Both the position numbers and the translations under genes were made by a program. The notes beneath the pieces are model-generated. The model saw nothing but the letters and a program-made list of their open reading frames with translations, ran no database searches and was not told the origin of the DNA. Below, piece after piece: positions 1 to 64,000 of a stretch of DNA of 64,000 nucleotides (its first letter is position 1; each line of letters begins with the position of its first letter). The DNA lies in the NCBI RefSeq assembly GCF_039537965.1, contig NZ_BAABBM010000001.1, forward strand, positions 868,001 to 932,000, read 5' to 3'. The stretch comes from Sphingomonas limnosediminicola (lineage in GTDB: Bacteria > Pseudomonadota > Alphaproteobacteria > Sphingomonadales > Sphingomonadaceae).

Positions 1-101
1 GCCGACTGTTGCTCTGGGGACACACAAATCTCAGGGTGAACCCCGATGTCCGTCCAGACCGTGAGAATTAGTCTCGTCCCCTTCGAACCAGGGGATACCA
101 A

Positions 102-3100
102 ATGATGAAGCGCTTCACCGCTAAGCAATGTCTCATGCTCGGCACGGTCCTCGGTGGATCCGGGTTCCTGCTAATGCCGACGGCGGCCTACGCGGACTGC
201 CTTCCTGACGCACCGGGAACGACCGTCGTCTGCAACACGAACGACGCAGACGGATATCAGACGGGCCTGAACGGCGTCACGATACAGGTTGAGCCGTTGA
301 CGGTCATCGGGACGGGCGCGGTCACGCCGAGCCCCCTGCTTTCGGCCGGCACTGGTAGCGTCGTGAACAACGAGGCAATCATCACCTCCGGCGATGTGGC
401 CATTTCGCTCGGCGGCGGAAGCACCGTCAACAACAGCGCGGCAAACAGCGGGCTGATCATCGGCGACGTGCTATTCGGCGCGACCACTGGCACGCAGGTC
501 AACACATTCAACAATCTCGGCGGATCGGCGACGCTCGTCGGCGACTTGACTTCGACCGGGGCCTTGGTCGTGAACAATCTCGGTGCTGGCACCGTGATCA
601 CCGGCGACATTACGTCGGGCGGACCACTCACCCTTCTTAACGACGGCGGCACGATCGGCGGCTCGATCTTCGGATCAAGCAGCGCCGACATCATCACCAT
701 CATCAATGGCGGCACGATCGGCGGAACGATCTCCTTCGCCGGCGGGGGTGACACCTTCACCATCGGAACGGGAACAACCTATACCGGCAACGTCGACTTC
801 GGCGACGGCAACAACACGCTCAACAACGACGGCACGCTGAACGGCAATGTGACCGCCTTGGGCGGTGACGATACCGCGAACAACACCGGCACGATCAACG
901 GCGACATCGATCTCGGCGATGGCGATAATGTGCTCGACAACTCCGGCGCCCTAAACGGCAACTTCACGGCTGGAAGCGGCAATGATTTCGTTCTCAATAG
1001 CGGGACGATCGTTGGCGACGTCTCCCTTGGCGACGGCACCAACACCGTCGACAACTCGGGCATCCTCACCGGCAATCTGGCGACCGGCAGCGGCGATGAC
1101 TCGGTCGACAACAGCGGCATCATCACCGGCGACGTCGCTCTTGGAGATGGCGACAATTCGCTTTTCAATTCCGGCATCCTCACCGGCAACCTGTCCGCCG
1201 GAAGCGGCGATGACCTGGTCGACAATAGCGGCATCATCACCGGCGACGTCGCACTCGGCGACGGCAATAATACGATCGACAATAGCGGTAACATTACCGG
1301 CAACATCACGACCGGCAGCGGCAACGACACGCTTGCCAACGCCGGCGGAGTCGTCACTGGCGACATCGATCTCGGCACGGGCGCGGACGCCATCAGCGAC
1401 CTTGCCGGCACGGGCACGGTCACCAAATCTGGTTCCGGCACGCTTACCCTGAGCGGCGACAACACCGGCTATTCGAACGCCGGCACTGTCCTCGACATCA
1501 ATGGCGGCGGCACGGTTTCGATCGGCGCCTCGAACAACATGTTCACGGGCGGCATCTCGATGGATGCCGGAACGCTCCAGACGACCGGCGCAGCAACGCT
1601 TTCGAACTTGATTGCGCTTGGTGCGGGCGGCGGAACGTTCGATACCGGCGCCGATCTCACGCTGACCGGGATCATTTCCGGTGCGGGCGGGCTGACCAAG
1701 ACCGGAACGGCAAGCCTGATCCTCAGCGGCGCCAACACGTACTCCGGCTTGACGACAATCTCGGCCGGAACGCTGGTGCTGCAGGATGCGGCCATCAACA
1801 ACGGCAGCGACATTGTCGACAATGCCCACCTCGTGTTCGACGATTCGATCGGCGGCACATACGGCGGCGACATCAGCGGCACTGGCGATGTGACGAAGAC
1901 GGGTATCGGCACGACGACGCTGACCGGCCTCAACACCTACACCGGTCCGACGTTCATCCTCGACGGCATCCTCGCTGTTGGTCCGACCGGCATTGGCGAT
2001 CTTTCCGCCGTAACGGTCAACGCACCGGGTTCGCTGCAGCTTCTTGCCGACGAAACGATCGGTAGCCTGGCCGGCGACGGCACGGTCAACGGCGCCTTCA
2101 TGCTGACGACTGGCGGCAACAATGGGACGACAACCTTCTCGGGCGACATCACGATCGATTCGCTCGACAAGGTCGGAACCGGCACCTTCAACCTGACCGG
2201 GACGAACGTGTTCACGACGGGGATGGCAGTCGACGCCGGAACCGTGACGATCGGCGGAGACACGACCAGCCCAACGAATACGGTTGCGGGCGGTGCGACG
2301 CTCAACGTTCTGACGGCGGGTTCGCTCACCGGTGACGTCACGAGCGACGCCGGATCGACGACGATCATCAATGGCCTGGTGACCGGCAATGTAGACAACG
2401 CAGGCGCACTTTCGGGTGCCGGCACTGTCGTCGGAGCGCTAACGAACAGCGGCAGCTTCAGCCCTGGGAATAACAGCAGGGCCATCTTCAATGTCGATGG
2501 CTCGTTCACCCAGACTTCCACCGGAACGCTGAGGGTCGATATCACCCCGCTAGCCGTGCCTGGTACCGGTTATGATCAGGTGCTGGTCACCGGCACGCCC
2601 GGGACTGCAGCGCTCGACGGCGCACTGGTTGTCACGCTGACCAATGGCTTGAGCTCGCCGCTTGGGCCGTATGTCGCAGGCAGCACCTACGACGTCGTTG
2701 ATGCACTGGGCGGAATTACAGGCAACTTCACAAGCGTGACCGGCAACGTCCTCTCGCCGTTCATCACGCTCGCGCCGACCGGCGTTGTCAGCCTGGCCGG
2801 AACGGAAGACGTCTACCGGCTGACCGTGGCTCGGACGGCCTATGCGGTGGGCATTCAGCCCGGCGCTACGCCGAACCAGATCGCGGTCGCCACCGGCTTC
2901 CAGGGCCTGGTGAATGGCGCGACCGGCGACGCTGCCGTGGTAGTGTCGGGTGTCGACGCAATGACCGCCGACCAGGCGCGCCTCTTCTTCGACGAAACGA
3001 GTCCTGCGCCTTACGGTGGCTACGCCCTCGCTCTCCTGCATCAGGGCGAGCTTTTCTCGCGGCAGATCCACCTGCAGATGCATGAAACGCCGAACGTCCT

Positions 3101-4091
3101 GCCCGGCTTCGACATCTGGGGCCGTGGCTACAAGATGTGGGGCAACGGCAAGGACAACGGGTTCGAAAGAGGATCTGATATCGACACCTGGGGCCTGACC
3201 GCGGGTGTTACCTATCGCTGGACCGACTTCTTCATCGGTGCGGCGGGCGGCTGGTCCAAGTCCACTGTCGACCACAATGCCGGGTTCAGCAGCGGCGACA
3301 ACAAGGGTTGGCAGTTCGGCGTGTACGGCGGCTGGCAGGGCGGCCCGTGGAGCGCCGACCTCCAGGTCGATTACCTTCACGGCAAGGTCAACGCGCATCG
3401 CTTCATCGACGTCGCATCGATCACTCGCGAAGCAAACGGCAACACCAGCTCCCACGGTTGGAAGTTCGTCGCCACCGGCGGCTACGACTTCGATCTCGCG
3501 GGCATGAAGCTCCGGCCCTTCATCGGTCTGGACTATGTGAACGGCCAGGTGAATTCGTTCACCGAAACCGGCGCCGGCGCGCTCAATCTGACGGTTGACG
3601 ACATCGACGCCAAGCGCACCGACCTGATGCTTGGCCTGGATCTGAAATCGAATCCGAACGCTCAGATCTCGCCATACGGCCGGCTGGTTTACCGCTACAA
3701 TGTTCACAACCAGAACGGTCACATCAACGCGCTGTTCAACGGCGAAGCCGACACCGCCTTCCAGGTTCGTGGAGGCAACGACAACAAGAGCCAGGTCGAT
3801 CTCGATGTCGGCGTGAACTTCCAGGCGAACCCGAACCTGGCAATCTTTGCCGGTTACGAGGGTTCGTACCGGAAGAACCTCAGCGGCAACGGCTTCTCGG
3901 CGGGTCTGAGCTACTCCTTCGGGGCTCCGCCACCGCCGCCGCCACCACCGCCGCCGCCGCCGCCACCGCCGCCGCCTCCTCCGGCGACGCAGACTTGCCC
4001 GGATGGCTCGGTGATCTTGGCGACGGATACGTGCCCGGCACCTCCTCCTCCGCCGCCGCCACCACCGCCGGCGCCGGAACGAGGCCACTAA
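102..4091 (+). CDS. Autotransporter with beta-strand repeats and a proline-rich tail after the barrel
   Basis: Type V secretion protein of 1329 residues. A signal peptide (MKRF start, hydrophobic stretch, cleavage near AYA-DC at about residue 31) leads into a Gly/Asn/Thr-rich passenger. Residues about 230-430 are 19-residue repeats of the type GDGxNxxDNSGxxxGxxxx. Autotransporter-associated beta-strand repeats follow (for example KTGTASLILSGANTYSG near 530). The C-terminal barrel spans about 1003-1270, beginning near FDIWGRGYKMWG and ending with a strand GLSYSFG. Beyond the barrel there is an unusual tail: 19 prolines, a TCPDGSVILATDTCP segment, ten more prolines and APERGH. Most autotransporters end at the last aromatic residue of the barrel. 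The start is ATG at 102 or 105 behind AGGGGA. Surface display or adhesion is inferred; the passenger has no recognisable enzymatic domain. Confidence 0.9.
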   Translation: MMKRFTAKQCLMLGTVLGGSGFLLMPTAAYADCLPDAPGTTVVCNTNDADGYQTGLNGVTIQVEPLTVIGTGAVTPSPLLSAGTGSVVNNEAIITSGDVAISLGGGSTVNNSAANSGLIIGDVLFGATTGTQVNTFNNLGGSATLVGDLTSTGALVVNNLGAGTVITGDITSGGPLTLLNDGGTIGGSIFGSSSADIITIINGGTIGGTISFAGGGDTFTIGTGTTYTGNVDFGDGNNTLNNDGTLNGNVTALGGDDTANNTGTINGDIDLGDGDNVLDNSGALNGNFTAGSGNDFVLNSGTIVGDVSLGDGTNTVDNSGILTGNLATGSGDDSVDNSGIITGDVALGDGDNSLFNSGILTGNLSAGSGDDLVDNSGIITGDVALGDGNNTIDNSGNITGNITTGSGNDTLANAGGVVTGDIDLGTGADAISDLAGTGTVTKSGSGTLTLSGDNTGYSNAGTVLDINGGGTVSIGASNNMFTGGISMDAGTLQTTGAATLSNLIALGAGGGTFDTGADLTLTGIISGAGGLTKTGTASLILSGANTYSGLTTISAGTLVLQDAAINNGSDIVDNAHLVFDDSIGGTYGGDISGTGDVTKTGIGTTTLTGLNTYTGPTFILDGILAVGPTGIGDLSAVTVNAPGSLQLLADETIGSLAGDGTVNGAFMLTTGGNNGTTTFSGDITIDSLDKVGTGTFNLTGTNVFTTGMAVDAGTVTIGGDTTSPTNTVAGGATLNVLTAGSLTGDVTSDAGSTTIINGLVTGNVDNAGALSGAGTVVGALTNSGSFSPGNNSRAIFNVDGSFTQTSTGTLRVDITPLAVPGTGYDQVLVTGTPGTAALDGALVVTLTNGLSSPLGPYVAGSTYDVVDALGGITGNFTSVTGNVLSPFITLAPTGVVSLAGTEDVYRLTVARTAYAVGIQPGATPNQIAVATGFQGLVNGATGDAAVVVSGVDAMTADQARLFFDETSPAPYGGYALALLHQGELFSRQIHLQMHETPNVLPGFDIWGRGYKMWGNGKDNGFERGSDIDTWGLTAGVTYRWTDFFIGAAGGWSKSTVDHNAGFSSGDNKGWQFGVYGGWQGGPWSADLQVDYLHGKVNAHRFIDVASITREANGNTSSHGWKFVATGGYDFDLAGMKLRPFIGLDYVNGQVNSFTETGAGALNLTVDDIDAKRTDLMLGLDLKSNPNAQISPYGRLVYRYNVHNQNGHINALFNGEADTAFQVRGGNDNKSQVDLDVGVNFQANPNLAIFAGYEGSYRKNLSGNGFSAGLSYSFGAPPPPPPPPPPPPPPPPPPPATQTCPDGSVILATDTCPAPPPPPPPPPPAPERGH
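790..1390 (+). repeat. Tandem 57-bp repeats in the autotransporter passenger
   Basis: About ten units of 19 codons alternate between GDGxN-type and GSGxD-type starts, each followed by xxDNSGxxTGxxxx. A 38-codon double unit containing GSGDDxVDNSGIITGDVAL is nearly duplicated at about 1090-1150 and 1200-1260. This suggests unequal recombination built the array. The pattern resembles glycine/aspartate-rich beta-roll repeats, but calcium binding is only a guess. Confidence 0.8.
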
Positions 4092-4121
4092 AGACTGACA
4101 CTCCCAGCGGGGTGGAAGAAC

Positions 4122-4149
4122 GGGCGGGGTCGAAAGGCTCCGCCCTTTC
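4122..4149 (+). terminator. Rho-independent terminator after the autotransporter
   Basis: GGGCGGGGTC, a GAAA tetraloop and GGCTCCGCCC form a 10-bp stem with two G-T wobbles, followed by TTTCTATTT. It lies 30 bp after the autotransporter stop codon. Confidence 0.85.
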
Positions 4150-4260
4150 TATTTGATCGGCAGAAAGCAGACATCCGCTGCCAGCCTGTCGATGAACCGC
4201 TTGCGCTTAGCGCCCAGCCGTTGAATCGTGCGCGAATCCACCCGGAGGGGAGCATCTCTC

Positions 4261-6360
4261 GTGAAAGCCATTCGCACGCTCGGCGCCTTGTTCGCCGCTA
4301 CCTGCCTCGCATCGCCTGCATTCGCCGCGCCTGCCGAAGCGCCGAACCCGATCTTCACCGGCCGTGACCTGTTCGACCTTTCCGCCGCCTCCGATCCGCA
4401 GATCAGTCCCGACGGCCGCCTCGTGGCTTACGTCCGCCGCACCGCCGACATCATGACCGACAAGGCGCGCTCGTCGATCTGGCTGATCAACACGGCGACC
4501 GGCGAGCAGCGCCCGGTCGCTGCCGGCACGGGTGATAGCTTCAATCCGCGCTGGTCCCACGACGGTCGCCGCCTCGCTTACTCCTCGACCACGGAGGGCG
4601 GCGCGCCGCAGCTCTTCGTGCGCTGGATGGACAGCGGCCAGACCGTCCGCGTCACCGGCCTTCCCGACAGCCCACAGGCGCTCGCCTGGTCGCCCGACGA
4701 CCGCCGCATCGCTTATGTCATGAACGTGCCTGACGAGGGCACCAAACTCGGCTCCGCGCCGCCCAAGCCGGAGGGTGCCAACTGGGCCAAGCCGCTCGAA
4801 GTGATCGATAAGGTCACCTATCGCGCCGATGGACAGGGCTACATCAAGCCCGGTTTCGACAAGATCTTCATGGTCGATGCCGACGGCGGCGCGCCGCGCC
4901 AGCTGACCTTCGGCGCCTATCATGACGGCGCACCCGAATGGACGCCGGACGGTCGTGCGATCCTGTTCAGCACGCTTCGCGATCCCGACTGGCAGCTCGC
5001 GGGCCGCGAGAGCGAAATCTACCGCCTCGACGTCGGCTCGGGCAGCATCACCACGTTGACCAACCGCAAGGGGCCGGACGTGGGGCCGGAAATCTCGCCC
5101 GACGGCCGCTCGATCGCTTTCATAGGCTTTGACGACAATCCCAAGGCCTTCCTGCAAACCCACATCTACGTGATGCCGGTGGGCGGCGGCACGCCGCGCG
5201 AGATCGCCACCGGCCTCGACCGCGACATCGGCCAGCTCGAGTGGGCACCGGGCGGAGGCGGGTTGATTGCCGGCTATGAAGAGGATGGCTCCTACACCGT
5301 CTCGCGCATCGGCATGGACGGCAGCGTCCGCCCGATCACCCACGACGCGGCGACCTCGGCCTATGACCGGCCCTACGCCGGCGGCGGCTTCAGCGTCGCC
5401 AAGAATGGCACCATTGCCTTCACCGTCAGCCCGGTCGATCGCCCGGCCGACGTCGCCATTTCGAGCGGCGGCGGCACGCGTCAGCTCACGCACCTCAATG
5501 ACCTCACGCTCGGCGCGAAGCGTCTCGCGACGTTGCAGCCGCTATCCGTAAAAGCGCCCGACGGCGGCAATGTGCCGAGCTGGCTGCTGCTTCCGCCGAC
5601 CTATCAGCCGGGCCAGCGCGTGCCGATGATCCTGGAAATCCACGGCGGTCCCTACGCGTCCTATGGCCCGCACTTCTCAACCGATTACCAGCTCTACGCG
5701 GCATCGGGATACGCGGTGCTCTACACCAACCCCCGCGGGTCGACCGGTTACGGGCAAGCCTTCGCCGACGGCATCGACAAGACCTATCCGGACAGCGACT
5801 TCGCCGACCTAATGGCCGCGGTGGACGCGGCGGTCGCAAGCGGCGTCGCCGACCCGAACAATCTGTTCGTCACTGGCGGATCGGGCGGCGGCATCCTCAC
5901 CGCCTGGATCGTTGGCAAGACCGACCGCTTCAAGGCAGCCGCGGCGCAGAAGCCGGTAATCAACTGGGCCAGCATGGCGCTGACCAGCGACGGCACGCCC
6001 TTCTTCGGCCGCTACTGGATGGGCAGTGAGCCGTGGGAGAATTACCAGTCCTACTGGGCCCGCTCCCCACTCAGCCTGATCGCCAACGTAAAGACGCCGA
6101 CCCTCGTCGTCGTCGGCAGCGAAGATTATCGCACGCCCGTGAGCGAAGCCGAGCAATTCTACGCCGCGCTGAAGCTCAAGCGGGTGCCGACGGCGCTGGT
6201 GAAGGTACCCGACGCCAGCCACGGCGGCATCGCCGCCCGCCCGAGCCAGTCGGCGGCCAAGGCGTCGGCGATCATCGCCTGGTTCGACAAATACCGGACC
6301 AACAAGGCCGCGCCGCCCGTCGCCGCGAACGAAGGGGCTTCCCCCGCGGGCGCTCACTAA
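4261..6360 (+). CDS. Secreted S9-family serine peptidase (prolyl oligopeptidase type)
   Basis: A 699-residue exopeptidase or oligopeptidase of the dipeptidyl/acylaminoacyl peptidase type. The start is taken as GTG 4261 because GGAGGGG lies just upstream; an earlier in-frame GTG at 4228 lacks a ribosome-binding site. A signal peptide ends near AFA-AP. An N-terminal WD40-like/TolB-type propeller (about 30-400, with repeated SPDGR motifs) is followed by an alpha/beta-hydrolase domain. The catalytic triad is visible as Ser541 in GGSGGG, Asp622 in GSEDYRTP and His654 in ASHGG. The serine motif GGSGGG differs slightly from the common GGSYGG. It probably digests peptides in the periplasm. The next gene is also a secreted peptidase. 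Confidence 0.92.
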   Translation: MKAIRTLGALFAATCLASPAFAAPAEAPNPIFTGRDLFDLSAASDPQISPDGRLVAYVRRTADIMTDKARSSIWLINTATGEQRPVAAGTGDSFNPRWSHDGRRLAYSSTTEGGAPQLFVRWMDSGQTVRVTGLPDSPQALAWSPDDRRIAYVMNVPDEGTKLGSAPPKPEGANWAKPLEVIDKVTYRADGQGYIKPGFDKIFMVDADGGAPRQLTFGAYHDGAPEWTPDGRAILFSTLRDPDWQLAGRESEIYRLDVGSGSITTLTNRKGPDVGPEISPDGRSIAFIGFDDNPKAFLQTHIYVMPVGGGTPREIATGLDRDIGQLEWAPGGGGLIAGYEEDGSYTVSRIGMDGSVRPITHDAATSAYDRPYAGGGFSVAKNGTIAFTVSPVDRPADVAISSGGGTRQLTHLNDLTLGAKRLATLQPLSVKAPDGGNVPSWLLLPPTYQPGQRVPMILEIHGGPYASYGPHFSTDYQLYAASGYAVLYTNPRGSTGYGQAFADGIDKTYPDSDFADLMAAVDAAVASGVADPNNLFVTGGSGGGILTAWIVGKTDRFKAAAAQKPVINWASMALTSDGTPFFGRYWMGSEPWENYQSYWARSPLSLIANVKTPTLVVVGSEDYRTPVSEAEQFYAALKLKRVPTALVKVPDASHGGIAARPSQSAAKASAIIAWFDKYRTNKAAPPVAANEGASPAGAH

Positions 6361-6433
6361 CTAACGGGCAAGTCATTGTTTTCGGCTCCGCGCCGTCCTG
6401 GCGCGGGTGCCGCGCTTAGCTCGGGGAGAGAAC

Positions 6434-8155
6434 ATGAAGACATTCCGCCTGCTTGCGGCGAGCGCAATTGCGCTTGCGGCCACTCAATCCTTCGCTGCGC
6501 CCGCCGGCGTCAGCGCCCAGCGCCTGTCGGAAATCGACAAGACGATTTCGTCCGACGCATTCGAAGGCCGTGGGCCGGCCACGCGCGCAGAGACCAAGAC
6601 GATCAACTACATCGTCGACCAATATCGTCAGGCGGGGCTCCAGCCCGCCGGCGACACGGTCAACGGCAAGCGCCAGTGGACGCAGGTCGTCCCGCTGCTG
6701 AAGTCGGACATCACCGGCAACCCGCAGTTCACGCTGAACCTCGGCAACGGCCAGTCCATCCAGCTGACGCAGGGCGACCAGATTGCGCTGAAGGCGCCGC
6801 TTAACGGCCAGAAGACGATCAACCTCGCCAACACGCCCTTGCTGTTCGTCGGCTACGGCGTCTCGGCGCCGGAACGCGGCTGGAACGACTTCAAGGGCCA
6901 GGACGTGCGCGGCAAGCTGCTCGTCGTCCTCATCAACGACCCCGACTTCGAGGGCGGTGAAGGCGACTTCGGCGGCAAGGCGATGACCTATTACGGTCGC
7001 TGGACGTACAAGTACGAACAGGCTGCGAAGCTCGGCGCCGCCGGCGTGTTGATCGTCCACGAAACCGATCCCGCTTCCTACGGCTGGAACACGGTCAAGA
7101 ACTCCAACACGAACACCCAATTCGACATCGTCCGCCAGAACCCGGCAGCCTCGCACACTGCCTTCGAAAGCTGGATTCAGCGCCCGCTCGCGCAACAGAT
7201 CTTCGCTGCCTCTGACCTCAATTTCGATCAGGCCAAGGCGCAGGCGAAGACCAAAGCGTTCCAGCCGATCCCGCTAAAGGCGACGCTGACCGCGAACGCG
7301 CAAGCCGATGTCTCGACCATCAACTCGCACAACGTCGTCGGCTATCTCCCGGGCAAAAAGTATCCGGACGAGACGGTCATCTATAGCGCGCACTGGGATC
7401 ACCTTGGCATCGGCAAGCCCGACGAGCGCGGCGACACCATCTATAATGGCGGTCTCGACAACGCGACCGGCATCGCCCAGCTGATCGAGCAGGCGCGCGC
7501 TTTCGTCCGCGAACCGCGCACCGACCGCTCGGTGGTTTTCCTCGCCGTCACGGCGGAGGAAAAGGGCCTGCTCGGGTCCGAATATTACGCGCAGAACCCG
7601 CTTTTCCCGGCAAGCAAGACGGTTGGCGTCCTCAACACGGATGGCGGCTCGATCTGGGGACCGGCGAAGAACTTCACCATCTCGGGCAGCGCCAAGCTCG
7701 ACCTGCTCGACATGCTGATCGCGGAGGGCAAGAAGCAAAACCGCTACTACAGCCCCGATCCGCACCCGGAAGCCGGCCACTTCTTCCGCTCCGACCACTT
7801 CTCCTTCGCCAAGGTCGGCGTCCCGGCGATCAGCTTCGGCGACGGCAACGATCTCGTGAAGGGCGGCACCGCCCGCGGCGAGGCGCTCGGCAAGGAATAT
7901 GTGACCAAGCACTACCACCAGCCGAGCGACGAATGGTCGCCCGCCTGGGATTTCACCGGCATGGCCCAGGACGTCCAGCTGCTCCACAACCTCGGCCGCG
8001 ATCTCGCCAATTCGCGCCTGTGGCCGAACTGGGCGCCCGACGCCGAGTTCCGCGCCATCCGCGATAAGTCGGCGGCTGATCGCTCGCCGGACGCTGAGCC
8101 GACCGCCGTTCCGGCCAATGCTGCGACTGCGCCGAAGAAGGGCGAACGCGGCTAA
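6434..8155 (+). CDS. Secreted M28-family zinc aminopeptidase
   Basis: Predicted 573-residue metallopeptidase of family M28. ATG 6434 is preceded by GGGGAGAG, and a signal peptide ends near SFA-AP. A protease-associated (PA) domain insertion occupies about residues 110-260. The co-catalytic zinc site is recognisable: AHWDH near 319-323, GGLDNATG with Asp342, the catalytic pair in TAEEKG at about 375-376, and a late HFFRSDHFSF segment. Only about 70 bp separate it from the S9 peptidase upstream, so the two may be co-transcribed for periplasmic peptide use. Exact substrate preference cannot be read from sequence. Confidence 0.92.
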   Translation: MKTFRLLAASAIALAATQSFAAPAGVSAQRLSEIDKTISSDAFEGRGPATRAETKTINYIVDQYRQAGLQPAGDTVNGKRQWTQVVPLLKSDITGNPQFTLNLGNGQSIQLTQGDQIALKAPLNGQKTINLANTPLLFVGYGVSAPERGWNDFKGQDVRGKLLVVLINDPDFEGGEGDFGGKAMTYYGRWTYKYEQAAKLGAAGVLIVHETDPASYGWNTVKNSNTNTQFDIVRQNPAASHTAFESWIQRPLAQQIFAASDLNFDQAKAQAKTKAFQPIPLKATLTANAQADVSTINSHNVVGYLPGKKYPDETVIYSAHWDHLGIGKPDERGDTIYNGGLDNATGIAQLIEQARAFVREPRTDRSVVFLAVTAEEKGLLGSEYYAQNPLFPASKTVGVLNTDGGSIWGPAKNFTISGSAKLDLLDMLIAEGKKQNRYYSPDPHPEAGHFFRSDHFSFAKVGVPAISFGDGNDLVKGGTARGEALGKEYVTKHYHQPSDEWSPAWDFTGMAQDVQLLHNLGRDLANSRLWPNWAPDAEFRAIRDKSAADRSPDAEPTAVPANAATAPKKGERG

Positions 8156-8162
8156 CGAACAT

Positions 8163-8198
8163 CGCGCCTGCCCGGTCAAAATCGGCCGGGCCGGCGCG
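8163..8198 (+). terminator. Probable terminator hairpin after the M28 peptidase
   Basis: CGCGCC pairs with GGCGCG and an inner CCCGGTC pairs with GGCCGGG around an A-rich loop, with one internal mismatch. The following sequence (GTTGTTC) is only weakly T-rich, so termination is likely but not certain. Confidence 0.5.
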
Positions 8199-8257
8199 GT
8201 TGTTCGACCAGGTGAAAAAGAGTAGTTCCCTCTTTGTTCTAGAAAGGGAGTCGTTGG

Positions 8258-8896
8258 ATGGCCGATCTTGTCTTCTTCACCAATCCCATGTCGCGCGGGC
8301 AGACGGTCCGCTGGATCCTGGAGGAGGTCGGCCAGCCCTACGACACCGAAATCCTCGATTATGCGACCACCATGAAGCAGGAGCCGTATCTTTCCATCAA
8401 CCCGATGGGGAAGGTCCCGGCGATCGTGCACAAGGGCAAGGTCGTCACCGAAGTCGCCGCCATCTGCTGCTACCTCGCCGATGCATTCCCGGAAGCAAAC
8501 CTCGCACCGCCGCCCCAGGATCGCGCGGACTTTTATCGCTGGATTTTCTTCACCTCGGGCCCGATCGAAGCGGCATTCAGCAACAAGGCGGCCGGCTGGG
8601 AACCCACGGCCGATAAGCAGCGGATGTTCGGCTACGGCAATTACGACCTTGCCATCAATACGCTTGAGCGGGCGCTGAGCAGCCGCGAATATCTTGCTGC
8701 CGACCACTTCACCGCAGCCGACTTGTTTGTCGGTGCAAACGTCAATTTCATGCTCAATTTCAACCTGCTCGAAAAGCGCCCGACGTTCGTCGATTACGCA
8801 AAGCGTATGACCGATCGTCCCGCATTCAAACGCGCGAAGGAGATCGACGGCAAGCTCATCGCCGAAGCGCAAGCCGCGCAAGCCCAGCCAGCCTAG
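8258..8896 (+). CDS. Glutathione S-transferase family protein
   Basis: A 212-residue cytosolic GST-like enzyme. The N-terminal thioredoxin-like half (about 1-80) begins with TNPMSRGQTVRW, where the serine could be the glutathione-activating residue, and contains NPMGKVPA, the conserved cis-proline region of GSTs. An all-helical C-terminal domain follows. AAAGGGAG lies before ATG. It may conjugate glutathione to electrophiles or have a binding role; the substrate is unknown. It sits alone between the peptidase pair and a dienelactone hydrolase-like gene. Confidence 0.88.
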   Translation: MADLVFFTNPMSRGQTVRWILEEVGQPYDTEILDYATTMKQEPYLSINPMGKVPAIVHKGKVVTEVAAICCYLADAFPEANLAPPPQDRADFYRWIFFTSGPIEAAFSNKAAGWEPTADKQRMFGYGNYDLAINTLERALSSREYLAADHFTAADLFVGANVNFMLNFNLLEKRPTFVDYAKRMTDRPAFKRAKEIDGKLIAEAQAAQAQPA

Positions 8897-8905
8897 CCCA
8901 ACGGC

Positions 8906-8957
8906 CGTCATTGCGAGCGGCGCTGACGCGTGGCAATCCAGCGCGCTCGCCATGACG
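8906..8957. repeat. Imperfect inverted repeat, probable dispersed intergenic element
   Basis: CGTCATTGCGAGCG at 8906-8919 is the reverse complement of CGCTCGCCATGACG at 8944-8957 with one mismatch. GGCAATCCAG lies between the arms. It fills the gap between the GST and hydrolase genes and reaches the edge of the hydrolase coding region. Confidence 0.6.
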
Positions 8958-8966
8958 GAGAAACGC

Positions 8967-9827
8967 GTGGACGATCGGACCCGCCAGCAGGCCATAAACC
9001 TCTACGACTGCTTCACCCACGACGGCATGGAGCGCCGCACTTTCATGGCCGAGATGGTCAAGATCGCTGGCAGCGTCGCCGCGGCCGAACTCCTGATATC
9101 CGGCATCGCTGCCTCCCCTGCCGCAGCCGCGATCACCTCACCCGATGACCCGCACCTGACCACGCGCACGCAGGACCTGCCCGGCGGCTACAAAGCCTAT
9201 GTCGCCGAGCCGCACACGCGATCGCTGAAGGCGACCGTGCTCGTTATCCACGAAAACCGCGGCCTCAACGACCACATCCGCGACGTCGCTCGCCGCGTCG
9301 CGCTGGCCGGCTACCGCGCCGTCGCCCCCGACATGCTTTCCCTGTCCGGCGGCACGCCCTCGAACGAGGAGACCGCCCGCGACGCCATCGGCAAGCTCGA
9401 CCTCGGCAAGTCGGTCAACGACGCCGTTGCGATCGTCGCCGAGCTCAAGAAGTCGAGCCGCGGCGGCAAAATCGGCGCTGTCGGCTTCTGCTGGGGCGGC
9501 GGCTTCGTAAATCGCCTCGCGGTCGCGGCGGGCAGCGAACTCAATGTCGCCGTCCCTTATTACGGCCCCGCGCCCGATGCGTCGGAAGCGCCAAAGGTCC
9601 AGTCCGCAATGGTCATCCACGACGCCGGCCTCGACGAACGCGTCAACTCGACGTCGTTCCCCTGGGTCAACGCCCTGCGTGCCGCCGGCAAGCGCGTCCG
9701 CTTTTTCCTCTACGATGGCGTAAATCACGCCTTCAACAACGACACCTCTGCCGAGCGCTATAACAAGGAAGCAGCCGACCTGGCCTGGACGCGCACGCTG
9801 GCCGCTTTCAAGCGCGAGTTGGGGTGA
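8967..9827 (+). CDS. Dienelactone hydrolase family protein with a Tat-like leader
   Basis: Alpha/beta hydrolase of 286 residues. GTG 8967 is chosen over ATG 8952 because GGAG lies 6 nt upstream and because the ATG falls inside an inverted repeat. A twin-arginine-like segment (ERRTFMAEM followed by a hydrophobic stretch ending ASPAAAA) suggests export of the folded enzyme. The family triad is present: Cys175 in GFCWGGG, an Asp in HDAGLDERV and His in GVNHAF. Classical members hydrolyse dienelactone in chloroaromatic degradation, but there are no such pathway genes here, so a general esterase role is more likely. Confidence 0.88.
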   Translation: MDDRTRQQAINLYDCFTHDGMERRTFMAEMVKIAGSVAAAELLISGIAASPAAAAITSPDDPHLTTRTQDLPGGYKAYVAEPHTRSLKATVLVIHENRGLNDHIRDVARRVALAGYRAVAPDMLSLSGGTPSNEETARDAIGKLDLGKSVNDAVAIVAELKKSSRGGKIGAVGFCWGGGFVNRLAVAAGSELNVAVPYYGPAPDASEAPKVQSAMVIHDAGLDERVNSTSFPWVNALRAAGKRVRFFLYDGVNHAFNNDTSAERYNKEAADLAWTRTLAAFKRELG

Positions 9828-9839
9828 GATACTGCGGCA

Positions 9840-10391
9840 ATGACGATCGGGTCTGCGATCCTGTTAGTTGTTGGTGCGGCGGCCGGTGTTCAATCTGGCG
9901 GAGCCACTGAAGCTGCCAACGGATCGGCGAATGGCGCGGGAACACGCACTTTGTATGGCCCGCCAGCCCCGGAACAGGGAAAGGGAACAGTAAAAGTCCG
10001 GCTGCAGGATTGCTTGTCCGAAGATGCTCGGGAGGTTGTTGTGTGCGCCCAGCAGCGTCCGGCATTGCGGCCCGACCCTGACGTGTCGCAGGCTGGCAGA
10101 CAGGCGCATGACAACAGCCGCTCCGCGACCGTTGCAGTCCCCGCCGCCCAGGCGAGCTGCGCTTCTTCGCCCAGAGGCTGCGGCACTGGTCTGGAGAACC
10201 TGGATTTGGCCAACGTCGCACTGGTCTTGGGGACGGCTGCAGTCCGGGCCGCCAAGGGCGAAGACTGGAAGAAGGCGTTCAAGACCGGCGGCCCGGACGA
10301 ATATCAGCTCTATTTGGAGGCGAAGCGCCTGCGCGAAGCCCGCGCGGCCGAGCGCGCTCGCCTCGCTGCCGTCAAGGCAAGGCAGCACTGA
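9840..10391 (+). CDS. Hypothetical exported protein
   Basis: A 183-residue protein with an N-terminal hydrophobic segment (MTIGSAILLVVGAAAG) that could be a signal peptide. The middle carries VRLQDCLSEDAREVVVCAQQR with two cysteines that might pair. The end is a highly charged helix rich in Ala, Arg and Glu. It starts 12 bp after the hydrolase gene, which suggests co-transcription. No function is recognised; the composition resembles uncharacterised sphingomonad proteins. Confidence 0.65.
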   Translation: MTIGSAILLVVGAAAGVQSGGATEAANGSANGAGTRTLYGPPAPEQGKGTVKVRLQDCLSEDAREVVVCAQQRPALRPDPDVSQAGRQAHDNSRSATVAVPAAQASCASSPRGCGTGLENLDLANVALVLGTAAVRAAKGEDWKKAFKTGGPDEYQLYLEAKRLREARAAERARLAAVKARQH

Positions 10392-10394
10392 GCA

Positions 10395-10505
10395 TCAGGC
10401 TGCGTGATTACGAAAGGCAAAGGCCAGGGCGGAGCTGATTGCGACCGCGGCAAGGATGAGCGGAAGCGCTCCCGCGCGGCGCCGGCTTCGAAAGGCTTCT
10501 TTCAT
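10395..10505 (-). CDS. Candidate 36-residue single-pass membrane peptide
   Basis: A short open frame encodes MKEAFRSRRRAGALPLIL and continues as a hydrophobic stretch to the end FRNHAA. A basic N-terminus followed by one membrane segment is typical of small membrane peptides. AAGGA lies upstream of ATG, with somewhat long spacing. It is convergent with the preceding hypothetical gene. Only the sequence plausibility supports it. Confidence 0.4.
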   Translation of the reverse strand: MKEAFRSRRRAGALPLILAAVAISSALAFAFRNHAA

Positions 10506-10635
10506 GGCTCGGCGTCCTTCGACTGGCTTGCATGCGGGTTCACCCGGACAGCGAGGATTCGAGATCACTCAACCGCCCGGGATCAGCCCCCAACGCTTTA
10601 CAGGACAGGTGGAAGCACGGCTTCCGCCGGTCGAT

Positions 10636-10845
10636 TTAGATGGTCTGAAGGTTCACTGCGCAAGGCTGACGGTCGCTGGCATGGCCGACATCGTAGCTCA
10701 GGCGCTGGCCGACCGTCGGGGCGATCGATTTGTCCCACAGGATCGCGCTGGTTTCGAAGCGGATATCGTTGCCGCCGGTCTCCGGCTTGATTTCGCCATG
10801 GCCCTTGTCGGTGTCGAACGACTTGACGGTTCCAAAATATTTCAT
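10636..10845 (-). CDS. Divergent cold-shock domain protein
   Basis: A 69-residue single CSD protein starting MKYFGTVKSFDTDKGHGEI. ATG 10845 follows AAGGAA with good spacing; an upstream in-frame extension has no support. The RNP1 position that normally reads KGFGFI is KGHGEI, and RNP2 (usually VFVHxS) is DIRFETSAI, so the aromatic nucleic-acid-stacking residues are partly replaced. It probably binds single-stranded RNA or DNA, perhaps with altered affinity. The leader from the predicted promoter is about 110 nt, as is usual for csp genes. Confidence 0.85.
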   Translation of the reverse strand: MKYFGTVKSFDTDKGHGEIKPETGGNDIRFETSAILWDKSIAPTVGQRLSYDVGHASDRQPCAVNLQTI

Positions 10846-10960
10846 GGTGGGTTCCTTGGTTGGCACGTACCGGAATGGCGCGGCCGCTAGGAGGCTTGAA
10901 AGATGGGCTGAGGAGCGACTTAGCGCCAAGGACCGTCGATAGCGACTGGTAGCAGTAAGT

Positions 10961-10989
10961 CAGATAGGACCTAAACGCCTGGTTGACAA
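10961..10989 (-). promoter_or_regulatory. Predicted sigma-70-type promoter for the cold-shock gene
   Basis: On the minus strand, TTGTCA is followed after 17 bp by TATCTG. A start near 10954 would give a 5' leader of about 109 nt before the cold-shock ATG at 10845. Confidence 0.5.
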
Positions 10990-11460
10990 TGGCTTAGCAA
11001 AATAAAAAATATGACTAGAATAATATAAGTCTATAAGCGATTTGGAATGAAGTCATTTCTTTATTAATGGGCTGCTCCAATGTTTATTTGCGACATTAGA
11101 GACATACTTATTTGACTGTCTCAATAAGCGCATCGATATTTACAGCCTGCGCGCCGGTTTTTACCGGCTATTCCGTTCACGATCGTGACGATCAACCAGT
11201 TACGCGTGGACCCATCTGCGAAGACGGGAAAGACGGTCGAGGTTGCCGGACACTCGATAATGAGTCCATCCTTTGGCGCCCGCCTGCCCACCCGCCGAGG
11301 TGCCACGGCAATTAAGCCCCCGCGGGTCGTGACCGGCCGTTCTGCGCGCGCAATGACTATGGTCAATGCGCCGCCCTCTCTGGTATGCCCGACGCATCAG
11401 TTCGACCACCTTGTGAAGGTGCGGCATGACCCACGAACGTCCACTTGCGAGCCGGCCCCC
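10990..11460. other. Gene-free stretch with an AT-rich island
   Basis: About 470 bp separate the cold-shock promoter from the cytochrome c start. Positions 10990-11120 are strikingly AT-rich (runs such as AAAATAAAAAATATG) against a high-GC background. The rest has overlapping open frames on both strands, but none has a convincing start, ribosome-binding site or recognisable product. Confidence 0.6.
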
Positions 11461-11943
11461 GTGCTGACCGGGAAAAAGCTCCTGGTGCTCGCGCCGATCG
11501 CAGCCTGTCTGTCATTCGCCGCGGCGGCCGCGCAATCCGACGAGGGGCCGCCCCGCTGGGCCGCGAACATCGCGCGCAAGCAGCAGGTGATCATGCACGG
11601 CGTGCCGACACAGTATGCGCAAGCGCGCGACACCCTTCCCGACAACCAGGCGAAGCTGCGGCGCGGACGGATGCTGTTCGACTCGCATTGCACCGCTTGT
11701 CACGGCTGGACCGGTCAGGGCTCGGGACCGGAAGCGTTTGCGCTGGTCCCGGCGCCGGCGGACCTCGAATGGCTTGCGAGAACGCCGCGGGATCGTTCGG
11801 AACCCTATATGTATTGGACCGTCGCCGAGGGCGGTCGGCAGTTCGAATCCGATATGCCTGCTTTCAAGGACAGGCTGTCGAAAAAGGACATCTGGGCGAT
11901 AATCGCCTATGTCCGTGCCGGCCTTCCGCGCAATTCGCCCTAG
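11461..11943 (+). CDS. Secreted monohaem cytochrome c
   Basis: About 160 residues from the proposed GTG start at 11461, which gives a clean signal peptide (LTGKKLLVLAPIAACLSFAAAAAQ). The frame is open further upstream to 11185 but that part does not look like protein. A class I cytochrome c domain follows: haem-binding CTACHG near residue 78-82 and a distal methionine in SDMPAF near 140. It should carry electrons in the periplasm. There is no oxidase or dehydrogenase beside it to name a partner. The ribosome-binding site is weak, so the exact start is uncertain. Confidence 0.82.
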   Translation: MLTGKKLLVLAPIAACLSFAAAAAQSDEGPPRWAANIARKQQVIMHGVPTQYAQARDTLPDNQAKLRRGRMLFDSHCTACHGWTGQGSGPEAFALVPAPADLEWLARTPRDRSEPYMYWTVAEGGRQFESDMPAFKDRLSKKDIWAIIAYVRAGLPRNSP

Positions 11944-11960
11944 CTGACGGCGCATGTGAA

Positions 11961-11990
11961 AAGGGCCGGAGGATTGCTCCTCCGGCCCTT
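11961..11990. terminator. Bidirectional terminator between convergent genes
   Basis: AAGGGCCGGAGGA, loop TTGC, TCCTCCGGCCCTT: a perfect 13-bp stem whose ends supply an A-run on one side and a short T-run on the other. It lies between the cytochrome c gene and the oppositely oriented Bax-inhibitor gene. Confidence 0.85.
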
Positions 11991-12013
11991 CGTGTAACCA
12001 GTCTTGCTGACGC

Positions 12014-12772
12014 TTAGCGGCGGTCGCCCATGAAGCGCAGCAGGAACAGGAACATGTTGATGAAGTCGAGATAGAGCTGAAGCGCGCCCATCACGGCGCT
12101 CTTGGCCATCATCTCGCCATGCCCTGCGACCTGGAAGTAGATGCTCTTGATCTTCTGCGTGTCGTAGGCGGTGAGGCCCGCGAACAGCAGCACGCCGATC
12201 GCGCTGATCGCCATGTCCATCGCCGGTGAGCGGAGGAACAGGTTGATCAGCAGCGCGATGAACAGGCCGACCACGCCCATGATCAGGAACGTGCCCATGC
12301 CTGAAAGATCGCGCTTGGTGGTGTAGCCGAACAGGCTCAGCCCCATGAACGCCGCCGCGACCGCGAAGAAGGTCTGCGCGATCGATGCACCGGTATAGAC
12401 CAGGAACAGGCTGGAGAACTGCACGCCGACCAAACCGGCATAAAGCCAGAACAGCATCTGCGCCGTGCCGGCCGAGATCCGGTTGATGCCGAAGCTCAGC
12501 CACATCACGATTCCAAGCGGCGCGAACAGTGCGACCCAGAACAGGGCTGTCGCCTTGCCGGTGGCCGGGTCGGCGATCAGGTTGATGAGGCTGCTGTTGG
12601 CGAACAACAGGGCGACGATGCCGGTCAGCAGAACGCCCGACGCCATGTAGTTGTAAACTTTAAGCATGTACGACCGAAGGCCCGCATCCCGGGTGGCGGG
12701 TACGCCAACCGTTGCGGCGCTCACACCGGCATTCTGGCCGGTAGTGCTGCGCGGGTCTTGCCAAATGGCCAT
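12014..12772 (-). CDS. Bax inhibitor-1 / YccA family membrane protein
   Basis: A 252-residue integral inner-membrane protein with about seven hydrophobic segments (for example SYMLKVYNYMASGVLLTG and the late YLDFINMFLFLLRFMG). ATG 12772 is preferred over GTG 12778 because GGAG then sits at ideal spacing. Bacterial members of this family (YccA, YbhL, BsYetJ) are linked to FtsH regulation or pH-sensitive calcium leak. Tyr and Asp residues in the last helices, such as YDTQKIKS and YLDF, match the family. The specific role here is not known. Confidence 0.92.
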   Translation of the reverse strand: MAIWQDPRSTTGQNAGVSAATVGVPATRDAGLRSYMLKVYNYMASGVLLTGIVALLFANSSLINLIADPATGKATALFWVALFAPLGIVMWLSFGINRISAGTAQMLFWLYAGLVGVQFSSLFLVYTGASIAQTFFAVAAAFMGLSLFGYTTKRDLSGMGTFLIMGVVGLFIALLINLFLRSPAMDMAISAIGVLLFAGLTAYDTQKIKSIYFQVAGHGEMMAKSAVMGALQLYLDFINMFLFLLRFMGDRR

Positions 12773-12872
12773 TTTCACTCCTCTTGCGCGGGCAAAGGGC
12801 CCGTTCGCTAAGACGGCAATATCGTAGATGCCCGGAACGACTTCAAGCGAAACCGGACAAGCCGTTTTTCGC

Positions 12873-13313
12873 CTAATCCTTACCGCGGCTTAGCCAGTCG
12901 TGGCCAAGCAGGCGCAGCTGGCTGAGCAAGGATACCAGAAAGGCTGTCGACCAGCCCAGCATCAGGATCCCGTTTGCCCCCTCGATCGAACCCAGGATCC
13001 TCCATTCCCGCCGCATGACGACGTCGCCGTAACCGATGGTCGAATAGGTGACCGTCGAGAAATAGAGCGCTTCCTCGAACGTCCGAAACGCGCCGATGCC
13101 GTCGTAGAGAAGGGCATAGACCCAGATTTCGACCGTATGGATCGCGACAATCCCCATCGCCGCCCCGATCAGCAGCGAAATCGGCAGGATGCGCGGGCTT
13201 TGGAACAATCGCGAATGCGAACGCAATATGCGGACGAGGACAGCCAGGCCCACCAGGTGAATGATCACCGTGACGAGCACCATCAGCGTTGCGATGACCA
13301 GCTGGATGAACAC
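12873..13313 (-). CDS. Two-TM potassium channel family protein
   Basis: A 146-residue membrane protein with a K+ selectivity filter at residues 92-96 (TYSTIGYGDV). Hydrophobic helices at about 5-30 and 43-70 precede the pore, and a final helix (ILMLGWSTAFLVSLL) closes it. There is no cytoplasmic RCK or cyclic-nucleotide domain, so gating is not evident. A tetramer in the inner membrane is expected. The start is GTG 13313 with a weak ribosome-binding site. It is divergent from the glycosyltransferase gene, 90 bp away. Confidence 0.88.
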   Translation of the reverse strand: MFIQLVIATLMVLVTVIIHLVGLAVLVRILRSHSRLFQSPRILPISLLIGAAMGIVAIHTVEIWVYALLYDGIGAFRTFEEALYFSTVTYSTIGYGDVVMRREWRILGSIEGANGILMLGWSTAFLVSLLSQLRLLGHDWLSRGKD

Positions 13314-13403
13314 GAAGACTGTCGTGCGAATTTCCGGCGCCGCGCGCGATCAGCAAAACCCCGTACTAGCCTGCCCGCCCCGCCGCCTTATATTGGCCGC
13401 GTC

Positions 13404-14456
13404 ATGTCGAAAGCCCCTGCCCGATCCGCCGCCAAGAAGCTCCCCGCCGTCACCATCGTGATCGAGTGGGAGAATGCCATCGACGTCGAAGACAAATGGA
13501 CCGCCGCCGCGATGTCCGCGCTTGAACGTGAAATCGCGTCCGTTGCGCCCAGGATGGCCGCGAAGCCGCGCATCACTTACCTCTATGACACGAACGCCGT
13601 CGAGCCGGGCATCATCGAGCGCACGCTTGAGGCAGTCGCCCCCCGTCTCAAGGACCTCGCCGACCTTGAGATCCTGCCGACCGACGGGCTGACCTATTAC
13701 AAGCTCAAGAATTTCGGCATCTCACGCGCCAAGACCGAGCTTTCGATCATGCTCGACAGCGACGCCGCGCCGCAGCCGGGCTGGCTCGAAAATCTCATCA
13801 AGCCCTTCTCCGATCCGGAAATGATGGCGGTCGGTGGTTTCACCGTGCTCGGCGCCGACGACTTCCTGTCCAAGACCTTCGCCCTGAGCTGGATCTTCGA
13901 CCTCCGCTCGGAGCGCGAGAAGACCGTGAAGCGCGAGAAGATTCACGCCAACAATTGCGCGGTCCGGACCGATTTCTTCCGCGAGAACCCATTCCCCGAT
14001 CTGCCGGCGTTCAAGAAGCAGTGCGGCTTCTGGCTTCGCGACCTCAGCGCGCGCGGCTACCAATATACCCGCACCGCCGACGCCATGACCGTCCACGCCC
14101 CCCACCCCGGCTACAGCTTCCTCGTCTGGCGCGCGTGGACGATGGGCCTCGACCGCGACTACCAGGCATTCCAGACCGCGACCAAGTCGCGCCTCGGCCG
14201 CTTCGCCTTCGCGTTCAAGTTCTTCGGCGGAAAGGTCGGCAAGAGCTGGTGGCGCATCTGGCGCAACGGCGACGAAGTCGGCCTCCCCGTCTGGCAGCGC
14301 CCCGCCGCGATGCTCGTCAGCCTCGGCTTCTACGGCATAGGCCTCGCCGGCGAGCTTGGCAGCGCCGTCGCCCGCAGCTTCGAACCCCTACCGCCGCCGA
14401 AGCCGAAGGCAGAAGCAAGAGCAAAGCCAGCGAGTCGAAAGACCGTGGCTGCCTGA
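13404..14456 (+). CDS. GT2-like glycosyltransferase with a C-terminal membrane segment
   Basis: A 350-residue protein with a GT-A nucleotide-sugar fold. VTIVIEWENA opens the fold and MLDSDAAPQPGWL near 115-125 is the DxD-containing strand that binds metal and sugar nucleotide. The mid part (KTFALSWIFDLRSE, CAVRTDFFRENPFP) fits family 2. A hydrophobic segment near 315-335 could anchor it, and the tail is Lys/Ala-rich. ATG 13404 is chosen because the frame upstream overlaps the divergent channel gene. The acceptor is unknown; an envelope polysaccharide is plausible. Confidence 0.8.
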   Translation: MSKAPARSAAKKLPAVTIVIEWENAIDVEDKWTAAAMSALEREIASVAPRMAAKPRITYLYDTNAVEPGIIERTLEAVAPRLKDLADLEILPTDGLTYYKLKNFGISRAKTELSIMLDSDAAPQPGWLENLIKPFSDPEMMAVGGFTVLGADDFLSKTFALSWIFDLRSEREKTVKREKIHANNCAVRTDFFRENPFPDLPAFKKQCGFWLRDLSARGYQYTRTADAMTVHAPHPGYSFLVWRAWTMGLDRDYQAFQTATKSRLGRFAFAFKFFGGKVGKSWWRIWRNGDEVGLPVWQRPAAMLVSLGFYGIGLAGELGSAVARSFEPLPPPKPKAEARAKPASRKTVAA

Positions 14457-14607
14457 TGAGCGGGCGTTTCACCCTCATGCGGCGAATCCGCATTGGGCGG
14501 GGAAAGTGTTGCGTTAATGTTGGCGCCTAGCCTTCCGACGCCAAATTAACAGCATTGCTCGGCCGCGCCGCGGGTGCGACAGTGTGCGCATGGTGGAGGG
14601 GGCTCCC

Positions 14608-15663
14608 GTGGTCCGTCTGAGGCGGGCTGTTCGTGTCGCACTAGCGGCGCTTGCCACCTTGCTCGTCATCGTCGGCACTCCCTCCCTCGCCCAGCACCCG
14701 CAGCGCATCGTCGCTGTCGGCGATCTTCACGGGGACTTTCAGGCGTGGACGGCCATTGCCCGCGCCGCCGGGCTGGTCGATGGGCACGGTCATTGGGCGG
14801 GCGGTGCGACCGTTCTTGTGCAGGATGGCGACATCACGGACCGCGGGCCGGACTCGCTCAAGATCATCCGCAACCTTCAGCAGCTGCAGAAAGAGGCGCC
14901 GCGCAAGGGCGGAAAGGTCGTCGTCGTCCTCGGCAACCATGAGGCAATGCAGCTGCTCGGCGACTTTCGCTACACGACGCCAGGCGAATATGCCGCGTTC
15001 GTCGACGACCAGTCTGCCGCCCGCCGCGACCGCGTCTACGAACTCAACAAGGCGGCCATCGAAGCTGCGGCGCACGCCAAGGACCCCAAGCTCACGCCCG
15101 AGGCCATCCGAGCGCAGTGGCTCGCGGAGACCCCGCTCGGCTGGGTAGAGCACAAGCTTGCCTGGGCGCCTTCGGGCGAGCTCGGCAAATGGGCGGCCCG
15201 CAACCCGGCAGTCGTGAAGATCAGCGACACGGTCTTCGTCCACGGTGGCCTCAGCGCCGAATATGCCGCCACGGGAATCGACGAGATCAACCGTCGCGTC
15301 GCAGCCGCCATGGCCGCTGCCGACGACACGCCGGCCTCCATTCTCACCGGTCCGCTAGGCCCGCTCTGGTACCGAGGCCTCACGGGCCGTGATCCCGACG
15401 CGGAGGCCGAGCGCCCGCCAGCGACCAACGCCACGCCGCGCCCGACCATCGATCAGGAACTGACGGCCGTTCTCGCCGCCACCGGCGCCAAGCGCATCGT
15501 CATCGGCCACACACCGATCCTCACCGGCATCGCCATCCTCAATGGCGGCCGCCTAGTTCGCATCGATACCGGCATCTCCCGTTACTACGGCGGCCCGCTG
15601 ACCTGGCTGGAGATCGTCGGCGATCAGCTTACTCCGCATACCGTTGGGAGGCCGGCGCCATGA
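14608..15663 (+). CDS. Secreted metallophosphoesterase (calcineurin-like)
   Basis: A 351-residue protein with a signal peptide ending near LAQ-HP. GTG 14608 follows TGGAGGGGG; earlier in-frame starts lack this. The binuclear-metal motifs appear in order: GDLHGD near 36, GDITDRG near 70, GNHEA near 105, then FVHGG and GHTPI toward the C-terminus. The GDxHG-GDxxDRG-GNHE set places it near the PPP-type or Shewanella-like phosphatase branch, so a phosphoprotein or small phosphate-ester substrate is possible. The stop overlaps the ATG of the next gene (ATGA), implying translational coupling with the CotH-like protein. Confidence 0.88.
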   Translation: MVRLRRAVRVALAALATLLVIVGTPSLAQHPQRIVAVGDLHGDFQAWTAIARAAGLVDGHGHWAGGATVLVQDGDITDRGPDSLKIIRNLQQLQKEAPRKGGKVVVVLGNHEAMQLLGDFRYTTPGEYAAFVDDQSAARRDRVYELNKAAIEAAAHAKDPKLTPEAIRAQWLAETPLGWVEHKLAWAPSGELGKWAARNPAVVKISDTVFVHGGLSAEYAATGIDEINRRVAAAMAAADDTPASILTGPLGPLWYRGLTGRDPDAEAERPPATNATPRPTIDQELTAVLAATGAKRIVIGHTPILTGIAILNGGRLVRIDTGISRYYGGPLTWLEIVGDQLTPHTVGRPAP

Positions 15664-16682
15664 AGCATCGCATCCTTACCTTACTCGCCTGCACGGCTAT
15701 CGCGGCCCCTGCTGCCGCCGAGAAGCCGCTGTTCGAAGCGTCCGAGCCGATCCACCTCAAGATCCAGGCGCCGCTCCAGCCGCTGATCCGCAACCGATCG
15801 AGCGACGCACCCGTCACCGGCACGCTGACCGATCCGACAGGCGCCGCGCTTCCCGTCAGCCTTCAGCTTCGCGGGATCACCCGCCGCACTTCCGAAGTGT
15901 GCGACTTCCCGCCGCTCCGCGTCGACTTCACGACGGCGCCGCCGCAAAGCTCGCCCTTTAGTGGGCAAAAGCGCCTCAAGCTCGTCACTCACTGCAAGAG
16001 CTCGGCGTCGTTTCAGCAGCTCGTTCTGCTCGAATATTCCGCCTACCGGATGTTCAACCTGGTGTCGCCGAAGAGCTTTCGCGTCCGCCTCGCCAACATC
16101 GATTATGTTGGCGCCGACGCCAAACCGTTCACCTCGCGCATCGGCTTCTTCATCGAGGACCTGAGCGACGTCGCCAAGCGCAACGGCACGAAGTCGAGCC
16201 ACGCCCCCGAACGCATTCCGCTTGCCGACCTAAGCGGGCCGGACGCGGCACGCTTCGCGCTGTTCGAATATATGATCGCCAACTACGACTGGTCGATGCG
16301 CGCCGGTCCGCCGGGCGAAGAATGTTGCCACAATGGGCGCCTGATCGGCCCGCTGGCGCCCGGCCAGACCGTGCCCATCCCCTATGACTTCGACTTCTCG
16401 GGGTTTGTCAGCGCGCCCTATGCCGGCCCGCCGCCCGAGTTGGACATCACCGACATCCATCAGCGGCTCTACCGCGGCTATTGCATCCACAATCCGGACG
16501 CAGTCGCCGCTGCCCGGCAATTTCGCAGCCTGCAGCCGCAGATCCTCGGCGTGCTTGGCCAGACACCGGGCCTAGAACCGAACACGCAGCAGCGGGCGAC
16601 GAAGTTCCTCAACGGCTTTTTCGCCGACATCGCGAACGACGAAAGCACCGCCGCTCGCGTGCTCAAGAAGTGCGTCAGCTAG
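15660..16682 (+). CDS. Exported protein with CotH-kinase-like features
   Basis: A 340-residue protein with a signal peptide (ends AAA-EK). The region ANYDWSMRAGPP, CCHNGRLIG and VPIPYDFDFSGF near 200-245 recalls the catalytic segment of CotH-type protein kinases, where an Asp, an Asn and a DxD bind ATP and magnesium. The N-terminal part with VSLQLRGITRR also fits the start of that fold. Overall similarity is limited to these motifs as seen by eye, so kinase activity is an inference. It is translationally coupled to the phosphoesterase upstream and overlaps by 8 bp the convergent DUF4956 gene. Confidence 0.6.
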   Translation: MKHRILTLLACTAIAAPAAAEKPLFEASEPIHLKIQAPLQPLIRNRSSDAPVTGTLTDPTGAALPVSLQLRGITRRTSEVCDFPPLRVDFTTAPPQSSPFSGQKRLKLVTHCKSSASFQQLVLLEYSAYRMFNLVSPKSFRVRLANIDYVGADAKPFTSRIGFFIEDLSDVAKRNGTKSSHAPERIPLADLSGPDAARFALFEYMIANYDWSMRAGPPGEECCHNGRLIGPLAPGQTVPIPYDFDFSGFVSAPYAGPPPELDITDIHQRLYRGYCIHNPDAVAAARQFRSLQPQILGVLGQTPGLEPNTQQRATKFLNGFFADIANDESTAARVLKKCVS

Positions 16683-17364
16683 CGGGCTTGGTATCGCCCG
16701 TCTCGACGACCACGGTCGCCACCGCGACGGCCTCGGGGTGGTTGTCGGGATTATAGTCGCTGAGGAAGCGCTTCATCCCCGCGCGCTCGCCATATTCGGT
16801 CATCCACAGCCCGACGAAGGTGTAGGTGAAGGCGATCGTGACGAGCGCCGCCAGCTCGACCGCGCCGATGCCCGCCGATAGCCCAATCGCCACCGCGAGC
16901 AGGATGAACAGCGCGTCGCCCGAACTCTTCAGCGAATTCCTGAACCGCACCGCACCCGCGATGCCGGCCAGCGAAAACGCCAGGGCCAGCGAGTTCTGGA
17001 CGATAATAACGATGCCGGTGACGACCATCGGCAGCACGATGATCGTGTTGATCAGCGACTGGTCATATTCGTCGTCGTTGCGGATCCCCATGTAGACCCA
17101 GCTGACCGGCAGCGAGAGCAGCAGCGACGACACCAAGGCCACCGCCAGCCAGAACAGGCTCTGCCCCAAATTGTTGACGTGCGCCGCGCGCACTGCCTCG
17201 CTCGCCTGCAGCGGGTTCTTGGTCGGGTTCGATATGAGCTGTTCGACGCCGCCGATCGGCAGCCAGTTCAGCACCGCCGGCCAGATTTTGATCGCCGCGA
17301 ACACGGCGATGCCAATGACGGCAAAATAGACGGTGAGCTTCGCAAGGAGCTTCGTCGCGCGCAT
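16675..17364 (-). CDS. DUF4956 membrane protein
   Basis: About 229 residues with four to five membrane segments. The block SLALAFSLAGIAGAVRFRNSL, then DALFILLAVAIGLSAG, is the hallmark of DUF4956. Such proteins often lie beside VTC-type polyphosphate polymerases and CotH-like kinases, but their biochemical role is not established. ATG 17364 is chosen; the frame extends upstream to 17427. It is preceded on the same strand by polyphosphate kinase 2, with about 70 bp between, so a shared transcript is likely. Confidence 0.85.
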   Translation of the reverse strand: MRATKLLAKLTVYFAVIGIAVFAAIKIWPAVLNWLPIGGVEQLISNPTKNPLQASEAVRAAHVNNLGQSLFWLAVALVSSLLLSLPVSWVYMGIRNDDEYDQSLINTIIVLPMVVTGIVIIVQNSLALAFSLAGIAGAVRFRNSLKSSGDALFILLAVAIGLSAGIGAVELAALVTIAFTYTFVGLWMTEYGERAGMKRFLSDYNPDNHPEAVAVATVVVETGDTKPAS

Positions 17365-17433
17365 TCCAGACCCCCCTAAGAACCGGCGCAGTAGCGTCAG
17401 CCTAGGCGATGATTTCCGCGCCTGCAAACCGGC

Positions 17434-18279
17434 TCAGTCGTCCTTGAACTCAAGGTGCTTGTCGCCGTGATGCTTGTGGTGCTTTTCGTCTTGCTCGATC
17501 GGGTAGTTCGGGATCGGCTCGAGCACCGTGAAACGCTCCTTCGAAGGCTCATGCGGCAACGGCGGCCATTCGATGTCGTCCAGCGGTAGCTCGGTGTCCG
17601 GCACCCGGTCGAGAAGGTCGCGAAGAAGCGTCAGTCGCCCGACTGGCTGGTCGTTGAAGTCCACCAAAGTCCACGGCGCATAGTCCGTGTGCGTCGCCGC
17701 CAGCATCTTCTCGCGTGCATCGGTGTAGTCGTCGTAATGCTTGCGTGCCTGGATATCGATCGGCGACAGCTTCCAGCGCTTCGTCGGGTTCTTCAATCGG
17801 TTCTGGAAACGGTCTTCCTGCACCTCCTGGTCGCAGGTCAGCCAATATTTGAAGAAGAGGATTCCGTCGTCCACGAACTGCCGCTCGAACTCCGGAACCG
17901 AACGGAGGAAAGCGTCGGTCTCCTCGGGCGTGCAGAAACCCATGACCGGCTCGACGCCCGCGCGATTGTACCAGCTGCGATCGAACAGCACGATCTCGCC
18001 TTCGGCCGGGAAATGCTCGACGTAGCGCTGGAAATACCATTGCGTGCGCTCGCGCTCGTTCGGGCTCGGAAGTGCCGCAATCCGGCACTGGCGCGGATTG
18101 AGGATCCTTGCGAACATGTCGATCGACCCGCCCTTGCCGGCGGTGTCGCGCCCTTCGAAAATGACAACCATCCGCTGCCCCGTCTCGGACACCCAGCGCG
18201 CCATGGCGCTAAGCTCCTTGGCCATCGGCTTCAGAAGATCTTCATATTCCTTCTCGCCAAGCTTGGTCTTCCCGCTCAT
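17434..18279 (-). CDS. ppk2: Polyphosphate kinase 2
   Basis: A 281-residue cytosolic PPK2-family kinase that moves phosphate between polyphosphate and nucleotides. The Walker A loop FEGRDTAGKGG lies at about 45-55 and the Walker B/lid region LFDRSWYNRAGVEPVMGF at about 103-120. WYFQRYVEHFP and the tail after 230 are typical. ATG 18279 follows GAGGGGC. A His/Lys-rich tail (KHHKHHGDKH) could bind metal or polyphosphate. Whether it prefers NDP (class I) or NMP (class II) cannot be settled by eye. It is probably co-transcribed with the DUF4956 gene. Confidence 0.93.
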   Translation of the reverse strand: MSGKTKLGEKEYEDLLKPMAKELSAMARWVSETGQRMVVIFEGRDTAGKGGSIDMFARILNPRQCRIAALPSPNERERTQWYFQRYVEHFPAEGEIVLFDRSWYNRAGVEPVMGFCTPEETDAFLRSVPEFERQFVDDGILFFKYWLTCDQEVQEDRFQNRLKNPTKRWKLSPIDIQARKHYDDYTDAREKMLAATHTDYAPWTLVDFNDQPVGRLTLLRDLLDRVPDTELPLDDIEWPPLPHEPSKERFTVLEPIPNYPIEQDEKHHKHHGDKHLEFKDD

Positions 18280-18337
18280 CTTTGCCCCTCGAAGAACGCG
18301 TTCCCCGTTTGCATATCGCATGCGTTATGGGCTGGCT

Positions 18338-18871
18338 ATGCACCGGCTGTTCGTCGCGATCCGACCGCCCGAACCGATCCGCGATCTGCTGATCGACGCG
18401 ATGGATGATAGCCCCGATTTCCGCTGGCAGGACGAAGAGCAATTGCACATCACCTTGCGTTTCGTGGGCGAGGTCGATCGCCCGGTTGCCGATGATCTGG
18501 CCGGCGCGCTCACCCAGGTGCACGCCGATCGCTTTGAGCTCCGCATCAAAGCCGTAGGCCGTTTCGAGCAACGCTCCAGCGGCGCCCTATGGGCAGGCGT
18601 AGAACCCAAAGAGCCGCTCGCCGCGCTGGCCGCCAAGGTCGAGCGCGTCTGCCAGCAGATCGGCCTCGAACCCGAACGCCGCGCCTTCCATCCGCACATC
18701 ACCCTCGCGCGCTGGAAGGGACGCTGCAGCCGCGAGGTCGCCGTCTATCTCGACCGAAACCGCGCTCTCGCCTCCGACCCGTTCGAGGTCGACGGCTTCA
18801 CCCTCTTCGAAAGCCGGCTGTCAAAGCACGGCGCTCATTACGAGGAAGTCGCCCGCTACGAGTTGAGCTGA
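18338..18871 (+). CDS. thpR: RNA 2',3'-cyclic phosphodiesterase ThpR
   Basis: A 177-residue member of the 2H phosphoesterase superfamily (LigT/ThpR). Both catalytic HxTx motifs are present: HITLRF near 39 and HITLAR near 125. The family hydrolyses 2',3'-cyclic phosphate ends of RNA and shows RNA ligase activity in vitro. The start is ATG 18338; the longer open frame to 18044 runs through the divergent ppk2 gene. Only 58 bp separate it from ppk2, so the two promoters must be compact. Confidence 0.93.
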   Translation: MHRLFVAIRPPEPIRDLLIDAMDDSPDFRWQDEEQLHITLRFVGEVDRPVADDLAGALTQVHADRFELRIKAVGRFEQRSSGALWAGVEPKEPLAALAAKVERVCQQIGLEPERRAFHPHITLARWKGRCSREVAVYLDRNRALASDPFEVDGFTLFESRLSKHGAHYEEVARYELS

Positions 18872-18974
18872 CCTTGGCCGCGCCAGGCCAGCCCATTGCC
18901 GCATAAGGGTATTAACGGATGTTGCTGGCGGCGGTTATGGGTCTGATTCAGCCTTCTCGGTAGGGAGAAGTCTG

Positions 18975-19331
18975 ATGATCTCGAAATCTCGGTTCGCAAC
19001 GCTTGCTATCCTCGTTTCGTTTGCGGGAACGGTCGCCGCTCAGATTCCCGCCGGCGAGATGCAGGAGCCATCGATCGTCGTGACGCACAAGATGCGACCA
19101 TCGCCCGACCTGATGGTCCGCACCGTCTACATCGGCGACCTCGACCTCAAATCGGCGAATGGCCAGAAGGAAATGGAAAAACGGGTCGGCATCGCCGTTG
19201 ACAGCATTTGCAGCATCCCCACGCCGCTCCCTTCCTACAAGGGCACAATGGAGAAGCCTTGCCGCGACGAGGCTTGGAGCGGCGCTCGGCCACAGATGGC
19301 CGACGCTGTGAAGCGCGCAACCGGGTCGTAA
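18975..19331 (+). CDS. UrcA family protein
   Basis: A 118-residue exported protein with a signal peptide ending near VAAQ. VYIGDLDLKSANGQKEMEKRV followed by a CSIP...PCRDEAW cysteine pair is the UrcA-family pattern, a small family common in sphingomonads and caulobacters with no established function. A disulfide between the two cysteines is likely in the periplasm. It stands alone behind a GGGAGAAG ribosome-binding site. Confidence 0.8.
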   Translation: MISKSRFATLAILVSFAGTVAAQIPAGEMQEPSIVVTHKMRPSPDLMVRTVYIGDLDLKSANGQKEMEKRVGIAVDSICSIPTPLPSYKGTMEKPCRDEAWSGARPQMADAVKRATGS

Positions 19332-19387
19332 GCCAGTCCCGAACTCCGGCTCAAACGATTCGGGCAGCAGGAACCGCGCCTTCGATG

Positions 19388-19708
19388 CTATCGGCTGAGC
19401 GTACCGTCCGCGTTGACGGCCATTGGGTCGGTTTTCTGCAGAGCGCCATGATACGCATCGAGAAGCCGGATGAGCTTCTGCTGTAGATACGCCTGGTGTT
19501 CCGGAGTCAGCTGCCCGCCATCTGATTGCTTCAGGGCGAGCATCTCGGCCTGCAGCGCTTTCGATTTTTCTTCGTAATGGTGCGTCACCGCCGCGATCGA
19601 CAGTGTCGTATCGCGAGTCACCGTATCGCCGCTGACAGGCGGAAAAGCCGGAGGGCCATCGGGATCCATGGCAAACGCGGCGGCCAAGGCAAACGCAGGA
19701 TAGATCAT
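19388..19708 (-). CDS. Small hypothetical exported protein
   Basis: A 106-residue protein starting MIYPAFALAAAFAMDP, with a short hydrophobic start and no obvious cleavage site. The second half is a helical Gln/Leu-rich segment (LTPEHQAYLQQKLIRLLDAYHGAL). ATG 19708 lies 8 nt after GGAGGA, which supports a real gene. It is convergent with the UrcA-like gene. No known family was recognised. Confidence 0.6.
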   Translation of the reverse strand: MIYPAFALAAAFAMDPDGPPAFPPVSGDTVTRDTTLSIAAVTHHYEEKSKALQAEMLALKQSDGGQLTPEHQAYLQQKLIRLLDAYHGALQKTDPMAVNADGTLSR

Positions 19709-19776
19709 CGGATGTCCTCCGGCGGTGTCCCGCTGATATAGCGGGAACTGCCGCAACTCGCCACGAACGGCGCCAG

Positions 19777-19870
19777 AGCCAGCTTCCGACCCATTTGCGA
19801 ACGTTTGCGAGCTAGTGGCAGCTTTCGACCCATTCGTGCCGCTAGCAGGCCAGTCTCAGTCTTCGACCCA
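19777..19870. repeat. Dispersed hairpin repeat, three tandem units
   Basis: Three related copies in a row: AGCTTCCGACCCATTTGCG, GGCAGCTTTCGACCCATTCG and CTTCGACCCAAGC. This is the only cluster seen outside 42-62 kb. Confidence 0.7.
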
Positions 19871-19968
19871 AGCTGGCATAGTCTGTGCTCTCAGGCGTTG
19901 AACTGATGGCGCCGTGCTGAACAACGGTTCTAACTAGCAACCAGACTCACCGAAACAGGAACTGGACG

Positions 19969-21621
19969 GTGAAGCCGCTGAAGATCCTATTCGCAATTCT
20001 GCTGGCGATCCTGCTTCCCGCTTGGGTCGCGTGGCTGCTGTGGCCCGTTCCCATCATGGTTTTGGCCTACCGCTTCACGCATCCGGTCGCCGCAAGCCGC
20101 CAGGTGCATTGGGCGGCCGGTCCGGAAAGGCCGCCGGCTGGCGAGCGGCCTCCCAACATCGTGCTGATCCTGGCCGACGACCTCGGCATCAACGACATCA
20201 CTGCTGAAGGCCCGGCCACGGGCGTCGCGGGTGGGCTGGTCCCGACACCCAATATCGACGCCATCGCGCGTGCAGGGGCCGACTTCACCGTCGCTTATTG
20301 CGCGAACGCGACCTGCTCCCCCTCCCGCGCGGCACTGTTGACCGGGCGCTATCCGCAGCGGTTCGGTTTCGAATTCACCGCCGTCCCGGACCAGCTTGCG
20401 AGATACGTCCCGCGCTACTCACCGCAAGACCGGCCATATCCCACCATCTACCATGCCGATCTGCAGGCACGCGCGCCGTCGATGGAAAATATGGGCATGC
20501 CCTTGAGCGAAGTGACCATCGCCGAGGTGCTGAGGGCCCGCGGCTATCACACCGTCCACCTCGGCAAATGGCACCTGGGAGACGCGCCTGGAATGCGCCC
20601 CGAAAACCAGGGCTTCGACGAAAGCCTGGGCTTCATGGCCGGAGCGTCCAAATACGCACCGGACAAAGCGTCGGTCGACGCCCGGCTTCCGGGCGACCCG
20701 CTCGATCGCCTCTTATGGCTGGCGCTGTCCGACGGCGTCCAGTTCAACGGCGGCGCGCCCTTCCACGCCGGCGAATATATGACCGACTATCTCAGCGATC
20801 AGGCGGTCGCGGCGATCGCCGCCAACCGCAACCGGCCTTTCTTCATCTATCTCGCCTACAACGCGCCCCACACGCCGTTCCAGGCGACCAAGGCCGATTA
20901 TGAAGCGCTCGGGTCCATCAAGGATCGCCGTTCCCGCGTCTACGGAGCGATGGTCCGCGCGCTCGACCGGGGGGTCGGCAAGGTCATGTCGGCGTTGAAG
21001 GCGCAGGGCCTCGACCGCAACACGATTGTCATTTTCACCAACGACAATGGCGGGGCCTGGTACGCGGGCCTTTCCGGCATCAACAAGCCGTATCGCGGAT
21101 GGAAGGGCACCTTCTTCGAAGGGGGAATCCGCGTGCCGTTCTTCATCGATTGGCCGGGCCGGATCGCGCCCGGCCAGCGCCTGGCGATACCGACCGAGCA
21201 TATCGACGTCCTGCCCACGCTCGCCGCCGCCGCTATGGTGCCTCTCCCCGCGGGACGGCAGATCGACGGCATCAACCTGCTGCCGTTCGTCACGACGCAC
21301 GCGCAACCGCCCCTAGGCAGGACCTTGTTCTGGCGCTCGGGCAGCTACGAAGCGGTCCGCGACGGTGACTGGAAGCTTCAGGTCTCCCGCAATCCGCCGC
21401 GTACGTGGCTGTTCAACCTCGCCGCCGATCCCACCGAACGCGTGAACCTTGCCGCGCGAGAACCCGCCATCGTCGCGCGCCTCCGGGCGAGCATCGCGCG
21501 CCACGACCGCGAAATGGCCAAGCCCCTCTGGCCCGCCCTCCTCGAAGAGCCGATCCGCATCGACGTTCCCGCCGACGCGCCGTGGAAACCCGGCCAGGAA
21601 TATGTCTACTGGCCGAACTGA
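19969..21621 (+). CDS. Membrane-anchored type I sulfatase
   Basis: A 550-residue protein of the alkaline-phosphatase superfamily. An uncleaved N-terminal helix (about 5-34) probably anchors it with the enzyme in the periplasm. ADDLG at 69-73 supplies metal-binding aspartates, and C116 in CSPSR is the cysteine that an FGE or anSME enzyme converts to formylglycine. GKWHLG, HTPF, IFTNDNGG and the C-terminal domain follow the family order. No maturase gene is in the window. GTG 19969 is the start, with an AGGAA ribosome-binding site. The substrate sulfate ester is unknown. Confidence 0.93.
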   Translation: MKPLKILFAILLAILLPAWVAWLLWPVPIMVLAYRFTHPVAASRQVHWAAGPERPPAGERPPNIVLILADDLGINDITAEGPATGVAGGLVPTPNIDAIARAGADFTVAYCANATCSPSRAALLTGRYPQRFGFEFTAVPDQLARYVPRYSPQDRPYPTIYHADLQARAPSMENMGMPLSEVTIAEVLRARGYHTVHLGKWHLGDAPGMRPENQGFDESLGFMAGASKYAPDKASVDARLPGDPLDRLLWLALSDGVQFNGGAPFHAGEYMTDYLSDQAVAAIAANRNRPFFIYLAYNAPHTPFQATKADYEALGSIKDRRSRVYGAMVRALDRGVGKVMSALKAQGLDRNTIVIFTNDNGGAWYAGLSGINKPYRGWKGTFFEGGIRVPFFIDWPGRIAPGQRLAIPTEHIDVLPTLAAAAMVPLPAGRQIDGINLLPFVTTHAQPPLGRTLFWRSGSYEAVRDGDWKLQVSRNPPRTWLFNLAADPTERVNLAAREPAIVARLRASIARHDREMAKPLWPALLEEPIRIDVPADAPWKPGQEYVYWPN

Positions 21622-21711
21622 CGTTTGCCGCCATCGCCACACTGGCATTATCCCGCATCGCACCCATATCCAAAGAGCCGCGTTGACCTTCAGCAGTGGC
21701 TCCCTTAATCA

Positions 21712-21726
21712 GAACATAAACGGAAC
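21712..21726 (+). promoter_or_regulatory. LexA (SOS) box upstream of uvrA
   Basis: GAAC-ATAAACG-GAAC matches the alphaproteobacterial LexA operator, direct repeats GAAC-N7-GAAC. It lies 48 bp before the uvrA start, suitable for repression of that promoter. Confidence 0.8.
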
Positions 21727-21773
21727 GAAGCCGATCCGATGATGACTCATATTCGTCAGCTTAGGTCTACCGT

Positions 21774-24800
<3,027 letters not shown>

Positions 24801-25244
24801 GGTGAAAAAGGCTCAGGCTTATCGATCAAAGCAACAAGTTCAGGCGGCATGGCGCCGCCGATAGCGCAAGACGGCTAAAACTTTCCTACTCTGCCGAAGC
24901 TGTGCTTCATGCTTTCGGATGAGCGCTTGCTTCATCACACCGCACACCGTTCGCGTGCTCAAGGCGGGCAAAGCCAAGGGTGAGCCGTCCCAAAGGTCAC
25001 AAAGTGGAGGAAGTGGAAGGACCCCCGTTTTGAGCCCGTCACTGTGAACTTTGGGAAAATTCAAGGACGCGCGACGCCGGTGCCCGCCCTGCCCCGCCGC
25101 CGCCTCCTCCTGCCGCAAGCTGTGGAGAAACAAGGACTTATCTCGGTTGAAGCGCCGACCCGTCCGGGACGAGGCGGGAAAGGGAGGACGTGCTCCAGTT
25201 TTGGGGCGCGTCCCGATTTTCATGAACCGATGAGGAGAAGATGT
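24801..25244. other. Intergenic region between uvrA and a small exported protein
   Basis: About 440 bp. A minus-strand open frame (24840-25223) exists but has no recognisable protein character or convincing ribosome-binding site. A stretch near 25000-25060 has paired GTCACAAAGTGGAGG and TCACTGTGAACTTTGGG segments of unclear meaning. I see no supported gene. Confidence 0.5.
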
Positions 25245-25586
25245 ATGCGTAAGATGCTATTTGCCGCCGCCGCCATTGCGGCCGCCGCGACCCCCGCCAT
25301 TGCCCAGGTCAATACCGGCAGCGGCAACGGCCTCGTGGCCGTAAACGTCCAGAACGTCGACATCCTCAAGAACTTCCTGAACGACAGCCAGATCGCGGCG
25401 CTCAACAATCTGGGCGTTCCGATCACGGTCCAGGCGCCGATCAGCGTCGCCGCCAACGTTTGCGGCACGACCGTCAACGCGCTGGTCGCGCTGCGCAAGA
25501 CCGGCGATGCGGCTTGCGATGCCAAGACCGCCAACAACGCGCTGGCCAATATCGTTCAGCGTCAGAAGCTGAAGCAGACCAAGTAA
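25245..25586 (+). CDS. Small secreted hypothetical protein
   Basis: A 113-residue protein with a signal peptide (MRKMLFAAAAIAAAATPAIAQ). The mature part has LVAVNVQNVDILKNFLND, a VPITVQAPISVAANVCG segment, and two cysteines. AGGAGAAG is well placed before ATG 25245. It is followed directly by a strong terminator, so it is its own transcription unit. The family is not named; similar small proteins are common in sphingomonads. Confidence 0.75.
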   Translation: MRKMLFAAAAIAAAATPAIAQVNTGSGNGLVAVNVQNVDILKNFLNDSQIAALNNLGVPITVQAPISVAANVCGTTVNALVALRKTGDAACDAKTANNALANIVQRQKLKQTK

Positions 25587-25610
25587 CCCGCTTCACAGCG
25601 GTTTGACGGG

Positions 25611-25646
25611 GCCCGGCCGCAGCACCCCCCGCTGCGGCCGGGCTTT
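25611..25646 (+). terminator. Strong Rho-independent terminator
   Basis: GCCCGGCCGCAGC and GCTGCGGCCGGGC form a perfect 13-bp stem around a 7-nt C-rich loop, followed by TTTG. It lies 25 bp after the preceding stop codon. Confidence 0.85.
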
Positions 25647-25756
25647 GTCGTGCCATCCCGGGCCTTGTTGTTTTAGGTTCATGCGTCTTATTCGGCTAAG
25701 ACGCGTTGTTGCTTCAGATCTCCCGGCGTTTCCCGGCGAGAATTGAAGGAATTCCC

Positions 25757-26371
25757 ATGACAAGCTTCACCAGATTGCTCGCCGCGGCTGCGGCGGTCGG
25801 CTCATTGTCCGCCCCGCTCGCAGCGCAGAGCGCCTACGGCTACCAGCCGCAGGTCTATCCGCAGCAGCAGACCTACCCGCAGCAGGCCTATCCCCAGCAG
25901 GGCTACGCTTACGGCCAGCAGCAGGGCTACGCTTATGGCCAGCCAGGTTACGGTCAGCAGGGCTATGCCCAGAGCCCGGTCACGCAGATCATCGATCAAC
26001 TGCTCGGCAACCGCTACAACGTGACCGACCGCCAAGCCGTGTCACGCTGCGCCAGTGCGGCGATGAACCAGGCCTCGGCCCAGTACGGCGCCGTCGATCC
26101 CCGCTACACCCAGCAGTACGGGCAACAGGGCTACAACAACCGCTATGCGGCGATGCGCGTCTCCTCGATCACCAACGTCCAGCGTCGCCAGAACGGGCTG
26201 CGCGTGACCGGCGTGTTGAGCTCGGGCGCCCATCACGGCCAGTATGGTGGCCAGTACGGCTACCAGAACCGCGACTATGCCCGCGCCGACGTCAGCTTCC
26301 GTTGCAACGTCGACTATCGCGGCCAGGTCACCAATGTCCGTATCGGCAACAACTACGGCTACAACCGCTAG
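25757..26371 (+). CDS. Exported Gln/Tyr/Gly-rich repeat protein
   Basis: A 204-residue protein with a signal peptide ending near LAAQ. Residues about 28-75 are low-complexity repeats built from YPQQ and YGQQGYA units. A more ordered domain follows (VTQIIDQLLGNRYNVTDRQAVSRCAS, then VSFRCNVDYRGQVTNVRI) with two cysteines. ATG 25757 follows GAAGGAA. It may be a periplasmic or surface protein whose repeats act as a flexible tether. No enzymatic motif was found. Confidence 0.72.
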   Translation: MTSFTRLLAAAAAVGSLSAPLAAQSAYGYQPQVYPQQQTYPQQAYPQQGYAYGQQQGYAYGQPGYGQQGYAQSPVTQIIDQLLGNRYNVTDRQAVSRCASAAMNQASAQYGAVDPRYTQQYGQQGYNNRYAAMRVSSITNVQRRQNGLRVTGVLSSGAHHGQYGGQYGYQNRDYARADVSFRCNVDYRGQVTNVRIGNNYGYNR

Positions 26372-26379
26372 GAATGTGA

Positions 26380-26409
26380 GGGCGGCGCGGCCTCAGGGTC
26401 GCGCCGCCC
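26380..26409. terminator. Hairpin between convergent genes
   Basis: GGGCGGCGCGGCC, loop TCAG and GGTCGCGCCGCCC give a 13-bp stem with one wobble. There is no T-run on either side, so it is a possible rather than certain terminator. Confidence 0.5.
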
Positions 26410-26420
26410 AAGCTTCGGGC

Positions 26421-26663
26421 TCAGCTGCCGACGGCGGCGATCTTGGGGCTGGGGTTGTCGGCTTTCTTGCGGCGGCCCATCGACCAATTGGCCTGCAACC
26501 GCACCTGCGGGTTGGGCACGCACCAGATCTCGCCGCCTTCGTCCATGCCGACGACCCACAGCAAATCGAATTCCTGGCCATAGTCGATCACCGCGATCGC
26601 GAAGCCGGGGCCGCGGTCGGCGATGTAGAGGGGAATTGAGGGATCGAGTTGGGTGAATGCCAT
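26421..26663 (-). CDS. Small conserved hypothetical protein
   Basis: An 80-residue protein, MAFTQLDPSIPLYIADR at the start and ANWSMGRRKK near the end. ATG 26663 is the only start that leaves out the implausible basic extension upstream. The middle (FDLLWVVGMDEGGEIWCVPNPQVR) has a beta-rich look. Similar small proteins occur widely in Alphaproteobacteria, but no function is known to me. Confidence 0.65.
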   Translation of the reverse strand: MAFTQLDPSIPLYIADRGPGFAIAVIDYGQEFDLLWVVGMDEGGEIWCVPNPQVRLQANWSMGRRKKADNPSPKIAAVGS

Positions 26664-26733
26664 GGCCCCACAACCCGCCCTCGCCCGCCAACGTTCCGCC
26701 GCGGCTTGGTGCAGGACTAAATACCGTATGAAT

Positions 26734-26931
26734 TCAGGCGGTTCGGCGCTCGTCCTCGAGCTTGGCGACGAGCCGCCGTCCGTCCCACACTTCGCATTTT
26801 GATCCAAAGCCAGCGGCCCGCGCCTTCTCGACCGCGGCTTCGTCGCTCGCGGCCTCAAGCCAGTCCACCGAAACGACTTGGTTGACGCCGTCGTAGCAGT
26901 AGACGCGGTAGGTTGTGAGGATGGTCGACAC
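26734..26931 (-). CDS. Small hypothetical protein
   Basis: A 65-residue protein from GTG 26931, which has AGGGGT upstream; a TTG at 26949 is also open. TYRVYCYDGVNQVVSVDW, then a helical AASDEAAVEKARAAG and CEVWDGRRLVAKLE, suggest a small alpha/beta fold. It lies about 70 bp upstream, on the same strand, of another small unknown gene. Confidence 0.55.
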   Translation of the reverse strand: MSTILTTYRVYCYDGVNQVVSVDWLEAASDEAAVEKARAAGFGSKCEVWDGRRLVAKLEDERRTA

Positions 26932-27060
26932 AGGAAAGACCCCTAGCAAACAGCGGGAGCTCTCTGACGTCTCCAGTCACCGCTGCGCTGATGCCACTGG
27001 CGGTGCTGCGATCTCGTTACACCCCGATCGATCTTGTTGTTATAACTCAGGTTACACGGC

Positions 27061-27681
27061 CTACGTGCCGTTCATGTACCGCTGGGCGTCGGCGTTCGGA
27101 TCGACCATCGGCCGCGACGCCTCGTACTGGCGCCACTCCTGCACCTGCTTCTGCTGGTCCGGCGGAAGCGAAGACTCCCAGTCGGTCTGCGACTGGTATC
27201 CCGGCATCGACACCGCCTGACCGCTCTCGACCTGGCGCGCCAGCTGCTGAAGCAGCGGACGCACCGCGAGCAGGTTCAGCATCCAGTCCGGCGCGTAGGC
27301 CAGCCGAGCGTTGGTAGAACCCGCAAGCGCCGCCCGGAGGACCTCACGATCGCCATGAGCCTTCGCCGTCACCAGCGTGTCCTGCCCATTGTTCTGCGGC
27401 GTGAAGGCGATGTCCGTCTCCCCACCCTCGCGGCCGTTGAACATGACCCGCACCACCAGACGCTCACCGGGGGTGCGGTCGACCTTGATCTCGTAGGGCA
27501 TTGGTGTGCCGCCTTCGAAATGCGTCGTTCCGCTGGGCGACATGTTATCGAACGCCTGGGCGATCCCCGCATAGGTCGTATCCGGACTTTTGTGCACGAT
27601 TTGCTCGGCCTTGGCGCCGTAATGGCTGCCCGCAAGCCAGCCCACGCCGGTCAGCGCCGGCCCGATCAACAATTTACGCAT
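27061..27681 (-). CDS. Hypothetical membrane-anchored protein
   Basis: A 206-residue protein beginning MRKLLIGPALTGVGWLAG, an N-terminal anchor or signal. The rest is soluble: a beta-rich segment (YEIKVDRTPGERLVVRVMFNG) and a charged helical C-terminus with LPPDQQKQVQEWRQYE. No family is recognised. It follows the carboxylase operon on the same strand, with about 80 bp between, and could be read through from it. Confidence 0.6.
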   Translation of the reverse strand: MRKLLIGPALTGVGWLAGSHYGAKAEQIVHKSPDTTYAGIAQAFDNMSPSGTTHFEGGTPMPYEIKVDRTPGERLVVRVMFNGREGGETDIAFTPQNNGQDTLVTAKAHGDREVLRAALAGSTNARLAYAPDWMLNLLAVRPLLQQLARQVESGQAVSMPGYQSQTDWESSLPPDQQKQVQEWRQYEASRPMVDPNADAQRYMNGT

Positions 27682-27757
27682 GACACCCCCGCACAACCGA
27701 GCGGCGGCGAGATACATGAGAACGGCTAAGGAGGGCTTAAGGCCGCCTAGCGGCGCA

Positions 27758-29638
27758 TCACCCGTTCGCCGGCTCGTCGTCGATGCGGACGAGCAACTGG
27801 CCTTCCTTCACCTGTGCGCCGACAGTGGCGGGGAGCTCGGCCACGGTACCGTCGAACGGCGCCGTCAGCGCATGCTCCATCTTCATGGCTTCAAGGGTGA
27901 GCAAGCGTTGCCCCTTGGCAACTATTTCGCCTTGCGAAACCTCTACCGCGGTCACCTTCCCCGGCATCGGCGCCTCAATCTCCCCGTCGTGGAGCCCGTG
28001 GGTTGTACCGGCGCCGCGGCTGGCCAGTGCGAATTCGTCCGCATTGCCTTCGCCGAAGATGACGACGCGCTCGTCGTCGCGGAAACCGGAAACCTCGGCA
28101 ATCTCACCGGCATTGGTCGAGACCGTGCGGAACTGACCGGCGCGGCCAAGAGCAACGCTGACGCGCGGCGCGGCATTCAGCCGGAACCCGGCCAACGATG
28201 AAAAGAGTTCTTCATCCTCGTCGGCGGCGAGCGCCACGGCGGCCGCACCGCGCCACGTCGCTTCATCCGGTTCGCTCTGCGGTACCAGGTCGTCGAGCTT
28301 TCGCTCGATAAATCCGGTATCGATCCGCGCGTCGCCGAAGTCGTCGTCGAGCAGGCAGTTGAGCAGGAACCCGGCATTCGTCCGCACCGGCCAGACCTCG
28401 ACGTCCGCGAGGATCGACGCGAGCTCGCCAATCGCCTCCTCGCGGTCGCCACCGTCTCCGATCAGCTTCGCGATCATCGGGTCGTAGAAGGACGAGATAC
28501 TGTCGCCCTCTTCGACACCGGTCTCGATACGGCCTTCCGTACCGAGATCGAAATGGTCGAGCTTTCCGACGCTCGGCAAAAACCCCTTCGCCGGATCCTC
28601 AGCATAGAGCCGCGCCTCGATCGCATGACCGTTGATCGACAATTCGTCCTGCGTCCTCGGTAGCTTCTCGCCTGACGCAGCGCGCAGCTGCCATTCGACC
28701 AGGTCCTGCCCGGTAATTTCCTCGGTTACCGGATGCTCGACCTGCAGGCGCGTGTTCATTTCCATGAACCAGATGCGGTCGGCGCGAAGGCCCTCAGAAG
28801 CGTCGGCGATAAACTCGATCGTGCCGGCGCCTTCGTAGTTCACCGCTTGCGCGGCGCGCACCGCTGCGCCGCACACCGCGGCGCGCGTTTCGGCATCCAT
28901 GCCGGGCGCGGGCGCTTCCTCGATCACCTTTTGGTGGCGGCGCTGCAGCGAGCAGTCACGTTCGAAGAGGTGCACGACGTTGCCGTGGCTGTCGCCGAAC
29001 ACCTGCACCTCGATGTGGCGCGGCGAGAGGACGTATTTCTCGATCAGCACGCGGTCGTCGCCGAAGCTCGACGCCGCCTCGCGTTTGCAGCTATCTAGCG
29101 CGTCGTCGAACTGACCTGCCTCGTCGACACGGCGCATTCCCTTGCCGCCGCCTCCCGCGACCGCCTTGATCAGTACCGGATAGCCGATTGCCTGCGCCTC
29201 CATCTTGAGCACAGCGGGCGACTGGTCTTCACCGTGATAGCCTGGCGTGACCGGAACGCCCGCATTGGCCATCAGCGTCTTGGCCGCATCCTTGAGACCC
29301 ATGGCACGGATGCTGTCCGGCTTCGGTCCGACCCAGATCAGACCGGCATCGATCACAGCCTGCGCGAAGTCCGCATTCTCGGAGAGAAAGCCGTAACCGG
29401 GATGGATTGCCTCCGCGGCCGTAGACTTCGCCGCCTCGATGATCTTGTCGCCGACCAGATAGCTATCGCGCGCAGGCGAAGGTCCGATGTGCACGGCCTC
29501 ATCCGCCATTCGGACGTGCAGCGCCTTTGCGTCCGCGTCGGAATAGACCGCGATCGTGCGGATCCCCAGTCGCCGCGCCGTGCGTATTACCCGGCAGGCG
29601 ATCTCCCCGCGATTGGCGATGAGGAGGGAAGCGATCAC
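27758..29638 (-). CDS. liuD: Biotin-containing acyl-CoA carboxylase alpha subunit (methylcrotonyl-CoA type)
   Basis: A 626-residue cytosolic subunit that carboxylates its own biotin using ATP and bicarbonate. The biotin carboxylase domain begins SLLIANRGEIACR, with the ATP-grasp loop AGGGGKGMR near 165. The C-terminal biotinyl domain carries the EAMKMEH lysine near 590. GTG 29638 overlaps the previous stop (GTGA). The assignment to methylcrotonyl-CoA carboxylase, step 2 of leucine breakdown after isovaleryl-CoA, rests mainly on the neighbours (mccB-type subunit and isovaleryl-CoA dehydrogenase); propionyl-CoA use would look similar in this chain. Confidence 0.88.
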   Translation of the reverse strand: MIASLLIANRGEIACRVIRTARRLGIRTIAVYSDADAKALHVRMADEAVHIGPSPARDSYLVGDKIIEAAKSTAAEAIHPGYGFLSENADFAQAVIDAGLIWVGPKPDSIRAMGLKDAAKTLMANAGVPVTPGYHGEDQSPAVLKMEAQAIGYPVLIKAVAGGGGKGMRRVDEAGQFDDALDSCKREAASSFGDDRVLIEKYVLSPRHIEVQVFGDSHGNVVHLFERDCSLQRRHQKVIEEAPAPGMDAETRAAVCGAAVRAAQAVNYEGAGTIEFIADASEGLRADRIWFMEMNTRLQVEHPVTEEITGQDLVEWQLRAASGEKLPRTQDELSINGHAIEARLYAEDPAKGFLPSVGKLDHFDLGTEGRIETGVEEGDSISSFYDPMIAKLIGDGGDREEAIGELASILADVEVWPVRTNAGFLLNCLLDDDFGDARIDTGFIERKLDDLVPQSEPDEATWRGAAAVALAADEDEELFSSLAGFRLNAAPRVSVALGRAGQFRTVSTNAGEIAEVSGFRDDERVVIFGEGNADEFALASRGAGTTHGLHDGEIEAPMPGKVTAVEVSQGEIVAKGQRLLTLEAMKMEHALTAPFDGTVAELPATVGAQVKEGQLLVRIDDEPANG

Positions 29639-30105
29639 TGCGCAGGGCAACCGTCAATGCGCGAGGAGAAGGTCAAGTTCATCACCTTCCAAGTGCCATT
29701 TTCGCGCACGAGATCGAAATGATCGACCCCGCAGTTGCTGACCTTACCACCGACGCGAACGACAAACGGGGCCCACACCATCGCGGCATCGCCATCGATC
29801 TCGATCGCGGGATCACTGATTGTTTCCTCGAAGCCAGCGCCCGGAGTCACCCGGGCCGCGAATTGTGCCCAGCTTTCTTGTCGCAAGCCCTTGCTGCTGG
29901 CTCGGGTCCCGGTCGCAGTGACTCGACCGTCGGGATAGACCCAGCGAAGCATTGTCGCGGAATCCCCCGCACTAAAGGAAGACAAAACCGCGTTGACGGA
30001 CGCAAGGACCGTTTGCTCTTCGCCCACAGGCGGCGGCAACGCGACGGCGGGCGGAAGTCTGCCGGATGATGTTTGGGCGGCGACCGCGAGCAAAATGGAA
30101 AGCAT
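29635..30105 (-). CDS. NTF2/SnoaL-like protein embedded in the carboxylase operon
   Basis: A 156-residue protein with a signal-like N-terminus (MLSILLAVAAQ). The pattern VLASVNAVLSSFSAGDSATMLRWVYPDG and DHFDLVRENGTWKVMNLTF fits the nuclear transport factor 2-like fold. The ATG lies 6 nt after the carboxylase beta stop, and its own stop overlaps the alpha subunit start by 4 bp, so it is translated as part of the operon. It is unusual to find a probably exported protein between the two carboxylase subunits. Function unknown. Confidence 0.72.
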   Translation of the reverse strand: MLSILLAVAAQTSSGRLPPAVALPPPVGEEQTVLASVNAVLSSFSAGDSATMLRWVYPDGRVTATGTRASSKGLRQESWAQFAARVTPGAGFEETISDPAIEIDGDAAMVWAPFVVRVGGKVSNCGVDHFDLVRENGTWKVMNLTFSSRIDGCPAQ

Positions 30106-30111
30106 CAATCG

Positions 30112-31709
<1,598 letters not shown>

Positions 31710-31713
<4 letters not shown>

Positions 31714-32861
31714 ACCCCGATGAGCTCCCGGCCGATCAGCATGCGGCGAATTTCGTTGGTGCCGGCGCCGATGTCGAGCAGCTTTGCGTCGCGATAGTAA
31801 CGCTCGACCGGCCAGTCCTTGGTGTATCCAGCGCCGCCCAGCGCCTGCACGGCTTCATTGGCGACCTTCACCGCATTCTCGCTTGCGAGGAGGATCGCAC
31901 CTGCCGCGTCGTAGCGCGTCGTCCGACCGGCGTCGCATGCCTTGGCGACCTGGTAGACATAGGCGCGGGCGCTGTTCAGCGCGACGTACATGTCGGCAAT
32001 CTTCGCCTGCATCAGCTGAAAGCTGCCGATCGGCTTTCCGAACTGCGTGCGGTCGCGAACGTAAGGCAGGACGACGTCGAGGCAGGCCTGCATGATGCCG
32101 ATCTGCATGCCCGCGAGCACGGTGCGCTCATAATCGAGGCCGCTCATCAGCACTTCAACGCCCTTGTTCTCTTCGCCGAGGATATTCTCCGGCGGGACGA
32201 AGCAATCGTTGAACACCAGCTCCGCCGTCGGCGATCCGCGGATGCCGAGCTTGTCGACCTTCTGGCCGATCGAGAAGCCTTCCATGTCCTTTTCGATCAT
32301 GAAGGCGGTGATGCCGCGACTGCCTTCGCCGGTTTTCGCGTAGACGACGAGCGTGTCGGCCACCGAGCCGTTGGTGATCCAGAACTTGGTGCCGTTGAGC
32401 CGGTAGCCGTTGCCGCTCTTGTCGGCCTTCAGCTTCATGCTGACGACGTCGCTGCCCGCGCCCGCCTCGCTCATCGCCAGCGCGCCGACATGTTCGCCGC
32501 TGATCAGCTTCGGCAAATACTTCTGCTTCTGCTCCGGATTCGCCCAGCGGCGGATCTGGTTGACGCACAGGTTGGAATGCGCGCCGTAGCTGAGACCCAC
32601 GGACGCCGACGCGCGAGCAACCTCTTCCTGCGCGACGACATGCTCGAGGTAGCCGAGACCGAGCCCGCCGTCTTCTTCCTCGACGGTGATGCCGTGGAGG
32701 CCGAGCTCACCCATTTGCGGCCAGAGGTGACGCGGGAATTCATCGGTTTCGTCGATCTTGGCGGCGATCGGCGCGATCTTATCGTCCGCGAACCGCTTGG
32801 TCGTATCGCGGATGGTATCGGCCATTTCGCCGAGGTCGAAATCGAGTCCGGCTCCGGACAT
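31710..32861 (-). CDS. ivd: Isovaleryl-CoA dehydrogenase
   Basis: A 383-residue FAD flavoenzyme that oxidises isovaleryl-CoA to 3-methylcrotonyl-CoA in leucine degradation. The acyl-CoA dehydrogenase domains are complete: [13 protein letters not shown] and FWITNG near 135-165 and [15 protein letters not shown] near 270. The base is the Glu of [10 protein letters not shown] near 245, as in isovaleryl-CoA dehydrogenases; the other possible site reads DIGAGTNE, where straight-chain enzymes carry the Glu. AGGAGAGAG precedes ATG. It is the first gene of the operon, divergent from a thiolase. Confidence 0.93.
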
Positions 32862-32967
32862 GCTCTCTCTCCTGTTCGTGCCGCCGCTAGCAGAGCGAGC
32901 CGCGTTTGAACAACCGCGCGCGGAGCCTTATGTGCGCTGCAACAATCCGACTCTGGAGCAGATAGAC

Positions 32968-34161
32968 ATGGCCACGACCGCGTCCGACCCGACCGTCATC
33001 CTTTCAATCGCCCGCACGCCCATGGGCTCGATGCAGGGCGCGCTTGCCGATGCGTCGGCGACCGATCTCGGCGCGACGGCGGTGAAGGCGGCGGTCGAGC
33101 GCGCGGGCGTCAGCGGTGACGACATCGACCGCATCTACATGGGCTGCGTCCTCCCGGCGGGCCTCGGCCAAGCGCCGGCACGCCAGGCGGCGATCAAGGC
33201 CGGCCTTCCGAAGTCGGTTCAGGCCACGACCGTCAACAAGGTCTGCGGCTCGGGCATGCAGACGGTGATCATGGGCGACGAGGCGATCCGCACCGGCAAT
33301 GCCGACGTGATCGTCGCAGGCGGCATGGAATCGATGACCAATGCGCCGTACCTGCTCAAGAAGCATCGTTCGGGCGCGCGCATCGGCCATGACACGGCCT
33401 ACGATCATATGTTCCTCGACGGGCTCGAGGATGCCTATGAAGAAGGCCGCGCGATGGGCAGCTTCGCCCAGTGCACTGCCGACGAATATCAGCTGACGCG
33501 CCAACAGATGGACGATTACGCCATCGAGAGCCTGCGTCGCGCCAAGGAAGCCATCGACAAGGGCGGGTTCAAGGACGAGATCGTGCCGGTCACTATCAAG
33601 AGCCGCGCCGGTGAGATCCAGGTCGATACCGATGAAGCGCCAAGCCGCGGCCGCCCCGACAAGATCCCGCAGTTGAAGCCTGCCTTCGCCAAGGAAGGCA
33701 CGATCACCGCGGCCACTTCGTCGTCGATCTCGGACGGCGCCGCCGCCGTAGTGCTGACCAGCGAATCCAACGCCCGCGACAAAGGCCTGCAGCCGGTGGC
33801 GCGCATCCTCGCCACCGCCGCTCACGCGCAGGAGCCGGCGCAGTTCACGGTCGCCCCCATCGGTGCGATCAACAAGGTGCTGGAAAAGGCCGGCTGGAAG
33901 GCCGCAGACGTCGACCTGTGGGAAGTGAACGAGGCGTTCGCCTGCGTCGTGATGTTCGCGATGAAGGACCTCGGCATCGACCATTCCAAGATCAACGTCC
34001 ACGGCGGCGCCACCGCGCTCGGTCATCCGATCGGCGCCAGCGGAACCCGCATCCTGGTCACGCTGATCAATGCCCTGAAGCAGACAGGCGGCAAGCGCGG
34101 TGTCGCGAGCCTGTGCATTGGCGGCGGCGAAGCGACGGCTGTGGCGGTCGAGCTCGCTTAG
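32968..34161 (+). CDS. Acetyl-CoA C-acetyltransferase (thiolase)
   Basis: A 397-residue thiolase. The nucleophile Cys lies in NKVCGSGMQ near 90, and the C-terminal His and Cys are in HGGATALGHPIGASG and CIGGGEA. Length and motifs match biosynthetic or degradative acetoacetyl-CoA thiolases. GGAG precedes ATG 32968. Being divergent from the isovaleryl-CoA dehydrogenase operon, it may handle acetoacetate formed at the end of leucine breakdown; the missing hydratase and HMG-CoA lyase are not in this window. Confidence 0.9.
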   Translation: MATTASDPTVILSIARTPMGSMQGALADASATDLGATAVKAAVERAGVSGDDIDRIYMGCVLPAGLGQAPARQAAIKAGLPKSVQATTVNKVCGSGMQTVIMGDEAIRTGNADVIVAGGMESMTNAPYLLKKHRSGARIGHDTAYDHMFLDGLEDAYEEGRAMGSFAQCTADEYQLTRQQMDDYAIESLRRAKEAIDKGGFKDEIVPVTIKSRAGEIQVDTDEAPSRGRPDKIPQLKPAFAKEGTITAATSSSISDGAAAVVLTSESNARDKGLQPVARILATAAHAQEPAQFTVAPIGAINKVLEKAGWKAADVDLWEVNEAFACVVMFAMKDLGIDHSKINVHGGATALGHPIGASGTRILVTLINALKQTGGKRGVASLCIGGGEATAVAVELA

Positions 34162-34224
34162 CGAACGATTCGTCATCGTAACGAACTGCTGGTAAGGGGC
34201 GCTCTCTCAACGGGGAGAAAAGCC

Positions 34225-34650
34225 ATGCGCGTCTTGATTTGCCTGACAGCCGCGATTGCACTTTGCGCTTGTTCGAAAACCGCTACTGCGCCGCCTTCCG
34301 TCGACAATGGAGCCGAGGCCGCGAACACCGCAGCGCCGGCCGCTCCTGCCGCCCTCGCGTCAATCAACGAGACTTCGTGGGAATTCACCGACAACAAGAC
34401 TCATAAGCCGATTCAGGAATCGGTGGACGCGAAGGGCGCGTACATCGCCGTCTCGGGCAAAGAGCATATCGACCATGGCACGGCCGTCATGAAAGACGGC
34501 AAGGCCTGCTTCACCAGCGCGATGGATAAGCAGGGCGAAGTCTGCTGGACCGATCCAAAGGTCGCGGTCGGCGAGTCCGGCGAGACCACGAGCGACAAGG
34601 GCGAGAAGCTAACCGTCAAGCGCGTCGCGTACACGCCGCTGACGATGTAG
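34225..34650 (+). CDS. Small lipoprotein-like hypothetical
   Basis: A 141-residue protein with a lipobox-like ALCAC at 12-17, so it may be a lipoprotein. An Ala/Pro-rich linker (about 20-45) leads to a domain starting ETSWEFTDNKTHKPIQES with two cysteines (GKACFTSA, EVCWTDP) that may form a disulfide. GGGGAG lies before ATG. It follows the thiolase gene by about 60 bp. No known function. Confidence 0.7.
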   Translation: MRVLICLTAAIALCACSKTATAPPSVDNGAEAANTAAPAAPAALASINETSWEFTDNKTHKPIQESVDAKGAYIAVSGKEHIDHGTAVMKDGKACFTSAMDKQGEVCWTDPKVAVGESGETTSDKGEKLTVKRVAYTPLTM

Positions 34651-34657
34651 GCGCAGA

Positions 34658-34675
34658 CCGGCGCAATTGCGCCGG
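34658..34675. terminator. Perfect 18-bp palindrome between convergent genes
   Basis: CCGGCGCAATTGCGCCGG lies between the stop codons of the lipoprotein gene and the RidA-like gene. There is no T-run, so termination is a guess. Confidence 0.4.
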
Positions 34676-34686
34676 ACAGTTCTCGC

Positions 34687-35145
34687 CTATTTCCGCCCGG
34701 CGTAGGCCTGGCATTCGATCTCCATCAAGGCGCCCAGCGCGAGGCCGTTGACGCCGACCGCACTGCGCGCCGGGAGCGGGCCTTCCGGGAAATAGGTCAG
34801 ATAGACTTTGTTGAAGTCCGCCCAGTTCTTCATGTCGCTGAGGAACACGGTGCAATGGAACAGGTCTTTGTAGCCAAGACCGGCGAGCTTCAGTGTCTCG
34901 CCGATATCGTCCATCGTCGCTTTTGCCTGCGCTTCGATGCCTTCGGGAGGCTTGCCGTCGGCGCCGCGTCCGATCGCCCCCGACAGATAGACGATGTCGC
35001 CAACACGCACGGCGCGCGAGAAGGGCAGCCGCTGCCCATTGAGCGTCGGGGTGCCGTAATGCTCGACAGTCGGTCGGGCCGGGGCGGCGTCGGCAGGGGT
35101 AGTCATCATCAGGACTCCGGTTGCGATTGCGGTCAGTGCCTTCAT
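34687..35145 (-). CDS. Exported RidA-family protein
   Basis: A 152-residue RidA/YjgF/Rid-family protein with a signal peptide (ends DAAPA). RGDIVYLSGAIG-type and ARSAVGVNGLALGALMEIEC segments are characteristic; the ARSAVGV arginine corresponds to the substrate-binding Arg of imine deaminases. GGGGGAG precedes ATG 35145. Cytosolic RidA detoxifies 2-aminoacrylate; an exported form must have a different client. It lies 17 bp downstream of the SH3 protein gene on the same strand, so it is likely in one operon with it. Confidence 0.85.
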   Translation of the reverse strand: MKALTAIATGVLMMTTPADAAPARPTVEHYGTPTLNGQRLPFSRAVRVGDIVYLSGAIGRGADGKPPEGIEAQAKATMDDIGETLKLAGLGYKDLFHCTVFLSDMKNWADFNKVYLTYFPEGPLPARSAVGVNGLALGALMEIECQAYAGRK

Positions 35146-35162
35146 TGCTGCTCCCCCGTTGG

Positions 35163-35639
35163 TTAGTCGACTACTTCCCCTTCGCCGACGCCCCAGACGT
35201 CGGACGTTCGGATATATCCCTCGCGCTTGCCGAACTGGGCGTGACACCAGCCACCGCTGCACTTGTTGATGCGGCCGACCGCCCCCTGCTCCGCCGTGTA
35301 GCGGATCTTTGAGCCTTCGTTCGGGTCGGCGCGTACCGGGCGGGGTTCGCCAGGCTTCACGATCGCGCTTCGGCGGTCGCTGAGAAGCGTGACGAGCATC
35401 CAGCCTTGTGCGCCGTCCGGATCCTGGATCAGCCGCCAATTCTCATATTTCTTGACCACGCGGACCGGAAGGTCGCGGCGCTGGTAAAGCCACACCCCCG
35501 GATAATTCTTGCCGGGGCCGGTGCGCGTCATCGCCTGGCCGGAAGCAATCGAAGCCCAATAAGGCGGCTTCTTGTCCTGCGCAGCAGCCGACGTCGCCAA
35601 ACCAATGGTCAGGAACGCGAACAGCACCCCCTTGAGCAA
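35163..35639 (-). CDS. Secreted SH3-like domain protein
   Basis: A 158-residue protein with a signal peptide (ends SAAAQ). Two SH3b-like regions are suggested: SGQAMTRTGPGKNYPGVWLYQR at about 33-55 and GAVGRINKCSGGWCHAQFGKREGYI near 125-150. Such domains bind cell wall peptides. TTG 35639 immediately follows the previous gene's stop; GTG 35627 is an alternative start. The operon order is nitronate-monooxygenase-like, SH3, RidA-like, all minus strand. Confidence 0.82.
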   Translation of the reverse strand: MLKGVLFAFLTIGLATSAAAQDKKPPYWASIASGQAMTRTGPGKNYPGVWLYQRRDLPVRVVKKYENWRLIQDPDGAQGWMLVTLLSDRRSAIVKPGEPRPVRADPNEGSKIRYTAEQGAVGRINKCSGGWCHAQFGKREGYIRTSDVWGVGEGEVVD

Positions 35640-35640
35640 G

Positions 35641-37047
35641 TCAGGCCCCCGTCAGGATGCGATCGACAAGCTGCTTCACCGTGGGGATGAAGCCGTTCGA
35701 ATAGAAGGGATCGCTCTTGAAGCGGAATGCCGCGTGACCCGCGAACATGAGGTTCTGTTCGACAGGCCCGCCATGCGCGATATCCTGCAGCGTCTTCTGG
35801 ATGCAGAAGCTGCGCGGGTCGGCCAGGCGACCGGTCGAGTTCTTCTCATTGTCAGCCCAGGATGAAAACGCGCACTGGCTGAGGCAGCCCATGCAATCCG
35901 CCTGATCCTTGCGGATCTGCTTTTCCTCTTCGGGGGTGACGAAGACGAGCGTGTCGTCGGGCGTCTTCATCGCACTCGTGAAGCCGCGCCCGTACCACTC
36001 GCGCGCATGCTGGAGATCGCCCTTGGTGACCCAGTAATTCTTCTTCGTGCCGATGCCGACGTCGAGCTGGAAATGGTGATCGCCGATTGAATCCTTGGTG
36101 TAGGCGATCTGGCGCTCGCTGCGAGCTTCGAGGTTGCGCAGGAACGGATTGCGCACCGCGGACGAGTAGAAGCCCGTCGGCGAGAAGCGGTGCAGGAGCA
36201 CATCGCCTTCTTCGAGGTTCAGCAGACGCGCTTTCCACTCGGGCGGGATCGGGCTTTCCTGAGTCAGTAGCGGCCGCGTTCCGAACTGGAATACGATCTG
36301 CCCGAGCTCGGGATTGTCGATCCAATTCTCCCATTCGTCGAGGCGCCAAACGCCGCCGGCCATGACAATCGGGACACTGTCGGCGATCCCGCTTTCACGC
36401 ATGGTCGCGCGAAGTGCAGCGACGCGCGGATATGGATCCTGCGGCTTGCGCGGGTCCTCGGCATTCGACAGGCCGTTATGCCCGCCGGCGAGCCAGGGGT
36501 CTTCATAGACGACTGCCGCAAGCCATTCGGCGGCCTTGTGATAGGCGCGCTTCCACAAGGCGCTGAAGGCGCGTGCGGAACTGATGATGGGCAGGTAACT
36601 GACGCCGTAAGACGCCGCGATTTCACTCAACTTGTAGGGCATGCCGGCGCCACAGGTGACGCCCGTGACAAGGCCCTTCGTCCGTTCGAGAACGCCGTGC
36701 AGCACGCGCTGCGCACCACCCATCTCCCAGAGGACGTTGATGTTGATGGCGCCCTTGCCCGACGCCATTTCATAAGCACGCTGAACCTGCGCGACGGCAC
36801 CATCGACGGCATATTTGATCAGCTCTTCATGGCGGTCGCGGCGCGTAAGCGCTTCGTAGACCTGCGGCACGATGCGGCCTTCGGCGTCGTAGCTGTCGGC
36901 GTTGACGGCACTGACGGTACCGATGCCGCCCGCGGCCGCCCACGCGCCGGAGCTTGCGTGGTTTGTCGCGCTGACGCCTTTTCCGCCTTCGATCAGCGGC
37001 CAGACTTCACGTCCGCCATAGAGGATGGGCTGCAGGCCCTTGAACAA
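35641..37047 (-). CDS. Nitronate monooxygenase-like flavoprotein
   Basis: A 468-residue FMN-dependent enzyme of the 2-nitropropane dioxygenase fold. An (beta/alpha)8 core has GVTCGAGMPYKL near 130 and VMAGGVWR near 235, which fit the phosphate-binding loop of the family. It is longer than typical members (about 320-370) because of a C-terminal extension with CMGCLSQC and FCIQKTL cysteines. TTG 37047 is chosen because GGGAG lies at 7 nt; the frame is open to 37092. The substrate, nitronate or otherwise, is not determined. Confidence 0.78.
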   Translation of the reverse strand: MFKGLQPILYGGREVWPLIEGGKGVSATNHASSGAWAAAGGIGTVSAVNADSYDAEGRIVPQVYEALTRRDRHEELIKYAVDGAVAQVQRAYEMASGKGAININVLWEMGGAQRVLHGVLERTKGLVTGVTCGAGMPYKLSEIAASYGVSYLPIISSARAFSALWKRAYHKAAEWLAAVVYEDPWLAGGHNGLSNAEDPRKPQDPYPRVAALRATMRESGIADSVPIVMAGGVWRLDEWENWIDNPELGQIVFQFGTRPLLTQESPIPPEWKARLLNLEEGDVLLHRFSPTGFYSSAVRNPFLRNLEARSERQIAYTKDSIGDHHFQLDVGIGTKKNYWVTKGDLQHAREWYGRGFTSAMKTPDDTLVFVTPEEEKQIRKDQADCMGCLSQCAFSSWADNEKNSTGRLADPRSFCIQKTLQDIAHGGPVEQNLMFAGHAAFRFKSDPFYSNGFIPTVKQLVDRILTGA

Positions 37048-37154
37048 ACTTTGTCTCCCAGTTTCGGCCGCTATATAGGCGCAAATCGCCAAATGCTCGC
37101 AAATTTTGGTGCTGCGCCGGAACGGCCCAGCGACGCCGCTATGTGGAAACGAAA

Positions 37155-37180
37155 CAGGCCGGGAATTGCTTCCCGGCCTG
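37155..37180 (-). terminator. Terminator after the Tyr-rich protein gene
   Basis: CAGGCCGGGAA, loop TTGC, TTCCCGGCCTG: a perfect 11-bp stem. Read on the minus strand it is followed by TTTCGTTT, as expected for the gene at 37204-37572. Confidence 0.8.
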
Positions 37181-37203
37181 CCGTTGCATCCGAAATGTTC
37201 GGA

Positions 37204-37572
37204 TTAGCGATAGCGATAGTAGCGGTGGTGGTGATGATGGTTGCTGCTTGCGAGGGCGCTGCCGATCGCAAGGCCGATCACGCCACCGACAACCGCGGCA
37301 CCGATGCCGCTGTTGTTATAGCCGTAGCCATTGTAGCCGTACGAGCGGCCGTAATAGCCGTTGTAACCGTACGACGGGTACGAATAGCCGTAGGACGGAT
37401 AGGAATAACCGTACGACGGATACGAGTAACCATAGCTCGGGTAGCTGCTGTAGCCGTACGAGCTGTAGCCGTAGCTCGGGTAATAGCCGCCGTAATAACC
37501 ACGGGCGTTCGCAGCCGACGGCGCCACGACCAGCGCAGCCGCTGCGGCCGCAAGTCCGATCAATTTTCTCAT
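37204..37572 (-). CDS. Exported Tyr/Ser/Pro repeat protein with glycine zipper
   Basis: A 122-residue protein with a signal peptide (ends ANARG). Residues about 25-80 carry tandem YPSYGYS-type heptapeptides. A glycine-zipper-like hydrophobic segment (GAAVVGGVIGLAIGSALA) follows, and a NHHHHHRYYRYR tail ends the protein. The layout of repeats, hydrophobic zipper and basic His-rich tail is seen in small surface or outer-membrane-associated proteins. No function is assigned. Confidence 0.78.
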   Translation of the reverse strand: MRKLIGLAAAAAALVVAPSAANARGYYGGYYPSYGYSSYGYSSYPSYGYSYPSYGYSYPSYGYSYPSYGYNGYYGRSYGYNGYGYNNSGIGAAVVGGVIGLAIGSALASSNHHHHHRYYRYR

Positions 37573-37678
37573 CGAAACACTCCTCGATCTTTACGCGTCG
37601 GCCACAGGGGGCTGACAGCCGACTCGCGAGCTTTTTGCTCTATCTGTGCTGTCAACTCGCTGAATGCCGCTAAGCTCC

Positions 37679-38524
37679 TCAAATCGTGAGGTAATCGAGC
37701 CCGATATCGACAGCCGGTGCAGATTGCGTGATGCGTCCCACCGAGATGAAATTGACGCCAGTTTCGGCAATTTCGCGGATGGTCTCGAGCGTCACGCCGC
37801 CGGAAGCCTCGAGCGGCACTCGCCCGGCGACAAGGGCCACCGCTTCCCGCAGGACGTGAAGCGGCATGTTGTCGAGAAGCAGCCGGTCGGCGCCAGCAGC
37901 GAGCGCGGGCTCGATCTGCTCGGCGCGGTCGACCTCGACCTGCACTTGAAGCCCGGTGTTCGCGGCCTTCGCCCGGCGCACGGCCTCGGCCACACCTCCG
38001 CAGACTGCGACGTGATTGTCCTTAATGAGTACGCCGTCATCGAGCCGCATGCGATGGTTTTGCGCGCCGCCCATCCGCGCCGCATATTTCTCCAGCGGCC
38101 GCAGGCCCGGAATCGTCTTGCGCGTGTCGAGCAGGATCGCGCCCGTGCCGGAAATGGCATCAACATATTGCCGCGTCAGCGTCGCAATACCGGAAAGGTG
38201 CTGGAACGTGTTCAGTGCCGAGCGCTCCGCCGCCAGCATGGCGCGCGCGTTTCCTTCAAGGCGCAGAAGGGTCGTCCGGACTCCGGCCGTTTCCCCGTCG
38301 TGTAGCAGTTGCTCGACCTTCACCGCCGGATCGAGACGCTTGAAGAACGCGACCGCAATCTCGAGCCCGGCTACCATGATCGGCTGCCGACAGTTCATGT
38401 CGGCGGTGAAGCGCGCATTCGCGTCAATGGTGGCGTTCGATGTGACATCACCGCCCGTGCCGAGATCCTCCTCGAGCACAAGCGTGACGAATTGGTCGAG
38501 GTCAAAATTGTTGGGAAGCGCCAT
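37679..38524 (-). CDS. nadC: Nicotinate-nucleotide pyrophosphorylase (quinolinate phosphoribosyltransferase)
   Basis: A 281-residue enzyme that converts quinolinate and PRPP into nicotinate mononucleotide in de novo NAD synthesis. Family motifs appear in order: EEDLGTGGDVTS near 18, LDTRKTIPGLR near 130, KDNH near 170, LLLDNM near 215, EASGG near 240 and ISVGRITQSA near 260. nadA and nadB are not in the window. ATG 38524 is directly supported by the length match to the family. Confidence 0.96.
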   Translation of the reverse strand: MALPNNFDLDQFVTLVLEEDLGTGGDVTSNATIDANARFTADMNCRQPIMVAGLEIAVAFFKRLDPAVKVEQLLHDGETAGVRTTLLRLEGNARAMLAAERSALNTFQHLSGIATLTRQYVDAISGTGAILLDTRKTIPGLRPLEKYAARMGGAQNHRMRLDDGVLIKDNHVAVCGGVAEAVRRAKAANTGLQVQVEVDRAEQIEPALAAGADRLLLDNMPLHVLREAVALVAGRVPLEASGGVTLETIREIAETGVNFISVGRITQSAPAVDIGLDYLTI

Positions 38525-38562
38525 GACGCGCGTCTAGGCTAGCGCGCGTGCCGCCGACAAGC

Positions 38563-39396
38563 TCAGTGCGCCGCCTGGGCGGTGTCAGTGATACGCCAGC
38601 GTCCTTCCTGGTAGCGATACGGCTGCGCATCCGCAGCCGTGAAGCGCTCGCCATCCCAGGCATTGACGGTCACCGTCACATTTCCTGCAACGACCTCGAT
38701 CGCGTTGAAGCTCTGGCTTTGCTCGCGAACCCGGGTCGAAGTGGCAGTACCGGCCTGGACGACCAGCGTCCCGCCCGATCGGGTCACCAGGTCGCTCGCG
38801 TCGTGCGACGACGCATGATGATTATGACCGGCGAGCAGCATGTCGACGCCGACTTCCTCGATCGCGTCGAGCGCAAGCTCCTGAAGCCCAATCGCCGGCG
38901 TCATCTCCTCGCCGACCGGAAGCGCGAACAATGGATGATGCGTGACGAGCACGCGCATCGTGTCGGGGTCGCTCCGCGCGAACGTCTCGCGGATGAACGC
39001 GATCTGTTCGCGGCTGATGCGGCCGTCCTTGAAGGTCAGCGAGCGCGCAGTGTTGATACCGAGCACGGTCACGCCCTCGAGCTCGATGAATGGACATAAT
39101 GTCTCGTCGATGAAGCGGCGGTAGCGCGTCAGCGGCGACAGGAAGCGGCGAAGCACGTCGTAGAGCGGCACATCATGGTTGCCTGGAACGCCGAGCACCT
39201 CGTGCCCGCCGTCGCGCAGCCGTTCCAGGAACTCGCAAGCTTCCTTGAACTGCTCCGTGCGCGCGCGCTGCGTGAAATCGCCGCTGACGACGATCAGGTC
39301 GGGCTTGAGCGTCTCGGCGCTCTGCTCGACCGCCTCGACCAGGCGCTGGTCGTGCGCACCGAAATGCAGGTCGGACAGGTGAAGCAAGCGGGCCAT
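38563..39396 (-). CDS. CpdA-like metallophosphoesterase
   Basis: A 277-residue cytosolic class III-type phosphodiesterase. The binuclear metal motifs are all present: SDLHFG near 8, SGDFTQRA near 38, GNHD near 72, THHP near 150 and GHNHH near 190. These fit the cyclic-nucleotide phosphodiesterase CpdA family, though other phosphoesters are possible. It lies 38 bp downstream of the nadC end with respect to the shared minus strand. Confidence 0.85.
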   Translation of the reverse strand: MARLLHLSDLHFGAHDQRLVEAVEQSAETLKPDLIVVSGDFTQRARTEQFKEACEFLERLRDGGHEVLGVPGNHDVPLYDVLRRFLSPLTRYRRFIDETLCPFIELEGVTVLGINTARSLTFKDGRISREQIAFIRETFARSDPDTMRVLVTHHPLFALPVGEEMTPAIGLQELALDAIEEVGVDMLLAGHNHHASSHDASDLVTRSGGTLVVQAGTATSTRVREQSQSFNAIEVVAGNVTVTVNAWDGERFTAADAQPYRYQEGRWRITDTAQAAH

Positions 39397-39449
39397 GGAC
39401 CAAGAACGCCCCGCCGCCGCGAGGGTTCAGCCATTCGTCATGCTGTGTT

Positions 39450-39965
39450 CTAGAAACCCAGGAAGATGAGAAGCTTTACGTCCACGCCGAAACCCTCGGC
39501 GCGCTTCTCTTTCAGGAAATTGGGGATGTCGGGCCGGGCCACGAGATGGACCTTGATGTCCTCATTCTCGTCTCCCCCGCCCTCGCCGATCTTGCGGACA
39601 CCGTAAGCGCGAACGAGCGTGAAGCTTTCCGCGAGCATGCCCGGCGAGGCATAGAAGTCGCCGAGCAGCTCGACGCGCTCCGCCGTGAAGCCGGTTTCCT
39701 CTTCTAGTTCCTTGATCGCGGTCGTCTCGGGTGTCGCATCAGGATCCTCGTCCCCGACCAAACCGGCAGGCAGCTCGACGCAGCGGCAGTCGGGACCGAC
39801 GCGCGGCTGGTCGACGAGGATGATCTTGCCCTCATATTCGGCGATCACGACCACCGCGTTGATGTTGCGCGTGCGGCTCGCATATTCCCATTTGCCCCGC
39901 CTCAGCAGGCGCACGAACTTGCCCTCGCACATCAGCTCGGGCGACGGCAGGTCGTTCAAGTTCAT
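39450..39965 (-). CDS. NUDIX hydrolase (ADP-ribose pyrophosphatase-like)
   Basis: A 171-residue hydrolase with a NUDIX helix in AIKELEEETGF near 83-93. It is preceded by PAGLVGDED, which departs slightly from the canonical spacing and has Lys where Arg is usual. VLLGDFYASPGMLAE-like residues after it match ADP-ribose pyrophosphatases. Its start overlaps the stop of the upstream TPM-domain gene by 4 bp (ATGA type), so it is part of the LemA-TPM-TPM operon. Confidence 0.85.
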   Translation of the reverse strand: MNLNDLPSPELMCEGKFVRLLRRGKWEYASRTRNINAVVVIAEYEGKIILVDQPRVGPDCRCVELPAGLVGDEDPDATPETTAIKELEEETGFTAERVELLGDFYASPGMLAESFTLVRAYGVRKIGEGGGDENEDIKVHLVARPDIPNFLKEKRAEGFGVDVKLLIFLGF

Positions 39966-40636
39966 AAGACGATGAGCTTGTCCGGAATCTCGTTGGTATC
40001 GGTCGCCGACCGCGGGAAATGCTCGGCAAGCACCTCGCCGACCCGCTGAATTGCGGCGACGATGCCGTCACCCGACCGGCCCTCGCGGACTTCGCTGATC
40101 AGGGCGGTCATCGCCTCGCCCCAAGTTTGATCGTCGGTCACCTTGAGGATCGCTTCGTCAGCAACGATTTCCGCGCGCCGCTCCGCCATCGATAGGTAGA
40201 TGAGGATCCCCGTGCGGCCCTCGGTGCGGCGCTGCGCGGCGGCTTTGAAAACGGTCACGGCGCGGCGTCGCACGCGCCGGTGTTTGGTCGGCGCAGGCGT
40301 CAGCGCGATGCGCAGCGGCATCCACTTGAGGATCAGCAGCGCGACCGTGAACTTCAGCGCCGCAAAGACCATCAGCAGCGTCAGCAATTGGCCCAAAGTC
40401 GGCTCAGGCTGCCATCCGCCGAACAGGAAATTGTACCACCATTCAAGCGCCGTCGGCCGCCACGCCGCCCAGGCGAGCACTGCGAACAGCGGGATAAGCG
40501 CCCAGTGGAGCGCAACGTCATGATAGGCGTCGCTGATCGGGGTCGCGACGGCCACGATCTCACCGTTCGACTTCGATTCCGCCGCGGCGATCGCTGCGCT
40601 GACCTTGTCGTGGTCGGCCTCGGATAGCTTGATCAC
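39962..40636 (-). CDS. TPM-domain membrane protein (second of pair)
   Basis: A 224-residue protein with a TPM_phosphatase-type domain split by membrane segments. It starts KLSEADHDKVSAAIAAAESKSNGEIV, which matches the domain's first part. Two hydrophobic helices (about 40-60 and 85-105) follow, then a cytoplasmic half with RTEGRTGILIYLSMAERRAEI. The GTG start overlaps the previous stop (GTGA). Such TPM proteins often accompany LemA. Function is unknown; phosphatase activity is only reported for some distant members. Confidence 0.78.
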   Translation of the reverse strand: MIKLSEADHDKVSAAIAAAESKSNGEIVAVATPISDAYHDVALHWALIPLFAVLAWAAWRPTALEWWYNFLFGGWQPEPTLGQLLTLLMVFAALKFTVALLILKWMPLRIALTPAPTKHRRVRRRAVTVFKAAAQRRTEGRTGILIYLSMAERRAEIVADEAILKVTDDQTWGEAMTALISEVREGRSGDGIVAAIQRVGEVLAEHFPRSATDTNEIPDKLIVL

Positions 40637-41484
40637 CACGAGCCCGATGCTCCGCCGCCGCCAAAAGAGCCGCCACCAAAGCCGCCGAAGCCGCCTCCGC
40701 CGCCTCCGCCGCCTCCACCGCCCCAGGACGAGCCGCCGCCATCCCATGAGCTGCCGCCCCAGCCGCCGCGCGAACCCCGGTTCAGCTCGTTGAGGCCCCA
40801 CAGCACGACCCAAGGGTTAATCCCCCCGCCGCCGCGCCGCCGGTAGCTTCTACCGCCCGAGCGCCGTCTGATCATCGACAAGAGCACGAAGGCGATGATC
40901 ATGAACCAAAAGAAGCCCGGCAAGGCCCCGCCGCTCGATTGCCGCCGCTGCTCCTGCGACTGCTTCGCGACCGTGACATTTTTCTTCGCTTCGTCAGGCG
41001 GGAGCGACATCTGCTTGATGATCGCATCCGCGCCCGCTTCGATTCCACCGCCATAATCGGGCGGGTTCTGCTTGAAGTAAGGAAGAATGTTTTCGCGGAT
41101 GATGATGCCGGACATTGCGTCGGTCATATACTCGCCCGCTCCATAGCCGCTCGCGATCGCTACTTTGCGTTCGTTAGGAGCTACCAGAAGCAGGACACCG
41201 TCGTCGCCTTTCGCGCTGCCCAGCTTCCAGTACCGGCCGAGCTGATAGGCATATTCGTCGGGGTCGCGGCCTTCGAGGCTCTTGACCGTCGCGACGGCGA
41301 AAGCTCGCCCCGACTGCGCGTAAAGCGCCTGCGCCTTGGACTGGAGATCCAGAACCTGCTCGGGCCGCAGGATTCCCGCTTGATCAACGACGGGCGAGCC
41401 GTTGTTCTGCGGGAATGTCTGCGCTGCAACGGGCGCTGCCAGCGCAAAGAACGCCAGCAGCAGCGCCGCGATGATCTGTTTCAC
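40633..41484 (-). CDS. TPM-domain protein with Gly-rich tail (YgcG family)
   Basis: A 283-residue protein with a signal peptide (ends VAAQT), a periplasmic TPM domain (about 30-165, with PVVDQAGILRPEQV and YGAGEYMTD), a membrane helix (LPGFFWFMIIAFVLLSM) and a long Gly/Ser-rich tail of more than 40 glycines. The order is typical of YgcG-type proteins that pair with LemA. The tail's GGGGGG stretches might mediate assembly. Co-transcribed with lemA 1 bp upstream. Confidence 0.85.
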   Translation of the reverse strand: MKQIIAALLLAFFALAAPVAAQTFPQNNGSPVVDQAGILRPEQVLDLQSKAQALYAQSGRAFAVATVKSLEGRDPDEYAYQLGRYWKLGSAKGDDGVLLLVAPNERKVAIASGYGAGEYMTDAMSGIIIRENILPYFKQNPPDYGGGIEAGADAIIKQMSLPPDEAKKNVTVAKQSQEQRRQSSGGALPGFFWFMIIAFVLLSMIRRRSGGRSYRRRGGGGINPWVVLWGLNELNRGSRGGWGGSSWDGGGSSWGGGGGGGGGGGFGGFGGGSFGGGGASGSW

Positions 41485-41485
41485 T

Positions 41486-42073
41486 TTAGCCGGCGTTGAA
41501 GTTCACGCTGGGCGCTTCCTGCGCGGCAGCGGAGGCTTCGAACGGCACCTTCGGCTTGGCGCCGTAGAAGATCTTAGCGCCAATCGCGTCCGGGAAGGTG
41601 CGGATGCGGGTATTATAGGCCTGCACCGACTCATTATAGTCGCGGCGCGAGGCGTTGATCCGGTTTTCCGTGCCTTCAAGCTGGTCCTGAAGCGCGAGGA
41701 AGTTCGCATTCGACTTCAGGTCGGGATAGGCCTCCTGAAGGCGCTGCAGCGAAACCGTCACGCGGCCCTGGGCATCATTGAACGCCTTCACCTTGGCGGG
41801 GTCGTCGAGGTCAGCAGGGGTAAGCTGGATACGTCCGGCATCGGCACGAGCCTGAGTCACGGCGATGAGCACAGTGCTCTCCTGTTTCGCATAGCCCTTC
41901 ACTGTGTTAACCAGGTTCGGAATGAGATCCGCGCGGCGCTGGTAGTCGGCCTGAAGGTTCGCCCACTTGGCGTTGACGTTCTCCTCAGCGGTCGGAACGC
42001 TGTTAAGGCCGCAGCCGGCAAGGCTCAGCGCGGCAAGCGGCGCAATCAATCCGAAACGACGAAGCAAGCTCAT
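41486..42073 (-). CDS. lemA: LemA family lipoprotein
   Basis: A 195-residue protein with a lipobox LSLAGC at about 16-21, so it is probably lipid-anchored in the periplasm. The helical body starts NAKWANLQADYQRRADLIPNL, the hallmark LemA segment, and contains LQEAYPDLKSNANF. It heads a four-gene operon with two TPM proteins and a NUDIX hydrolase. LemA's molecular role is unclear. Confidence 0.92.
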   Translation of the reverse strand: MSLLRRFGLIAPLAALSLAGCGLNSVPTAEENVNAKWANLQADYQRRADLIPNLVNTVKGYAKQESTVLIAVTQARADAGRIQLTPADLDDPAKVKAFNDAQGRVTVSLQRLQEAYPDLKSNANFLALQDQLEGTENRINASRRDYNESVQAYNTRIRTFPDAIGAKIFYGAKPKVPFEASAAAQEAPSVNFNAG

Positions 42074-42238
42074 GTGAGGTCCCCTAGGTGCGTCGCAATG
42101 TGCGCTTAAGTAGATGAGCGGCTGTTTGGTTTCAATGCTGTCTTAAGCCAGCAACACACAATTGGCTGGCTGTTTGCTTTTCCTGCGGCTGCTAACTGCG
42201 TTAAGGTCGGCGGGCCGACGCAGTGAGGAGTGTTCACC

Positions 42239-42661
42239 ATGCTCAAGGAATTCCGCGAATTCATCGCCAAGGGGAATGTACTCGACCTGGCGGTCGCCGT
42301 GATCATCGGCGCGGCTTTCGCCAAGATCGTCACCAGCCTGACTGACGACATCATCATGCCGATCATCGGCAAGATCTTCGGCGGCCTAGATTTCTCCAGT
42401 TACTTCCTGCTGCTCGGTGCGGTCCCGGCCGATTACCACGGGTCGATGACCGACTATGCCGCGCTCAAGAAAGCGGGCGCGCCCGTGCTCGGCTGGGGTG
42501 CGTTCGTCACGCAGATCGTCAGCTTCGTCATCCTCGCCTTCATCATCTTCCTGATGATCAAGGCGGCGAACAAGGCGATGCGCAAAGCCCCCGACGCGGC
42601 CGCAGGCCCGACCGAGGTCGAGCTGCTGACCGAAATCAGGGACGAGCTGAAGCGGCGCTAG
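42239..42661 (+). CDS. mscL: Large-conductance mechanosensitive channel
   Basis: A 140-residue homopentameric channel that releases solutes during hypo-osmotic shock. The N-terminal amphipathic helix [21 protein letters not shown] runs into TM1, with [17 protein letters not shown] as the pore-lining helix. TM2 is [16 protein letters not shown] and a C-terminal helix with [13 protein letters not shown] ends it. GAGGAG precedes ATG 42239. It stands alone, between the lemA operon and a repeat-rich intergenic region. Confidence 0.95.
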
Positions 42662-42671
42662 GCTACTCGGC

Positions 42672-42740
42672 GAATGTCTGCTTTCGACCCATTCCGGCCG
42701 CGGCGGCTTTCGACCCATTCCGGACGCGGCAGTTTCCGAA
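42672..42740. repeat. Dispersed hairpin repeat, tandem pair
   Basis: GTCTGCTTTCGACCCATTCC and GGCGGCTTTCGACCCATTCC in series, followed by a degraded GGCAGTTTCCG. First cluster of the 42-62 kb set. Confidence 0.75.
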
Positions 42741-42908
42741 CCGAAGCCGACTCTAGTGAATGAAAGCCCATCTGGCGAAACGTCCACGACTCGACATCCC
42801 CGCACGATGGAGTTAACAGCGGATTAACGAGTCGCAGTGCGGCTCGTGAAGGTATGATTCCCAATGCGCCAGGACGGTGGACCTCTAGCGTAACTGGGGA
42901 GAATCTAC

Positions 42909-43763
42909 ATGAGCAAAATCAGCAGATTTCTTGCGACCGCAGCCTTCGCAGTGGCTGTGGTGCCGACCGCGGCGGGCGCCGGCGGCAACATTTTCCTCAC
43001 CGGCCATGATACCGACCTTCATGGGTATTTCGGCTCCGTATCGGCCGTCGCCGCCATGACGGCGGACGTGAACTTTGTAAGAAACGGGTCATCGCTTCCG
43101 CTGTTGGTGTTCGACAAGGGAACTAACGAACTCGCGGGCTTACTTACCAGCCTAGGCATTCCATACACGGCGATAGACCCTACGATCGCGAGCAACGTCA
43201 CGGATTCCCTCTTCGATCCTACAGTCTATTCAGCATTCGCAGTGGCTTCAAATGTCAATTGCGGCGGCTGCGATCTCTTCGCCAGCGACGTCGCTAATAT
43301 CGCCACGCACACTTCAGCCATATCCGCCTTCTTCAATGCGGGGGGCGGGATTCTGGGGTTCGCGGCGGCGAACGATCCAAATGGCTACGCATACGTCCCG
43401 GAGGCTGCTGCAAACGCGGGTGGAAACCCGCCGTCTAACGGTTTCGTAGAAACAGCTGCGGGGCTCGCAGCCGGGCTGGTCGCCGAGAATGGCGATGCCA
43501 CGCACAATTATTTCCCAACGCCAGGGACGGGTGGCCTATCTAGTGCCTACCAGGTAGCTGAAGTGAACGGCGATAATGTCGAGTCCGTCTTCATCAAAAA
43601 CGGCTCGATCGTCTGTACAGGCGATGACTGTGTCATCACGGGCGGCGGCGGCGCCGTGCCCGAGCCGGGTACCTGGGCCATGATGCTGTTTGGCTTCGGC
43701 GCGATTGGCGTAGCAGTACGCACTGGTCGCCGCCGGAAAGCACTGAAAACTCAGAGGGCCTAA
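42909..43763 (+). CDS. PEPxxWA-CTERM secreted protein
   Basis: A 284-residue protein with a signal peptide (ends GAG-GN) and a C-terminal PEPGTWAMMLFGFGAIG tail followed by RTGRRRK: the PEP, membrane helix and basic residues of the PEP-CTERM sorting signal. The body has TGHDTDLHGY near the start and a CGGCD and CTGDDC pair of cysteines. Such tails are cut by an exosortase, not seen here, in strains that make exopolysaccharide. The body's function is unknown. Confidence 0.88.
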   Translation: MSKISRFLATAAFAVAVVPTAAGAGGNIFLTGHDTDLHGYFGSVSAVAAMTADVNFVRNGSSLPLLVFDKGTNELAGLLTSLGIPYTAIDPTIASNVTDSLFDPTVYSAFAVASNVNCGGCDLFASDVANIATHTSAISAFFNAGGGILGFAAANDPNGYAYVPEAAANAGGNPPSNGFVETAAGLAAGLVAENGDATHNYFPTPGTGGLSSAYQVAEVNGDNVESVFIKNGSIVCTGDDCVITGGGGAVPEPGTWAMMLFGFGAIGVAVRTGRRRKALKTQRA

Positions 43764-43845
43764 GAACTCCCAAACGGACGTTGCAGGCTACAGCCCGGCG
43801 ATAGGTAACACCTTCGCCGGGTCGCAGCTCGTTCTTGGCGTTAGC

Positions 43846-43882
43846 GAAGTGGCAGCTTTCGACCCATTCCCGCCATTGGCCA
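43846..43882. repeat. Dispersed hairpin repeat
   Basis: GTGGCAGCTTTCGACCCATTCCCGCCATTG, one unit. A weak hairpin (CCCGGCGA / TCGCCGGG, 43794-43821) lies just before it after the previous gene. Confidence 0.7.
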
Positions 43883-43998
43883 TCGTCTCATCCTGCCTCA
43901 TTGACCGTAAAAACAACCATGTGCGGGATTTAACTTGCTTAATTTTCGTTAACCACGATGGTTGCGATTGGACTCTGGGGCGAGTTGAGGGGGCATGC

Positions 43999-44901
43999 AT
44001 GACGAAAGCTACGCTACCTCACTATTGGGGGGCTCACATGCGCCGAGTTTCTTGGCAGCAGCGTTTAGCTGCGCGAGCGGAACTTTTCTGTACCGTACTT
44101 TTGATTCTGATTGGGCTCGGAGTTGCTGCAGGGCCAGCTGAAGCTGGCCGCGGTATCGTTATCGACAACTTCACGAGCGAAATCTGGGCGGATGCTGGCC
44201 AAGGGGATACAGTTCCGCTCCCCTTTTCAGTCAATTACGGCAGCGGACCCCGTTCAAACGTGACAGTCCAGCTGCCAACCAGCTTCGGCACGCAAATTAA
44301 CGGACTGAACTTTGCCGTCGTCGGACTAAACTTTAGCGCGACCGATAACCTCTTCGCGACGGTCAATGGGGGCACTTTGGGACAAGATGTGCCTGGGCTT
44401 AGGCTCAGTAACGAAACTCAAACATCAACGCCAATGCACCCGGTCAGCCAAGCCTCCTATTTTCAATTCGGGAACGTCTCACCGGCAAGCATGGCACCGC
44501 CGCCTTTTGGTGCTCCAGGTTGCGACACTAGCGGCATTGCCATGGCTTGCTACGGACCAATGACAGATTCGTCCCTGTTTCATTTTGTCGACCTATCGTC
44601 GACAGGTAGTGCGGGTGACTTCGAACTGATCCTGGAGTGCGGCGCACTGTGCGGTAACATCGGCTTCAATCTCGCCGGGCTCAGCTTCTCCGCCGACACA
44701 TTCAATCCGGCAAACGCACCCTCCCAGCTTGTTGGCTATTCGTTAGGCCAACAAGTGCCTGGTTTTCACCAAGGGACTTGGGATTTCGTTTTTCGGAACT
44801 CAGCCGCTGTCCCAGAGCCAAGCACGTGGTCGTCCATGCTTCTCGGCTTCGGGCTTATAGGGTTCGCATTCCGCCGAGGACGCAGGCTTTTGGTAAACTG
44901 A
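43999..44901 (+). CDS. PEPxxW-CTERM secreted protein
   Basis: About 300 residues from ATG 43999, which follows GAGGGGG. ATG 44038 behind GGGGGG is an equally good start. The signal peptide ends near AEA-GR. The body is Ser/Thr/Asn-rich with four cysteines (GCDTSGIAMAC, ECGALCG). The C-terminus is PEPSTWSSMLLGFGLIGFAF plus RRGRR, a PEP-CTERM tail with Ser after Trp where Ala is usual. It is followed at 20 bp by the TIR-TPR gene. Confidence 0.83.
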   Translation: MTKATLPHYWGAHMRRVSWQQRLAARAELFCTVLLILIGLGVAAGPAEAGRGIVIDNFTSEIWADAGQGDTVPLPFSVNYGSGPRSNVTVQLPTSFGTQINGLNFAVVGLNFSATDNLFATVNGGTLGQDVPGLRLSNETQTSTPMHPVSQASYFQFGNVSPASMAPPPFGAPGCDTSGIAMACYGPMTDSSLFHFVDLSSTGSAGDFELILECGALCGNIGFNLAGLSFSADTFNPANAPSQLVGYSLGQQVPGFHQGTWDFVFRNSAAVPEPSTWSSMLLGFGLIGFAFRRGRRLLVN

Positions 44902-44920
44902 ACACTCGAAGGCGGAAGCC

Positions 44921-46885
44921 GTGCGCTATTCGACCTTCATCAGTTACAATCATAAAGACCGGCGATGGGCACAGTGGATTCATCGAGAGCTGGAGCGGTA
45001 CCGCCTGCCAAAGGCATTGATTGGCCGCTCTAGCCCCGTCGGAGTACTAGACCGACGCCTGCCGCCAGTGTTCCAGGATCGAGAGGAACTCGCCGCTTCA
45101 ACCAATCTTGCAAGTTCCGTCCAGGAGGCGCTCAGACAATCACATACCCTGATCGTCATCTGTTCCAGCAACGGGGCCAAATCCAAGTGGGTCAATGAAG
45201 AGGTCCGCCAGTTTGCGGCATTAGGTCGTCGAGACCGGATCCAGTGTTTGATCGTCCCCGAAGCCGATCCCAGGGGCGAACCACCACCCGAAGTCGACAT
45301 CCTACCGCCCGCATTGCTGGAGTTGGGCGATGAACCCTTAGCCGCTGATGCTCGGAAGACGGGGGACGGCAAGCGCGCTGCTTTCCTGAAGCTCGTGGCT
45401 GGAATCATCGACGTTCGTTACGACGATCTTCGCCAACGCGAACATGCGCGGCGACAGCGGCAATTGTTGATGCTTGCCACGGCAGCAAGCGCTGGCTTCA
45501 TCGTGATGGCGGGCCTCACAATATTTGCCTTCGTTTCGCGCGCTGATGCTGTTCGGCAGCGAGACGTCGCCCGGCAACAGACGTTAGCCGCGCAGCGCAC
45601 GACAGACTTTGTGAAAGGTCTGTTCCAGGTGTCCGATCCATCGGAAGCAAAGGGCCGATCGATTACCGCTCTGGAGGTGTTGGATCGAGGCGCCCGGGAA
45701 ATTCAAGGTCAGCTCGCTAATGAGCCTGATGTCAAAGCCGAGCTCATCAGTACATTGAGCGAGGTCTACACAGGGCTTGGCTCCTATCGACGCGCGGACT
45801 CGCTCATCCGAGCTGCGCTCTCGCTCCCCGTAACGAGAGACGAAACGCGAGCGAGGCAAATTGGCGTGTTCGCAGCTTCGCAAGCTTTGCAGGCCAACTA
45901 CGATGCAGCTGTCAGCAACTTTAACATTGCCCTGAGGAAGATCGAAAAGCCGGCAGAGTTACAGGACCCGTCGCTCTACTCCCGACTGCTGATCGGTAAG
46001 GCGGAGGCGCTGGCAGCGCTCGACCGATATGATGAGGCACTGGCGGCCAGCAAGACCGCGCTCAAGTGGGACGGGGAGCGAGAGGGATTTAACTCTGAAA
46101 ACGTCGCCCGCGACTTCGAGGCGATCGGACTGACATCACAATATGCACGTGATTTGGCGGCGAGCCGCACAAGCTATGAGAAAGCACTGGCCATTCGGTT
46201 GGCGGTTAACGGACGACTTCATCCGATTGTCTCTCAAGATCTGAATGACGTAGGAACTGCTGCCTATCTTCAGCGGGATACTGCTGCGGCTGAGCGTTTC
46301 TGGCGATCCGCGCTAGCGATCGATGAACAAATCCTAGGGCCCAACCATCCGGACCTTGGGAACTTGTTGAACAACCTTGGTCGGGTTTCGCTCGAGCAAC
46401 GCAAGTATGCCCAGGCTGCTGCACTCCTTACTCGCAGCGAGCAGTTGTATCTCAGTCAGCGTAACGACACGCATGACGACCTTGCGTTCGTTTTTTCGAA
46501 CTTAGCGCTAGCAAAGGATGGTCTTGGCGCGACGAGAGAAGCTGAAGACCTCTTCGGGCGAGCTCTTCGCGCTGCAGAGGTCCATAACAATCGCCTGATA
46601 GCGCCGATTATGGTTGACCTCGCGGATCTCCGATGTCGACGGCATGATTTCAAGACAGCTTTGTCGGATCTCGCCAAGGCTGCTCCTCTCATGAAAAAGC
46701 AATACCCGACCGATCCCTGGCGAATGGCTTGGGTCGGAAATACTCGGGGAGCATGCCTGCTTGCGCAAGGCAACCCGGCCGGCCGCGCTCTTATTCGAGC
46801 AAGTTCGCCGCTCGTTCTAGATCGATGGAAGAAAGATACTGACTACGGTGCTAAGGCGGAAGCCCGTCTTCAGAATGCGATCTAG
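44921..46885 (+). CDS. TIR domain - transmembrane - TPR protein
   Basis: A 654-residue protein. Residues 1-160 form a TIR domain: FISYNHKDRRWA at 6-17 and SKWVNEEV at 88-95. The glutamate at 94 aligns with the catalytic Glu of TIR NADases (WxxxE arrangement, as in SARM1). A single helix (about 181-205) crosses the membrane, and residues about 225-640 are tetratricopeptide repeats of Sel1-free type (for example HPDLGNLLNNLGRVSLEQRKYAQA). TIR would be cytosolic and the TPR array periplasmic if the N-terminus is inside. GTG 44921 is the start. NADase activity and a defence role are inference; no partner effector is adjacent. Confidence 0.85.
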   Translation: MRYSTFISYNHKDRRWAQWIHRELERYRLPKALIGRSSPVGVLDRRLPPVFQDREELAASTNLASSVQEALRQSHTLIVICSSNGAKSKWVNEEVRQFAALGRRDRIQCLIVPEADPRGEPPPEVDILPPALLELGDEPLAADARKTGDGKRAAFLKLVAGIIDVRYDDLRQREHARRQRQLLMLATAASAGFIVMAGLTIFAFVSRADAVRQRDVARQQTLAAQRTTDFVKGLFQVSDPSEAKGRSITALEVLDRGAREIQGQLANEPDVKAELISTLSEVYTGLGSYRRADSLIRAALSLPVTRDETRARQIGVFAASQALQANYDAAVSNFNIALRKIEKPAELQDPSLYSRLLIGKAEALAALDRYDEALAASKTALKWDGEREGFNSENVARDFEAIGLTSQYARDLAASRTSYEKALAIRLAVNGRLHPIVSQDLNDVGTAAYLQRDTAAAERFWRSALAIDEQILGPNHPDLGNLLNNLGRVSLEQRKYAQAAALLTRSEQLYLSQRNDTHDDLAFVFSNLALAKDGLGATREAEDLFGRALRAAEVHNNRLIAPIMVDLADLRCRRHDFKTALSDLAKAAPLMKKQYPTDPWRMAWVGNTRGACLLAQGNPAGRALIRASSPLVLDRWKKDTDYGAKAEARLQNAI

Positions 46886-46918
46886 CAAGCTAGCCGGAAT
46901 CTTATTCCGTACCGAGGC

Positions 46919-46952
46919 GAGTGTCCGCTTTCCACCCAAAGCGGACATTAGC
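46919..46952. repeat. Dispersed hairpin repeat, best palindrome
   Basis: GTCCGCTTTCCACCCAAAGCGGACATTAGC: GTCCGCTTT pairs with AAAGCGGAC around CCACCC. It separates the convergent TIR and amidohydrolase genes. Confidence 0.75.
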
Positions 46953-46958
46953 GACAAT

Positions 46959-48995
46959 TCACTTCGGCTTGCCGCTGAACCCCGCTTCCTTGCGAAGCGC
47001 GTCGCCGTCCAGCAATGCGCCGTCGAGGACGACCTTATCGACGTGGCGTAGGTCGCCGATGTTCTTCTCCGGGTCGCCATCGACTAGGAGAAGGTCGGCT
47101 TCCTTGCCGGCAACGATTGAGCCGGTGCGGTTGTCGACATGGACGTTGTGTGCCGCAGCGATCGTCGCTGTTGCCAGCGCTTCGGCCGGCGTCATGCCGC
47201 CCTGCACGTAAAGCTCGAGCTCGCGCACCAGCTCCAGCCCTGAACCGTCCGTGCCGGCGACGATGGGAACGCCCGCATGGCGCATCGCCGCGACATATTC
47301 GGTCATGTGCTTGAAGCTCGCCGCAGTATCGGCGCGGGTCGTGCCTTCCGGCAACGGTATCGGGCCCGCCTTGAAGCCGCGCTCGGTCGCCGGCGGCAGC
47401 GTTCCGACATAGGCCGTGTAGGCCGGCGAAACGGTGCCCGCGTTGGCCATCAGCACGCCTTCAACGACGACCAAAGTCGGATCGACCGCGATCTTCTTTT
47501 CCGACAGCGTCTTGATCACCGTCCGCGTCGGCTCCGCGTCGAACTTCACGTCCTTGAAGTAGCGGCCCGGCCCGGTCATCCGCAGCGTCGTATTCGACTT
47601 GGCGACGACATCGTCGGGCATCGCCTGCATTGTCGCGAAGTAGATGTGTGTGATCTCGTCATAGCCCGCATTCACCGCGTCGAGCGTCCGCATACCCGCC
47701 GGGATGTGGCCGTGAACGTGGAGGCCCAACTCGTGCGCAAGCTTGGCCGCAGGCGGGATCCACGCCGGATTCATCGACGTGTAGAACTTCACGGCGGTCA
47801 TGCCCGCCGCCTTGATCTTACGCACCGCGGCGAGCGTTTCGTCGAGGCTGTCGACGGTGATGCTGCCCTGCGCGGCGAGAGGACCCTTGCGGTCGACAAT
47901 GACCGAGGTGAACGCCTCCGGGTCGACCAACGTGCCGGCGATGCGGCGACTGGCCTGCGACTGCGCGAGCTCGATGCTACCGCCCGGGTTGCGGATCGAT
48001 GTTACGCCGATGGCGACCTCGCTGAGCGCGTTGAAATCGTCCGACATGTGCATGTGGCTGTCCCACAGGCCGGGGACGAGCGTCTTGCCGGTGCCGTCGA
48101 TGACGCGCGTGTCGCCCGTCATCTTGGGCATCATCGTCCCAACCATCTGGATCTTGCTGTTGGCCACGACGACGTTCTGGCCCTCGACGAATTTCTGGTT
48201 GTCGGCGTCGTAGATTTTCACGTTGCGGAACAGGATCGGCTTGCGCGATTCCGCGGTCAGCAGCCGCTTGGCAATTGCGGGCGCGAGATCGGCAATCGCT
48301 GCTTCCTGTGCCGCGATGATCGCCTTGAGGTTGCCTTCGTAACCCGCCGGAACTAGCCCGAGGCCGCCCCAAAAACCGAACAGCTTGCCGTTGTTCTCGA
48401 GCCAGGCCGGCTGCGGCGACTGGCCGATCCCCTTCAGGAAATAGAGCCGGATCGTCTTCGGCCCGGCCGGGCCGGTTACGGACAATGTCGTTTTCGAGGG
48501 CTCAAGCGTACCGTGACCGGATGGAAGGAGGTCGACGCCCTTGCCGCCTGCCTTGTAGAATGGCGCGACGGTCGCGCTCGACGACAGGAACGTGCCCCCG
48601 AACGTGTTGTAGACCGCGTTCCCAGCCGGCGCTTCGCCCTCGTCGACCGGCGACTTCCACTTCGCGATTGCCTTATCGATGGCGAAGGTCTCGCCGGAAT
48701 CCCCGCTCGGGGTGACGCCGCGGATGGTGATGCTCGTCGGCCTGCCCGCCGCATCGACCTTCACCACTTCGTCCTGCTCGAACACGAGGCCGCGCAGGAG
48801 GATAGATTCACGGAAGGCCATGCTGCCGTCGGGCATCGTCCATGCCCATTCGTCACCGTGCTTGCCGGCCTCGGAGATCACGACAAAATGCGTCGCGTTC
48901 GCCGGTGGCGTCATCAGCTTCTCTTTGGGCGTCTGGGCGGCGAGCGCGCTTGCCGCGCTGGCAGTGAGAAGTGCGGCGAGCATGAAACGGCGCAT
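46959..48995 (-). CDS. Secreted amidohydrolase family protein
   Basis: A 678-residue periplasmic enzyme. ATG 48995 follows GGGGGAT and gives a signal peptide (ends ALAAQ); the frame runs on to 49175, through the tmRNA gene, and that part is rejected. A large N-terminal beta-rich region (about 25-270) precedes the TIM-barrel amidohydrolase, with the metal pair DSHMHM near 335, VKFYTSM (possible carbamylated Lys), HGHIPAG, THIYF and GTDGSG in order. Probably hydrolyses peptides or cyclic amides. The substrate is not evident. Confidence 0.88.
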   Translation of the reverse strand: MRRFMLAALLTASAASALAAQTPKEKLMTPPANATHFVVISEAGKHGDEWAWTMPDGSMAFRESILLRGLVFEQDEVVKVDAAGRPTSITIRGVTPSGDSGETFAIDKAIAKWKSPVDEGEAPAGNAVYNTFGGTFLSSSATVAPFYKAGGKGVDLLPSGHGTLEPSKTTLSVTGPAGPKTIRLYFLKGIGQSPQPAWLENNGKLFGFWGGLGLVPAGYEGNLKAIIAAQEAAIADLAPAIAKRLLTAESRKPILFRNVKIYDADNQKFVEGQNVVVANSKIQMVGTMMPKMTGDTRVIDGTGKTLVPGLWDSHMHMSDDFNALSEVAIGVTSIRNPGGSIELAQSQASRRIAGTLVDPEAFTSVIVDRKGPLAAQGSITVDSLDETLAAVRKIKAAGMTAVKFYTSMNPAWIPPAAKLAHELGLHVHGHIPAGMRTLDAVNAGYDEITHIYFATMQAMPDDVVAKSNTTLRMTGPGRYFKDVKFDAEPTRTVIKTLSEKKIAVDPTLVVVEGVLMANAGTVSPAYTAYVGTLPPATERGFKAGPIPLPEGTTRADTAASFKHMTEYVAAMRHAGVPIVAGTDGSGLELVRELELYVQGGMTPAEALATATIAAAHNVHVDNRTGSIVAGKEADLLLVDGDPEKNIGDLRHVDKVVLDGALLDGDALRKEAGFSGKPK

Positions 48996-49109
48996 TGCTG
49001 ATCCCCCGATATGATGCGGCCGACCGTGGCGCGGTAACGGCCGTTTCGCAACCGTTCCTTCGACGAGCGAGCTCAGTCTGCTGCAAGCAGTTGAATTTGA
49101 GGAAAGTGG

Positions 49110-49447
49110 GGAGCTTCTGTTGCCCGGTGCTCCCCGTACCGCTGGAATCCCCTTCTGTTGCCCGGTGGGGTCCAACCGCGCTTAAGCCTAGTAACGTCAG
49201 TTCGTTAGAACGTCAGTTACGCAGCAATCGCGAGCGCCTCGTTATCGTTGGCACTTGTGTGAATGAACCGTCGCGGTGGCTCAAACCGATCGGCAATCAG
49301 GCCTTTATTACACTCGTCGATCCTATTTCGCCCCCATCAGCAACCGCGCCTCAGCGCTGCTGGTGGTGGAGGCGCCGGGGTACTGCCCCCCGGGTCCGAA
49401 GTGCCTATTCCGCCTAACATTCTACCGACATAGCCGGTTGCCCGGCA
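49110..49447 (-). ncRNA. ssrA: Circularly permuted two-piece tmRNA
   Basis: Read on the minus strand, the acceptor piece comes first and ends GGCGCCTCCACCA (CCA at about 49366-49364). A short intervening segment follows, and the coding piece begins near 49335 with GGGGGCGAAATAGGATCGAC, which pairs with CGCCTCC to rebuild the tRNA-like acceptor stem. The tag frame GCC AAC GAT AAC ... GCG TAA at 49252-49217 encodes ANDNEALAIAA. Two copies of CACCGGGCAACAGAAG near the 3' end (49110-49165) suggest pseudoknot elements. This gene order is that of alphaproteobacterial ssrA. It rescues stalled ribosomes with SmpB. Ends are approximate. Confidence 0.93.
49217..49252 (-). other. tmRNA tag-peptide reading frame
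   Basis: Eleven codons plus TAA: ANDNEALAIAA. The ANDN start and Ala-Ala end are the usual alphaproteobacterial degradation tag. Confidence 0.93.
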
Positions 49448-49453
49448 CCGACT

Positions 49454-49482
49454 TAGATAGGCGATCCGCGCCCCAATCTCAA
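49454..49482 (-). promoter_or_regulatory. Promoter of the tmRNA gene
   Basis: Minus strand TTGAGA, 17 bp, TATCTA. The start would be near 49447, exactly where the acceptor piece should begin. Confidence 0.7.
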
Positions 49483-49593
49483 GGATTCCCCTCCGGACCG
49501 CCGGAAAACGTGGCCACATTTGCCTCTGGAAAATCCGTACGGAGACCTGATAAGACATTTCCAGCCATTCAGACGTTCAGGGGACTCAAACAT

Positions 49594-49866
49594 ATGAAAA
49601 AACTTGCTTTTGTGGTTGCGGGTGTCGCCGCGCTCGGCCTGTCGGCCTGCAGCTCCAACAACCAGGACCAGGTGAATAATGCGGAGCTGAACCAGCCCGC
49701 GGCCGAAGACCTCAATCAGGCAGCCTCGGACGCGGCGAATGACGCTGCGAACAGCGAAGCGGCAGCCCTGAGCAATCAGGCGGCGGAGCTCAACGCGACC
49801 GCGCCGGCGGCCGACAACACTTCCAACCCGAGCGACGATCAGGAACAGAACGTCAGCGGGATGTAA
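49594..49866 (+). CDS. Small Asn/Ala-rich lipoprotein
   Basis: A 90-residue protein with a clear lipobox (LGLSAC at about 14-19). The rest is a low-complexity helix of Asn, Gln, Ala, Asp (for example NNAELNQPAAEDLNQAASD), similar to Lpp-like or small stress lipoproteins in being all-helical but not recognisable as any. GGGGA precedes ATG. A strong terminator follows. Confidence 0.8.
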   Translation: MKKLAFVVAGVAALGLSACSSNNQDQVNNAELNQPAAEDLNQAASDAANDAANSEAAALSNQAAELNATAPAADNTSNPSDDQEQNVSGM

Positions 49867-49891
49867 TTGCGCCCTAAGCGCGAAAGACAAG

Positions 49892-49924
49892 GCCGCCGGG
49901 ACATTCTCTCGGCGGCTTTTTCTT
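49892..49924 (+). terminator. Rho-independent terminator after the small lipoprotein
   Basis: GCCGCCGGGA, loop CATTC, TCTCGGCGGC (10 bp, one wobble), followed by TTTTTCTTT. Confidence 0.9.
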
Positions 49925-49952
49925 TACCCGCGCGAGGCCTAGATGCTGGGCC

Positions 49953-50693
49953 ATGGCTGACGAGGCGATCCCTGCGGCGACCCTGATCATGGTTCGCGAC
50001 CGGCCTGCCGGTCCGCCTGAACTGCTGATGGTCGAACGCGCGGAGGGAATGGCGTTCGCAGCCGGCGCGCTCGTCTTCCCTGGCGGCCGCATCGACGCTG
50101 CCGACCGCGCGCTGGCGGAAAAGCTCGGGATCGACCCGCATGCCGTCGCCGCGATCCGGGAAACGCTGGAGGAAACGGCTGTGCCGGTAGGCTTGCAGCC
50201 GACGCCGGATGTCGATGCGGCCCACTCACTGCAGCGCGCCCTGCTCGCCGATCGCCCGCTCGCCGCACAGCTTGTCGAGCATGGGCTGACGATCGACGCC
50301 GATACGCTGACGCCCTTCGCGCGTTGGGTGCCGAAGTTTCACGCGGTCCGGCGGTTCGACACGCTCTTCTTCGTCGCAAGGGCGCCAGACGGCGAATGGC
50401 AGCCTTCGGTCATCGAAGGCGAATGCGCCGGCGCTTCATGGCTGACCGCAACGGAGGTTCTCGACCGCGATCGCCGCGGCGAAGCGCGCCTGATCTTCCC
50501 GACGCGCCGCACCCTGGAGCGCCTCGCCCAGCATGGCTCGTTCGATGAAATTCACGCCGATGCGCGCGGTTATCCGATCGAACCGGTTTCGCCCTGGGTG
50601 GAGGAGCGCGGTGGCGAAAGATTCATCACCATCCCCTCTCACCTCGGTTTTCCGGTCACCGAGGAGCGTCTCGACGGCCTCTGGCGCGGCTGA
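49953..50693 (+). CDS. NUDIX hydrolase
   Basis: A 246-residue protein with FPGGRID near 42 and the NUDIX helix AIRETLEETAVPVG near 66-79, separated by an insert of about 15 residues. VPKFHAVRRFDTLFFVA lies later. The shape resembles the long NUDT19-like hydrolases (CoA or nucleotide diphosphate). ATG 49953 follows a GAGG-like site. It is 86 bp after the lipoprotein gene, past a terminator. Confidence 0.82.
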   Translation: MADEAIPAATLIMVRDRPAGPPELLMVERAEGMAFAAGALVFPGGRIDAADRALAEKLGIDPHAVAAIRETLEETAVPVGLQPTPDVDAAHSLQRALLADRPLAAQLVEHGLTIDADTLTPFARWVPKFHAVRRFDTLFFVARAPDGEWQPSVIEGECAGASWLTATEVLDRDRRGEARLIFPTRRTLERLAQHGSFDEIHADARGYPIEPVSPWVEERGGERFITIPSHLGFPVTEERLDGLWRG

Positions 50694-50721
50694 AGCGGAC
50701 CGAGTCGCACTTCCTCCATGC

Positions 50722-50750
50722 AAAAAGGGGACCCGCCGAAGCGGATCCCC
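50722..50750 (-). terminator. Terminator after the SWIB gene
   Basis: On the minus strand GGGGATCCGC, TTCG, GCGGGTCCCC (10 bp) followed by TTTTT. It also sits after the NUDIX gene on the other strand. Confidence 0.88.
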
Positions 50751-50774
50751 AATCTTCTGGACCTCTCCTGAAAC

Positions 50775-51041
50775 CTACTTCAAGTGGTTCGACAGATGCT
50801 TGTTCATTTCGAACATGCTGACACGGTCCTTACCCCCAAAGACCTTCTTCAGCTTGTCGTCCGCAACGATTTCCCTCTTGTTCTGAGGGTTTTGCAGGTT
50901 GTTCTTGCGGATGTGATCCCAGATCTTCGAAACGACCTGGCTGCGCGGGAGCGGATCGCTGCCGGTGATCGCGGCGAGGTCCGCCGAAGGTGTTACTGGG
51001 CGAGCGAGGCCGCCCCCTGCTTTACGTGCGCCTTGTGCCAT
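50775..51041 (-). CDS. SWIB/MDM2 domain protein
   Basis: An 88-residue small basic protein with a single SWIB/MDM2 domain, TPSADLAAITGSDPLPRSQVV through KKVFGGKDRVSMFEMNKHLSNHLK. In bacteria such proteins are chromatin-like and often lie near DNA-topology or chlamydial development genes; their role here is not known. AGGAGGG lies before ATG 51041. Its last 12 residues, FEMNKHLSNHLK, recur at the end of the gene at 56223. Confidence 0.9.
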   Translation of the reverse strand: MAQGARKAGGGLARPVTPSADLAAITGSDPLPRSQVVSKIWDHIRKNNLQNPQNKREIVADDKLKKVFGGKDRVSMFEMNKHLSNHLK

Positions 51042-51125
51042 CGAGGCCCTCCTGTTGTTCCTAGTGTCGATAGAGCGCAAAGCGGGGCGCTTTGCAATGC
51101 TGTTGCAGAGGGAAAATCCGGTAAT

Positions 51126-51929
51126 TTAACGCCCGAACGGAACGACCCGGTTCTGAGCGTCGTGCCCGATGTCCGCGCGGCCGCCGTAAGCGATGCCGGA
51201 TCGGGTGCACCAATCTTCGATGATCGAGAGCTCATCGCGTCCGAAATCGGGGTCGTTGGGAAGGATATCGCCAACCCGCCCAAGGCGCAGCCGCGCCACC
51301 TTCCGCACGTTCGGGGACGAGGTCAGGTGGAACATCGTCCGGTCGGTTGCATAGAGATGCTCGCTGACTTCCTCGATAAGCAGGTCGACACCGGCGAGGT
51401 CGGGCTCCAGCGGTGTTCCGAGCAGGTTCGACAGCACGGTCAAGTTGAACGCCATCGCCGGCTGGCGAAGGTCCGGCTCGAGCGAAGCCGGCTCGCGCCG
51501 CGCCATCCAGTCGAGCGCGCGCGTCACCGCAGCTTCGCCGCCGTCGCGCACGACGTCCTGCGGCATCGGCCCCCACGCGACGTCCAGGCCTGCCTTGTGA
51601 AACGCGCCGAGGAGGAACCCCGCATCGCTATAGCCCATGTACATCTTGCCGCGCGCCGCGTCGGGCAGGTCAACAACTGCGGCTTGGGCGATCCGGTTCG
51701 ACCCGTAACCGCCCCGCGCGAACCATACCGCGTCGAGCGCGGGATCCGCCATCACCTCGCGCAGCGCCGCCAGACGAGCGTCGTCCGGCCCGGCGAAATG
51801 GCCGTCCGACAGGAAGCACTGCGGGTGAATGGCAAGATCGCAATCCCCGCGCGCCGCCGCCATGGCCTGAACCGCGTCCGCGGCTTCGCGCTTGAGCGTG
51901 CAACTCGGGGCAACAACAGCAATCCGCAT
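51126..51929 (-). CDS. LD-carboxypeptidase (S66)
   Basis: A 267-residue serine peptidase of family S66 that removes D-Ala from muramoyl tetrapeptide during peptidoglycan recycling. The nucleophile region is ARGGYGSNRI near 72-81 together with GYSD near 101; IEEV and the late GHDAQNRVVPFG supply the Glu and His. ATG 51929 (GTG 51935 is an alternative). It lies 85 bp upstream, on the same strand, of the SWIB gene. Confidence 0.9.
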   Translation of the reverse strand: MRIAVVAPSCTLKREAADAVQAMAAARGDCDLAIHPQCFLSDGHFAGPDDARLAALREVMADPALDAVWFARGGYGSNRIAQAAVVDLPDAARGKMYMGYSDAGFLLGAFHKAGLDVAWGPMPQDVVRDGGEAAVTRALDWMARREPASLEPDLRQPAMAFNLTVLSNLLGTPLEPDLAGVDLLIEEVSEHLYATDRTMFHLTSSPNVRKVARLRLGRVGDILPNDPDFGRDELSIIEDWCTRSGIAYGGRADIGHDAQNRVVPFGR

Positions 51930-51989
51930 CGGCACTGCTTAGGTTGGCGACGCCAATCTCCGCAATGGTCGAAGTTCTAATCGAAAGCT

Positions 51990-52030
51990 GCTCGGCAGCG
52001 GCAGGTTTGGGTGGAAAGTGGACGCTACTT
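51990..52030. repeat. Dispersed hairpin repeat
   Basis: GGCAGGTTTGGGTGGAAAGTGGACGCTA: one unit in inverse orientation, GGGTGGAAAG core. Confidence 0.65.
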
Positions 52031-52282
52031 AATCCATTCTTTCATCGAGAATCCGAGTGATACCGCCATCAGAGAAACGGCACTCCATATTCCGAAAATC
52101 GGGCTGAACAGCATCAGACCGCATGAGAGCAAGCTCAGGCCAAACAAGATTTTCGAAGCTCGCGCACGGGAATCTCGTCGGTCCCAATATTCTCCGATCG
52201 ACCCAGATAGCATGTCCACCTGCTGGAGATGGAAAAGCGCGAGGCCCAACGACAGCAGGATCGCGAGGGAGCTGTTGGACAT
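52025..52282 (-). CDS. Small membrane protein
   Basis: An 85-residue protein with an N-terminal helix (LAILLSLGLALFHL) and two more hydrophobic stretches (ILFGLSLLSCGLMLFSP, IFGIWSAVSLMAVSLGF) separated by a charged loop EYWDRRDSRARASK. The ribosome-binding site is weak. It lies downstream of the ATP-grasp gene on the same strand, after a hairpin repeat. It could be unrelated, or an immunity or export partner; no evidence decides. Confidence 0.6.
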   Translation of the reverse strand: MSNSSLAILLSLGLALFHLQQVDMLSGSIGEYWDRRDSRARASKILFGLSLLSCGLMLFSPIFGIWSAVSLMAVSLGFSMKEWIK

Positions 52283-52354
52283 GGCTAAGCCTAACCCAGC
52301 CGCCGCCGAGCCTCAACGACGTCAGGGCTGTCCTGGATGGAGCGTGGCATAGTG

Positions 52355-52390
52355 TTAATGGCAGAAATGGGTGGAAAACGGACATTAGCC
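52355..52390. repeat. Dispersed hairpin repeat
   Basis: TTAATGGCAGAAATGGGTGGAAAACGGACATTAGCC; the ends TTAATGGCAG and ACATTAGCC are the flanks of the full element. Confidence 0.7.
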
Positions 52391-52398
52391 AAATAGCG

Positions 52399-53406
52399 CT
52401 AAGTTGTGACCCGTTCCGCTGACGGGGTTCCAGGTCTTGCTCGGAATACTCGTGTCAGCACTCGACTTGCGCGTCCGGGGAACAGTTCGGCTCTACGTGC
52501 TGCCACCGAAGACTTCACGCGCCAACTCCCTCTTGGAGCGAAGTCGATCCCCTTAACGGCTTCGATGTAGTTTGTGCGAAAGAGCTTGAGGCTCGCGCTA
52601 CGCCGTTCATTGTTCGGCGCCTTTGGTTCGAGACTAACGTACGGGTTGCTATTGATCTCGTAGAACTGTGGCTTGCCCCCAACCAGACCGAAGTCGACCC
52701 GACCGTACTCGATCCCGGCCAGATCAAACGCTTTCTTCGCAGCCGCTCCGAAAGGGTTCTCCGCAATTAAGCGGTATTCTTCGTCGTAGAGGTCCGCGGT
52801 CGCAATACCCGAAGTGCCGTATTTCACGAGCCAGTTGTCGTCATGAACACACGTGTATCCAAGCATCCTGTCCCCAACGCGGAATACGGACAGTTTACGG
52901 TACAAGCCGGACCGTACAGGCTCAGCGGCATACTCAATGATTAGCAACGCAGATCGGGGAGCGCCACGTTCGATCGCTTTTTGCAAAGCGCGGTTCAGCG
53001 AAGCTTGGTCTTCAAGCAGTCCCGAGACAGGAGCGTGATGGTCCCCTTCCAACCGAAGGAACACTGGCCATATACGAGGAGCTTCAATCCCATCAACGCG
53101 GTACGCGTCAAAGTCGTTGATACCCGCCCGATTAAGGCCCCGAAGCAGCCCAAAACGGCCGAGGAAGCAGGCGGGATCGTTGAGTGCTCGAAACCCTGCG
53201 TCCCTCACCTTCCTGTACATCAGGGCGGCTTCGTGCACCCGCCAACTGGGTAGGCGATCTAAGTCTGTGAAGACGTGCGTGGCGCGACGCGGAGTCCTGC
53301 GCTTGAGGACATCGTCATAGCTAGCGACCTCGATGTCCAGGGCCGTGTCCCTGTAAAGGTTCAGGTGTGTGTAACGATGCTCCGGTGTTGTGATGATCAG
53401 GATCAA
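52399..53406 (-). CDS. ATP-grasp ligase of the putative peptide-modification locus
   Basis: A 335-residue ATP-grasp enzyme, a fold that activates a carboxylate as acyl-phosphate for ligation to an amine or alcohol. The start is TTG 53406, 5 nt after GGGGG, giving MILIITTPEHRYTH; an upstream TTG (53418) is less likely. The C-terminal grasp core carries YGRVDFGLVGGKPQFYEINSNPYV near 250-273 with the metal-binding Asp and Glu-x-Asn. The N-terminal part resembles RimK-type and graspetide ligases in outline. It faces the precursor gene across 79 bp. The partner, not the sequence, suggests a RiPP substrate. Confidence 0.82.
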   Translation of the reverse strand: MILIITTPEHRYTHLNLYRDTALDIEVASYDDVLKRRTPRRATHVFTDLDRLPSWRVHEAALMYRKVRDAGFRALNDPACFLGRFGLLRGLNRAGINDFDAYRVDGIEAPRIWPVFLRLEGDHHAPVSGLLEDQASLNRALQKAIERGAPRSALLIIEYAAEPVRSGLYRKLSVFRVGDRMLGYTCVHDDNWLVKYGTSGIATADLYDEEYRLIAENPFGAAAKKAFDLAGIEYGRVDFGLVGGKPQFYEINSNPYVSLEPKAPNNERRSASLKLFRTNYIEAVKGIDFAPRGSWRVKSSVAARRAELFPGRASRVLTRVFRARPGTPSAERVTT

Positions 53407-53485
53407 GACAGCCCCCAACGATATCTTGCCCGGTAAACGCTAATATAATAGCAACCGCCTTCCAACCTATCTTTGGAGTAGCCTG
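53407..53485. promoter_or_regulatory. Divergent promoter region of the peptide locus
   Basis: A 79-bp gap holds the promoters for both directions. It has a local AT-rich core with TAATATAAT (TATAAT at 53444-53449). No good -35 match could be paired with it. Confidence 0.5.
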
Positions 53486-53677
53486 ATGAGCGAAGTGGCA
53501 CGGAAGCTGGACTGGAATCGGATGCTTGGCTTCGAGCAGATCACCGAGACGCGCGACGCTGTGCGCGACGGGGTCGCGGCCCCCAAGGTTGGCGTGAAGA
53601 CCGGCACGAAGGTTGGGTCAAAGGTTGGTACCAAGATCGGCACCAAGATTGGCGCCAAGGTTGGCCTCAAAGCGTAA
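53486..53677 (+). CDS. Putative RiPP precursor with seven K-x-G-x repeats
   Basis: A 63-residue peptide. Residues 1-33 look like a leader (MSEVARKLDWNRMLGFEQ at the start, four acidic residues in 17-28). Residues 34-61 are seven exact tetrapeptides K-[VTI]-G-[VTSAL], then Lys-Ala. TTTGGAG precedes ATG 53486 with good spacing. The core has no Asp, Glu, Cys, Ser-rich block or aromatic residue, and eight lysines, so it is strongly cationic. The next gene begins 7 nt after its stop and encodes a predicted peptide hydroxylase. That this is a substrate is inferred from context and repeats; no homologue is known to me. Confidence 0.75.
   Translation: MSEVARKLDWNRMLGFEQITETRDAVRDGVAAPKVGVKTGTKVGSKVGTKIGTKIGAKVGLKA
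53585..53668 (+). repeat. Seven 12-bp tandem repeats encoding K-x-G-x
   Basis: Units such as AAGGTTGGCACC-like 12-mers (AAGGTTGGCGTG, AAGACCGGCACG, AAGATTGGCGCC). The codons vary at synonymous positions (GGC, GGG, GGT), so the array is diverged, not a recent slippage product. Confidence 0.85.
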
Positions 53678-53684
53678 CCAACAG

Positions 53685-54671
53685 GTGGCTGCGGAAGTCC
53701 GCAGCCTAGCTGCGACCTTCGAACCGGCTGCGGAGCGCGGCTGCGCCCTTGATCGAGGGATGCGCGAGCGACTAGGCGAGACCCTGGAGTACGTATTCCA
53801 GGAAGTGGGCGTCGACTTAAAGATGACGGCACCTGCGGCGCGCGCAGTGGTCGAGCATATTCTGTCCACGCCCCAGTCGCCCCACGTTTTTGGCGCCTAT
53901 TACGACCTAGTCTTCGCTCTTGAACGCAATGACCTTGAACTAGCGCACACTCTTGCCAAAGAGCTGTCGCAGCGAGCCCCAGCAGACAGCGTCGCCATTA
54001 TCTCGATTGATGAATTGTCTGCTCTTCAGCAGGATCGATACCGACGCCTGCTTATGTCCGGCATGGATTATGCCGTGGCGCCCGGTGCGGAGCTGATGCA
54101 AGCCTATCGCGAGCAGTTAAGCGAGGCGATGAGCCTGCTCGAAGTTGGGTTCCCGGAGATGGCTGCAGAAGTCCGCGCATTGCTCCGCGAAATTGTAGTC
54201 GCGGCTGGCCCAGAAGATCCAAAGGCACTCACGTTCGACGGGGCCTCTTCCTACATGATGTGGGGCGCGATCCTGTTGAACGCACGCGGGCAGAAGAGTG
54301 TTCTCGACTCAGCGCAGGCGCTTGCTCACGAGAGCGGACACAATTTGCTATTCGGCTTCTCGGCTTCCGGCCCCCTAGTCGAAAATGCCGATGACGAGCT
54401 CTTTAGTTCGCCTTTGCGGGCAGATTCCCGACCTATGGATGGAGTTTTTCACGCGACCTACGTCGTCGCCAGAATGCATCAAACGCTTAGCCGTCTGCTT
54501 GGTTCTGGGGTGCTAGATGAGGAGCAGACATCTAGCGCGCGAGCCGATTTAGCCACGCACCGTAGGAACTTTGAACTCGGAGACCGAGTCGTGCGGGACG
54601 GCGCGAAACTCACCGAGGTAGGCGTATCCGCGATCGAAGCGGCTCGGGAATATATGCTATCCGTCGCGTGA
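53685..54671 (+). CDS. HExxH-type peptide modification protein (alpha-ketoglutarate hydroxylase-like)
   Basis: A 328-residue protein, start GTG 53685 just after the precursor; the frame is open upstream but only because of the repeats. HESGH at 215-219 (LAHESGHNLLF) and SPLRADSRPMDGVFHATYV at 242-260 match the HEXXH-motif protein family (TIGR04267), whose members include alpha-ketoglutarate-HExxH peptide beta-hydroxylases that modify RiPPs. The Arg-Pro-x-Asp-Gly-x-x-His string after the HExxH is the diagnostic part. The N-terminal helical domain (about 1-190) may bind the leader. It should hydroxylate the precursor; the residue is unknown. Confidence 0.82.
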   Translation: MAAEVRSLAATFEPAAERGCALDRGMRERLGETLEYVFQEVGVDLKMTAPAARAVVEHILSTPQSPHVFGAYYDLVFALERNDLELAHTLAKELSQRAPADSVAIISIDELSALQQDRYRRLLMSGMDYAVAPGAELMQAYREQLSEAMSLLEVGFPEMAAEVRALLREIVVAAGPEDPKALTFDGASSYMMWGAILLNARGQKSVLDSAQALAHESGHNLLFGFSASGPLVENADDELFSSPLRADSRPMDGVFHATYVVARMHQTLSRLLGSGVLDEEQTSSARADLATHRRNFELGDRVVRDGAKLTEVGVSAIEAAREYMLSVA

Positions 54672-54732
54672 CGAACTGCTACGCTCCAACGCAGTTGGAA
54701 CCTGCTAGGTATGCAAGCGATGCGACAACCAG

Positions 54733-54766
54733 GCTAATGTCTGGAATGGGTCGAAAGCCGCCACTA
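54733..54766. repeat. Dispersed hairpin repeat
   Basis: GCTAATGTCTGGAATGGGTCGAAAGCCGCCACTA, one unit; a degraded ATAATGTCTGCAATG follows near 54813. Confidence 0.7.
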
Positions 54767-54861
54767 TCAATCCAGCACATTTGTTCCTCCGGCTGCAGCG
54801 GAGCACGCCGACATAATGTCTGCAATGCTGGAGAGCGGTTGCGCCTTGGCCGAAGCAGAGG

Positions 54862-55122
54862 TTAGGCGACTGGCTCAACCCGCCAATAGTTATTCGCGGC
54901 GGCTATGGTTGCGAACTCGACGGCGATGACGTGGCTCGCGGCGATAAGTCCGTACGGATCATGAGAATATTGAGCACGCCCATTGGTAAGCACCTCAAGC
55001 TCGCGCTGCATAGCGTGGATCGAGTGTCGGGAAAGCATGATCGCTAAAGCTCGTCCGTCTTCGGGGCTGGCGGTGATCAATGAGTTGTCGGGCACGAGTG
55101 GCTTGTCCGGCACCTGGACCAT
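54862..55122 (-). CDS. Small hypothetical protein
   Basis: An 86-residue protein from ATG 55122, which has GGGAG 8 nt upstream. MVQVPDKPLVPDNSLITASPEDGR opens it and a C-terminal helix-strand segment (GLIAASHVIAVEFATIAAANNYW) ends it. It lies downstream of and convergent with the hydroxylase gene. The 5' region of this gene (55145-55292) is duplicated at 60817-60955. No family recognised. Confidence 0.6.
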   Translation of the reverse strand: MVQVPDKPLVPDNSLITASPEDGRALAIMLSRHSIHAMQRELEVLTNGRAQYSHDPYGLIAASHVIAVEFATIAAANNYWRVEPVA

Positions 55123-55144
55123 TTGACGGCTCCCTTGGGTGAGC

Positions 55145-55292
55145 GAGAACACGCTGGTCTCTCCGCCGGACGGCTGCTCGCGGATACGAAGTCCGATCCG
55201 CTGCAACTAACACCGACAAGATGTCAGGTTAAAGGCGGCCTAATTACCTACAGGGGTCGGAAGCTTGCCGGGATAGCGGCAGCAATGGGTCG
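55145..55292. repeat. Duplicated intergenic block, copy A
   Basis: Matches 60817-60955 over about 140 bp with roughly nine in ten bases alike by eye, including CGCTGGTCTCT and CGGATACGAAGTCCGATCCG. Confidence 0.75.
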
Positions 55293-55345
55293 AAAGCGGA
55301 CCTACCGGCTAATGGCAGGAATGGGTCGGAAGCTGCCACAAACGG
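55275..55345. repeat. Dispersed hairpin repeat, tandem pair
   Basis: GCAATGGGTCGAAAGCGGACCTACCGGCTAATGG and GCAGGAATGGGTCGGAAGCTGCCA. Confidence 0.75.
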
Positions 55346-55636
55346 ACGATCTGTTAACGGCCAAAGCTGCGCCGTCGTCGGCCAATTCACCGCGCGCGGA
55401 CGCGTACCCACGCCCTCGCAGTCCTCGTGGCGGCCGCGCGCCAGCTGAAAACCCAGGCGATGATTACTATGAGAACGCCTGTAACGAGACTGAACGCAAC
55501 ATCTTCGAGCATGGGACAGATCCAACGAAGTTGGTGAGATGGCCTTCGATCTTTTGGTCATTGAAAGCGAAGCCGACGGATGAGTGCCAAATTTTGGCAC
55601 GTTGAGTTCTCTTAGCTTCCGTTGCCCGCGGCGGCC

Positions 55637-55894
55637 TCAAACTCGTTCTTCGGCCCGGAAGGTGATTGTTAGCTCGCCGACGGAGGCTTCAACGTACCCG
55701 TTCCTGTCGATCGTGATGTCGTAGGCACGGCCACTGGTATCACGACCTCTTACAAACGTGGTGCCCCGACGATCGACAAATTGCGAGTACCGGCCAAGTT
55801 CGCGCGAATAGTCTGAACTAATCATACGCACTGTTCCGTTCTCGTCCACTGGAGCAACTCCAAGGGCAACCGCCACAATGGTTGACATCATCAT
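55637..55894 (-). CDS. Small hypothetical protein
   Basis: An 85-residue protein from ATG 55894 behind GGAG. It begins with MMMSTIVAVALGVAPVDENG, then has charged beta-like segments, for example DRRGTTFVRGRDTSGRAYDI, ending FRAEERV. The N-terminus is weakly hydrophobic; export is not clear. No family recognised. Confidence 0.55.
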   Translation of the reverse strand: MMMSTIVAVALGVAPVDENGTVRMISSDYSRELGRYSQFVDRRGTTFVRGRDTSGRAYDITIDRNGYVEASVGELTITFRAEERV

Positions 55895-56035
55895 GTGCAG
55901 ATCTCCACTTTTTGCCGCGAGTTCTTCCCGCGGTGATGTGAATCTGCGATATATCAAGTGACCGCCGCAAATTGCGGGCGATGTTTCGCTTCAGCCTTCC
56001 AAATTATGGCGTTGAAGGCGCCGCTTACGCCAAAC

Positions 56036-56082
56036 ATCTGCAATGGGTCGAGGACGGCCGGTTTGGGTGGAAGGCGGGCACA
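56036..56082. repeat. Dispersed hairpin repeat, tandem pair
   Basis: CAATGGGTCGAGGACGG and GTTTGGGTGGAAGGCGGGCA. An overlapping 84-codon frame is not a gene. Confidence 0.65.
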
Positions 56083-56222
56083 TACTGTCTCGTGTTTCGC
56101 CCTGACGCTCGCCACAGGGTTCGGGCACTTACTGCGGTAAAGCGCGAAGCGTATAGCGCGCTGGTCGCCCATCTGAGTCGTTCGGTGGCCCGTACCTCAC
56201 TTCAGACTGCGAGGCGGAAGTT

Positions 56223-56588
56223 ATGAAACTCATTATTATTATCGGAGCCCTGTTAGCGCCGGCATCAACTGCTCAGGCGCAGACTGCAAAAACAGCAACG
56301 ACACATGTTGTCCCCTCCGCACAAACCAGCACGGCCGTAGTTACGCAGCAGGCACCGCCTATTGAAGCTACTGCACCCGCCGGCCAGGCAGCCAAGCAGG
56401 ACGTTGCCGCGTCAGCGCCATGCCCGCCGACCGATGCGAATCCGCAATTGCCAAGCCCAAACGGCGCAGCGATCGACCCTGGCTCTACCCAGACAACCGC
56501 ATCCCTGCTTCGGACCAACGCTGCCTTCGAAATGAACAAACACCTATCGAACCATCTTAAAGCTCGCCCATGTGCCAACCCAAAGTGA
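56223..56588 (+). CDS. Exported hypothetical protein ending in a SWIB-like tail
   Basis: A 121-residue protein with a signal peptide (MKLIIIIGALLAPASTAQAQ), a Pro/Ala/Thr-rich linker, and a C-terminus FEMNKHLSNHLK followed by ARPCANPK. Those 12 residues are identical to the end of the SWIB protein at 50775-51041. The codons differ at six of them, synonymously. GGCGGAAG precedes ATG. A likely gene fusion or remnant; no function. Confidence 0.6.
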   Translation: MKLIIIIGALLAPASTAQAQTAKTATTHVVPSAQTSTAVVTQQAPPIEATAPAGQAAKQDVAASAPCPPTDANPQLPSPNGAAIDPGSTQTTASLLRTNAAFEMNKHLSNHLKARPCANPK

Positions 56589-56674
56589 ACGTTTGGCGCC
56601 CGGCCGAGTGGCGACCAGGAAGTCGATACCTCCGAGGAAAGCGGAGTTCGGCAGGCTTGTAACCGCCTAGTGGG

Positions 56675-56748
56675 TCTAATGTCGGGTTTGGGTCGAGAGC
56701 TGCCATCTGCGCCTAGCGGCAGGAATGGGTGGGACAGCGACATTCGCG
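56675..56748. repeat. Dispersed hairpin repeat, tandem pair
   Basis: TCTAATGTCGGGTTTGGGTCGAGAGCTGCC and GGCAGGAATGGGTGGGACAGCGACATTCG. Confidence 0.7.
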
Positions 56749-56754
56749 ATGAAA

Positions 56755-57780
56755 TCAGAGACGTTCCATCAGGTAACAAAGGCAATCCTGCCTGACGATG
56801 CGCGGGTCTGTGGTGAGCATCGCCGGCACGACTTTCTTGCGCAGCCTCAGTCTACCTCCGCTGACTTCGAAATATTCCTCCGCGACGTCGCGCCCGGCTT
56901 CGTCGATCATTCTGAGCGGCATGGGATGAACCGTCGCGCCCAAGATGGTTCCTGGCAGCAAGTCTTCGAAATTATGCGCGTCGATCCCGGGATCGAAGCA
57001 AATGTCGGCTTTGTCTGCGCCGAATAGGAAGCTCACTTCCTTTCTCAAACGCACAACGCCAAGTGAGTGGTACAGGTCGAACGCCGAGCGGTCGCCCGGA
57101 CCTTCCGGCAATTCATCAAGATTGAGCACGGCATCTAGGAATTTCGCTGCAGCTTTTTCGTTGGCCTCTTGGTGCGGGAGCCCGCACTCGGCGGTGGCGG
57201 CGGGAATGACGCCGGCGAATGAGGCCGTGGAGGTTCCCGGGATGCCGCGGAAGCGGACGGCACGGCGCGCGAACAAGACGGCAAGTCCGAGAGTGTGTGG
57301 ATCGAGGTCGCAGACGACTGCATAATGCGGATTGCGACCGGTATTGTTGTGCAGGTCAATGGCCGCGAAGGCGCGCCGGTTCACTGCCCGCGCATGCACT
57401 TCCGCCATGATCTGCCGCTCGAAAGTTTGACCATCGCTCGGTGCACCGGGCCAGATGCGGTTATAGTCGGGTTGCCCGTCCAAACGTCGCATTCCCTGGC
57501 GCGCCGCCTGAACATTGCCGATCAGCAACATCAACGACCGCGGCAACAGCGCATCCGAATAGCTGCGCAGCACGCGCTGCACTCCGCCTAAGCCAGAATC
57601 CTCATTGCCATGAAGAAGGGTGGAAACGAACAGGGGCGGCTCGGTCTTCCCCGGCAGCTCGATAAGCGTTGGGCCGTCCAATATCAGATGAAGATCACGC
57701 GCTCTGCAGCTGAGAAGGCCATCCGGTAGCGAATCGCGGATGGTAAGACGCGTCGTTGGCACGTTCGTCAGAGTGGCCAT
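56755..57780 (-). CDS. M14-family succinylglutamate desuccinylase/aspartoacylase-like protein
   Basis: A 341-residue zinc carboxypeptidase-fold protein. LHGNEDSG near 57-64 supplies the first His and Glu, and IDLHNNTG near 140 the second His, as in AstE and aspartoacylase. DYNRIWPG is the usual Arg-containing segment. The ATG overlaps by 13 bp the end of the GCS2-like gene upstream, so the two are coupled. The natural amide substrate is not known; the pair may make and break a gamma-glutamyl-type compound. Confidence 0.85.
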   Translation of the reverse strand: MATLTNVPTTRLTIRDSLPDGLLSCRARDLHLILDGPTLIELPGKTEPPLFVSTLLHGNEDSGLGGVQRVLRSYSDALLPRSLMLLIGNVQAARQGMRRLDGQPDYNRIWPGAPSDGQTFERQIMAEVHARAVNRRAFAAIDLHNNTGRNPHYAVVCDLDPHTLGLAVLFARRAVRFRGIPGTSTASFAGVIPAATAECGLPHQEANEKAAAKFLDAVLNLDELPEGPGDRSAFDLYHSLGVVRLRKEVSFLFGADKADICFDPGIDAHNFEDLLPGTILGATVHPMPLRMIDEAGRDVAEEYFEVSGGRLRLRKKVVPAMLTTDPRIVRQDCLCYLMERL

Positions 57781-59189
57781 TCGTGGACAGGTCGGCCCGT
57801 TCTCTGGTTCTCCAGATAGGCGGCCGTTAGCTTGTGCAGGTCGCCATGCCGATTGAAATGCGCAAGCTGCCATTCGGCGCCGTTTCGACCGGCGGCCAGC
57901 CGAAGCGAGATGATACTCAGATAATGATCGATAAGGTCGTCATCCATTCCCTGCGCTGCAAGTCCTTCCGCCGCGAGTGAAACAAGGTCGCTCAGGACAT
58001 CGCGAATGGCGCGCTTGCGCTGTCCGCTCAGCCAATGGATTTCTGCATCAAGACCGAGGCGAGCCGCCTCGTAGAAATTCTCCCGCACTAGAGCAAAAGG
58101 CAGGATCATTTCCGGATTATCGAGATCGCGCGCGAGCATGCGGACAGCGCCGAAGTATAGCGCGGCATTGGCCATCATGTCGCGCACGGTCGGCCCGGCA
58201 GGCAGAACACGCTGTTCGATCCTGATGTGCGGTTTACCATCTGGATCGAAACCGACGATCGGTCGTACCCAGCGCCAGATGGTGCCGTTCTGGAGGCGCA
58301 GGCAGGAGTAGCACCGCACCGGGTCGCGCGGCTCGACCGGCAGCAGGATTGGATACTCCCTCAGATTCTCCTCAAACAGTTCAGTGATATCTTCTCCGGC
58401 GTAATCGGTTCCCAAAGTCACGCGGTCCGGGCCATGAGACTGCTGGAGCGACTGTTCGAAGATCGCAATCCGCGTTTCTTTCCAAAGCGGCTGGCCGAAC
58501 AGGAAGGGCGAATTCGCCGCGATCGCCACGAGCGGGGCCGTCAACACCAGCGACGCATTGTACGTGCGCGATAGAACGTCCGGTGGCACCTGCAGATGCA
58601 GCTGGAAGGATGTAGCGGCCGCCTCGAGCATCACATGCTTGAAACAGGCGAGAAAGGGGTGGCCGCCAGGCAGCGCGCAATCGATATCGATGTTAAGCGG
58701 TATGCCTCCTCTAAGCCGCATCGCTTCATGATTGAGCGCTTGGTAACGGTGAGACGGGGTCATCGCCTCGAGGGAAAGGTCTTGCTGCCGAAGGGTCGGC
58801 AAAGTCCCAATGGCGATGACGGTGTCGACGTCGTCGTGCGCGTTGGCAGCGCAGCGCCGCATGGTCTCTGACAGGTGCTCATGCATGCGATGGAAGCAAC
58901 GGCCTTCGATCCGTTCAACGGGTGCATTGATCTCGATATTGAACTGCGACAGCTCGGCAACCACGCATGGGTCAGCAAGGCGTTCGAGAAATGACTGGTT
59001 GTGCGGGGCTGGGAAGAAGTTGTGGTCGATCAACCAAAGTTCGAGCTCGAGGCCGATGAAGGGACCGGCGTCCGAGCATTGCCCGGCGGCGAAGGCATTG
59101 CGCAGCGATTGCGTCTCTAGCGCCAGCCGACTTCGAAACCGTGCGAAATCCTGTCCGGAAAACTCGCGACCTCGGATTTCCTGGCCCAT
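57768..59189 (-). CDS. Glutamate-cysteine ligase family 2 (GCS2)-like protein
   Basis: A 473-residue ATP-dependent ligase. GLELELWLID near 45 and LSQFNIEINAPVE near 82 are the signatures of the GCS2 family (YbdK-like), which carries out gamma-glutamyl or related carboxylate-amine ligation. IRIEQRVLPAGPT near 320 is also typical. ATG 59189 has GAGGG just upstream; the frame is open to 59219. Coupled to the M14 hydrolase. It is not the main gshA-type enzyme by sequence pattern; true substrates are unknown. Confidence 0.83.
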   Translation of the reverse strand: MGQEIRGREFSGQDFARFRSRLALETQSLRNAFAAGQCSDAGPFIGLELELWLIDHNFFPAPHNQSFLERLADPCVVAELSQFNIEINAPVERIEGRCFHRMHEHLSETMRRCAANAHDDVDTVIAIGTLPTLRQQDLSLEAMTPSHRYQALNHEAMRLRGGIPLNIDIDCALPGGHPFLACFKHVMLEAAATSFQLHLQVPPDVLSRTYNASLVLTAPLVAIAANSPFLFGQPLWKETRIAIFEQSLQQSHGPDRVTLGTDYAGEDITELFEENLREYPILLPVEPRDPVRCYSCLRLQNGTIWRWVRPIVGFDPDGKPHIRIEQRVLPAGPTVRDMMANAALYFGAVRMLARDLDNPEMILPFALVRENFYEAARLGLDAEIHWLSGQRKRAIRDVLSDLVSLAAEGLAAQGMDDDLIDHYLSIISLRLAAGRNGAEWQLAHFNRHGDLHKLTAAYLENQRTGRPVHEWPL

Positions 59190-59229
59190 GCCCTCACTCT
59201 CTGATCGAGGTATAGACAATCATGCCGCT

Positions 59230-59298
59230 CATGTCCGCTTTGGGTCGAAAGCAGACACTCCGCTAATGGCAGGAATGGGTTGAAAACCGCCACTTGCG
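59230..59298. repeat. Dispersed hairpin repeat, tandem pair
   Basis: CATGTCCGCTTTGGGTCGAAAGCAGACA and GGCAGGAATGGGTTGAAAACCGCCA. Confidence 0.75.
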
Positions 59299-59486
59299 AT
59301 GATCTATTGCAATGGCGGTGGACTTGAGTTGTTTATCAAACTCCCGCCAGTGCACAGTGAGCAGGCGGTCTCTTTAGATGTGACCTTCTCGTGCTTGTGT
59401 ACCGGAAGGCAGTTCATGCAGACTTACAGCTGGGACACGGGCAACAGTTCGGTTTAACGCGGCGAATTCTCCCCGCCGAGTGCCAC

Positions 59487-59515
59487 AGAAAAAGGCGGCC
59501 CGTTGCCGGACCGCC
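59487..59515 (-). terminator. Terminator after the PEP-CTERM gene
   Basis: On the minus strand GGCGGTCCG, GCAA, CGGGCCGCC (9 bp) followed by TTTTTCT. Confidence 0.85.
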
Positions 59516-59537
59516 CTTATCCAAATGGCCGAATAGC

Positions 59538-60149
59538 TTACGCGAATTGCCTGATCAGCACCGTCTTGCGCTTGCGACGCATGCTGAACCCAACGACACC
59601 GAAGCCCAGAAGCATCATTGCCCAGGTCGCGGGCTCCGGGACCGCAGCCACCGGCGTGAACTCAGCCGTTCCCGCATAATGGCCCTGGCCGCGCGAGATT
59701 CCGTTGATTGTGATGTTATTCACGACACCAAAATAGATGGGCACGTCGGTGACGGACCACTGATCAGTCAGGCCGTTGTCGACGGTATGCGTTGCAAGGA
59801 TGCCGTTAATGAATACCGACAAAAGATCGGTATCGGTCGCGCCGTTCTTACCCTGCAACGAAACTGACGTCGTGACGGAACCACTTCCAACGCCGTTGTC
59901 GTTGATGATGAAGTTAAACATGTCGGTGAAAGCAGTTCCTGCCACGCTCGAGACGCCCGGAATGCCCTGATGTCCAAATGTAGCATCGATCGGCCCCGAA
60001 ATACCGCCGCTCGTGAAAAAATAGGCGAACTCGCCAGGAGGAAACCCGAAAGTCGTGTTCGGAGTCAGCACGACATTCGTCGCATTGGCTGCTGTTGGAG
60101 AAAGAGCGACAGCTGCTGCTGTCGCGAGGGCAATCATCGTCCGTCGCAT
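59538..60149 (-). CDS. PEPxxWA-CTERM secreted protein
   Basis: A 203-residue protein with a signal peptide (MRRTMIALATAAAVALS, ends NATNV). The body starts VVLTPNTTFGFPPGEFAYFFTS and is Thr/Asn/Gly-rich. The C-terminal PEPATWAMMLLGFGVVGFSM plus RRKRK is a full PEP-CTERM sorting tail. ATG 60149 follows AAGGCG. It is the third such protein in the window and has a clean terminator. Confidence 0.88.
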   Translation of the reverse strand: MRRTMIALATAAAVALSPTAANATNVVLTPNTTFGFPPGEFAYFFTSGGISGPIDATFGHQGIPGVSSVAGTAFTDMFNFIINDNGVGSGSVTTSVSLQGKNGATDTDLLSVFINGILATHTVDNGLTDQWSVTDVPIYFGVVNNITINGISRGQGHYAGTAEFTPVAAVPEPATWAMMLLGFGVVGFSMRRKRKTVLIRQFA

Positions 60150-60816
60150 TAGTAATCGCCTTGTTGTTCGGGCATTACCTATTTGTTTACCGCGACGCTT
60201 AAATCGCACAACCCAACCTCCAGCCTTTGTATTGCGACAACTCTCCCATTTTGGGACTAAGGGTGATGGATGCGGCAGCTTTGCTCAGCTCGCAATGCGG
60301 CGAACAGGTTGAGCTTAACGATTGCCTGCGCAGCATATGAAGGATTGACGGTCGTCGGGGGCTACTAGCAATGCTAGCTACGACCCGTGCGCAGTTCATC
60401 TCACCAACTCGTTCTCCCCGCTCACTGAGTCTAGTAATTTAGCCAGCCAATTTTGGCTGCAGCGTATTACCTCGAAGGAAGTAAGCTTCCGATTGAGGCC
60501 CGTCCTCTGGCTCGTGAGATGCAGAGTGGCGGTCCGCGGCTCGGTTTGGCTTCCCCTGGCCGAGCCGCGATGGGGATTCCGGGCCGATGAGCGCCCAGGG
60601 CGCTGGCACGATGTCATCGCAAAGGAGCATGACGGTGACGAAATAATTGAAACGGGCACTCGGACCAAAAGTTTGGGAGCGAATGTCCGATGATTCTGAA
60701 CGTTTCAGAAGGGACGTGCCCGTGAATGCCGTAATGTCACTGCTCACAGCAAAGACCCCACCTGGAGCGAGCTGCTGCTGAGGTTTGCGGCGGAGTTGGA
60801 CGAAGAAGCGTCTCGG

Positions 60817-60955
60817 GAGAGCACGCTGGTCTCTCTGCCGGACGGCTGCTCGCGGATACGAAGTCCGATCCGCTGCAACTAAAACCGACAAGATGTCAGG
60901 CTAAAGTCGGCCTTATTACCTCAATGGGTCGAAGCTTGCCGGCTAACGGCAGCTT
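60817..60955. repeat. Duplicated intergenic block, copy B
   Basis: Partner of 55145-55292; shares CGGATACGAAGTCCGATCCG and the downstream AAGCTTGCCGG segment. Confidence 0.75.
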
Positions 60956-60975
60956 TGGGTCGAACGCGGATGCTA
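60920..60975. repeat. Dispersed hairpin repeat, tandem pair
   Basis: TCAATGGGTCGAAGCTTGCCGGCTAACGG and GGCAGCTTTGGGTCGAACGCGGATG. Confidence 0.7.
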
Positions 60976-61010
60976 AGCCGGAAGGGACAGGAACGGGCGG
61001 ACGCCCTCAA

Positions 61011-61664
61011 CTAGGCTGCGTCGTCGCCGCCGCCGCCGCCGCATGTCTTCCGAATCCAAGGCATCAGCGATGACCAACCCAACTCGCCCATCAGCTGAAT
61101 GCCGGCCAGATTGTCCTTCCGCCACATGACCTCGCCGGCGGGTATGATGAGGCCGTCGATCTGAATGGATACGTAGGTACCTTTTGCCGGCAAGCCTTCG
61201 GCCTCCAGCTGCATTCCACGTGCCGAGATGTTGCGCAGAACCGCGTCGCAGACGGTGAGGCCCCACTTCAGGCGAACGCCGCAGCGCATCTCGACTCGCG
61301 GCATCGTGCGCCGTTCGGCTGGTTGATTGATGAGCGTCCGGTTGATGAGCGCGAGCACGTCGATCGGCTGCTTGAACCGCACACCGGCCTCGTCGCCGCG
61401 AACCCAGTCTACCGTCGCCGCGGGACGCTGCCCCGTTACAAGCTCGATCGCCAGTTGCTCACCTTTTTGGAAGGCGGTCCCACCGCTCAGGATCGCACCG
61501 AGCGACGAGACGCTAAGGATGCTGCTGCAAGCGCTCCGATGTCCGCTATCGATTATGGCGGCCTGGTCGAACCGCCCAGCATTCGCGGGCGCCGGCGAGC
61601 TCCCCTCGGCCCAGGGCAGGCGATGCTCCATGACGAAGCTGGTTAGCGACAAGGATCTAGCCAT
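61011..61664 (-). CDS. Tandem PilZ-domain protein
   Basis: A 217-residue protein with two PilZ-like domains. The second (about 117-205) has RRTMPR, matching the RxxxR c-di-GMP motif, and NISARGMQL, matching NxSxxG. The first (about 40-105) has SVSSLGAIL but its Arg motif is weak, so only one site may bind the nucleotide. A GGGGGDD tail ends the protein. The frame starts at ATG 61664 with a poor ribosome-binding site. It probably senses c-di-GMP to control motility or exopolysaccharide. Confidence 0.85.
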   Translation of the reverse strand: MARSLSLTSFVMEHRLPWAEGSSPAPANAGRFDQAAIIDSGHRSACSSILSVSSLGAILSGGTAFQKGEQLAIELVTGQRPAATVDWVRGDEAGVRFKQPIDVLALINRTLINQPAERRTMPRVEMRCGVRLKWGLTVCDAVLRNISARGMQLEAEGLPAKGTYVSIQIDGLIIPAGEVMWRKDNLAGIQLMGELGWSSLMPWIRKTCGGGGGDDAA

Positions 61665-61699
61665 CTGAGCCCATTTTCGCGCGTGAGACCTAATGAGTC

Positions 61700-61732
61700 G
61701 CTAATGTCCCCCAACGGGTCGAAACCACGCGT
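61700..61732. repeat. Dispersed hairpin repeat, degraded
   Basis: GCTAATGTCCCCCAACGGGTCGAAACCACGC, the last copy in the window. Confidence 0.6.
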
Positions 61733-61941
61733 TTGCAGTGTCCCAGGACATCCTCTTTCCTAATAGGAATTCGGGTGCTTGGCTCGGGCGCATGGCGCCG
61801 CCCCGTTTTGAAATCCGAGATTTCCAGCCGCTCAACGCCCTAAAGTCGCGCAAAATGCTGTGTCACTCCGTGACTTCAATGACTTTAAGCGGCTTGCGCG
61901 TCGCGCTGGCCAAGTTCGAACCAGCCATTTAGGGCCCGGGA

Positions 61942-63336
61942 ATGATCGATTCACCCGTCTTTTTCAGCGGTATCGGCGGCAGCGGCATGCTTCCGCTCGC
62001 CAGCATCGTCCGGGCCGGCGGCACGCGCGTTGCCGGGTCCGACCGCTCGCTCGATGCTGGCCGCACGCCACACAAGTTCGACTATCTCCGCTCGCTCGGC
62101 ATCCAGCTGTTTCCTCAGGACGGAACGGGACTTCAGGAAGGCATGACGCTGGTCACCTCCGCGGCCGTCGAGCCGACGGTGCCCGATGTCGTCCGGGCGA
62201 AGGAGCTCGGCCTTGAGCACCTCACTCGGCCGGAGTTCCTCGCGCAGCTGCTCAACGACGCATACCACAGCGTCGCCGTTGGCGGCACCAGCGGCAAGTC
62301 GACGGTGACGGGCATGATCGGCTGGATCCTCCATGCGGGGCACCGCCAGCCGACGGTGATGAACGGCGCGGTGATGAAGAATTTCGTCACGCCCGACGCG
62401 CCCTTCGCGAGCGCCCTAGTTGGCGATCCTGAACTGTTCGTCAGCGAGGTCGACGAGAGCGACGGGTCGATAGCGCTCTACCGGCCGGAGATTGCGGTGC
62501 TGACCAACGTCAGCCTCGACCACAAGGAGATGGAGGAGCTTCGGCGCCTGTTCGCCGGCTTCCTGCTTTCGGCGCGCAAGGCGGTGCTCAACCTCGACGA
62601 CCCGGAAACACGCGCGCTTGCGGAAGCGGTGCCGGAGAAGACTGTCAGCTACGGCTTCGATGCGCCGCGCGCCGACTTCCGCGGTCGCGACCTGCAGCTG
62701 CTGCCGAACGGATTGACATTCGTGCTTCATGCCGAGGGCGAGAAGTTTGACGTGCGGCTGTCGGTCCCCGGCCGCCACAACGCGTCGAACGCGCTTGCCG
62801 CAATCGCCGCCAGCCGCGCGCTCGGCGTGCGGATCGAGGATGCGGTGAACGCCATCGGCCGCTTTGAAGGCTTGAAGCGGCGGCTGGAGACTGTCGGCGA
62901 AGCTGGCGGCGTAACCGTCATCGACGACTTCGCGCACAACCCGGACAAGATCGACGCAACGCTCGCCACGCTCCGCGCGCAGCCCGGGCGGCTGCTGATC
63001 ATGTTTCAGCCGCACGGCTATGGTCCGCTGACCAAGATGGGCGAAGAACTGGCGACCAGCCTCGCGAAAGGGATGGCCGAGGGCGACCAGCTCTACCTGC
63101 CCGACCCGGTGTACCAAGGCGGCACCGTTGAGAAGGCGCGCGGCTCCGACTGGCTCGTGGAGCAGGTCTCGTCGCGCGGGCGCGCCGCCAAGCACATCGC
63201 CGAACGCGCAAGAATCGGCGACGCGCTCGTCGAGGAAGCAAAGACGAGCGATCGCATCTTGGTCATGGGCGCGCGCGACGACACGTTGATCGACTTCGCG
63301 AACGATCTGGTCGAGCGCCTCGCGCGGCGGAACTGA
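61942..63336 (+). CDS. Mur ligase family protein (MurC/Mpl-like)
   Basis: A 464-residue ATP-dependent ligase. An N-terminal Rossmann region (FFSGIGGSGMLPLA) is followed by the P-loop GGTSGKST near 113-120, where MurC has GTHGKT, then NVSLDHKEMEE and DDFAHNPDKID in the C-terminal domain. The closest enzymes are UDP-N-acetylmuramate:L-alanine ligase and the recycling ligase Mpl. An LD-carboxypeptidase at 51.1 kb would suit a recycling role, but the exact substrate is not determined. ATG 61942 has a weak upstream GGGCCCGGGA. Confidence 0.85.
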   Translation: MIDSPVFFSGIGGSGMLPLASIVRAGGTRVAGSDRSLDAGRTPHKFDYLRSLGIQLFPQDGTGLQEGMTLVTSAAVEPTVPDVVRAKELGLEHLTRPEFLAQLLNDAYHSVAVGGTSGKSTVTGMIGWILHAGHRQPTVMNGAVMKNFVTPDAPFASALVGDPELFVSEVDESDGSIALYRPEIAVLTNVSLDHKEMEELRRLFAGFLLSARKAVLNLDDPETRALAEAVPEKTVSYGFDAPRADFRGRDLQLLPNGLTFVLHAEGEKFDVRLSVPGRHNASNALAAIAASRALGVRIEDAVNAIGRFEGLKRRLETVGEAGGVTVIDDFAHNPDKIDATLATLRAQPGRLLIMFQPHGYGPLTKMGEELATSLAKGMAEGDQLYLPDPVYQGGTVEKARGSDWLVEQVSSRGRAAKHIAERARIGDALVEEAKTSDRILVMGARDDTLIDFANDLVERLARRN

Positions 63337-63361
63337 TCGCCCGCGGCCGCGTCGATCAGGC

Positions 63362-63739
63362 ATGTCGAAACGCTGCACTGTGACGGGCTGGAAGCTACTG
63401 CCGGATGAGCGAGAGGCGCTGCTTCAGCACTTCCCGTCAAAGTACGAGAACGTCATCGCCGATCACGTCACGCTGCGGGTCGGCGCGACGTCGAATACGC
63501 CGCTGCCCCGCAGTCAGAACGCGCAAATTGTCGGTCGCGCGGACGATGGCAACAGCCTGGAATGTTTGGCGGTTGAGCTCGACGGCACGACGGACCGGCC
63601 GGGCGGGTCGACTTATCACATCACCTGGTCGCTCGGCCCCGGTTGCACGGCGCGCGAGAGCAACGACGTCCTTCGCGACAAGGGTTGGGAGCCTCTCGAG
63701 GCCCCCATTCCGGTCGAGCTCGAACCGGCGCGTTTCTGA
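63362..63739 (+). CDS. 2H-phosphoesterase-like hypothetical protein
   Basis: A 125-residue protein with DHVTLRVG near 35 and YHITWSLGPG near 85, two H-x-T-x motifs in the spacing used by 2H phosphoesterases such as ThpR. The end ARESNDVLRDKGWEPLE is conserved-looking. The stop TGA overlaps the next ATG (TGATG), so it is translationally coupled with a HAD-type phosphatase. A shared role in RNA or nucleotide end processing is an inference; the fold is assigned from motifs alone. Confidence 0.65.
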   Translation: MSKRCTVTGWKLLPDEREALLQHFPSKYENVIADHVTLRVGATSNTPLPRSQNAQIVGRADDGNSLECLAVELDGTTDRPGGSTYHITWSLGPGCTARESNDVLRDKGWEPLEAPIPVELEPARF

Positions 63740-64000
63740 TGCCCGAGCCGCGCCTGTTCCTGGACCTGGATGGTGTCCTCGCCGACTTCGACGAGGGTGC
63801 GAGGCGTCTGCTCGGCATGTCGCTGCGCGCCTATGAGGCAAAGCATGGCGGGGGCAGCTTCTGGAAACGGCTGGCGAGTGCTAAGAACTTCTATGGCGCG
63901 CTGGGGGAGATGCCCGACGCGCAGATCCTGTTCGACGGTGTTAAGCACCTGAAGCCGACGATCCTGACCGGCCTGCCGATCGGCAGATGGGCAGCGCCGC
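63739..64000 (+). CDS. HAD-like hydrolase (5' part only)
   Basis: The window ends after 87 codons. LFLDLDGVLADFDEG near 6-20 is HAD motif I, with the nucleophile and general acid aspartates, and TILTGLP near 78-84 fits motif II. The shape suggests a deoxyribonucleotidase-like or small phosphatase. Overlaps the 2H-like gene by 1 bp. Confidence 0.8.
   Translation, partial: MPEPRLFLDLDGVLADFDEGARRLLGMSLRAYEAKHGGGSFWKRLASAKNFYGALGEMPDAQILFDGVKHLKPTILTGLPIGRWAAP

Follow-up and report, generated by a model that had tools for sequence, protein, structure and literature searches.

The window analysed here is a 64,000-nucleotide stretch of the Sphingomonas limnosediminicola genome, a single 2.85-Mb contig in which the HExxH gene considered below finds one match. 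Three adjacent genes in the window, together with their features, are the subject of this analysis.

52399-53406, minus strand: ATP-grasp ORF, 335 residues from ATG, predicted RimK/LysX/PsnB fold
52642-52701, minus strand: ATP-grasp catalytic motif R236-x-D238 ... E250-x-N252-x-N254-P255, from alignment
53407-53485, no strand: 79-bp intergenic region between the divergent genes
53486-53677, plus strand: precursor peptide, 63 residues, GGAG upstream of its ATG; 14 homologues; family members adjoin HExxH/ATP-grasp pairs elsewhere
53507-53533, plus strand: presumed leader recognition motif LDWNRMLGF
53585-53671, plus strand: K-x-G-x core repeat, eight Lys four residues apart, seven xGxK units, no Asp/Glu
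53685-54671, plus strand: HExxH-type alpha-ketoglutarate/Fe(II) peptide hydroxylase, 328 residues from GTG
54327-54341, plus strand: HESGH motif, hydroxylase residues 215-219
54408-54443, plus strand: SPLRADSRPMDG motif, hydroxylase residues 242-253, aligning with SPWREDLRPPSG of ChlH

The three-ORF arrangement of the original prediction, with its coordinates, its divergence across 79 bp and its 7-nt gap between the peptide stop and the GTG of the HExxH gene, was confirmed on the sequence. An alternative TTG start 12 nt upstream would extend the ATP-grasp protein to 339 residues. Inspection of the intergenic region located a TATAAT-like AATATAATAG and the GGAG ahead of the peptide, while a sigma-70 promoter scan of the same 79 bp gave no match. 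Third-position GC is 0.62-0.63 in the two enzyme genes versus 0.66-0.85 in six neighbours, which would fit horizontal gain of the enzyme genes; the short peptide gene (0.79) is without such a signal. An interspersed short repeat around AATGGGTSGAAA is present at window positions 52366, 54745, 55284 and 55320 and at nine further sites (13 window matches with at most one mismatch versus 0.31 expected), and two of its copies flank the cassette on either side.

Identity of the two enzymes

The HESGH-containing protein had been proposed to be a TIGR04267 HEXXH-type hydroxylase. Family profile and fold agree with this assignment: the protein scores 98.9 bits against TIGR04267 (curated cut-off 40), and its predicted structure matches the fold of the ChlH HExxH domain. 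H215, E216 and H219 are invariant in all 48 aligned HExxH proteins, and the HExxH and S/A-P-x-R-x-D-x-R-P blocks of ChlH and SjiH align with the window protein. Given the profile and the fold, a role as a plain protease is less likely. Within the order, TIGR04267 matches occur in 17 of 396 genomes at E 0.001, 12 of them above the cut-off. The founding paper on HExxH enzymes is reportedly that of Morishita (2024). The described TIGR04267 enzymes (ChlH, SjiH, PflC/PosC, PesO and BpmH) share the family model and fold with the window protein and, in the excerpted accounts of them, accompany radical SAM, MNIO, nitroreductase or asparagine-synthetase-like enzymes, whereas the window protein stands alone and is partnered by an ATP-grasp and a Lys/Gly repeat precursor. 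According to excerpts of PMC12636437 and PMC13060819, HExxH relatives hydroxylate Asp, His, Gln, Pro and Phe residues of RiPP precursors, and PflC modifies consecutive Gln residues (PMC12636437). The window enzyme likely acts on the neighbouring peptide as an oxygenase.

Recognition of the ligase depended on structure. No Pfam or NCBIfam model matches the window protein, the curated RimK/LysX sequence model does not recognise it, and ATP-grasp family models recognised none of 21 aligned members. When seven distant precursors and three ATP-grasp relatives were searched against NCBIfam (June 2026), nothing exceeded a cut-off, and the three ATP-grasps gave only sub-cut-off matches to D-Ala-D-Ala ligase. 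The assignment as a divergent ATP-grasp, made in the original prediction, is therefore carried by the AlphaFold model, which has a RimK-like ATP-grasp fold, and by the catalytic motif, whose residues R236, D238, E250, N252, N254 and P255 are invariant in 51 of 51 aligned proteins. RimK, LysX and ArgX are the closest solved folds among the matches listed (12-16% identity in structural alignments); PsnB is among the best 50 fold matches listed and MdnB/MdnC are absent from these. One reading modelled on RimK or LysX is that the ligase adds one or more amino acids to the C-terminus of the peptide while the HExxH enzyme hydroxylates the repeats independently. The protein substrates of RimK, LysX and ArgX terminate in an acidic residue, whereas the window precursor ends in Ala. 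Precursor C-termini are otherwise variable, and C-terminal ligation would leave the recurrence of Lys in the units unexplained, so that this reading appears unlikely. Action of the ATP-grasp on the window peptide in some form is probable.

The precursor peptide family

The window peptide consists of MSEVARKLDWNRMLGFEQITETRDAVRDGVAAP followed by KVGVKTGTKVGSKVGTKIGTKIGAKVGLKA, with eight Lys residues exactly four apart (34, 38, 42 ... 62). That this 63-residue repeat peptide is a true gene, as originally proposed, is borne out by 14 database relatives (E 7e-7 to 2e-17) with the same leader and repeat. The leader pattern occurs in 39 of 44 precursors, the exceptions being L023b, L033, L034, L035 and L040. 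Among these 39, the first position is L in 36, D is found in 36, the third position is W in 18 or P in 8, the fifth is K or R in 37, G is present in all 39 and F in 35. The number of xGxK units per precursor runs from zero (L023b) or one (two L023 precursors) up to 12; in a set enlarged to 48 members, 47 contain at least one unit. Of 214 units, 153 carry V, L or I directly ahead of Gly and 187 a K or R two residues ahead of it, which makes the hydrophobic residue, the Gly and the Lys the steady elements of the repeat. A RiPP-like architecture, with a conserved N-terminal region, a distinct C-terminal core and flanking enzymes, is seen in the 44 precursors and in four more from the independent draw described below.

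Co-occurrence and distribution of the cassette

Relatives found among 5.8 billion proteins numbered 14 for the peptide, 485 for the ATP-grasp and 355 for the HExxH protein, and included Sphingomicrobium and Sphingomonadaceae entries (P0028, P0119, P0243). At least 18 equal-sized longest contigs are common to the best 120 of the 485 ATP-grasp and the best 120 of the 355 HExxH relatives, and one longest contig of 404,764 was found for all three proteins; the equal sizes suggest that these are the same contigs.

The ATP-grasp alignment was then scanned over one genome per species (84,980 species), giving 29 loci. An HExxH gene lies near the ATP-grasp in 24 of them; 23 are whole and one (L039) aligns over about 60 residues before the contig ends. 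The paired enzymes are adjacent with precursors alone between them, except in L031, where they lie about 1.6 kb apart. Most pairs are divergent like that of the window, and co-directional pairs were found in L023 (first pair), L024 and L031. A first precursor profile, built from 15 sphingomonad-type sequences (the window peptide plus its 14 relatives) and run over 9,934 locus ORFs, detected 25 ORFs at E ≤0.5; they fall in 22 of the 24 loci, and each lies next to cassette genes. The window's own peptide, which occurs twice (L001 and L007), was counted apart. The L033 and L041 precursors were missed by this profile and recognised by eye, and their scores with a later profile are circular because both were included in it. 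The second HExxH/ATP-grasp pair of L023 has only a divergent candidate precursor lacking an xGxK unit. With the first profile, no precursor match at E ≤0.5 came from the five loci that lack HExxH. A variant organization was observed in L069, where one HExxH gene and one precursor with LSLKEGKP repeats lie between two ATP-grasps.

For an independent draw, the ATP-grasp profile was run against 385 genomes of the class and 398 of the phylum; five genomes matched in each set, the window's genome being in both. Ten stretches from eight other genomes were examined, leaving out the fourth and weakest match of G800 (the short locus L064 was checked separately). HExxH was found in four of the ten, and a wide precursor profile, built without these sequences, matched in the same four (E 8e-5 to 1e-10) and in none of the six HExxH-less stretches at E ≤1. 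A lack of co-occurrence in relatives, which the original prediction had named beforehand as refuting, was thus not what was seen: all three genes occur together in 24 of 29 public loci and four of ten drawn regions.

Among 397 genomes of the same family, a close ATP-grasp copy was present in the window's genome only; four weak matches (best 35% identity) had neither HExxH nor precursor in their short flanks. The scarcity of matches in the family and order searches indicates that the cassette is rare and patchy there. Only 2 of 72,556 plasmid records matched the ATP-grasp, and the two plasmid stretches, L051-L054 and L064 showed no HExxH at E 1 and no precursor below E 1.5 (flanks of 1.2-1.5 kb for L051-L054 and L064). 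The cassette is present in two phyla, Proteobacteria and Verrucomicrobiota.

ATP-grasp relatives without HExxH (five of 29 loci, six of ten drawn regions, the two plasmid records and L051) have no profile-detected precursor, and some sit in polysaccharide gene contexts; the ATP-grasp family is therefore not confined to RiPPs. HExxH-less relatives adjoin a GNAT gene (Acetyltransf_6) in L043, as scanned, and in L045-L047, by similarity; those of L043 and L046 lie near glycosyltransferases, and that of L080 lies beside O-antigen and export genes. These five loci (L043, L045, L046, L047 and L080) represent an uncharacterised ligase branch.

Co-variation of the enzyme pair

Pairwise distances of the HExxH and ATP-grasp proteins are correlated over 25 pairs (Mantel r 0.81, reached by none of 5000 permutations), a correlation that partly reflects shared organismal ancestry. 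L007, a duplicate of L001, was excluded from the distance test, the residue alignments and the tree, and L078, which scored under 150, from the ATP-grasp tree. On this tree of 42 ATP-grasps (31 HExxH-paired and 11 unpaired) the pairing label needs 4 changes versus 10 when shuffled, with none of 500 shuffles as low, indicating that HExxH pairing was lost or gained few times. The window ATP-grasp falls together with loci of Acetobacteraceae and Burkholderiaceae (L021, L022).

Co-occurrence and distance correlation together led us to reject a chance neighbourhood. We also considered that the peptide is a small cationic protein, binding for example nucleic acid, lipid or polysaccharide, which happens to lie between enzymes with other substrates. 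Lys/Gly-rich repeats evolve readily and related ATP-grasps do occur in polysaccharide clusters, but the leader and the enzyme-adjacent position are conserved over two phyla and precursor presence follows HExxH rather than the ATP-grasp alone, which makes such a protein very improbable. The RiPP-system interpretation of the original prediction is supported, and we consider the locus to be a RiPP cassette with a probability of about 0.9.

Comparison with known systems

Graspetide synthetases such as PsnB and CorB have an ATP-grasp fold and a dedicated precursor in common with the cassette, in which predicted fold and motif likewise place an ATP-grasp ligase. A divergent graspetide would accordingly join Lys, or a newly formed hydroxyl, to an acid elsewhere in that peptide, either an Asp/Glu of the leader or the carboxylate at its C-terminus, as lactam or lactone, with the HExxH enzyme tailoring the product like CorC in corallotide. 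A conserved core acceptor Asp/Glu like that of graspetides, however, is not seen across these precursors. The window peptide has no Asp/Glu after residue 28; the repeat region is free of both in 13 of 15 sphingomonad-type and 28 of 47 unit-bearing precursors (19 of 47 contain one or more), and Asp/Glu takes the variable position in only 13 of 214 units. In addition, Pfam and NCBIfam are blind to the window ligase, in contrast to graspetide synthetases. We consider a divergent graspetide unlikely.

Corallotide is the nearest functional parallel by analogy, sharing, in the portions of PMC13097080 available, a repeat precursor, a Lys per repeat, and a ligase with a 2OG/Fe(II) oxygenase. The same portions pair the Lys of the motif with Asp, whereas the window motif combines Lys with Gly, and describe CorC as a divergent 2OG-Fe(II) enzyme; HExxH is a term absent from that paper (PMC13097080).

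Among the open-access papers listed by literature searches, no title or displayed abstract presents a HExxH/ATP-grasp RiPP cassette or, in line with the original claim, a RiPP class with such a core. The three open-access papers containing both HEXXH and ATP-grasp deal, going by their listings, with microviridin proteolysis, with polyvalent phage proteins and with cyanophycin synthetase. The retrieved text of a graspetide survey (PMC8939145) lacks the words HExxH, hydroxylase and oxygenase; it reports that two zincin-superfamily peptidases accompany the ATP-grasps of its branch 2, together with SPASM radical enzymes and a cluster-23 protein, and that branches 7 and 8 have peptidases but no precursors. 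The supplements of this survey may hold an earlier partial notice of the HExxH/ATP-grasp pair. The cassette is real and probably unreported; its novelty lies in the combination and the precursor, the enzyme superfamilies being already known.

Proposed maturation of the peptide

The locus is quite likely a minimal RiPP maturation cassette of one precursor and two enzymes with leader-guided hydroxylation and acylation. We propose that both enzymes are recruited by the N-terminal region, LDWNRMLGFEQI, and have the C-terminal KVGVKTGTKVGSKVGTKIGTKIGAKVGLK as their substrate. In each repeat unit the HExxH oxygenase would hydroxylate a single residue, a beta-carbon of Lys or of the V/I/L preceding Gly being the most likely site. 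The ATP-grasp would activate a carboxylate and couple it to Lys side chains or to the new hydroxyls. The core is without a conserved acid, which speaks against the usual graspetide chemistry and points either to a carboxylate from outside the peptide or to the C-terminus; the most likely donor would therefore be the carboxylate of a small molecule or an amino acid. Joining of an exogenous carboxylate to Lys or hydroxyl is tentatively suggested, at rather less than even odds. More speculative still is a new RiPP class in which every K-x-G-x Lys is a branch point, the units are hydroxylated and an exogenous carboxylate is coupled per Lys or new hydroxyl, giving a ladder-like decorated peptide. 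To our knowledge, such a side-chain-decorated ladder has no precedent among graspetides or hydroxylated RiPPs.

The HExxH enzyme might instead break the peptide chain by oxidation inside the repeat, in the manner of PflC at its ARMD motif, releasing several short amidated peptides for conjugation by the ATP-grasp. Oxidative backbone cleavage by PflC and PosC is a precedent in the same superfamily (excerpts of PMC12636437), and Gly-containing tandem units would suit multiple release. Among the relatives described in the excerpts of PMC12636437 and PMC13060819, however, PflC and PosC alone have this activity, and some precursors have a single unit; excision is thus quite improbable compared with the leader-guided hydroxylation and acylation proposed above.

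The cassette is a compact, conserved two-enzyme system in which a member of a little-characterised oxygenase family is combined with an ATP-grasp, and its repeat substrate would allow modifications to be counted by mass. It also provides a test case for whether RiPP-pathway ATP-grasps can use carboxylates from outside the peptide. Mining that depends on Pfam or NCBIfam would miss it, since its ATP-grasp is undetected by both.

Neighbouring genes

Flanking genes were called crudely (ORFs of at least 90 residues, greedy), a procedure that may overlook partners which are small or overlap other genes; one or more members of eight similarity groups were scanned. Apart from the two enzymes, one group found in at least three loci consists of ORFs partly overlapping the ATP-grasp region on the opposite strand. 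The other recurrent groups comprise a generic ABC-transporter ATPase without fixed position (five loci: L026, L032, L038, L041, L047), GNAT (L043, L045, L046, L047), heparinase and purH (L025, L027, L049), glycosyltransferase (L033, L043, L046), acyl-CoA dehydrogenase, EamA and one unscanned group; none has a fixed place beside the HExxH pairs. These flanks contain no conserved protease or exporter beside the cassette genes by this gene calling, which leaves maturation incomplete on paper; genes located elsewhere may serve processing, which, like a biological role for the product, is presumed. The downstream GCS2, AstE/AspA and Mur-ligase genes of the window were rejected as suppliers because no matching group recurs across loci.

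In L025 and L027 a purH homologue lies less than 1 kb from the cassette, and in L049 the distance is about 7 kb; these loci belong to different families (only L025 was Pfam-scanned), hinting at an old chromosomal site. Elsewhere in the window, GCS2-type glutamate-cysteine ligase-like and AstE/AspA-like genes occupy overlapping ORFs at 56755-59219 (minus strand), and a TIR domain and tetratricopeptide repeat protein (44921-46885), possibly of defence or signalling, adjoins a PEP-CTERM protein (43849-44901).
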